Shown: one piece after another, positions 1 to 21,850 of the stretch
How the letters are laid out: every line of letters begins with the position of its first letter
Numbering within the stretch: the first letter of the stretch is position 1
DNA from: a virus
Length of the DNA stretch: 21,850 nucleotides
Virus record (IMG/VR): IMGVR_UViG_3300023439_000062
Span: 1-21,850 of that record
Strand: one strand, 5' to 3'
Position numbers and translations under genes: made by a program
Notes under the pieces: generated by a model
The model's input: the letters and a program-made list of their open reading frames with translations, nothing else
The model's database searches: none
What the model was told of the DNA's origin: nothing

Positions 1-381
1 AGTACCATAAATCATATTGATGTCATGCGAATGTAAATGTATTTTTGATATATCATGTTGTATTAATGAGCCACCAGCAATACAATTTAATAATTGTGCC
101 CCTCTACATATACCGATTACCGGAATGTTATTTTTTACTGCCTCTGTGGCTATCAGAATCTCTTTAATGTCTCTATTATAATCTGGGTCATCAGTCAACG
201 GTTGTTTAGGTTGTTTATAAATTGCTGGCGATATATCAGCACCACCTACTAATACCACTATATCGAACTGCTTAGTATTCAGTCTTTCATATGAGACCGA
301 GTATGGTATAGCCGCATTTGGATATAAGTGTTTAAATAATTCGATAGTGTCAAAATCGTAATAAGGAATATATATATTCAT
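1..381 (-). CDS. Class I glutamine amidotransferase (peptidase C26-like), partial
   Basis: The first 127 codons of a gene that runs off the left edge, so its C-terminal part is not visible. The reading frame contains VLVGGADISPAIY (about residues 43-55) and PVIGICRGAQLLN (about 87-99), where Cys92 sits in the G-I-C-R-G nucleophile elbow of class I glutamine amidotransferases and gamma-glutamyl hydrolases, followed by the family's GGSLIQH turn. These enzymes hydrolyse glutamine or gamma-glutamyl bonds and hand ammonia or a glutamyl group to a partner. The catalytic His/Glu pair would lie beyond the window. The ATG overlaps the stop of a 23-codon ORF (ATGA), which suggests translational coupling because no good ribosome binding site of its own is visible. 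The ATP-grasp gene just upstream suggests a joint role in making or modifying a peptide-like or cell-wall compound. The family call is strong; the substrate is unknown. Confidence 0.82.
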   Translation of the reverse strand, partial: MNIYIPYYDFDTIELFKHLYPNAAIPYSVSYERLNTKQFDIVVLVGGADISPAIYKQPKQPLTDDPDYNRDIKEILIATEAVKNNIPVIGICRGAQLLNCIAGGSLIQHDISKIHLHSHDINMIYGT

Positions 382-449
382 AGGTAATAGTAACAATTGA
401 GAATTGCTGTAAATAAAAAGATTACAATAAATAGTTTAAGATTAGTCAT
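378..449 (-). CDS. Tiny hydrophobic peptide (23 aa) between ATP-grasp and amidotransferase genes
   Basis: An ATG at 449 is preceded by a perfect AAGGAG Shine-Dalgarno sequence (minus strand of 456-461) at good spacing. The ORF encodes MTNLKLFIVIFLFTAILNCYYYL: one positively charged residue, then a single membrane segment, then a short Cys/Tyr-rich end. Its TGA overlaps the amidotransferase ATG, so it may act as a leader that couples translation, as a membrane peptide, or both. The LNC near the end is only weakly like a lipobox. I recognise no family. The strong ribosome binding site and the exact overlap support it being translated. Confidence 0.5.
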   Translation of the reverse strand: MTNLKLFIVIFLFTAILNCYYYL

Positions 450-461
450 TTAATACTCCTT

Positions 462-560
462 AGAGCTACATAGAGGCCGTATAAGCCTCGTTAATTAAAA
501 ATCTATACGAGTGTATAGGGTTAATAGTTTTTAAGCCTTATAAAGCCTCTATGTAGCTCT
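462..560 (-). repeat. 16-bp perfect inverted repeat spanning the ATP-grasp stop and the next ribosome binding site
   Basis: AGAGCTACATAGAGGC at 462-477 is the exact reverse complement of 545-560. On the leftward mRNA one arm is the last codons of the ATP-grasp gene and the other abuts the AAGGAG of the 23-codon ORF. The 67-nt interval holds a second small hairpin (CTATAC/GTATAG at 504-519) and an alternative one (GAGGC/GCCTC at 473-489). It could be an RNase III-type processing stem or a translational switch; there is no U-tract for a terminator. Confidence 0.6.
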
Positions 561-1350
561 TAAGGGCATTGTGATACTTATTGAATGTGGTATCTTTAAG
601 GGCAGGTGCAGTATTTACTTCAATGATAGCATAATCTTGTAATTTAACATCACCATCCACTGATTTAATTATCGCGCCTACATCTATAGCAGCAAAATCT
701 AACCCCAACGCTTCTACAGTTTTGATACAACTCTCTTCAATTTCAGGAAAAATGATAACATCCTGAATACAGAACACATATCCATTATCGAAATTACGGA
801 TTAAAGGATTATGAACTAGTCCTAATTGTTCCAAAGTTTCAGATTTACGTTTACGTTTTTCTTGTACATGTATTACTTTTCCGTTAAAGATGTGGTATCT
901 ATATTCATGGGTTAAAGGAAAGTGTGCAGTGTATAATTCTGCGTCTACAAGTTCATCTTTATTATTGGCAATTACTATACCTTTACCCTTACAACTTTTT
1001 ACTTTAGTTCTGCAATATACTTTATCATTCGTGTTAAATAAATATTTTGCATCTTCTTTGTTTAAAGTAAAAGTAAGAGAAGGTATATTGTTATTATGCA
1101 ATATTTTTAATGTTTTAATTTTATTAATAGCATTATGAACTGATGCTGGATCATTAAGCCATCGTTTAGGATGTGTTCCATTATAGTAACTACTGCCCCA
1201 ATTGATACATAAATCGTCATAGTGAGGATAATTATATTTACGAGAACGGATTACTAAATTTAAAGACCTTGCTAATTTAATATCAAATGTACGTCTTAAT
1301 TTAAGTTTATTATGTAATCTATATTTTTTACGAACAAGCATTGAAATCAT
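538..1350 (-). CDS. ATP-grasp ligase (carboxylate-amine/peptide ligase type)
   Basis: A 270-aa ATP-grasp enzyme, a family that joins a carboxylate to an amine through an acyl-phosphate at the cost of ATP. Visible signatures are the NDPASVHNAINKIKTL stretch (about residues 67-82), the ATP-lid-like RTKVKSCKGKGIVIA (about 114-128), the HEYRYHIFNGKVIHVQEKRKRK strand typical of phage and RimK-like members, LDFAAIDVG, and the metal-binding IEVNTAPAL near residues 243-251, with Glu and Asn as likely Mg ligands. The start at 1350 has GAAGG at proper spacing; a second ATG three codons on is possible. The next genes leftward are a 23-codon peptide and a class I glutamine amidotransferase. Phage clusters of ATP-grasp, amidotransferase and amidoligase proteins have been predicted by comparative genomics to make peptide-like modifications; the actual substrate here cannot be read from the sequence. 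Confidence 0.8.
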   Translation of the reverse strand: MISMLVRKKYRLHNKLKLRRTFDIKLARSLNLVIRSRKYNYPHYDDLCINWGSSYYNGTHPKRWLNDPASVHNAINKIKTLKILHNNNIPSLTFTLNKEDAKYLFNTNDKVYCRTKVKSCKGKGIVIANNKDELVDAELYTAHFPLTHEYRYHIFNGKVIHVQEKRKRKSETLEQLGLVHNPLIRNFDNGYVFCIQDVIIFPEIEESCIKTVEALGLDFAAIDVGAIIKSVDGDVKLQDYAIIEVNTAPALKDTTFNKYHNALKSYIEAL

Positions 1351-1518
1351 TTTAGTACCTTCAAAAAGAAGTGAAAAGAGGAAGATTGAACTTTTTTGGT
1401 TTTATATGGTCTAACAGCATAAGCGGCCTGAAGGAATATATATAATATAATAATATATATAATATATTAGATCTATTATATTATATAATATCTATTAAAT
1501 TATATTAAACCTATTAAA
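1351..1518. other. Intergenic stretch with an A/T-only tract
   Basis: No gene is visible. From about 1436 to 1510 the DNA is almost purely A/T, with nested palindromes such as ATATTATATAATAT and one TAGATCTA. The rest is the pyrimidine-rich leader of the ATP-grasp gene read leftward. It could be an easily melted region or simply the low-complexity end of the upstream transcript. Confidence 0.4.
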
Positions 1519-1902
1519 CTAGTTTATAATATTTAATAGTTCTTTAAGTACTTTAATCCAGTAGTTAAGTAATCTTATTCTGTACCAGTATCCTTTACCT
1601 TTCCATAGTGTTCCATTCATGCTATCCATTTGATAAGATTTAACATTATCTAATCCTTTAATTGTACTTTTAATCGGAAAGATATAATCCCCAGAATAAT
1701 ATTTCCATTCAGATAGTATTTCATTGTCTTTTAACATATTTTTTACATTAACACTTTTAATTGAATAATAGTTATTACATATTCCTATTGACATACAGTC
1801 ATCTTCTTCTTCTTTTATTTTTCTTTTTAAAAATTGTAATGATTTTAATGCAAGTTGTAATTGTGTCTTAGTTACTCCATATTCAGATATTAAATGTTTC
1901 AT
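1519..1902 (-). CDS. Conserved phage protein of unknown function (127 aa)
   Basis: The pattern MSIGICNNYYSI (about residues 37-48), then W-x-YYSG-x-YIFPI (about 67-77) and a closing W-x-R-x-RLL (about 106-111) matches a family of small hypothetical proteins scattered through tailed phages, which share a GIC-N motif, a W..-Y/F-SG..-PV motif and a final arginine-leucine helix. No function is established as far as I know. The N-terminal third is helical and charged (Lys/Glu-rich), with no signal peptide or membrane segment. The start at 1902 is supported by AAAGGTAATCC upstream. It sits between two A/T-only tracts and is probably transcribed with the neighbouring minus-strand genes. Confidence 0.7.
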   Translation of the reverse strand: MKHLISEYGVTKTQLQLALKSLQFLKRKIKEEEDDCMSIGICNNYYSIKSVNVKNMLKDNEILSEWKYYSGDYIFPIKSTIKGLDNVKSYQMDSMNGTLWKGKGYWYRIRLLNYWIKVLKELLNIIN

Positions 1903-2137
1903 TGGATTACCTTTTATAAAAGAAGAAAAGAAAAATAACCTATATTGAACTTTTATATAATAACTAATGTCTAATATAATTTTATATATTATATAGTTAT
2001 ATATATTTTATATAGTTTTTGTTTTTTAGAGTATATATTAAGAATATAATAGATACATACTAAAAGACTAAAGAAACTAAAGGATTGACTGTAAAGACTT
2101 ATAAGAATAATAAGACTAAGATGTCAATAGTATTAGT
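1903..2137. other. Intergenic A/T-rich region with one promoter-like site
   Basis: No gene is visible. It contains a second nearly pure A/T tract at about 1965-2020 and a minus-strand TTGACA (2122-2127) with TTATAA 17 nt further on (2099-2104). The promoter match is moderate because the -10 box is weak and the background is AT-rich. If used, it would drive the 127-aa gene with a long leader. Confidence 0.35.
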
Positions 2138-2305
2138 TTATTTAGTCCTAAAGTCACTTGTAATTAAACAGTATAATACTATAGTTAATGCAACTATAGA
2201 CCATAAGAAAATAATCATTGGTAATCCTTGTGGTAAGAAGATAGGCAATATCAAATAAGTTAAAAACAATAATGTAGGCGTTATTATCTTTAAGTAATTA
2301 TTCAT
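2138..2305 (-). CDS. Small membrane protein (55 aa)
   Basis: The frame reads MNNYLKIITP and then two hydrophobic segments (about residues 11-28 and 30-48) separated by PQG, ending DFRTK, so a two-helix inner-membrane hairpin is expected. The start overlaps the end of the upstream 38-aa ORF by 8 nt (GTAAATGAATAA), a spacing typical of translational coupling. There is no recognisable family. Small membrane proteins of this kind in early phage regions are often host-takeover or superinfection-exclusion factors, but that is only a possibility here. Confidence 0.5.
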   Translation of the reverse strand: MNNYLKIITPTLLFLTYLILPIFLPQGLPMIIFLWSIVALTIVLYCLITSDFRTK

Positions 2306-2414
2306 TTACAGTTACTCTATATTTATTATGGTTACGGAACCAATTAGCTACTTCATAGTCGTATGTATAACAGATTGGAGTTGTTTGGTGTAATAAATAA
2401 ATGTAATACTTCAT
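2298..2414 (-). CDS. Small protein of unknown function (38 aa)
   Basis: It begins MKYYIYLLHQ and is rich in Tyr and aromatic residues, with a central YDYEVANWF and a basic RNHNKYRV near the end. A strong AAAAGGAAAATAAA ribosome binding site precedes the ATG at 2414, and the stop overlaps the start of the 55-aa membrane protein. The compact arrangement with a good ribosome binding site argues for real translation. I see no motif that gives a function. Confidence 0.5.
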   Translation of the reverse strand: MKYYIYLLHQTTPICYTYDYEVANWFRNHNKYRVTVNE

Positions 2415-2457
2415 TTTATTTTCCTTTTATTTTAAGTTAATTAAGGATACTAATTTA

Positions 2458-2494
2458 GCTACATCATAACGAATATCGTTAAATATGATGTAGC
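2458..2494 (-). other. Strong hairpin after the 47-aa ORF
   Basis: GCTACATCAT (2458-2467) pairs exactly with ATGATGTAGC (2485-2494), and inside it AACGA pairs with TCGTT across a 3-nt loop, giving 15 bp with one 4-nt bulge. It lies 13 nt past the stop of the 47-aa ORF and upstream of the 38-aa ORF on the leftward transcript. No U-tract follows, so processing or mRNA stabilisation fits better than termination. Confidence 0.6.
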
Positions 2495-2507
2495 CAGTTG
2501 TAACATA

Positions 2508-2651
2508 TTACGTTTTTACTCTCATGTTTAGTAGGTAATCTAAATTAGAGTAGTTTATAACGATAGTTTTATTATGTTTGTCGCTTAGTCTAGTAACTGC
2601 TTTTATATCAGCATTACTTTCTATAGACCTAGCAAACTCTACACTGAACAT
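2508..2651 (-). CDS. Small protein of unknown function (47 aa)
   Basis: It starts MFSVEFARSIESNADIKAV and ends NLDYLLNMRVKT, with a predicted helix-strand-helix look and no membrane segment or cysteine. The ribosome binding site AAGGTATTGAT resembles that of the 63-aa gene just upstream (GAGGTATTGAAA). It sits between that gene and a strong hairpin. No family recognised. Confidence 0.5.
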   Translation of the reverse strand: MFSVEFARSIESNADIKAVTRLSDKHNKTIVINYSNLDYLLNMRVKT

Positions 2652-2727
2652 ATCAATACCTTATTATGAATAGCACTTTTGTGATAGTAGTAAAAAATTT
2701 TATCGAATCCTTGCGAAGATGGTAAAC

Positions 2728-2919
2728 CTAAACAGCTTCCCAATACTTACCTTGTGTTTTAGATATTACCTTAATTTTATCGCGCCCTATTCGAACAGTA
2801 GCTCTCATAATCGAACCATCTCTTACTGCTCTTATATGTGTACAGTCTGCTAGAACTGTACGATTACCAAGCATTATTACTTGAGACATACGAGGGCTAA
2901 AAGTGTACCATTTTTTCAT
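2728..2919 (-). CDS. Small basic protein of unknown function (63 aa)
   Basis: It begins MKKWYTFSPRMSQ and runs through alternating hydrophobic and charged residues (VIMLGNRTVLADCTHIRAV, then IMRATVRIGRDKIKVI), which suggests a small beta-rich fold such as an SH3-like or OB-like barrel. The net charge is positive. I chose the ATG at 2919 over the TTG at 2925 because GAGG lies 8 nt before the ATG but only 2 nt before the TTG. It is preceded by one of three dyad-plus-TATAAT promoter-like elements, so it may start its own transcript. Function unknown. Confidence 0.6.
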   Translation of the reverse strand: MKKWYTFSPRMSQVIMLGNRTVLADCTHIRAVRDGSIMRATVRIGRDKIKVISKTQGKYWEAV

Positions 2920-2951
2920 TTTCAATACCTCAAATTCTAGAATATAAGACT

Positions 2952-2978
2952 ATTATATTTATAAGGCCGTCCTTGGCC
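2952..2978 (-). promoter_or_regulatory. Dyad-TATAAT promoter-like element upstream of the 63-aa gene
   Basis: On the minus strand GGCCAAGGACGGCC (2965-2978) is followed after exactly 7 nt by TATAAT (2952-2957). It has the same layout as the elements at 3359-3385 and 4007-4033. The dyad occupies the place of a -35 box, as expected for an activator-dependent or repressor-controlled promoter; it can also fold as an RNA hairpin just after the Csx16-like gene's stop. Confidence 0.55.
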
Positions 2979-2985
2979 TGTTAAG

Positions 2986-3339
2986 TTACCCGCAAAACTC
3001 TGAGTTATACGGGCATATATCATTATAGAAACCAGACCCGCATTGGCAAGTGGATGTTGGGATTTCTTTGACCCTGTACGTAACAGGGTTCCCTGCGAAC
3101 CGCTGTACCTGTTCAAATGACAGCTCTTTGCCGCGCAATTCAGCAGGGATGTTCAGAGGCACCTCTGTGATAGAGTTGGCGTGCACAGCTAACGATAACG
3201 GCAACACGCCTATCACATCCCTGTCTTTTACATCTTCGACTGTGGCATGGGCAACCACAGTATCTTCAGGGGACATTAAGTCCATCTTTAAAAGATATTC
3301 AATTAGCCCACTGTGTCTGGTTACGATCACTTTTTTCAT
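2986..3339 (-). CDS. csx16-like: Csx16-like protein, candidate ring nuclease (anti-type III CRISPR)
   Basis: The 117-aa protein opens with MKKVIVTRHSGLIEYL, then VVAHATVEDVKDRDVIGVLPLSLAVHANS (about residues 28-56), VPLNIPAELRGKELSFEQV and a final YRVKEI. This matches the order of conserved blocks in the CRISPR-associated Csx16 (VVA1548) family: V-x-RH-G-x-x-E, V-AH, V-IG-LP, LP-ELRGKELS. Csx16 proteins accompany type III systems and have been assigned as ring nucleases that destroy cyclic-oligoadenylate signals. A phage copy without cas genes nearby would plausibly blunt a host type III defence; that is inference. After the domain comes a tail with CQCGSG and further cysteines, resembling a zinc-binding SEC-C motif. 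The base composition looks less AT-rich than that of its neighbours, hinting at separate acquisition. A dyad-TATAAT element precedes it. Confidence 0.65.
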   Translation of the reverse strand: MKKVIVTRHSGLIEYLLKMDLMSPEDTVVAHATVEDVKDRDVIGVLPLSLAVHANSITEVPLNIPAELRGKELSFEQVQRFAGNPVTYRVKEIPTSTCQCGSGFYNDICPYNSEFCG

Positions 3340-3358
3340 AACAACTCCTATTAACTAT

Positions 3359-3385
3359 ATTAAATAAATCAGGCCATCCTTGACC
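3359..3385 (-). promoter_or_regulatory. Dyad-TTTAAT promoter-like element upstream of the Csx16-like gene
   Basis: Minus-strand GGTCAAGGATGGCC (3372-3385) is followed after exactly 7 nt by TTTAAT (3359-3364). The arms pair with one G-T wobble. The likely start point is about 20 nt upstream of the gene's ATG at 3339, close to AGGAG at the ribosome binding site. It also lies 12 nt after the stop of the 180-aa gene. Confidence 0.55.
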
Positions 3386-3396
3386 CGTTAAAAAAA

Positions 3397-3939
3397 TTAT
3401 GCAGCTTCTTGTTGATCTTCTGGTTCAACCAACTCTTTAAGTTGTTCTTCGAGGGCTTTTAACTCCTCGAGTTTATTAACAAAATCAGACACTAAAAGAG
3501 AGTCGATGTCTTCGAACTCAACAACAAGCTTTTCCATACGCTTTGTTGCGCTTAATATTCCCTTCAAAGATTTATTAAGGTCATTTGATTCCGTATCCTC
3601 GGTCTCTTTCTTTTCCCAGAATGGCGTCTTAATAAGGTTTTCCACCTGTTTTTTGGTAAATTTTAAGGCTTTACCTTTTCTTTTAAATCTGAATGACTCA
3701 GATTCTTTATCGTAAATAATATTTAAGTGGTCACATAACCACCTAACGATAAGTTTTTTATAAATGGACTTATTGTTAACGGATTTTATACCGTTAGACA
3801 ACAATGCAATGTTGCCTGATTCGGCAACGTGGAATGAAGCACTAACAAATGCTTCAAAGTATATAGTCTTAGCTTCAGATTCGAAACGGCTGGCCGTTTC
3901 GATTGCTTTGATTACCTGATTTGCTTCATATTTTTTCAT
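3397..3939 (-). CDS. Acidic early protein of unknown function (180 aa)
   Basis: A soluble, mostly helical protein. The first half (about residues 1-95) carries MKKYEANQVIKAIETASRF, a repetitive Ser/Asn stretch and a basic FRFKRKGKALKFTKKQ patch. The second half (about 100-180) is a probable coiled coil of Glu/Lys/Leu heptads ending LEEQLKELVEPEDQQEAA. The ribosome binding site is GGAG, well placed for the ATG at 3939. It has a dyad-TATAAT element about 60-95 nt upstream. The basic patch next to an acidic coiled coil could fit a nucleic-acid or host-protein binder, but I do not recognise a family. Confidence 0.65.
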   Translation of the reverse strand: MKKYEANQVIKAIETASRFESEAKTIYFEAFVSASFHVAESGNIALLSNGIKSVNNKSIYKKLIVRWLCDHLNIIYDKESESFRFKRKGKALKFTKKQVENLIKTPFWEKKETEDTESNDLNKSLKGILSATKRMEKLVVEFEDIDSLLVSDFVNKLEELKALEEQLKELVEPEDQQEAA

Positions 3940-3977
3940 AGCAATTACTCCAGTTATTTAAAGAAAACGATAGGAAA

Positions 3978-4018
3978 CCTATCTATAAAAGCACTAAAGT
4001 AATGCCATTATAGATAGG
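3978..4018. repeat. 11-bp inverted repeat overlapping a promoter-like element
   Basis: CCTATCTATAA (3978-3988) is the exact reverse complement of TTATAGATAGG (4008-4018), with a 19-nt spacer. The right arm overlaps the TATAAT box of the dyad promoter at 4007-4033. It could be a second operator, or form a leader hairpin only in transcripts that started further upstream. Confidence 0.45.
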
Positions 4019-4033
4019 CGGTCATCCGTGACC
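4007..4033 (-). promoter_or_regulatory. Dyad-TATAAT promoter-like element upstream of the 180-aa gene
   Basis: Minus-strand GGTCACGGATGACC (4020-4033) is a perfect 5-bp dyad with a CGGA centre, followed after exactly 7 nt by TATAAT (4007-4012). It is the best copy of the three. It begins 10 nt after the stop of the 67-aa gene. Confidence 0.55.
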
Positions 4034-4042
4034 TACCAGCCC

Positions 4043-4246
4043 TCATTCGTCATAAAAATGACTGGGGACTAGGTAATCGTCCCCCATGTCGGTTACGACT
4101 AACCATTCGCCGCCACCCCTGGCGACTTCTTCTTTTTTACACATATCCCTAAAATTGGGAATATGCGAAATAGGGCATTGCAAGTAATTTGCAAGACCCT
4201 CGTTGGTTAAACGAAGTTTCGAAATATTGATTGTGAAATCATTCAT
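4043..4246 (-). CDS. Small protein of unknown function (67 aa)
   Basis: It starts MNDFTINISKLRLTNEGLANYL, followed by CPISHIPNFRDMCKKEEVARGG and an acidic end (VTDMGDDYLVPSHFYDE). I chose the ATG at 4246, which follows GAGGGTGTATC, over an upstream ATG at 4291 that lies inside the stem of the ncRNA terminator. It is the first gene after the non-coding RNA, so terminator read-through is one way it could be expressed. No domain recognised. Confidence 0.6.
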   Translation of the reverse strand: MNDFTINISKLRLTNEGLANYLQCPISHIPNFRDMCKKEEVARGGGEWLVVTDMGDDYLVPSHFYDE

Positions 4247-4269
4247 GATACACCCTCGTAATAAAGAAT

Positions 4270-4309
4270 TAAAAGAACAAAAATAAATCACTCTAAATCA
4301 AAGTGATTT
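4270..4309 (-). terminator. Rho-independent terminator of the non-coding RNA
   Basis: On the minus strand AAATCACT pairs with AGTGATTT (4302-4309 with 4285-4292), an 8-bp stem with a 9-nt loop, followed by ATTTTTGTTCTTTT. The stem is AT-rich, so it may be leaky and let some transcription reach the leftward genes. Confidence 0.65.
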
Positions 4310-4846
4310 AGTCTTGTCCCTGTAGGCGCATGAAGGTTTGCTAGACCTTACCACACGCCTACAGAAGGCACTATTACGCGGTCATTTTGCTTTCGCCGCT
4401 ATAATATAACCCATGATTGAACTAGGTCTGTATTGCTATTTTTTCACAATAAAGCCTAATCCATTGTTATAAAATCCTTTTATACACGGATTAACCCTGT
4501 TACGGGCTTTCGTACCTATTTCATGGTGCTAGTACTACAGAACTCGCAAGACCCCGCCCAAAAGTCAAAAATACGCTAAATCCTTGTATTTTATGAACTT
4601 TTCGGCCTGCACTCCACATATGAACGAGCTTTTTTTCTAGCATTGCATAAACCCACAGACCTACTTGTTAAGTGAGTAATGCGCTAGGATAGAGACTCTA
4701 CTCTACCTGTAGATTGCAACATCTAGCAAGCTATACCAAACTTCAGCATAACCAAGTCACGTTAACACCTTGTGACTCACGGACTACCCGTGTCTAGCTG
4801 CAATCACTCGCCCTAATGAAGGGGCGCGCTAATTCTAACACCATAT

Positions 4847-4858
4847 TGTTAAAGAGCG
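4847..4858 (-). promoter_or_regulatory. boxA: boxA antitermination element
   Basis: The minus strand reads CGCTCTTTAACA, a full match to the boxA consensus bound by NusB-NusE (S10) in rRNA leaders and lambdoid nut sites. It starts roughly 26 nt after the expected start of the nearest promoter and follows directly after a small hairpin (GTGT-TTCTG-ACAC), the boxB-boxA order of rRNA leaders. Confidence 0.7.
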
Positions 4859-4891
4859 TGTCAGAAACACTTGTTTTCCGACTTGGGTTCT

Positions 4892-4919
4892 ATTATACAG
4901 ATCCCAATCAATTTGTCAA
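4892..4919 (-). promoter_or_regulatory. Consensus sigma70 promoter (nearest to the ncRNA)
   Basis: Minus strand TTGACA (4914-4919), 16-nt spacer, TATAAT (4892-4897). Both hexamers are perfect. The expected start is near 4884. Confidence 0.85.
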
Positions 4920-4959
4920 TCCCTATGACGTTTTGTTTAATCCCTTAACTTGGTTTCAC

Positions 4960-4987
4960 ATTATACAGGATTAGATATGAATGTCAA
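4960..4987 (-). promoter_or_regulatory. Consensus sigma70 promoter
   Basis: Minus strand TTGACA (4982-4987), 16-nt spacer, TATAAT (4960-4965). Both hexamers are perfect. The spacer ends CTG before TATAAT exactly as in the next promoter 68 bp downstream, so the two may have arisen by duplication. Confidence 0.85.
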
Positions 4988-5026
4988 TAGCCAGAAAAAA
5001 TCTTGCATATATATAATGCTCGCGCG

Positions 5027-5055
5027 TGAATAACATAATTTTGTCAGTCTGTCAA
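5027..5055 (-). promoter_or_regulatory. Probable sigma70 promoter with extended -10
   Basis: Minus strand TTGACA (5050-5055) and, 17 nt on, TATTCA (5027-5032) preceded by TGT, an extended -10 arrangement. The -10 hexamer is weaker than in its neighbours. Confidence 0.55.
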
Positions 5056-5087
5056 TAGCTAATAGAAAAGAAAAACAAAATTCTATT

Positions 5088-5116
5088 ATTTTACCAGAGT
5101 TTGCCAGACTTGTCAA
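5088..5116 (-). promoter_or_regulatory. Sigma70 promoter
   Basis: Minus strand TTGACA (5111-5116), 17-nt spacer, TAAAAT (5088-5093): a perfect -35 and a 5/6 -10. Confidence 0.72.
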
Positions 5117-5142
5117 ATGCATATTTTTCTGACAAATCTACC

Positions 5143-5171
5143 ATGATAACAGAAAAAGTTAGGCATGTCAA
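5143..5171 (-). promoter_or_regulatory. Sigma70 promoter (furthest upstream of the array)
   Basis: Minus strand TTGACA (5166-5171), 17-nt spacer, TATCAT (5143-5148): a perfect -35 and a 5/6 -10. It starts the five-promoter array. Confidence 0.7.
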
Positions 5172-5438
5172 ATTTAGTCGATAGGGTGGTAGGTTGGGAA
5201 TGATGCGATATGTGTGGTATATATGTATATATGACCCTCATACCCTCTCTTTCTTTTTCCTTTCTATATATAAATATTAATACTACCAAAATAAACAAAT
5301 CTAAGCTTGTTTAAGAGACGATAATATTTTACCAGTATATTACCTTACTCTATACATTTTTAAGCCATAGGGTGCCTCTATGGAACTTTAATTATATATA
5401 TCATGTCTAACTCTACAAAAATATAAATAAATATTATT
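5172..5438. other. Divergent intergenic region upstream of the late block
   Basis: No gene is supported. It holds a plus-strand pyrimidine tract (about 5236-5270), AT-rich sequence and a hairpin CCATAG/CTATGG (5365-5370 with 5378-5383) followed by TTTAAT at 5387. A rightward promoter must lie here or further right, but I find no good sigma70 match, which suggests that late genes use a phage-controlled promoter. Confidence 0.4.
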
Positions 5439-5705
5439 ATGCCAAGTTCAAAAAATTATAAACGAGATTATAACCAAGAATACAAAGTATCTCAGTCTTC
5501 AAAAGCTGAAATTAAAAAACGTAGTTCTAGAAATAAGGCTAGAAGAATGATGATGAAAAAAGGAAAAGTTAGATTAGGAGATTCAATGGATGTAGATCAT
5601 AAAAATATGAATCCTTTGAATAATTCAGTATCCAATCTTAGAGTAGTATCTAAATCTAAAAATAGATCATTTAAAAGAAATTCTAAAGCTGGAAAGAAGA
5701 GATAA
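5439..5705 (+). CDS. Small HNH endonuclease-like protein
   Basis: An 88-aa basic protein starting MPSSKNYKRDYNQEYK. Residues about 47-83 hold the HNH core DVDHKNMNPLNNSVSNLRVVSK: the DH pair supplies the catalytic histidine, and the SNLRVVSKSKNRS strand-helix is typical of short phage HNH proteins found next to terminase genes. The N-terminal half is a positively charged DNA-binding-like helix region. It is the first gene of the rightward block, one base before TerS (5707). Such proteins either assist terminase cleavage in cos-type packaging phages or act as free-standing homing nucleases; the position next to TerS favours the packaging role, without proof. Confidence 0.8.
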   Translation: MPSSKNYKRDYNQEYKVSQSSKAEIKKRSSRNKARRMMMKKGKVRLGDSMDVDHKNMNPLNNSVSNLRVVSKSKNRSFKRNSKAGKKR

Positions 5706-5706
5706 A

Positions 5707-6213
5707 ATGAATGAAGATTTACATACTTCAGTAAAAGAAATATCAGTATCTGAACCAAGACTATCTCCAGAAGAAAAGTTATATGTAAAAGCATATCTTA
5801 GAACCTTATCTCACAAAGAATCACATTCTTTAGTTAGTAATGTAAAACATCCAACTAAAAATAATAGATTCTATAAAAGTGAAGCCGTTCAGTATCATAT
5901 CCAAAAGCAGATGATTAATAAATTAGATGCTAAAGGGTTAACTGAGGATGATGTTATGAATCTTCTTTTACAAGAAGCAACTAATCGTGGAAAAGGAAGC
6001 TCACCTACAGCGCGAGTGCAGGCACTTTCTCTTTTAGGAAAACAACTTGGAATGTTTGAAGAGAAACAAAAAGAATCTACACAAACTACTTTTAATATTA
6101 TCAATTATTCTTCAGATAAAAAAGAAAAAGATGAAACATCTATTATAGAAAAAGTAGAAGAACAGAAAAATTCACAAGAAACTTCTTTGCCAATAGTAAT
6201 ACAAAAATATTAA
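5707..6213 (+). CDS. terS: Terminase small subunit
   Basis: This 168-aa protein would recognise phage DNA and hand it to the TerL motor. Residues about 20-50 (LSPEEKLYVKAYLRTLSHKES) look like the helix-turn-helix entrance of small terminases, and residues about 77-118 (LTEDDVMNLLLQEATNRGKG, then SSPTARVQALSLLGKQLGMF) match the conserved oligomerisation core, in particular the SS-AR-ALSLLGK-LGMF motif widespread in phage TerS proteins. The C-terminal 45 residues are polar and disordered, the usual contact region for TerL. It follows the HNH gene with one base between, while its TerL lies 5 kb downstream, an unusual separation since the two are commonly adjacent. Confidence 0.8.
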   Translation: MNEDLHTSVKEISVSEPRLSPEEKLYVKAYLRTLSHKESHSLVSNVKHPTKNNRFYKSEAVQYHIQKQMINKLDAKGLTEDDVMNLLLQEATNRGKGSSPTARVQALSLLGKQLGMFEEKQKESTQTTFNIINYSSDKKEKDETSIIEKVEEQKNSQETSLPIVIQKY

Positions 6214-6220
6214 CAATACA

Positions 6221-6646
6221 ATGACAGATTATTCAATTCTAAAATCAAAACTAGCCGACCCTGCATTTTCCACATTTAATGATGAGCAAATCAGAATAGC
6301 TCTAAATACTAAAGATATTCCAGTGAAACAACCAATACCTGTTTCTCAAATCAAGGCGTATTTGCAGTTGATCGACAAACGACTGGTCATCAAAGACTCT
6401 ACAGATCCTGCCGCACGTGCTGCTGAAATTGCTTTACAAGAGTTTCAAGTGTTTGATGTCAATGATGCTGCTTACCTAAATAAGCTGACAACTATTTTAG
6501 ATAACCTTGTAACTGCTGGAATAATTACAACTGCAGATAAGACAACTATCTTATCGCTGGGCGATAGTCTTGTGTCGTGGTCTGACCAAAACTGGCAAGG
6601 CGATGTTACTTTAACTGATATTGTTAATGCTAGAAACTATGTTTAA
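6221..6646 (+). CDS. Phage protein of unknown function (141 aa)
   Basis: A helical protein opening MTDYSILKSKLADPAFSTF, with an Ala-rich middle (AARAAEIALQEF) and LTTILDNLVTAGIIT. Its base composition is less AT-rich than TerS. It sits between TerS and small virion-associated genes, 7 nt after TerS. The repeated pattern of a short helix plus an acidic Asp/Asn turn resembles proteins found beside tail fibre genes in marine and enteric phages, but I cannot name a family with confidence. Confidence 0.6.
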   Translation: MTDYSILKSKLADPAFSTFNDEQIRIALNTKDIPVKQPIPVSQIKAYLQLIDKRLVIKDSTDPAARAAEIALQEFQVFDVNDAAYLNKLTTILDNLVTAGIITTADKTTILSLGDSLVSWSDQNWQGDVTLTDIVNARNYV

Positions 6647-6854
6647 AAAATATATCTGGAACATACTAATTAGTATTGACCAATTTGTTAATACATTATT
6701 CGGCGGAGACCCTGATGAAACACTTAGTAGCAGAATGGGCAAAAACAAGACAAATTGCCGAGTATGTTACTTTATTTGCAAATTACTAAGTTTGATTGAT
6801 AAAAGACATTGCGAAAAGTCAATTGAACTAGATGAAGGTAAGGATGAGATATAA
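6639..6854 (+). CDS. Small phage protein with a cysteine cluster (71 aa)
   Basis: The ATG at 6639 (MFKKYIWNILISIDQFVNTL) overlaps the preceding stop by 8 nt and is preferred to the upstream TTG at 6621. An amphipathic N-terminal helix is followed by GGDPDETLSSRMGKNKTNCRVCYFICKLLSLIDKRHC and an acidic tail. The GGDPDET-SSRMGK signature with a later C-x-x-C and Cys-rich helix recurs in hypothetical proteins of many tailed phages near holin or fibre genes. It may associate with the membrane. Function unknown. Confidence 0.65.
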   Translation: MFKKYIWNILISIDQFVNTLFGGDPDETLSSRMGKNKTNCRVCYFICKLLSLIDKRHCEKSIELDEGKDEI

Positions 6855-7153
6855 TGAATGAAAATAATATTGAAAGAGAAATAAATGAAAAAGGTTTGAA
6901 TGCGCCAAGATTAACACCATCTATGATTGACAAGAAGATTATAAAAGAAGACTATCATGTCTTTAATGATGTTCTTACTGTTTGTTGCATTACTTTGGAA
7001 AATGGGTTTATGATAACTGGTGAAAGTGCATGTGCTAGTCCTGAAAATTTTGATGAAGAACTTGGTAAGAAGATAGCTTTTGGAAACGCTCGAGATAAAA
7101 TTTGGCAATTAGAAGGTTATTTATTAAAGGAGAAGCTAAATGCCACAAGCTAA
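6854..7153 (+). CDS. N4 gp49 / Sf6 gene 66 family protein
   Basis: 99 aa. The stretch NAPRLTPSMIDKKIIKEDYHVF, then LTVCCITLENGF, TGESACASPENFDEELGKKIA and a final ARDKIWQLEGYLLKE closely follow the consensus of the phage gp49/gp66 family (Pfam Phage_gp49_66), including the invariant TGESACASPENFD and W-LEGY-L. The biochemical role is not settled as far as I know. The start overlaps the previous stop (TAATG) and is preceded by AAGGATGAG. Its last codons contain the ribosome binding site (AAGGAG) and start of the next gene, overlapping it by 14 nt. Confidence 0.85.
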   Translation: MNENNIEREINEKGLNAPRLTPSMIDKKIIKEDYHVFNDVLTVCCITLENGFMITGESACASPENFDEELGKKIAFGNARDKIWQLEGYLLKEKLNATS

Positions 7154-7550
7154 ACCCCTTTATGCAACACAAGCAACGCTAACTGTAACAGGACTATCTA
7201 CACTTGCAGATACCGCATCAGTTAGTGAAACTGCCGAACATGACAACACAGTTGACCGTTATATGTGGGTTGATTTTTCAATCACATTAACAGCCGCTGC
7301 TGCAACTACAGGAACAGTCGATGTTTATGTATTAGAAGGTAACACAACGGGTTCTTTATCATCAACCACTAAAACTTCAAACATGCGACGTATTGGTTCA
7401 GTAGAGTTAAATGGAACTACCGCTGTAACTAAAGTTTTACAGTATTATGACACTAAAAGTTTTTGGAAGCTGCATTTTATCAACAATTCAGGAGCGGCCT
7501 TAGCTTCTGAAACAGTAACAATGCGCGGCGTAAATCCTGAGAGCGTCTAA
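7140..7550 (+). CDS. Probable virion structural protein (136 aa)
   Basis: Thr/Ala/Ser-rich beta protein: MPQAKPLYATQATLTVTGLSTLADTASV and then YMWVDFSITLTAAAATTGTVDVYVLEG, ending ASETVTMRGVNPESV. Alternating hydrophobic strands without cysteines resemble head-decoration, tail or fibre accessory proteins. It starts inside the gp49-like gene with a perfect AAGGAG and ends 2 nt before the LamG fibre gene, suggesting that it works with the fibre. No named family. Confidence 0.65.
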   Translation: MPQAKPLYATQATLTVTGLSTLADTASVSETAEHDNTVDRYMWVDFSITLTAAAATTGTVDVYVLEGNTTGSLSSTTKTSNMRRIGSVELNGTTAVTKVLQYYDTKSFWKLHFINNSGAALASETVTMRGVNPESV

Positions 7551-7552
7551 AA

Positions 7553-9583
7553 ATGGTTTTTATACCGCGCTGGGAAAGGTTTAAAGACAAGAAGCCAGCC
7601 AATCAGTATGAAATAGACTGGGGCAACTTTTTATCGGATGGTATTACAGGATATTACCCCGAGCCAGATAAACCTTTAAACATTGTTGCAAACAATACCG
7701 CTAATATATCCCAAAAAATAGGTAGGCCCTACTATGATGGTGAAGCTGGTGTATTTAATTCAGAAAGAGTTCTATTTCATGTTCCTATAGAAGAGTCTAT
7801 AGCAACAACAATGAATAATGGACTAACACATACAGTAACAGTAGGAGTATCTTACACAAGTACAGCAAATTTTAATATATGGTCTGAGGATAGATGGGAT
7901 ACTAATCAGACATTTGTTATAAATTCAATCGGTGGCGTAATTCAGTTAAGAGTTCGAGATGTAGGCTGGAGTTATAATTTTACACTGGATTCTGGTCAAA
8001 ACTGTGCTGACGGGTTGTTTCATATAGTCTCGATAACATATAATCCTAATGGAAATATTCATAAATTATATATAGATGGCAAATTAAAAGCACAAACATC
8101 TACAGCTAGTACAGCGCTTTTCATATATGGGAGATATATAGGTCATGGAGGCAGGCGAGATTCTACTGTTATGTTACAAGGTAGATTGCATTTTACAGAT
8201 ACGCGCAGAAACACACTATTAAGTAATGATGAAATAGCAGCTTATCACGAAGCCCCCTATCAAATCCTAAAACCCCGCCGAAAGTGGTACTATTTTACTG
8301 ACGCGACTGGAAATATATTCAATCAATCTTTATCACTATCTTTATTAAAGTCCGTATCAGATAATAATAATATAAATACAAATAAAGATATAAGTATAGG
8401 ATATACTTCTTCCATATCCTCTGCTAATATATCTAATATAGATTTAAATATTAATTTAGGATCTATACAAAGATATGAATCTGGTCAAACTGCTAATATA
8501 ATTAGTGAAGTTATAATTACTACTAAAAGTGGAATATCAACTTCATATAATGTAATCGGCACGCCAATTGATGTAAGTGTTGCGTTATCTAATCAATTTG
8601 GAATAATACCATCTATTAATGTAAATTATAATCCTGTAATTAATTTAAATTATAATAACTCTATAGTATCTAATACTATTATAAATTATAATACAAATAT
8701 AAATTTAAATTTATTAGCTAGGACAACTTTATCTACTGGCACTATTCCTCTTCCAATTGAAGTATTAATGGATTTGAATAGTAGATTTGGAATTCCAGTA
8801 AATACAAATATCAATTATAATTCAGTTATAAATATTAATACAAATTTAAATAGTAATATATCTGCTATAGCTGATTATAATTTAGATATTCCTATTAGCT
8901 ATAATAATAATATTCTTAATAATATTGCATCAGTATTAGATGCTAGTTTAAATATTGGCCACAATACTGCAATTACCGATTTAGCATCATTAGAATATGA
9001 TTTTAATATATCATTAAGATTTAATGAATATATAAGTATTCTTAAAAAACTAATTATTAATCAAAATATATTATTAAATAATAATCTACAAACTAATATA
9101 TCTACTATATCTAATTATAATTTAGATACTTATGTAGGATTAAAGAATCAGCTATTAAATAATACTATAGTTGATTATAATACCTCGATATCACTAGCTA
9201 TTAATAATATTCTTTCATCAACATCCGGTAAGGAATTAATTGCTAATATTGCATTAATAGCTCAACAAGGAATATCAACTACTCAGTTGATAACATTAGA
9301 AGGGTCTGTTAACCTAGGAATAGTTAATAATCAATCTAATGAAACACTAACATCACTAGATGTTAGCATAGATGTAACAACTGCTTTTCTAGAAGCGTTA
9401 GGAACATCTGTTAATTCTCTTTTAGATGTAAATCTTGATTCTTCTTTTGAAGTAAATACAAACGGAAGAAATCCTAATTTAGTAATTCGTACTAATAAAG
9501 GGAAAGAGATATTAATAAAAGCCGAAAATAGAAATTTAAAAATTCAATATATTGATAACAAAATACATATAGGAAACCTATGA
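7553..9583 (+). CDS. LamG-domain tail fibre or adhesin with long Asn/Ile-rich region
   Basis: 676 aa. Residues about 75-225 form a concanavalin/laminin-G-like domain: TVTVGVSYTS, a DRWDTNQTFVINS strand, DGLFHIVSITYN, HKLYIDGKLKAQ, then ALFIYGRYIGHGG. It closes with the linker EAPYQILKPRRKWYYF, often seen at the end of LamG domains in phage virion proteins. From about 260 to 620 the chain is built of loose repeats rich in Asn, Ile, Ser and Leu (NYN, NTNINLNL, YNLDIPISYNNN, YNLDTYVGLKN), probably a long beta fibre or beta-solenoid. The last 40 residues (LVIRTNKGKEILIKAENRNL) resemble an attachment or capping segment. The repeat region is much more AT-rich than the head. It likely binds carbohydrate on the host surface. 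It overlaps the next gene by 4 nt. Confidence 0.75.
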   Translation: MVFIPRWERFKDKKPANQYEIDWGNFLSDGITGYYPEPDKPLNIVANNTANISQKIGRPYYDGEAGVFNSERVLFHVPIEESIATTMNNGLTHTVTVGVSYTSTANFNIWSEDRWDTNQTFVINSIGGVIQLRVRDVGWSYNFTLDSGQNCADGLFHIVSITYNPNGNIHKLYIDGKLKAQTSTASTALFIYGRYIGHGGRRDSTVMLQGRLHFTDTRRNTLLSNDEIAAYHEAPYQILKPRRKWYYFTDATGNIFNQSLSLSLLKSVSDNNNINTNKDISIGYTSSISSANISNIDLNINLGSIQRYESGQTANIISEVIITTKSGISTSYNVIGTPIDVSVALSNQFGIIPSINVNYNPVINLNYNNSIVSNTIINYNTNINLNLLARTTLSTGTIPLPIEVLMDLNSRFGIPVNTNINYNSVININTNLNSNISAIADYNLDIPISYNNNILNNIASVLDASLNIGHNTAITDLASLEYDFNISLRFNEYISILKKLIINQNILLNNNLQTNISTISNYNLDTYVGLKNQLLNNTIVDYNTSISLAINNILSSTSGKELIANIALIAQQGISTTQLITLEGSVNLGIVNNQSNETLTSLDVSIDVTTAFLEALGTSVNSLLDVNLDSSFEVNTNGRNPNLVIRTNKGKEILIKAENRNLKIQYIDNKIHIGNL

Positions 9584-10140
9584 ACCACGATATCAAACAA
9601 CAAGTATCAATTGGAGCTTCTTTAGATACAAGTCGTAAAAATAAATATGAAGCTGGATTTAAAAATAAATATTCATTTGAATGTTATGATTCTGCTGGTA
9701 ATTTAAAATGGAAAGAAGAAGTATTTAATATTGTTGTTAATACAGGTCTTGATGATATTTTAGATAAATATTATAAAGGCTCTGCATATACAGCGTCTCA
9801 TTTTGTTGGACTTACTTCTGCAACTCCTACAATTGCTGCAACAGATACAATGGCATCACACGCAGGTTGGAATGAAGATGTAACATATACCGAAGCAACT
9901 CGTCCTGCATTAACTTTAGGTACTGTAACATCACAGTCTGTAAACAATTCTGCATCTAAAGCTACTTTTTCAATTAACGGTACTGCTACAATTGGTGGAG
10001 CATTTATTACTACTGATTCAACTAAATCAGGAACTATTGGTACATTAGTAGGAGGTGCTGCATTTTCTACAGGAGATAAAGCTGTAGCTTCTGGTGATAC
10101 TCTTAATGTCACTGTAACTCTTACTGCTGCAACTTTATAA
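9580..10140 (+). CDS. Phage structural protein, fibre/tail-associated (186 aa)
   Basis: An N-terminal part with YSFECYDSAGNLKWKEEVFNIVVNTGLDDILD is followed by HFVGLTSATPTIAATDTMASHAGWNED and a Thr/Ala/Gly-rich beta region. The NTGL-D-LD-Y, VGLT, and TMASHAGW-E-Y-A-RP blocks recur in a widespread family of phage and prophage virion proteins usually found beside tail fibre genes. No enzymatic motif is present. ATGA overlap with the LamG protein and TAATG overlap with the next gene imply coordinated translation. Confidence 0.7.
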   Translation: MNHDIKQQVSIGASLDTSRKNKYEAGFKNKYSFECYDSAGNLKWKEEVFNIVVNTGLDDILDKYYKGSAYTASHFVGLTSATPTIAATDTMASHAGWNEDVTYTEATRPALTLGTVTSQSVNNSASKATFSINGTATIGGAFITTDSTKSGTIGTLVGGAAFSTGDKAVASGDTLNVTVTLTAATL

Positions 10141-10652
10141 TGATTATCAGCACAGGAAAATCTATAAGTATTCGAGAGCCATTTGACCCAGATGCTTCTC
10201 TACATTATATTATGTATTTAAAACCTCCTGTGTGGAATTCTTCAGAAGAAAAAGTTGAAGGAGACATTATATCTCCTTCTTCTCCTACAGGATATGTTTA
10301 CAAAGTAGTGTCTGGAGGCATCACAGGAACTGTCGAACCATCTTGGCCATCAACTAAAGGAGACAGAGTTTTAGATAATACTGTAGAATATATCACCATA
10401 TCAAATAGTTATTATTTATCAGCAAACGACTCATTAATTATATCAGGAAATGCACCAACTGCGACATCTACAGATTTAGTTCCAGTTAATGATTTACAAT
10501 ATGATTCTAGTGGTAGAATCTCATTTAAAGTAGGCCCTGTGCCATCTGGAGTAGATAGGTTTAGTGTAACAGTAGGATTCTATGTAGATAATGGTTTTGC
10601 TACACCTGACTATGATGAACGGACAATTAATTTTGAAGTGGGGCAACGATAA
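10140..10652 (+). CDS. Probable virion protein of unknown function (170 aa)
   Basis: It begins MIISTGKSISIREPFDPDASL and then YIMYLKPPVWNSSEEKVEGD, with TGTVEPSWPSTKGD (about residues 60-73), a turn seen in phage minor structural proteins that carry a carbohydrate-binding-like motif (EP-WP---GD). The second half is beta-rich, with FSVTVGFYVDNGF near the end. Located between a fibre-associated gene and the lysis genes, sharing TAATG junctions on both sides. Confidence 0.6.
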   Translation: MIISTGKSISIREPFDPDASLHYIMYLKPPVWNSSEEKVEGDIISPSSPTGYVYKVVSGGITGTVEPSWPSTKGDRVLDNTVEYITISNSYYLSANDSLIISGNAPTATSTDLVPVNDLQYDSSGRISFKVGPVPSGVDRFSVTVGFYVDNGFATPDYDERTINFEVGQR

Positions 10653-11050
10653 TGAGTATGTTTTCAAAATCAAGAATGGACATGCTTGAAGATAATCAAA
10701 TACGTCAACTAGAACGAGAAGAAAGAACATTCAGAATTATAATGGATTCATTAGATCAGATAAAAAAGGATTTGCATGAAATTTCTTCTAAAGTAATTTC
10801 TTCTCAATCAGAACTTGATATGAAGATTGTTACTACTAGAGAAAGCATTCTTCAACATATCAACGATTCTTCTGTATCGAAAGATGATCTTCAACATGAA
10901 TTAAATGATATTCATAAACAAATAGAAAATATTAAATCGGAATTATCTGATAAAGTATCAAAAAATACTATTAAAGTGATATGGGCTACTCTTTCTACAT
11001 TTGTGGGTATTGCTATATGGATATTAACAAATACTAAAATATTAGGATAG
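10652..11050 (+). CDS. Coiled-coil protein with C-terminal membrane anchor (132 aa)
   Basis: Residues about 10-105 are a long charged helix with heptad character (NQIRQLEREERTFRIIMDSL, LDQIKKDLHEIS, DLQHELNDIHKQIENI), followed by one transmembrane helix (IWATLSTFVGIAIWILT) and a four-residue tail. This layout resembles XhlA-type and other phage lysis accessory or spanin-like proteins: a cytoplasmic or periplasmic coiled coil anchored at one end. It lies 3 nt upstream of the holin-like gene, which supports a lysis role. The orientation in the membrane cannot be told. Confidence 0.6.
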   Translation: MSMFSKSRMDMLEDNQIRQLEREERTFRIIMDSLDQIKKDLHEISSKVISSQSELDMKIVTTRESILQHINDSSVSKDDLQHELNDIHKQIENIKSELSDKVSKNTIKVIWATLSTFVGIAIWILTNTKILG

Positions 11051-11053
11051 ATT

Positions 11054-11431
11054 ATGTTAGAAATGTTAGTAAAACCTATTAGTGACATAGTAGGAAAAAC
11101 GCTTGATAAATTTGTTAAGGATGCTGATTTATCTGAAAGACTTAAAGCAGAAATTACTAAGGACTTAATCAGCGCCGAATCCGAAGAACTTAAACAACGA
11201 GTTAGTGTAATTGTAGCGGAAGCTAAAGGTGAGAGCTGGTTACAGCGTAATTGGAGACCTTTAGTAATGATCGATTTTGCAATTTTAATTACTGCATATT
11301 GGTTAGGATACACCGCTGCAAATTTACCTGAAAGTCAAATATTAGCACTATTAGAAATTGTTAAAGTTGGATTGGGTGGATATGTTGTAGGAAGGTCTGT
11401 GGAAAAGGCAGTCAAAGCATATAAATCTTAA
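11054..11431 (+). CDS. Holin, 3-TM / GTA-type
   Basis: 125 aa. The N-terminal half is an amphipathic helix (ISDIVGKTLDKFVKDADLSE, then LKAEITKDLISAESE), followed by GESWLQRNWRPLVMIDFAILI, a hydrophobic segment with YWLG, and a last segment LLEIVKVGLGGYVVGRSVEKA. The SWLQRNWRP-VM motif and the GGYV-GRS-EK end are hallmarks of the phage holin family of the gene transfer agent 3-TM type (Pfam GTA_holin_3TM). It would make the pores in the inner membrane that time lysis. The candidate endolysin partner, an M15 peptidase, lies 4.3 kb downstream rather than adjacent. Confidence 0.82.
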   Translation: MLEMLVKPISDIVGKTLDKFVKDADLSERLKAEITKDLISAESEELKQRVSVIVAEAKGESWLQRNWRPLVMIDFAILITAYWLGYTAANLPESQILALLEIVKVGLGGYVVGRSVEKAVKAYKS

Positions 11432-11433
11432 TT

Positions 11434-13746
11434 ATGAGTAATATTATAACAATACCTCACGAGTTTAAACCTCGACCTTATCAATTAGAATTATTTAAAG
11501 CAATGGATAGCGGATATAAAAGAGCTATTGTTGTATATCATCGTCGAGCAGGTAAAGATAAATCATTATTTAACCTACTTATTAAAAAAGCTTTTGAACG
11601 AAAAGGTGTATATTATTATCTTTTTCCTGAATTTGCACAAGGCCGAAGAGTAATCTGGGATGGCGTAGATGGGTCAGGATTTAAATTTTTAGATCATATT
11701 CCAGAACAACTAATTCAACGTAAAAACTCTACTGACATGAAACTTGAATTAGTCAATGGATCTGTCATTCAAGTTATTGGTACAGATAAGTTTGATAAGG
11801 TTCGAGGATCTAATCCAGTAGGATGTGTATTTTCAGAATTTGCATTTCAAAACCCTAAAGCATGGCATATTGTAAGACCAATTCTTGCTGAAAATGGTGG
11901 ATGGGCTTGTTTTAATAGTACTCCTAATGGTAAAAATCATTTCTATAAGATGTATAATATGGCATTGAATAACCAGAATTGGTTTACTCAATTTCTTACA
12001 GTAGATGATACTAAAGATTGGGATGGAAATCCCATCATTACACAAGAGGCTATCCAAGAAGAAATTGATGCCGGAATGTCTAAAGAAATGGTTCAGCAGG
12101 AATTTTATTGTTTTCTTCCATTTGTATCTGATGTTATTACAAATAATGGAATTAAAGATATATCAGAAATAACTACATCTGACATGGTATTAACTCATGG
12201 TAATTCATATAGAAGAGTGAGAGGAGTATCTAAAAGATACTATTCAGGAGAAATTCTTAAAATAAAAGTAATAGGTAATAATAAACCAATTTATTGCACC
12301 CCGAATCATCCTTTTAGAGTATGTAACGATGGTGTTAATAATAAATGGATTCCAGCTGAAAATCTAAGTTTAAGTGATAGGCTAACAATACCTAGACCTC
12401 TTGTTGATAATTTTAAAGTTATTTCAGAAAATTTAGCATTCATTATATCTTGGTATATAACTGAAGGATCTTGTGGTAAAAATACTGTTCAATTTACAAT
12501 CAATCTGTCTTCTGAAAAAGATATTAGTAAAAAACTAAAAAAAGCGATTAAAGAAGAGTTTGGATTAAAATGTAAATTTTATGATAATATTAAAAATAAT
12601 ACTAGAACAATAACTGTATGTTCAAGACATTTACGTGAATTCTTAATACTTAATTGTGGAGCAGGCTCTATTAATAAGAAAATTCCTCCAATAATAAAGG
12701 GTTATGAACAATTAGTATTTGATAATTTAATATTAGGTGATGGACATATTCAAAATAATTCTGAATTTATATATACGACTATTTCAAAAACTTTAGCATA
12801 TCAAGTGCAATTATTAGGAAATTCGCTAGGGTATAAAATGCGAATTAGGGAAATTAAAAATAATTCTAATGGAAATATTTTAGGTAGGAATGTTTTATTA
12901 AACACTGTATATGATATAAGAGGAAATAAATCATCTAAATCTCGATTTATAAATAAACATAAATATAATTATTCTACTAAAATACTTTCAATAGAAAAAG
13001 AACATTACGAAGGTAATGTATATAATTTAGATGTAGCAGAAGAACATAGTTATTGTGTAAATTCTATAGTAGTACATAATTGTTCATGGATTGCAAATTC
13101 ACAAGGATTTTATTTTCTTTCTCTAATTGAAGAAGCAGAACAAGAAAAGAGAATAACTAATTTAGATATAGATCCTTCGGTACCAGTAAGTACCTGGTGG
13201 GATATCGGTGTAGGCGATAATACCTGTATTTGGTTTACTCAAATTGTAGATAATAAAATTCATGTAATTGATTTTTTACAAGATAAAGGTAAAGGACTAG
13301 ACCATTATGCTAAATTATTACAGCGTAAAAAATACATCTATGCTAGTCATAATTTTCCTCATGATATAATGAATATTGAATTTGGAACAGGTAGAACTAG
13401 ATTTGAAGTTGCTGAAAAGTTATTTGTAGGAACAAAAGTAAATTGTATTCCTAAACTTCCCTTAGAGGAAGGTATTAATGCAGTACGTATGGTATTACCT
13501 TTGTGTTATATAGATCAAAAAAGATGTGCAATAGGAATAGATGCACTTAAAAATTATCATAGACAATTCGATGAAAAAAATCAAGAATACAAAGACAAGC
13601 CTGTACATGATTGGTCATCTGATCCAACTGATGCTTTTAGATACATGAGTATAGGAATTACATTACCAAAGAAAAGATCATTTAGATCTGAATATATGAG
13701 AAACTCAAATAAAGTAGTTTCAATTAAGGATTGGAAAAGCGCATAA
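11434..13746 (+). CDS. terL: Terminase large subunit, interrupted by an intein
   Basis: The packaging motor and nuclease. The 770-aa precursor shows a Walker A-like HRRAGKDKS (residues 36-44), Walker B VGCVFSE (129-135), and an RNase H-like nuclease with Asp590 in WWDIG and the closing DWSSDPTDAFRYM (about 727-739), whose aspartates are likely metal ligands. Residues 226-549 are an in-frame intein; without them the protein is 446 aa, normal for a compact T7-like or Terminase_6-type TerL. The two exteins join as QQEFY-CSWIANS, between ATPase and nuclease. It starts 2 nt after the holin stop, with a poor ribosome binding site, and shares TAATG with the portal gene. Packaging should depend on protein splicing. 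Confidence 0.92.
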   Translation: MSNIITIPHEFKPRPYQLELFKAMDSGYKRAIVVYHRRAGKDKSLFNLLIKKAFERKGVYYYLFPEFAQGRRVIWDGVDGSGFKFLDHIPEQLIQRKNSTDMKLELVNGSVIQVIGTDKFDKVRGSNPVGCVFSEFAFQNPKAWHIVRPILAENGGWACFNSTPNGKNHFYKMYNMALNNQNWFTQFLTVDDTKDWDGNPIITQEAIQEEIDAGMSKEMVQQEFYCFLPFVSDVITNNGIKDISEITTSDMVLTHGNSYRRVRGVSKRYYSGEILKIKVIGNNKPIYCTPNHPFRVCNDGVNNKWIPAENLSLSDRLTIPRPLVDNFKVISENLAFIISWYITEGSCGKNTVQFTINLSSEKDISKKLKKAIKEEFGLKCKFYDNIKNNTRTITVCSRHLREFLILNCGAGSINKKIPPIIKGYEQLVFDNLILGDGHIQNNSEFIYTTISKTLAYQVQLLGNSLGYKMRIREIKNNSNGNILGRNVLLNTVYDIRGNKSSKSRFINKHKYNYSTKILSIEKEHYEGNVYNLDVAEEHSYCVNSIVVHNCSWIANSQGFYFLSLIEEAEQEKRITNLDIDPSVPVSTWWDIGVGDNTCIWFTQIVDNKIHVIDFLQDKGKGLDHYAKLLQRKKYIYASHNFPHDIMNIEFGTGRTRFEVAEKLFVGTKVNCIPKLPLEEGINAVRMVLPLCYIDQKRCAIGIDALKNYHRQFDEKNQEYKDKPVHDWSSDPTDAFRYMSIGITLPKKRSFRSEYMRNSNKVVSIKDWKSA
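12109..13080 (+). mobile_element. Intein with LAGLIDADG homing endonuclease in TerL
   Basis: 324 codons begin at Cys (codon 226, CFLPFVSDVITNNGIK) and end in VVHN just before Cys550. Visible splicing residues are the N-terminal nucleophile Cys1, block B TPNH (Thr64, His67), the penultimate His and terminal Asn (H323, N324) and the +1 Cys of the extein, so a standard class 1 mechanism is expected. Block F is YEGNVYNLDVAEEHSYCVN. Between the splicing halves are two dodecapeptides, LAFIISWYITEG (about 109-120) and VFDNLILGDG (about 203-212), with Glu119 and Asp211 as the likely catalytic acids of a DOD endonuclease, so it is probably a mobile, active intein. Base composition is even more AT-rich than the exteins. 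Confidence 0.93.
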
Positions 13747-15761
13747 TGACTACAAAACTAAAAAAAGAAATTCAAGTAGCAATGCAGCAATGGGATAGGT
13801 ACCAGAATGCTGTTAAAAGAGGTCATCACGAATATCAAATTACTGCTAGAACTAATGAAAATTTTTATCTAGGTGGTGGTAGGCAATGGTCTGATAATAT
13901 TAAAAAAGAGCTTGAAAAGAAAGGGAAACCTTGGTTGGAGGAAAATATTATCTTTTCTACTTTGAATACAGTGATTGGATACCAAACTCAATCTAGAATG
14001 GATATTGCGTATAAACCTAGAGAAGTAGATGACCAGAATATATCTGATATTCTAACTAAACTAGCAATGTATATTGTAGATAAGAATAATTTTCCTTGGT
14101 TAGAATCTCAAGTTTTTTCAGACGGACTTATTCAACAACGAGGTTATTTTGATATTAGAATGGATTTTAATGAGAATATCTATGGTGATATTAAAATAAC
14201 AACATTAGATCCTCTTGATGTTATACCTGATCCTGACGCTAAATCGTATGATCCTGACGATTGGTCAGATGTAATGGTTACATCTTGGCTATCATTTAAT
14301 GATATTAAAACTACTTATGGATTAGCCAAATGGCGAAAAATTCAATCATTAATTGAGAATGACTCTGATTTTGGAACAAATTCGTATGAAGAACCTAGAA
14401 ATAAATTTGGAACATTAAATAATTATTCTTCTTTTTACGTAGATTCATCAGGAGTTAAACATGCTAGAATAATTGATAGACAACACTGGGTATTACAAAA
14501 TAGATTATTTTATGTTGATTTATCTACGGGAGATCTTACCCCAGTTCCAGATGGCGTTACTGAAAAACAAGCGCGTAAAGAAATTCGTGGTACAAATAAA
14601 GATGTAATAAAGAAATTAATTAAACGTATTAGATGGACAGTATCTACTAAAGATGTAATACTTCATGATGATTGGAGTCCTTATGATCATTTTACAGTGG
14701 TTCCTTACTTTCCTTACTTTAGACGTGGTGTTACAATGGGTCTTGTCGATAACTTAGTTAAGACTCAGGAAATGTTAAATAAAGTTTATTCTCAAATTTT
14801 ACATGTTGTAAATACTACTGCTAATTCAGGGTGGAAAGTTGAAGAGAACTCTTTAGTAAATATGGATGTGGAGGATTTAGAAGAAGAAGGTTCTCAAACT
14901 GGTTTAGTATTAGAATATAAAACTGGTAGACGCCCTCCTGAAAAAATTGAACCAAATCAGATTCCAACTGGTCTAAAGGATTTAGTAACATCAGGTGTAG
15001 ACCTTATTAGACTTATCTCAGGCGTTTCTGAGACGTTTCAAGGAGGTAAAGGGCCTGAAGTATCAGGTACAGCAATTCAGTCCCGTGTACAGCAAGCAGC
15101 AGTCCAATTAGCAGCTCCTATTGATAATTTATTTAGAACTCGTAATATGATTGCTCAACGATTATTAAAGCTTATTCAGTCATTTTATACCGAAGAGCGA
15201 ACTGTACTAATTACAGGGCCTAATCAAAGTGATTCAATGGAGCAAATTACTATTAATAAACAGGACGATGCTGGAATAATTAATGATGTTACAGTAGGTA
15301 AATATGATGTAGTAATAGCAGATGTACCAACTCAAATTACATTTCAAAATTCTCAGTTCTCACAGGCTATTGAACTTAAGAAGTATGGAGTTGATATTCC
15401 TGATGATGAAATGGTACTAATGAGTACTCTTGCAAGAAAATCAGAAATAGCTAAACGTCTTGCTAAAGAACCAAGTCCAGAACAACAAGAACAAGCAAAG
15501 CTAGAAACTAATAAGCTTAAAGCTGAATCTGAAAAATTAGAAAATGAAGCTGCAAATAAAAAAGCAGCAGCATTAAAAACAGTTACTGAAGTTGCGGATA
15601 TGATTTCACAAAATCCTAAAACAGCAGATGTAATTGATAGATTGCTAGAATTAGTCACTAACGAGTCTGAAAAGTCTCAAGAACAATTGATTGAAGATCA
15701 AATGCCAGAAGGCAACTCCATGTTAAATAATAGTATTTCTAAATTGGGAGATTTACAATGA
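13746..15761 (+). CDS. Portal protein (P22-like)
   Basis: 671 aa from the ATG at 13746, which shares TAATG with the terL stop; an in-frame TTG at 13731 is less likely. The start MTTKLKKEIQVAMQQWDRY, ARTNENFYLGGGRQW, LEENIIFSTLNTVIGYQTQS and ITTLDPLDVIPDPDAKSYD follow the P22-type portal family, as do the later VVPYFPYFRRGVTMGLVDNL and VSGTAIQSRVQQA blocks. Residues about 585-625 are a Lys/Glu/Ala coiled coil, probably the C-terminal barrel. Twelve copies should form the ring through which TerL pumps DNA and on which the adaptor encoded at 20913 sits. It overlaps the M15 peptidase gene by 4 nt (ATGA). Confidence 0.88.
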   Translation: MTTKLKKEIQVAMQQWDRYQNAVKRGHHEYQITARTNENFYLGGGRQWSDNIKKELEKKGKPWLEENIIFSTLNTVIGYQTQSRMDIAYKPREVDDQNISDILTKLAMYIVDKNNFPWLESQVFSDGLIQQRGYFDIRMDFNENIYGDIKITTLDPLDVIPDPDAKSYDPDDWSDVMVTSWLSFNDIKTTYGLAKWRKIQSLIENDSDFGTNSYEEPRNKFGTLNNYSSFYVDSSGVKHARIIDRQHWVLQNRLFYVDLSTGDLTPVPDGVTEKQARKEIRGTNKDVIKKLIKRIRWTVSTKDVILHDDWSPYDHFTVVPYFPYFRRGVTMGLVDNLVKTQEMLNKVYSQILHVVNTTANSGWKVEENSLVNMDVEDLEEEGSQTGLVLEYKTGRRPPEKIEPNQIPTGLKDLVTSGVDLIRLISGVSETFQGGKGPEVSGTAIQSRVQQAAVQLAAPIDNLFRTRNMIAQRLLKLIQSFYTEERTVLITGPNQSDSMEQITINKQDDAGIINDVTVGKYDVVIADVPTQITFQNSQFSQAIELKKYGVDIPDDEMVLMSTLARKSEIAKRLAKEPSPEQQEQAKLETNKLKAESEKLENEAANKKAAALKTVTEVADMISQNPKTADVIDRLLELVTNESEKSQEQLIEDQMPEGNSMLNNSISKLGDLQ

Positions 15762-16099
15762 CATTAGGTAAGCAACAAGAATTGTTTATGAGACTGCTTC
15801 CACGACTCATTGACAAAGCTCATGAAATGGGCTTTGAAATAAGAGGAGGTGATCTATATCGAGATCCAAGAGTATTTGGATCTATTGGTGAGAAGAAAGG
15901 ATATGGACATAGAAATTCTTGTCATAAATTAAAATTGGCTATTGATTTAAATTTATTTAAAGATGGTCGTTTTATACAAACTACGGAAGGACATAGGGAA
16001 TTAGGTGAATGGTGGGAGCAGCAACACCCTCTCTGTAGGTGGGGAGGGCGTTTTAATGATGGTAATCACTATTCTTTAACTTATAATGGTTATAAATAA
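15758..16099 (+). CDS. M15-family peptidase (candidate endolysin, L-Ala-D-Glu or D-Ala-D-Ala type)
   Basis: 113 aa, a compact single-domain metallopeptidase. The order HKLKLAIDLNLF (His56 and Asp63 as zinc ligands), GELGEWWE-type helix (here HRELGEWWEQQ) and the final NHYSLTY, with the third ligand His, matches phage M15 endopeptidases and VanY-like carboxypeptidases. CRWGGRF-DGNHYS is the usual active-site end. It would cut peptidoglycan cross-bridges during lysis, with passage through the holin. Its place between portal and scaffold is unusual for an endolysin and leaves room for a virion-linked role. No signal peptide. The start overlaps the portal stop and has GGGAG upstream. Confidence 0.85.
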   Translation: MTLGKQQELFMRLLPRLIDKAHEMGFEIRGGDLYRDPRVFGSIGEKKGYGHRNSCHKLKLAIDLNLFKDGRFIQTTEGHRELGEWWEQQHPLCRWGGRFNDGNHYSLTYNGYK

Positions 16100-16161
16100 A
16101 TTCGTTTACTGATACGATAATCAGGACTAATGGACAGTTTAACCAACGTAAAAGGTATATC

Positions 16162-17121
16162 ATGGTAGAAAAAAAAGAAGCTGATTTTGAATTAGATTTA
16201 ATGTTTAATATTGACGACGATGAAGATTACGAAGAATTAGATCGTGGTGATGAAGTCGATTTAGATGAGGATGAAGATTCTGAAGAGGATATCGAAGATA
16301 TCGAAGATATCGAAGATTCTGAAGATTCTGAAGACGAAGAAGACGAGGATGTCGAAGAGGATGAAGAGTCTGAAGAGGATGAGGAAGATATTTCCAATAT
16401 TAAAATTCCAAAATCTAGATTAGATGAAGTTATTGCTCAACGTGAAGAAGAGCGTGAAAGGGTAAAATGGTTAGAAGAACAATTAACAAAATTAATTGAT
16501 TCAAAACCAGAATCCAAACAATCATCTGAAGATGATACTCCTAGTTATGATTTTGCCTCGGCAGAAGAAAAATATGCTGAATTAATTATTGAAGGAGAAA
16601 CATCTAAGACTGCTAAACTTCGAGCAGAAATTGATGACGCACGAAGAGAAGAAATGATATCTGTAATTAAATCAATCGAATCTGAAAATGAAAAGAAGAT
16701 TGAGTCGGTATCTAAACAAAGTACTGAGCAATTAAAATTCGATACTTTAATTGAAAAGTTTGAAAGTAAATACGAATTTTTAAATGTAGATTCAGATAAT
16801 TATAATGAAGAAGCGGTTGATACAGTTAATACTTTGATGGCAGGATTTGTAGCATCAGGATTATCTAAACCAGAAGCACTTCAGAAAGCAGTAACTAAAG
16901 TTGTTCCTTTATATAAATCGAATGAATCTAAAGAATTAGGTAAAACTCGAAAAGCTAAATCTATTAAAAAATCAGTAAAAGCAGCTAAATCTCAGCCTCC
17001 TAAAACTCGATCCTCGGGGACTAAGAATGTTGATTTAGATAGTATTGATATTACTAAGCTTTCTGAAAAAGAGTTTGAAAAACTTACTGAAAAAGAAAAA
17101 AGAATCTTAAGAGGAGATTAA
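16162..17121 (+). CDS. Head scaffolding protein
   Basis: 319 aa. The first 80 residues are an extreme Asp/Glu/Ser run (DEDEDSEEDIEDIEDIED and similar), then a helical coiled-coil core (LDEVIAQREEERERVKWLEE, YAELIIEGETSKTAKLRAEI) and a basic end (TRKAKSIKKSVKAAKSQPPK) before LSEKEFEKLTEKEKRIL. Acidic N-terminus, central coiled coil and basic capsid-binding C-terminus, directly upstream of the major capsid gene and after the portal, is the standard profile of a phage scaffold that shapes the prohead and then leaves. No protease triad is visible. The acidic run has short GAAGATATC-like DNA repeats that could vary in length. The ribosome binding site AAAGG is good. Confidence 0.8.
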   Translation: MVEKKEADFELDLMFNIDDDEDYEELDRGDEVDLDEDEDSEEDIEDIEDIEDSEDSEDEEDEDVEEDEESEEDEEDISNIKIPKSRLDEVIAQREEERERVKWLEEQLTKLIDSKPESKQSSEDDTPSYDFASAEEKYAELIIEGETSKTAKLRAEIDDARREEMISVIKSIESENEKKIESVSKQSTEQLKFDTLIEKFESKYEFLNVDSDNYNEEAVDTVNTLMAGFVASGLSKPEALQKAVTKVVPLYKSNESKELGKTRKAKSIKKSVKAAKSQPPKTRSSGTKNVDLDSIDITKLSEKEFEKLTEKEKRILRGD

Positions 17122-17235
17122 AAAAGTCAACAGATGTTTGACGACGTATGTTCTTACGATAAAGAGCCGGTAGGGACTCCGATATGTCTAATCGTTAAAA
17201 CAAACTGTTAATATAATTAAAAAGAGGAAAAATTA
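17122..17235 (+). other. Structured leader of the capsid gene
   Basis: The 114-nt gap holds nested inverted repeats: AACAG/CTGTT (17129-17133 with 17205-17209), ACGAT/ATCGT (17156-17160 with 17191-17195) around GAG/CTC, plus CGTA/TACG (17145-17148 with 17155-17158) as an alternative. AAGAGGA then precedes the ATG. It may hold a late promoter or stabilise the abundant capsid mRNA; no sigma70 match is convincing. Confidence 0.35.
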
Positions 17236-17469
17236 ATGCTAACAAATTTTGCAGCACTGACTGCTGATCAAAAATTAGTATGGTCTAGAGACTTGTGGAA
17301 ACAAGCACGTAATAAAGCGTTTATTTCTAAGTTTCTAGGTACTTCTCCTGACAGCGTTATTCAACGCATTACTGAATTGACTAAGACTGAAAAAGGTGAA
17401 GAAGTAATCATGCACCTTCTTGCAGATTTAGTTGACGATGGTGTAGTTGGTGATAACGAACGTGAGGGT
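17236..17469 (+). CDS. Major capsid protein (N4-gp56 family), exon 1
   Basis: Codons 1-78 of the capsid protein. MLTNFAALTADQKLVWSRDLWKQARN, then ITELTKTEKGEEVIMHLLADLVDDGVVGDNEREG, match the start of N4-gp56-type major capsid proteins, which continue directly into NEEE-M-SYND as found in exon 2. The exon ends after GGT (17469) because the next codons, YLFA and stop, belong to the intron. The ribosome binding site AAGAGGA is strong. Exons 1 to 3 join in phase to about 373 aa (78 + 265 + 30), the usual length of the family. The product forms the icosahedral shell on the scaffold. Confidence 0.88.
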
Positions 17470-18292
17470 TATCTTTTCGCATAGCTCTCATTAAATCCTT
17501 TTTATTGCTGGAATATCCTTAGAGTCTTTAGAACTACAAAGTAGAGATGAAATACGCTCAGGCTTGAAATTATGAATTATTATTTTAATAATCATGAGTG
17601 TTTAAAAATCTAAAGAATTGGACAATCAGCAGGGAAGCCTCGAAATAGAGGAACCTTCAACGACTAGGGTTAAACCTATAGGATATATTTATCCGAAACA
17701 GAGGACAATTAATGAAAATTTGTAATAAGTGTAATACGGAATTTCCACTTTCTTTTTTCTTTAAAAATAAAAACAATAAGGATGGTAGATTAAACTCATG
17801 TAAAAACTGTTGTAGAGAATATAATCTTAAATATAAAAGCAAAAATAAAAAACTTTTATATAAACAGAATAAAGATTGGCGACTTAGAAATAAAGAGCGA
17901 ATCAAAAAGTATATGACAGAATATCGTCTTAATAATAGGGATAAAATATATGAAGTTAATCAACAATGGATTAAAAGAAATAAAGAAAGATACCGAGCAA
18001 TAAAAAATGCTTGCAACGCTCAAAGAAGGGCGAACAAAAGATGTGCATTTGTTAAATGGGCTGATAAAAAAGCAATTAAAGACTTGTATAAAGAGGCTCA
18101 ACAATTAACAATGCTTACCGGTATTGCACATCATGTAGACCATATAATTCCTTTAGTAAATCCTAAAGCATGTGGACTACATGTTGAAACTAATCTTCGA
18201 ATTATAACTGCCGAAGAGAATATTAAAAAATCAAATAAATTAATTGAAGATATAGTCTGAACTATATGGAGACATATAGATTAACATAATTG
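17470..18292 (+). mobile_element. Group I intron 1 in the capsid gene
   Basis: 823 nt carrying the group I core in order: P-like ATTGCTGGAA (17504-17513), Q-like AATCAGCAGGGAAG (17624-17637), R-like TTCAACGACTAG (17656-17667) and S-like AAGATATAGTCT (18247-18258). GACTA (17662-17666) pairs with TAGTC (18253-18257) as P7. P1 is clear: exon TGAGGGT (17463-17469) pairs with GCTCTCA (17484-17490), giving a U-G wobble exactly at the 5' splice site. The intron ends in G at 18292. Splicing joins GGT to AAC in frame. An HNH endonuclease gene fills the loop between the two P7 strands. Confidence 0.9.
17712..18260 (+). CDS. HNH homing endonuclease of capsid intron 1
   Basis: 182 aa. The N-terminus has a zinc-ribbon-like pair (CNKC at residues 4-7 and CKNC about 30-33). 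The middle is a long Lys/Arg-rich helical region, presumably for DNA grip. The HNH nuclease is at about 141-180: HHVDHIIPL, then ACGLHVETNLRIITAEENIKKSN. The paired histidines and final Asn are the metal and catalytic residues. It would cut intron-less capsid genes and drive intron spread. GAGGA precedes its ATG. Its last codons (DIV and stop) are the S/P7 strand of the ribozyme, so coding and catalytic RNA overlap. The same architecture occurs in the second intron's protein. Confidence 0.9.
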   Translation: MKICNKCNTEFPLSFFFKNKNNKDGRLNSCKNCCREYNLKYKSKNKKLLYKQNKDWRLRNKERIKKYMTEYRLNNRDKIYEVNQQWIKRNKERYRAIKNACNAQRRANKRCAFVKWADKKAIKDLYKEAQQLTMLTGIAHHVDHIIPLVNPKACGLHVETNLRIITAEENIKKSNKLIEDIV

Positions 18293-19087
18293 AACGAAGA
18301 AGAGATGCGTTCTTACAATGACAAAATCACTATTGACTTAATCAGTCATGGTGTTCGTCAGAAAGGTAAGCTCGCAGAACAAAAAACTGTAATTAACTTT
18401 AGAGAAAATGCACGAGATCGATTAGCATATTGGTTATCTAATCGTATGGATCAATTGGCATTTTTAACTTTATCTGGAGTTGATTATTCACGAAACAATG
18501 ATGGTTCATTAAGGACTTCTACAGCATTTAGCAATTTGGCTTTTGCTGCTAGTGTAACTCCTCCTTCTGCTAAACGCCATCTTCGTGTAACAAATACAAC
18601 TGGTGATTCTACTGGTTATACCGGTCTAGCTACTGGCAATACCGCAGCTATGGTAAGTACAGATGTTCTTACTTATAAAGCTATTGTAGATATTGCTACA
18701 TATGCAAAGAATCATTATATTAAACCATTGAATGAAGGTGGTAAAGAATATTATATTGCTTTTGTTCGTCCTGAAGCATTAGCTCAACTGAAGAAGGATG
18801 CAGACTATCAAAGAGCTATTACTACTGCCGAACAACGCTCATCTAAAAACCCTTGGTTTACAGGTGGTGTTGTAACAGTAGACGGTATTGTATTCCACGA
18901 ACATCGTTTGGTTTATAATACTACTGGTGCTACTTCAGGCACCGATAAATGGGGTGCTGCTGCAAATGTGGACGGCTCTCGCATGTTGTTGTGCGGCGCT
19001 CAAGCATTGGGCATGGCTGACTTAGGTGCCCCAGAGTGGTCAGAAAAATGGTTTAACTATGATTCAAGTCCAGGCATTAATGTCGAT
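18293..19087 (+). CDS. Major capsid protein (N4-gp56 family), exon 2
   Basis: 265 codons forming most of the HK97-fold shell protein: NEEEMRSYNDKITIDLISHG, VRQKGKLAEQKTVINFRENA, RDRLAYWLSNRMDQLAFLTLS, later YYIAFVRPEALAQLKKDADY, TGGVVTVDGIVFHEHRLVYN and LCGAQALGMADLGAPEWSEK. All follow the order of N4-gp56 family proteins. It begins directly after the intron's terminal G; there is no start codon of its own, although a TTG just upstream could mimic one. The end is placed after GAT (NYDSSPGINVD), since the following CRLAA and stop do not fit the family and lie in intron 2. Confidence 0.88.
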
Positions 19088-19938
19088 AAAATTTGTCGCC
19101 TAGCAGCGTAATCTGCTAGTGAAAATCTCTCTAATTGCTGGAAACTCTTGATAGGTACTTTAACTACAAACATTACGAAAGTAGATGTTGAAAGTTTAAA
19201 AATAAAGTAATAGAGACAATCAGCAGCTAAGACTCTAAGTAGAAACTTATTAGCAATTTTAAGTGTCTATATGAGTAAAGTTCAACGACTAGAGCATGGC
19301 TCGTACACTTTTAGCTTAAAGTGGAAATGGGAGATATCGTATGAAAGAGTGTAAATATTGTAAACGCAAGGATGATGGCGTAATTCCTTTTGTCCAAGAT
19401 GAAAGGAAATGTGTTGAGTGTAGGAATAGACTCAAAAGAGAAAAATATAAGAATGATTTAGAATATAGGAAACGGGTTATAGAATATAATTCGAACTATA
19501 GAAATCAAACAGAAAATAAAATTAAATTTAAAAAGTACTATAAAGAATATTCAACTAATTCTAAAAATAAAGATAGAATTAAAAAGATTAAGTTAAAATA
19601 TTCTAAAAATAATCCTCATAAGATTAATGCGCATACTGCATTGCGCAGAGTTAAAAAATTGCAAAGAACTGTTTTTAATAATGATATTACAAATCATAAT
19701 ATAAAAGAAACATATAAATTATGTGCAATATTAAATAAACATTCTAAACAAACTTTTAACGTAGATCATATAATTCCTTTACAAGGAAGGTGTGTATCTG
19801 GATTACATGTTACTCTTAATTTACAAGTTATTCCCTCACAAATAAATTTTTACAAAAATAATTCTTTCAACGATAAAGATATAGTCTAAACTACATGGAG
19901 ACATGTAGAGATACAAGGAATGTATCGTAATATAATTG
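19088..19938 (+). mobile_element. Group I intron 2 in the capsid gene
   Basis: 851 nt with the same core order as intron 1: AATTGCTGGAAAC (19133-19145), AATCAGCAGCTAAG (19218-19231), GTTCAACGACTAGA (19280-19293) and AAGATATAGTCT (19876-19887), with P7 as GACTA (19287-19291) and TAGTC (19882-19886). P1 may be exon CGAT (19084-19087) with GTCG (19095-19098), again with U-G at the splice site, followed by a 7-bp P2-like stem (19100-19106 with 19113-19119). The 3' end TAATTG matches intron 1. This gives VD-KMFGFLKP. An alternative boundary (DKI-FGF, ending the intron at ATG, 19944) would also fit the family, so the exact nucleotides are less certain than for intron 1. Confidence 0.85.
19341..19889 (+). 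CDS. HNH homing endonuclease of capsid intron 2
   Basis: 182 aa, the same length as the intron 1 enzyme but clearly diverged. A zinc-ribbon-like start (CKYC at 4-7, CVEC about 24-27), a basic helical middle (KNKDRIKKIKLKYSKNNPHK), and an HNH domain FNVDHIIPLQGRCVSGLHVTLNLQVI (about 141-166) ending with INFYKNNS. DH is the catalytic pair. The DIV-stop end again overlaps the ribozyme S element. GGGAG precedes the ATG. It is expected to cut at the capsid exon 2/exon 3 junction of intron-less relatives. Confidence 0.9.
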   Translation: MKECKYCKRKDDGVIPFVQDERKCVECRNRLKREKYKNDLEYRKRVIEYNSNYRNQTENKIKFKKYYKEYSTNSKNKDRIKKIKLKYSKNNPHKINAHTALRRVKKLQRTVFNNDITNHNIKETYKLCAILNKHSKQTFNVDHIIPLQGRCVSGLHVTLNLQVIPSQINFYKNNSFNDKDIV

Positions 19939-20031
19939 AAAATGTTCGGATTCTTGAAACCAAAATTCTATTCTATCTATGATAAATCTGTAGAAGATTT
20001 TGGAGTTTTAGCAGTAGATCACGCAATCTAA
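19939..20031 (+). CDS. Major capsid protein (N4-gp56 family), exon 3
   Basis: The last 30 codons plus stop: KMFGFLKPKFYSIYDKS, then VEDFGVLAVDHAI. FGxLKPxFxSIY----EDFGV is the characteristic C-terminal strand of N4-gp56 family capsid proteins, and exon 2 lacks it, which proves that the gene continues past the second intron. Too short to be found as an independent gene. A terminator hairpin follows 8 nt after the stop. Confidence 0.85.
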   Translation, partial: KMFGFLKPKFYSIYDKSVEDFGVLAVDHAI

Positions 20032-20038
20032 TCGCTAC

Positions 20039-20066
20039 GGGGCTTATTGATTTAAGCCCCATTTTA
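20039..20066 (+). terminator. Rho-independent terminator after the capsid gene
   Basis: GGGGCTTA (20039-20046) pairs perfectly with TAAGCCCC (20053-20060) across a 6-nt loop, followed by ATTTTAT. It would end or attenuate the capsid transcript. Confidence 0.75.
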
Positions 20067-20080
20067 TATAAGAGGAATAA

Positions 20081-20476
20081 ATGGCTATTAAAATTAATTC
20101 AGGCAGACAGGAAACAACGGTTGCTATTCAAGATATTGAGTTTGGTACGGGTAAAGATATCGACCTACAAGGCGTATATGATGCTGTAGAAGTACCTAAT
20201 GATGCTATCGTAACAGGTGGTTATCTAATTGTTGATACTGCCACTACCGCACTCACTACAGTATCTATTGGCGATACGGGTTCTCCAACTAGATATTTAC
20301 CTGCTACAAGTGTTTCAGCAACAGGTGTTACCCCATTAGTGGTTACTGGGTTTACTCATCCTGTAACAGAAAAACTTAAAGTAACTGTAGCAGGTGCTAA
20401 TCCTGTAGCAGTAGGTAAGGCTACTATTGTACTTGAATATGTACGTAGAGGCAAAGCTGAATACTCACAAGGTTAA
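20081..20476 (+). CDS. Probable head decoration or minor capsid protein (131 aa)
   Basis: A beta-rich, Val/Thr-rich protein: MAIKINSGRQETTVAIQDIE, then VYDAVEVPNDAIVTGGYLIVDT, VSIGDTGSPTRYLPATSV and IVLEYVRRGKAEYSQG. The pattern of PNDAIVTGGYL---VSIGD----RYL-AT and a closing VEYVR is common in small proteins directly downstream of phage major capsid genes. No enzyme motifs. It lies between two terminators, so it may have its own promoter or depend on read-through. AAGAGGA gives a strong ribosome binding site. Confidence 0.65.
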   Translation: MAIKINSGRQETTVAIQDIEFGTGKDIDLQGVYDAVEVPNDAIVTGGYLIVDTATTALTTVSIGDTGSPTRYLPATSVSATGVTPLVVTGFTHPVTEKLKVTVAGANPVAVGKATIVLEYVRRGKAEYSQG

Positions 20477-20483
20477 TTAACAT

Positions 20484-20508
20484 AAGGGCGGCTTAGGTCG
20501 CCCTTTTT
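20484..20508 (+). terminator. Rho-independent terminator after the decoration-like gene
   Basis: AAGGGCG (20484-20490) pairs with CGCCCTT (20499-20505) across an 8-nt loop and runs into TTTTT (20504-20508). Confidence 0.8.
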
Positions 20509-20523
20509 ATTAAAGGATAACAT

Positions 20524-20910
20524 ATGAGATTAAAGAAATTTAGGTCTCCAGCAGGAGAATTAAGAGTTGCGTTAAGCTCTGGTCATACTGCTATTATTGA
20601 TGAAAAAGGAATTGAATTAGATGAAAAATTCTGGAAAGAAGCATATGCGGTAGGAGCTTTAACAGGAGATATGGAAGACTTGTCGGCTGTAGCTAAAGCA
20701 GAATTAGAAGCTAAAGAAGCTAAAGAATCTGCTGAAAAAGAACATCAAACATTAATTGATTTTCTTAACAGCGTATACGATGATCCTAGAAATTTTCTAA
20801 CTAAGGATAATCAACCCAATGCTATTAAAATTAGTGCAGCTACTGGAGTCAAAATTGATAAGAAATCTCTTACTAAGCTATGGGACGAAGTAGTTGCTTC
20901 TAGAGAATAG
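20524..20910 (+). CDS. Phage protein of unknown function in the head region (128 aa)
   Basis: The start MRLKKFRSPAGELRVALSSGHTAIIDEKG, ELDEKFWKEAYAVGALTGDM, then a Lys/Glu/Ala coiled coil (KAELEAKEAKESAEKEHQTL) and a C-terminal DPRNFLTKDNQPNAIKI, KSLTKLWDEVV. The first 45 residues have the look of small phage head or tail-completion proteins with a beta-hairpin that starts F-SP-G-VR-A---GH. Located between decoration-like and adaptor genes, so a head-tail joining role is plausible but unproven. AAAGGA ribosome binding site. Confidence 0.6.
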   Translation: MRLKKFRSPAGELRVALSSGHTAIIDEKGIELDEKFWKEAYAVGALTGDMEDLSAVAKAELEAKEAKESAEKEHQTLIDFLNSVYDDPRNFLTKDNQPNAIKISAATGVKIDKKSLTKLWDEVVASRE

Positions 20911-20912
20911 TT

Positions 20913-21626
20913 ATGAAATTAGTAGATGCAGTTAGTTTTTTAAGAACTAATATTTTAGATGACAGCGGCGGTATTTCTGTAACATGGGATATATATGACG
21001 ATAATGATCAATCTTCTTTTCAATTAAGATGGAGGAATGAGGAACTTGTAAATAATATTAATGAAGCATTAAATCAGGTATATCGTAGAATTTTACCAGT
21101 TAAGGAAGTTAATTCTTTATTTAATATTAAAACAAAAGATGGTATTCAATCTTATAAACTAGATCCTAGGATTCTTCAAGTAAAGGGTGTAAAATCTGTA
21201 ACTACTCATAGATCATTATCTATTATTGATATTCAAGATGAATGGAACAATACTAAATCTGAAACGATTACAGGTACTCCTAATAGAGTAATTCTTGATT
21301 ATAATACAGGCACCATTACTTTCTACCCAATTCCTACATCATCTACAGAGGATATATATAAGCTATTAGTTTATAGACTTCCATTATATCCTTTAACATG
21401 GGAAAATCAAGATGAAGAAATTGAGTTAAGGGAAGAATTTGTAATACCGATGTTAGATTATGCAGCATATCTATGTTATAATAAAGATGAGGCAAACACT
21501 TTAGATCCTAATAGATCATTAATGTTTTTACAAAGATTTAATCAAGAATTTCCTTTTACATCTGCTTATTCTGATATTAGAAAACGAAGAACTAATAATA
21601 GGTCTATTAAATATGGAGGATTGTAA
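20913..21626 (+). CDS. Head-tail adaptor protein (SU10 adaptor-like)
   Basis: 237 aa. A helical start (DAVSFLRTNILDDSG, WRNEELVNNINEALNQVYRRI), then a beta domain with DGIQSYKLDPRILQVKGVKS, TGTPNRVILDYNTGTITFYP and LLVYRLPLY, and a final EEFVIPMLDYAAYLCYNKDE plus MFLQRFNQEF helix. This order follows the phage adaptor family represented by SU10, whose ring docks under the portal. The YAAYLCY-KD-A helix is typical. It starts 2 nt after the preceding stop and shares TAATG with the next gene. Confidence 0.75.
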   Translation: MKLVDAVSFLRTNILDDSGGISVTWDIYDDNDQSSFQLRWRNEELVNNINEALNQVYRRILPVKEVNSLFNIKTKDGIQSYKLDPRILQVKGVKSVTTHRSLSIIDIQDEWNNTKSETITGTPNRVILDYNTGTITFYPIPTSSTEDIYKLLVYRLPLYPLTWENQDEEIELREEFVIPMLDYAAYLCYNKDEANTLDPNRSLMFLQRFNQEFPFTSAYSDIRKRRTNNRSIKYGGL

Positions 21627-21850
21627 TGCCTAAACATCCTAGGACAATTACTCTTTCAGATTTTAAAGGAATTAATAATGTTCTTAGACCAGAGAATACT
21701 CCATCAGATTATCTTAAAGAAGCAATTAATGTAAATATTGATAAGCAAGGTAATATTTCTAAAAGAAAAGGATATTCTAAAAAAGATAATGGTAACTATA
21801 AATCTATATATTCCGATAATGTAAATTGTTATGCTGTAAGAAATAATGAA
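21626..21850 (+). CDS. Tail/connector (stabilization-type) protein, partial
   Basis: 75 codons visible before the right edge: MPKHPRTITLSDFKGINNV, LRPENTPSDYLKEAINVNID, KQGNISKRKGYSKKDNGNYK. The opening F-GINN----PE-TP-DYL--A-NV-ID--GN---R-GY is common to phage nozzle or stabilization proteins that follow the adaptor gene in podoviruses. It has GGAGG 8 nt before the ATG, inside the adaptor's last codons. The remainder lies outside the window. Confidence 0.7.
   Translation, partial: MPKHPRTITLSDFKGINNVLRPENTPSDYLKEAINVNIDKQGNISKRKGYSKKDNGNYKSIYSDNVNCYAVRNNE

Follow-up and report, generated by a model that had tools for sequence, protein, structure and literature searches.

A phage-borne Csx16-family protein outside the branch of sampled CRISPR-associated Csx16, with a proposed role in the degradation of cA4

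The Csx16 of type III loci is described in PMC12409355 as a ring nuclease specific for cA4, which it degrades, whereas cA6 is not degraded. What would such a protein do in a phage? The question is raised by a 21,850-base IMG/VR virus record (hereafter the window), a 21.85-kb fragment that carries a csx16-like gene on its minus strand. Csx16 was already known from phages: in an isolate-weighted set of 28,114 phage genomes Csx16 was found in two and AcrIII-1, by far the commonest ring nuclease, in 36 (PMC12409355), and Csx16 is annotated in the methanogen viruses Drs3 and PhiF3. The literature on Csx16/VVA1548 and on ring nucleases in viruses and metagenomes, as covered here mostly outside subscription papers, yielded no virus-specific Csx16 branch; PMC13148439 and PMC12830947 cite the Csx16 work and describe how other families act as sponges or anti-CRISPRs.

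Identity and conservation of the phage protein

The gene encodes 117 amino acids, divided into a conserved core and a short C-terminal tail:

2986..3339, minus strand: csx16-like gene, 117 aa (open frame with ATG and AGGAG; PF09652; PADLOC Csx16)
3345..3349, minus strand: ribosome-binding site AGGAG, read from the sequence upstream of csx16
3064..3339, minus strand: Csx16 core, residues 1–92, an alpha/beta domain with conserved R8-H9, H31, G44, P47 and R69-G70-E72-L73 (alignments and AlphaFold2)
2986..3063, minus strand: C-terminal tail, residues 93–117, with four cysteines spaced C-x-C-x8-C-x6-C (sequence; disordered in the model)

The order of motifs in the protein (VTRHSGLIE, VVAH, DVIGVLP and NIPAELRGKELS) had been recognized from the letters alone as that of Csx16, and profile searches bear this out at a level that excludes chance. 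Pfam family PF09652 (Cas_VVA1548) matches residues 5–91 with positions 2–91 of its 91 (61.4 bits, E 9.4e-17, gathering cut-off 25), and the PADLOC Csx16 profile scores 63.1 bits. The Csx16 equivalog model NCBIfam TIGR02620 matches the same stretch at 29.5 bits and does not reach its curated cut-off of 46.35, so the protein is filed under PF09652 and not under the equivalog. PHROGs gave no credible match (E 0.12 and 0.25, both rejected). It is thus nearly certain that the protein belongs to the Csx16 family in the Pfam sense; profile, alignment, tree and structure model all support both this assignment and the phage context.

In an alignment of 52 rows, H9, G44 and P47 are invariant, R8 and L73 are each kept in 51 rows, L46 and G70 in 50 and R69 in 48, and H31 is substituted in eight. 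The R-H, G-x-L-P and R-G-x-E-L residues common to the CRISPR-associated members are all intact in the window protein. Among eight pairs of virus proteins that are ∼ 60% or more identical, dN ranged from 0.21 to 0.39 against a dS of 1.2–3.3 or saturated, which indicates that the protein is constrained in related viruses.

The AlphaFold2 model of the window protein has block mean pLDDT values of 95–98 over residues 1–90 (pTM 0.75) and a disordered tail. With this model, Foldseek found nothing in the PDB or among viral structures at E ≤ 0.001, and a sequence search of the PDB found no solved Csx16 structure; its matches, mostly to short stretches of DARPins and other repeat proteins, were judged spurious. 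In a second structural comparison of the core model, the high rows included the CARF domain of Cam1 (8t66; Z 4.2, rmsd 3.5 over 83), SiRe_0806 with cA4 (9jxx; Z 4.0, rmsd 3.2 over 84), the CARF domain of Cad1 (9c68; Z 3.8, rmsd 3.5 over 83) and the ring nuclease Sis0455 (7z55; Z 3.7, rmsd 3.3 over 90). This is a weak comparison, in which CARF and Crn1 chains stand near the top (Z ≤ 4.2) interspersed with unrelated folds at Z 3–4, such as HPRT.

None of the other 35 rows in an alignment of relatives (A6, see below) has this tail, and the pattern C.CGSG.{4,6}C matched only the window protein within the 683 kb scanned. We take its C-x-C-x8-C spacing to resemble the SEC-C motif; a reading of the tail as a SEC-C zinc motif was rejected, Pfam PF02810 having no match in the window at E 10. 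The tail is Cys-rich and, judged by these residues, possibly a metal site.

Genomic surroundings of csx16

The csx16 gene lies within a set of small minus-strand genes directed away from the structural genes, with the following features around it:

2952..2978, minus strand: copy of a promoter-like element after csx16, upstream of a 65-aa gene (pattern count)
3359..3385, minus strand: promoter-like element upstream of csx16, consisting of the imperfect palindrome GGTCAAGGATGGCC, 7 nt and TTTAAT (pattern count)
3397..3939, minus strand: 180-aa gene upstream of csx16 (phrog_1448, E 6.8e-10, unknown function)
4007..4033, minus strand: copy of the same element ahead of the 180-aa gene (pattern count)
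4892..5171, minus strand: four sigma-70-like promoter matches, two of 12/12 and two of 11/12, facing the operon (sequence match)

Scanning for relatives of the 180-aa gene product recovered none. The promoter-like element that had been claimed for csx16 exists as a pattern, GGYCAMGGAYGRCC-N7-TWTAAT, with three exact minus-strand copies in the window, each intergenic in the csx16 operon, against 0.01 expected for a consensus that was drawn from these same three copies. The copy before csx16 ends 19 nt upstream of the ATG. RNA folds of the three copies are not unusually stable (z −1.26, 0.23 and −1.00), and a hairpin or CsrA-site reading of these intergenic repeats was rejected on that ground. 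Because the folds are ordinary and the gap to the −10-like hexamer is fixed at 7 nt, the element is better read as a DNA promoter site; palindrome and hexamer together may form a middle promoter of the phage that includes a site for an activator. A scan of the collection for the element gave one further exact match, roughly the chance expectation, before a capsid-region gene in two near-identical contigs of one phage (L066/L067) that has no detectable similarity to the window.

Positions 1–6000 contain 36 promoter-like sites, which is not above chance (31.3 in shuffles, sd 5.8). From the direction of the operon, away from the structural genes and behind the sigma-70-like sites, we infer that csx16 belongs to the early region. 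Past the promoter matches, at 4847–4857 on the minus strand, GCTCTTTAACA precedes a stretch of ∼ 550 nt without a gene of at least 60 aa. We take it to resemble an rRNA-type boxA, a likeness that suggests possible antitermination of the operon.

The GC3 of csx16 is 0.51 versus 0.19 in the pooled other genes that were measured, a value reached in none of 20,000 resamplings; the next two upstream genes are intermediate (0.35 and 0.40). This high GC3 suggests that csx16 was recently acquired by its phage.

The plus strand encodes a P22-like portal protein whose nearest named relatives are those of MW202615 (68% identity) and Acidovorax phage AP1 (45%); identity to Pseudomonas phages such as KPP25 is 38%. 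Given these relatives (AP1, KPP25-type phages and MW202615), the host is probably a member of the Pseudomonadota. The nearest named relatives by portal have genomes of ∼ 55–65 kb, so that the window of 21.85 kb holds only about one third of the phage genome. Within this fragment of a larger genome there was no RAMP match and no Cas10 palm; the earlier statement that the protein is encoded without cas genes holds to that extent, and, as far as 21.85 kb show, csx16 does not belong to a type III CRISPR locus. No integrase was recognized among the window genes scanned with Pfam and PHROGs, which are a subset of the genes of an incomplete fragment.

Several other features of the window deserve mention. 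Positions 11434–13746 carry a likely large terminase gene with an intein (LAGLIDADG and splicing domains). The capsid gene region (17621–19909) contains a group I intron at 19078–19405 (Rfam 60 bits) and two HNH-like genes, recognized by eye, with similar flanking repeats around the region. At 1–1350 on the minus strand, a Peptidase C26/glutamine amidotransferase adjoins an ATP-grasp-like protein that matches phrog_2599 (annotation: ribosomal protein S6 glutaminyl transferase), a possible peptide-ligation pair in a phage.

Relatives and the four-residue loop

A search with the window protein alone found one IMG/VR virus contig, and two small alignments raised this to 36 contigs besides the window. 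Alignment A6 comprises 36 rows (the window, 34 virus loci and one cellular locus, with two partial loci omitted), all of which match PF09652 and just one of which has a PHROG match at E 0.01. Terminase_6N was found in 13 and Phage_portal in eight of the 37 virus records (18 combined); the window is assigned to a virus by its P22 portal, and the records without either domain by IMG/VR classing. A Cas10 palm domain was present in none of the 37 virus records and in both of the csx16 plasmids with type III genes. RAMP-like genes gave weak matches in two virus records (G027 and G031), the former encoding a CysH-like protein and, with scores under the cut-off, proteins resembling Csf2/Csf3. In the virus-classed contig L041 (8001–13418), Csx16 is found a few kb from Csf2-like, Csf3-like and CysH-like genes, a set that, by gene content, appears to resemble type IV CRISPR.

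Among 398 Pseudomonadota genomes surveyed with the PF09652 profile, 12 had csx16 above cut-off; 11 of these 12 carry RAMP genes, nine of them on the same contig, and one (G214) had no RAMP match. Among named phages, 50,697 phage records gave no tblastn match to the window protein, the Deinococcus protein or the L024 protein; the only tblastn hits of a cellular query and the L046 query were Drs3 (two records) and PhiF3, both methanogen viruses. A scan of viral contigs with a CRISPR-type pattern pair confirmed no locus, which, for such short patterns, would make it less likely that many loop-bearing phage genes escaped detection. The pattern scan of genome contigs found a single cellular locus; as its patterns fit only 6/33 virus rows and 1/14 cellular rows, nothing about rarity follows from it. 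Seeds for the viral scans were alignments of loop-less proteins (A3 and A4), so that loop-less hits were favoured; the cellular survey, made with the Pfam profile, did not start from such seeds.

The tree was built from 52 proteins and 100 columns, with 29 of its 49 inner branches being open forks; it leaves out L036, L039, L050 (partial), L064 (below cut-off) and the second and third Csx16 copies of plasmid pMESIL02, and its cellular rows are Pseudomonadota only. The window protein falls in a clade of 23 rows (support 100/99), 21 from viruses and two from cas-less plasmids. All 14 cellular proteins belong to a group of 15 rows (support 96/93) that includes one virus protein, L048, and is adjoined by a Methanobacterium virus and an archaeal plasmid. 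Thus, the window protein is outside the branch of the sampled CRISPR-associated Csx16.

The same division is seen in a four-residue loop (as in CARGARYLHL), which is present in all 14 cellular proteins and in Drs3 and is missing from 33 of the 34 uncultivated-virus proteins, the window protein included, and from all three cas-less plasmid proteins. All eight loop-less virus relatives tested were below the NCBIfam TIGR02620 cut-off and both of the loop-bearing proteins tested (L048 and L008) pass it, so the missing loop may account for the shortfall. Since only Pseudomonadota are represented among the cellular rows, Csx16 of other phyla could break this rule. Being within the core, the deletion could change or abolish substrate use.

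The window protein thus shares with CRISPR-associated Csx16 (TIGR02620; PF09652) the profile match over the whole core, the three conserved motifs and the core size, but differs from it in the missing loop, the sub-threshold NCBIfam score, the Cys-rich tail and the absence of type III genes from the window. The genes of Drs3 and PhiF3 (MH674343, MN737622) are likewise virus-borne and annotated as Cas_VVA1548/Csx16, and Drs3 also has no Cas10 palm or RAMP match; unlike the window, however, both are archaeal viruses, and the Drs3 protein carries the loop, and its branch lies close to the cellular clade. Csx16 from the cas-less plasmids of Deinococcus proteolyticus and Allomeiothermus silvanus shares the 23-row clade and the deletion, but is plasmid-borne and, in A. 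silvanus, occurs as a tandem pair in one protein plus a third copy. This tandem Csx16-Csx16 protein is encoded at 5992–6774 of locus L005 on pMESIL02, the third copy lies elsewhere, and the plasmid has no Cas10 or RAMP matches.

Proposed function and its alternatives

We consider it likely, with a probability of about 0.7, that the window protein is a Csx16 enzyme of a mainly viral and cas-less-plasmid branch that degrades host cA4 and thereby blunts type III CRISPR defence. The phage operon would express the protein; a host type III complex, on sensing phage RNA, would make cyclic tetra-adenylate (cA4); the phage Csx16 would bind this ring and cleave it to linear products, and cA4-activated effectors would stay off or be switched off. 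We infer the cA4 mechanism from a tested relative and, with it, the activity, timing, target system and anti-defence benefit. The anti-type III step is better founded than the author of the sequence-only reading could know, because degradation of cA4 by Csx16 has been demonstrated (PMC12409355). That reading also drew an analogy with AcrIII-1 (Crn2, DUF1874), a viral cA4 ring nuclease (PMC12409355), which stands as a proposal of function, viral destruction of cA4, but not as a relationship: AcrIII-1 was undetected by all sequence searches of the window protein, and the two would be related at most by fold. PMC12409355 reports a DALI Z of 4.8 between a Csx16 model and 2J6B, a viral Crn2 relative.

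The deletion of the loop, which may alter the active site, leaves room for a sponge, that is, a protein that binds cA4 or another cyclic nucleotide and cleaves it slowly or not at all. Csx15 is a precedent, being a good cA4 sponge and a very slow nuclease (PMC13148439). The same source argues that type III systems produce too much messenger for sponging to pay, and the window protein keeps the residues conserved in CRISPR-associated Csx16, including R-H and RGxEL; we regard a sponge as unlikely. Divergence of the virus branch, seen in its separate clade and the missing loop, could also mean that the enzyme acts against a different signal, such as that of CBASS or another cyclic-nucleotide system, and not against type III CRISPR. 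The published Csx16, however, is cA4-specific even at high enzyme concentration (PMC12409355), which makes such a switch rather improbable.

It is also conceivable that csx16 is a cargo gene, shielding a lysogen or a plasmid-bearing host from the toxicity of its own type III system instead of serving as an anti-CRISPR. The presence of loop-less Csx16 on cas-less plasmids would fit this explanation, but the phage gene lies in an operon beside structural genes and the scanned part of the window offers no integrase, and we find this explanation very doubtful.

Returning to the degradation of host cA4 by a phage enzyme, a broader proposal, to which we give a little less than even odds, is that the loop-less proteins missed by NCBIfam and PHROGs constitute a second, virus-adapted Csx16 branch, a type III anti-CRISPR family that is widespread among uncultivated bacterial phages. 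The missing loop may retune the speed or specificity of these enzymes, and members may add tails of their own, such as the putative metal-binding Cys cluster seen here. If so, the destruction of cA4 would be commoner among phages than isolate-weighted genomes suggest, the branch being found on at least 36 uncultivated virus contigs, and the virus branch would supply a ready-made set of natural variants in the loop, for an enzyme with no solved structure found by sequence searches.

Follow-up and report, generated by a model that had tools for sequence, protein, structure and literature searches.

A non-coding, strongly folding RNA appears to be encoded on the minus strand of a podoviral DNA of 21,850 bases (a whole IMG/VR record, here called the window), from about 4885 to 4276. 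It is probably a fast-evolving, structured, boxA-bearing untranslated leader RNA, released as a discrete molecule in the phage of the window. Judged by its letters, the RNA carries the defining sequence of boxA-dependent (Nus-factor) transcripts, an element that was not named in the earlier note on this DNA and is new in the present analysis.

Results

Location and gene neighbourhood of the RNA

The source of the window is a podovirus with a P22-type portal, a capsid protein, TerS, TerL and an Rz-like spanin. The RNA region is flanked by a rightward packaging operon (HNH, TerS onward) and a leftward operon of small genes, and the RNA itself lies on the minus strand (Table 1). The first gene downstream of it had no PHROG or Pfam match in profile searches. 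Several other features of the window were recorded. In the operon behind the RNA, a 117-aa protein (2986-3339, minus strand) matches Pfam Cas_VVA1548 (PF09652, E 9e-17), which in our reading equals Csx16, a family of type III CRISPR ring nucleases; it is a possible candidate for a phage counter-defence gene. An ATP-grasp-like protein (phrog_2599) is encoded at 538-1350 (minus strand), and the relative MW202615.1 has at the matching place a cluster of amidoligase and gamma-glutamyl cyclotransferase genes. The large terminase gene (11434-13746, plus strand) contains an intein holding a LAGLIDADG endonuclease domain and is uninterrupted in several relatives. A group I intron (Rfam RF00028; 19078-19405, plus strand) is found at the 3' end of the capsid gene, adjoining an ORF at 19341-19889.

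Table 1. Features of the RNA and its surroundings in the window.
Feature	Position	Strand	Basis or remarks
phrog_1448 family gene, function unknown	3397..3939	-	PHROG match and comparison of relatives
Small ORF, 67 aa, first gene downstream of the RNA	4043..4246	-	ORF analysis
Structured untranslated RNA, about 610 nt	4276..4885	-	Fold z-score, absence of ORFs, syntenic non-coding region in relatives
Terminator-like hairpin and U-run	4276..4318	-	z -5.9
Nested hairpin, 9-bp outer stem and inner stem	4320..4364	-	z -4.7; loop TCTAGCAAA at 4345-4337
boxA, GCTCTTTAACA	4847..4857	-	Exact match to GYTCTTTAANA; identical to E. coli rrnB leader boxA
5' hairpin directly ahead of boxA	4860..4882	-	Fold z -2.2
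Promoter, perfect TTGACA-16-TATAAT	4892..4919	-	From the -10 position, transcription is predicted to start at about 4885
Promoter, perfect TTGACA-16-TATAAT	4960..4987	-	Sigma-70 scan
Two promoter-like sites, TTGACA-17-TATCAT (5171-5143) and TTGACA-17-TAAAAT (5116-5088)	5088..5171	-	11/12 consensus matches each

Coding capacity, composition and folding

The limits in Table 1 improve on the 4270-4884 of the earlier note, within which the longest open frame on the RNA strand has 40 aa, in agreement with its claim that the region holds no convincing ORF. Conserved coding had been named there as one pattern that would speak against an RNA; we looked for a conserved open frame across the 13 syntenic regions described below and found none. 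The GC excess over the flanks reported in that note (41% in the RNA region) holds mainly on the right, where the flank has 30%; the left flank has 37%, and the whole window is at 32%.

The folding energy of the RNA has a z-score of -10.4 against shuffled sequences (-7.8 with another shuffle set). Taking the window in 600-nt steps on both strands gives 72 segments, of which the one with the RNA has the most extreme fold. There are three stems of at least 8 bp, a number reached by 2 of 200 shuffles, and neither these stems nor the total folding energy is a product of chance. The earlier note had also pointed to about ten short perfect helices; 11 of at least 6 bp are indeed present, but 24 of 200 shuffles reach that count, so it is ordinary and was dropped as evidence of structure. 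The nested pair that it singled out proved sound, and the loop of this hairpin is the motif that recurs in relatives.

Two further observations concern structure in this part of the window. Directly downstream of the RNA, the stretch 3601-4200 (minus strand), which spans the small ORF and the gap ahead of the phrog_1448 gene, has the next most extreme fold (z -8.9 against shuffles). Within the RNA, TTGCTAGA (4729-4722, minus strand) is perfectly complementary to the TCTAGCAA loop (4345-4338, minus strand), and the two may form a pseudoknot or kissing contact. In L028, ATTAGCAA and TTGCTAAT occur in the order opposite to that of the window, so the complementary pair may be due to chance.

Promoters, boxA and terminator

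The strong minus-strand promoters proposed previously correspond to two perfect sigma-70 sites, the only TTGACA-16-TATAAT sites in the window (0.11 expected), both directly upstream of the RNA. The intrinsic terminator proposed on the same strand corresponds to a long terminator-like hairpin with a T-run; a simple terminator scan based on G+C omits this hairpin because it is A+T-rich. From this terminator to the next gene, the promoter scan found no strong promoter in the window.

A hairpin followed by boxA is the order of rRNA leaders, and the same order is seen here. The boxA lies on the transcript strand, 28 nt past the predicted start, and fits exactly a consensus that was published for gammaproteobacteria (PMC5725501). 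The tandem promoters and the exact boxA, found again at the corresponding site in relatives, bear out the rRNA-like expression signals that had been suggested. Across 477 kb, searched on both strands, the consensus boxA has 10 matches, and seven of them are inside RNA regions, all on the RNA strand. These matches fall in six of the 13 regions (the window, L004, L005 twice, L020, L022 and L031); the other seven, some of them cut by a contig end, have no consensus boxA.

Syntenic regions in related phages

Relatives were gathered through the portal, HNH and TerS proteins, with portals mostly 60-72% identical (68% for MW202615.1). Thirteen syntenic regions were readable, namely those of the window, L002, L004, L005, L014, L020, L021, L022, L023, L026, L028, L031 and L102. 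In the relatives, too, the minus strand between HNH-TerS and the leftward operon holds a non-coding region, and phrog_1448-related genes follow it in L004, L005, L020 and L022, with a second group in L002, L021, L023 and L026. Clusters of 2 to 5 sigma-70-type promoters accompany most regions, the background density being 0.67 per kb and strand; a single promoter is found in L014, L026, L028 and L031, and none in L002 under the strict rule. Rows of 4 or 5 promoters, about 65-110 bases apart, stand upstream of the RNA region in L020 (3429-3110, minus strand) and L162 (465-220, minus strand). Fold z-scores, obtained for 11 regions, range from -0.5 (L004, no better than shuffles) to -7.8, with L021 at -7.6, and 10 of the 11 are below the control median of -1.6.

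A clear terminator was seen in just three members, namely the window, L005 and L022, where a discrete RNA is therefore likely. In the other relatives no intrinsic terminator between the RNA and the next gene was evident by eye, so there the RNA may join the downstream mRNA or be released by processing.

A larger portal alignment was used as an out-of-sample test, and the only new contig with the right region, L162, ends ~200 bases past its last promoter. Single TerS and phrog_1448-type proteins, used as queries in a scan for close relatives, found nothing. Two candidate relatives were rejected, KPP25 for having gaps with neither boxA nor hairpin and Acidovorax phage AP1 for its different layout. 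Scanning bacterial genomes with the portal revealed no relatives, and thus no host and no prophage; from the form of boxA and the spanin, the host would be a gamma- or betaproteobacterium.

Sequence conservation and a recurrent hairpin

A BLASTN search of phage and plasmid records with the RNA gave no real match. In an all-against-all comparison of the regions, all that is shared beyond boxA is a 65-base tail of L005 and L022 and an 18-base hairpin of the window and L004. The tail, TAATGACCATACAGAATTT, is found only in L005, L022 and one unrelated contig, and one hairpin and the terminator hairpin within it keep their pairing through compensating changes.

The 18-base hairpin pointed to a motif that recurs: a loop of 9 nt, of the TAGCAA-containing type seen in the window, on a stem of 4-5 bp. 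It is present in the window, L002, L004, L005, L026, L028 and L102, and in a looser form in L023 (8 of 13 regions overall). In the discovery test the loop 6-mer was common to seven of the 13 regions, which none of 100 shuffles reached. The density of TAGCAA hairpins within the regions is ~35 times that in the remainder of the contigs, and half of the TAGCAA words there belong to a hairpin, versus 11% of those outside. The stem has compensating changes at all five pairs, but the hairpins were chosen partly for their stems, so the inside-outside density is the fairer test. Since its place within the RNA varies, the motif looks like a movable module. Covariation, which the earlier note had proposed to look for, was found in the small recurrent hairpin and the short L005/L022 tail only, the rest of the body not being alignable.

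A 16-base hairpin pattern was also run across IMG/VR, and its matches, L004 excepted, lacked a boxA in their vicinity and were attributed to chance. We rejected a reading of the TAGCAA hairpin as a tRNA anticodon arm (some members have a 7-nt loop and a 5-bp stem), because its closing pair is not conserved and ARAGORN detects no tRNA at this place.

Comparison with known RNAs

None of the 4227 Rfam models was matched by the RNA or by the regions of the relatives, in line with the earlier suggestion of a ~600-nt structured RNA that is possibly outside the named classes. The GOLLD and ROOL models gave no match to E 10 in the window at 3950-5450, none at gathering threshold in the window and none to E 0.5 in the relatives, so the RNA is neither GOLLD nor ROOL. 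Those RNAs are located in phages or prophages, often near tRNA genes, and have covariation-supported stems and form homo-oligomers (PMC12286853). The present RNA resembles them in being a large, strongly folded RNA of a phage, but its sequence is far less conserved. No tRNA island lies alongside it: the window has no tRNA, and those of L004 and L005 are about 9-12 kb off. Scans for tRNA and tmRNA found none, which excludes that identity, and mimicry of rRNA was rejected, the words in common with E. coli 16S and 23S being at the shuffled expectation.

The E. coli rrn leaders share with this locus the tandem sigma-70 promoters, the hairpin followed by an identical boxA and the long untranslated RNA after it, but here no rRNA sequence follows boxA, and the body is short and phage-specific. 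Lambda nut and HK022 put sites are likewise RNA elements close to the beginning of a leftward operon in a phage, and the boxA is of nut type; the present RNA differs in having no boxB 3' of boxA, its adjacent hairpin standing 5' unlike lambda-type nut boxB, and in its strongly folded body of about 400-650 nt. No N-like gene was found among the Pfam and PHROG matches, although N proteins are short and divergent and so easily missed. Passages in PMC7862264, and references therein, describe a benefit of boxA to long untranslated RNAs, namely rRNA and CRISPR arrays. Like the boxA-bearing leaders of CRISPR arrays cited there, the phage RNA has a boxA on a long untranslated non-rRNA transcript, but it is strongly folded and without a repeat array.

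Discussion

On balance we favour a reading in which a structured untranslated RNA heads the leftward operon, is made from sigma-70 promoters, is protected through boxA and Nus factors, and mostly ends near 4276 with some read-through. The lack of coding, the structure, the promoters, boxA, the terminator-like end and the recurrence in relatives come from sequence. Host sigma-70 RNA polymerase would transcribe the RNA from the promoter cluster, and boxA, emerging near the 5' end, would load host NusB-S10 with SuhB, NusA and NusG, as on ribosomal RNA. The loaded complex would render the polymerase Rho-resistant over about 600 untranslated bases and help the RNA to fold. Most transcripts would stop at the hairpin ending near 4276, so that a discrete RNA accumulates, and read-through past it would feed the downstream genes. 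That the phage draws on the Nus factors of its host is an assumption; the loading of these factors, how abundant the RNA is and when it is made, how well the terminator works and whatever the RNA does by itself are what we infer here. Host-type promoters and position would suggest early expression.

Sequence alone decides neither for a cis-acting leader nor for a trans-acting RNA. A body that changes so rapidly suggests that the conserved function lies in the cis-acting signals, and the extreme folding of several members, most of all in the window, speaks for the importance of the body as well. The alternatives overlap with the reading that we favour, and our confidences are not meant to sum to one.

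There is a real, if less than even, chance that the RNA is purely a cis-acting leader, in which boxA and hairpins form a Nus antitermination or attenuation device of the leftward operon and the remainder is filler, folded and hidden from Rho. The region is always directly upstream of the operon, with no strong promoter before the next gene in the window, conservation is limited to boxA and a small hairpin, and most relatives have no evident terminator. Against this, the folding of the body exceeds what such a device needs (z -10.4; L021 z -7.6), and boxA alone is not known to let polymerase through intrinsic terminators such as that at 4276.

Rather unlikely, in our view, is a trans-acting large ornate RNA with a GOLLD/ROOL-like role, free, abundant and self-assembling or binding host machinery, whose promoters and boxA only boost yield. 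Its size, extreme folding and terminator-like end would suit it, and the recurrent loop could be an assembly or docking site; but the body cannot be aligned between phages whose portals are two-thirds identical, the position of the motif shifts, most relatives show no terminator by eye and no Rfam model matches. Of the overall interpretation in the earlier note, an untranslated structured RNA of ~600 nt stands, whereas a free GOLLD/ROOL-like RNA is not supported by the terminators and alignability of the relatives. We regard as similarly doubtful a new large phage RNA class that has kept the TAGCAA-loop hairpin and the rRNA-type boxA, has lost most of its sequence and would act in trans, for example as a self-assembling scaffold or an occupier of host Nus or ribosomal factors.

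An ordinary non-coding spacer folded by chance, which the lack of alignable sequence, the shuffle-like fold of L004 and the near-chance count of short stems would allow, is improbable given the fold of the window's RNA, the enrichment of boxA, the perfect promoters and the recurrent hairpin. A decoy drawing NusB-S10 or other factors of rRNA synthesis off host ribosomal operons would explain the exact rRNA boxA, at most two copies per RNA (L005), behind strong tandem promoters, but it would not need a long folded body and about half of the regions have no boxA, and we consider it very improbable. Least credible of all is a packaging RNA in the manner of phi29 pRNA, tied to the neighbouring terminase genes: its place beside HNH-TerS is constant and its sequence poorly conserved, but the terminase subunits and portal of the phage are ordinary and need no pRNA, and the RNA is transcribed away from them.

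If the structured, boxA-protected leader that we favour is the true reading, phages borrow the ribosomal boxA device for a long non-coding RNA of their own. The relatives provide a defined collection of phage loci that retain position, promoters, boxA and a small hairpin around a rapidly changing RNA body, and this bears on Nus-factor biology and on the reason for large structured phage RNAs.

Follow-up and report, generated by a model that had tools for sequence, protein, structure and literature searches.

Does a phage open a long untranslated RNA of its own with the boxA signal found in rRNA operon leaders, and if so, what would it gain? The question is raised by a 21,850-nucleotide stretch of viral DNA (IMG/VR record IMGVR_UViG_3300023439_000062; the whole stretch is referred to here as the window), in which a boxA-like 12-mer lies on the minus strand at the start of a region with no evident gene. 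BoxA RNA binds NusB-S10 and, together with SuhB, NusA and NusG, modifies RNA polymerase. To our knowledge boxA is known from few places outside rRNA, and CRISPR array leaders are reportedly among them. A boxA also precedes suhB and some other genes; non-coding RNAs, as the published boxA target survey itself states, were outside its scope (PMC5725501).

A boxA heads a long non-coding RNA in the window

The minus strand of the window carries CGCTCTTTAACA at 4858–4847, confirming the exact boxA consensus match of the original prediction. No other site in the 21.85 kb matches it with two or fewer mismatches (1.5 expected by chance), and simple arithmetic gives ∼0.003 chance occurrences of the exact 12-mer in the window. 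It includes an exact match to GYTCTTTAANA, the published gamma-proteobacterial boxA consensus (PMC5725501). The boxA lies 33 nt 3′ of a sigma-70 promoter scoring 12/12, and no open reading frame (ORF) of at least 60 aa occurs for about 540–550 nt downstream. Four sigma-70-like promoters stand in tandem upstream of it on the same strand, two of which score 12/12 (Table 1).

The interval 4311–4885 is free of ORFs of at least 60 aa on both strands, the longest sense ORF being 40 aa, and the RNA strand folds better than its dinucleotide shuffles (z −7.06 and −6.8). Rfam returned no family for the RNA at the gathering threshold or up to an E-value of 10, a BLAST search of the region against phages gave no match, and a tRNA search of the window found none. 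An intrinsic terminator is present where one had been placed, at 4285–4309. Rightward, and divergent from the RNA, are the HNH, TerS, TerL, portal and capsid genes. The proposal that a long untranslated RNA begins with a boxA of the rRNA kind is supported; judged from sequence, the boxA is genuine, occupies a recurrent position (see below) and heads a new phage non-coding RNA. In the predicted minimum-energy fold most of the boxA is paired with 4840–4828, and no comparable pairing was seen in the leader of a syntenic relative, L003, of which a short stretch was folded.

Table 1. Features at and around the boxA of the window.
Feature	Position	Strand	Details
First leftward gene past the terminator, 67 aa	4043..4246	−	No Pfam match
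Intrinsic terminator, TAAATCACTTTGATTTAGAGTGATTTA with TTTTTG tail	4278..4310	−	Stem of up to 15 pairs, T-run
Long structured non-coding RNA	4278..4886	−	From inferred start to terminator; no ORF ≥60 aa; fold z about −7
Conserved hairpin AAGGU-CUAGCAA-ACCUU, near RNA 3′ end	4333..4349	−	Loop in 7/12 syntenic RNAs; compensating stem changes
boxA, CGCTCTTTAACA	4847..4858	−	Exact and consensus match; same place in L003, L070, L073, G006
Alternative hairpin GTGT-TTCTG-ACAC	4858..4870	−	−1.9 kcal/mol; one-base overlap with the 12-mer
Hairpin GUCGGAAA-ACAAGUG-UUUCUGAC, boxB-like by position	4860..4882	−	Arms 4882–4875 and 4867–4860; 8 bp, 7-nt loop; −6.6 kcal/mol; in full MFE fold
Promoter P4, TTGACA-16-TATAAT	4892..4919	−	12/12; predicted start ∼4884–4886, inferred from spacing
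Promoter P3, TTGACA-16-TATAAT	4960..4987	−	12/12; sequence match
Promoter P2, TTGACA-17-TAAAAT	5088..5116	−	11/12, TG before second hexamer; sequence match
Promoter P1, TTGACA-17-TATCAT	5143..5171	−	11/12, TG before second hexamer; sequence match
HNH protein, divergent neighbour	5439..5705	+	Anchor for finding syntenic loci

A hairpin commonly precedes phage boxAs

A GTGT/ACAC hairpin had been proposed directly before the boxA. It exists, but it is weak and shares a base with the 12-mer, and the fold favours the longer GUCGGAAA/UUUCUGAC hairpin, which stops one base 5′ of the boxA. The proposed order of hairpin and then boxA holds more widely. In a set of 28 distinct phage leaders (described below), nine have a perfect stem of at least 5 bp ending no more than 5 nt from the boxA, where 200 rounds of shuffling gave 1.7 on average and never more than 5; on these counts a boxB-like hairpin before a phage boxA is common but optional. 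Within the syntenic loci such a hairpin is seen in the window, in L003 and before the first boxA of L073, and none is convincing in L070 or G006. An exact search of IMG/VR for the AAGGTCTAGCAANCCTT hairpin gave 10 matches, of which L003 alone is in context and the others look like chance.

The boxA recurs in syntenic loci

Since the RNA has no BLAST relatives, we sought its counterparts by gene order. TerL and portal searches and the upstream DNA yielded twelve syntenic loci, including the window and MW202615, with an HNH gene and a divergent non-coding stretch; a search with the HNH protein for further loci returned mostly unrelated phages without the RNA. L003, obtained from the TerL search, has in the same place tandem promoters, a CACG-GAAA-CGTG hairpin, GCTCTTTAACA, and then ∼610 nt without a gene. 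A perfect GCTCTTTAACA is present in five of the twelve loci (the window, L003, L070, L073 and G006), and in the latter four it stands between the tandem promoters and the non-coding stretch, its position kept while the RNA sequences have diverged past BLAST. L073 has a second consensus match, GTTCTTTAAAA. The consensus is missing from L085, L088, L107, L078, G001, G003 and MW202615, the last having GATCTTTAACA only; L085 and L088 end at a contig edge, whereas L107, L078, G001 and G003 do not, and several of these boxA-less loci have weaker sigma-70 promoters. The conservation of the 12-mer that had been proposed as a check is partial: the position is the same in four relatives, but its absence from seven of the twelve comes near the pattern that the original prediction had itself named as evidence against it. 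Across these sequences the boxA is recurrent in its syntenic family and not universal.

GYTCTTTAANA has eight matches on both strands of ∼526 kb of syntenic loci, and six of them fall inside the 6 kb (1.2%) that is RNA (Poisson P about 2e-13, or 6e-11 without the window). In an unbiased word count of the twelve RNAs, TCTTTAAC/CTTTAACA ranked first among 8-mers by the number of RNAs sharing it, 6/12, with shuffled maxima averaging 3.8 and reaching 5 at most. The boxA carriers do not form one clade on a portal tree, so that boxA has probably been gained or lost more than once.

The RNAs of these loci vary in other respects. That of L003 folds no better than its shuffles (z −0.5). There is a clear terminator at the RNA end in the window, L070 and L073, and no clear T-run terminator was found in L003, L107, L078, G006 or G003. 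Rfam gave no GOLLD or ROOL match among the relatives' RNAs. We note that Acidovorax phage AP1 (L065) combines, at 5566–4715 on the minus strand, a promoter-like site, GGTCTTTAACA, with ∼690 nt in which no gene is annotated and a strong terminator, and is a possible, more distant counterpart of the window locus; in the gaps of phiR18 no boxA, promoter or loop motif was found.

A conserved hairpin in a candidate new RNA family

Divergence among the syntenic RNAs prevents their alignment except for one hairpin, with a CUAGCAA or UUAGCAA loop, that is present in seven of the twelve: the window, L003, L073, L088, L107, L158 (G003) and L064 (MW202615). All seven occurrences in the ∼526 kb are inside the syntenic RNA, with none elsewhere. 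All five stem pairs change on both sides across loci; the motif was spotted by eye and the search required at least four pairs, which inflates the percentage of pairing and does not affect the absence elsewhere. Where the hairpin lies along the RNA varies: L107 and L088 have it close to the 5′ end, the window and L003 close to the 3′ end. It occurs both with and without boxA, being the more widespread of the two. The RNAs with this loop would make up one new family, the window RNA being new to Rfam. With a stem of 5 bp and a loop of 7 nt, the hairpin is shaped like an anticodon arm.

Promoter-boxA leaders are widespread in phages

IMG/VR was scanned with the pattern TTGACA-N15-18-TATAAT-N15-45-GCTCTTTAACA, which returned 58 promoter-boxA loci (L005–L062) with 28 distinct leaders. 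Control scans with a reversed boxA or a dinucleotide-matched rearranged boxA both returned zero, and rRNA contamination was discounted, with no rRNA found by Rfam in the representatives scanned. A tRNA starts within 100 nt of the boxA in 18 of the 58 loci, mostly 13–18 nt past it, whereas positions drawn at random from these loci give 9%; within 400 nt the figures are 28 of 58 and 20%. The boxA of L007 heads a tRNA unit that runs on into GOLLD. In L006, L014, L026, L028 and L062 it is followed by roughly 400–700 nt without an evident gene, some of it strongly structured (z −7.6 in L014 and −4.3 in L026 for the stretch headed by boxA). A few leaders head mRNAs: in L013 (identical to Proteus phage Stubb) and L022, both Proteus phages with A1/A2 genes, the leader is 5′ of a protein gene adjoining A2, and phage boxA is therefore not confined to non-coding RNAs.

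Some of these stretches have further symmetries. In L006, L026 and L062 a palindromic hairpin close to the beginning of the untranslated stretch is repeated close to its end (AACTTCATACTGTATGAAGTT and AACTTCATACAGTATGAAGTT in L062). In L044 a near reverse complement of the boxA and its flank lies ∼330 nt downstream (CGCCATATCAAGTGG...TGTTAAAGAGTG), so that pairing between leader and trailer, of the kind seen in pre-rRNA, is possible.

These data leave next to no room for a chance match. The window alone offers one 12-mer in one place, for which coincidence might have served, but recurrence in syntenic loci and the permuted-boxA controls refute it. The placing of a boxA by a phage before its own RNA, which the original prediction held to be notable, is less isolated than was supposed, with 28 distinct phage leaders. 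A limited literature search did not find the wider promoter-boxA arrangement described, and the phage boxA that it did find was tied to lambda-type nut sites.

We put it at about an even chance that phages generally borrow the elongation complex of host rRNA to transcribe stable RNA operons of their own, namely tRNA arrays, GOLLD and undescribed large non-coding RNAs; the layout in such a case would be a promoter, often a hairpin, and then boxA directly before the stable RNA. If phages do set boxA before tRNA arrays and large non-coding RNAs, the host Nus factors would count among the host factors of many phages, and further large phage RNAs could be discovered by searching for a simple DNA pattern. 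Phage boxA RNAs would also offer a clean test, on non-ribosomal RNAs, of whether boxA serves Rho resistance or folding.

What the boxA may do

The explanation that we favour, and consider probable, is that the window specifies a strongly transcribed, untranslated and structured RNA of ∼600 nt, opened by a host-type boxA that modifies the polymerase via Nus factors. The phage would begin this RNA with boxA after strong promoters; as it emerges, the boxA would be bound by host NusB-S10 (with SuhB, NusA and NusG), turning the polymerase into an rRNA-type elongation complex that would keep Rho off the untranslated RNA, aid its co-transcriptional folding, or both, and the RNA would mostly end at its own intrinsic terminator. 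Both benefits are plausible for an untranslated RNA of ∼600 nt. The window would then exemplify a broader practice among phages of placing boxA after strong host-type promoters and before tRNA arrays, GOLLD and unnamed non-coding RNAs. Several observations sit less easily with this explanation: seven of the twelve syntenic loci are without a consensus boxA, the L003 RNA shows no more structure than its shuffles, the abundant ICP1 RNA (see below) lacks a boxA, and the predicted fold sequesters most of the boxA in the window.

The sequence evidence bears on both benefits. In the absence of lambda N, host Nus factors are described as blocking termination by Rho; rRNA is described as intrinsically Rho-resistant, and what Nus factors chiefly do on it as folding (PMC5725501). 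A folding-aid role of Nus/SuhB has been argued for 16S rRNA. The argument from Rho is weakened by the window RNA itself, in which C exceeds G in just 4% of 78-nt windows, a poor Rho-loading sequence. A version of our explanation in which boxA recruits Nus/SuhB chiefly as a co-transcriptional folding aid, without Rho, is a serious possibility that we nonetheless rate at somewhat under even: it fits the highly structured window RNA and its scarcity of C>G stretches, but the RNAs of L107, G003 and MW202615 share the conserved hairpin and do without boxA. C>G windows are richer in the RNAs of L070, L073 and G006 (34–57%), so Rho escape may matter more in these, a weak hint from few loci.

Two readings depart further from ours. 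The ∼600 nt could be a 5′ leader in which boxA, perhaps with a phage protein, drives read-through of the terminator into the leftward genes, as at lambda PL-nutL. All annotated-size, family-matching genes from 4291 down to 538 do point left, and transcripts may continue in L003, L107, L078, G006 and G003; yet the terminators are clear in the window, L070 and L073, and the conserved hairpin inside the RNA speaks for a role of the RNA itself. In the window no canonical boxA-spacer-boxB follows, and no antiterminator family was found among the proteins scanned. The described action of host Nus factors by themselves is on termination that depends on Rho (PMC5725501), which also goes against the original suggestion that the boxA lets polymerase pass the terminator. 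We regard the leader reading as unlikely. Far less likely still is a decoy, an abundant boxA RNA that titrates NusB/S10 off the host rRNA operons without acting in cis. Strong multiple promoters would yield many copies of such an RNA, and the presence of boxA is patchy, but in unrelated phages boxA comes right at the beginning of transcription units and ahead of tRNA arrays, which is the layout of a cis signal.

Comparison with known boxA systems and large RNAs

A close parallel is the rRNA operon leader with its NusB-NusE/S10-SuhB system: the window shares the exact consensus, the strong tandem sigma-70 promoters and the placement where a long, structured and untranslated RNA begins, and a hairpin stands before boxA in the window, L003 and several unrelated phages. 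The window RNA differs in that it belongs to a phage, is not rRNA and ends after ∼600 nt, and its boxA is not universal in its family. With the boxA-boxB nut sites of lambda, which act with N, the window has in common a phage transcript and a boxA near a leftward promoter. It differs in the long untranslated RNA after boxA and in the downstream boxB: no short 5-bp/5-nt boxB hairpin follows the boxA, which is itself in the next predicted stem. No N-like antiterminator was found among the window proteins scanned, in a record that is probably a fragment. Like the boxAs of suhB and CRISPR leaders, that of the window is outside rRNA, but it does not lead a Nus-factor gene, and a CRISPR leader is ruled out since no direct repeats were found in 4240–4900.

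GOLLD and ROOL are likewise large, phage-borne, untranslated and structured, and often adjoin tRNA arrays; the window has no tRNAs and its RNA no covariance-model match to either. Lytic phage ICP1 resembles the window in having an ORF-less gap (∼1 kb) and a long RNA, an abundant non-coding RNA of ∼800 nt seen by RNA-seq (PMC7567579). No boxA was found in the ICP1 gap; not every RNA of this kind, therefore, requires one. The gap (L246, ∼80800, minus strand) holds TCTAGCAATCCT, a 12-mer also present in the L003 RNA, which may be chance.

Other features of the window

A 117-aa protein encoded at 2986–3339 on the minus strand matches Pfam Cas_VVA1548 (E 9e-17), which we take to be the type III CRISPR ring nuclease family Csx16, and is a possible phage counter-defence gene. 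On the plus strand, a group I intron (Rfam RF00028) occupies 19078–19405, beginning at the 3′ terminus of the frame for the major head protein, and overlaps an open frame at 19341–19889. The TerL frame (11434–13746, plus strand) is 770 aa long, and its terminase match begins with residues 6–226. Because the TerL frames of L003 and MW202615 are shorter, at about 445 aa, that of the window possibly carries an insertion, either an intein or a fusion.
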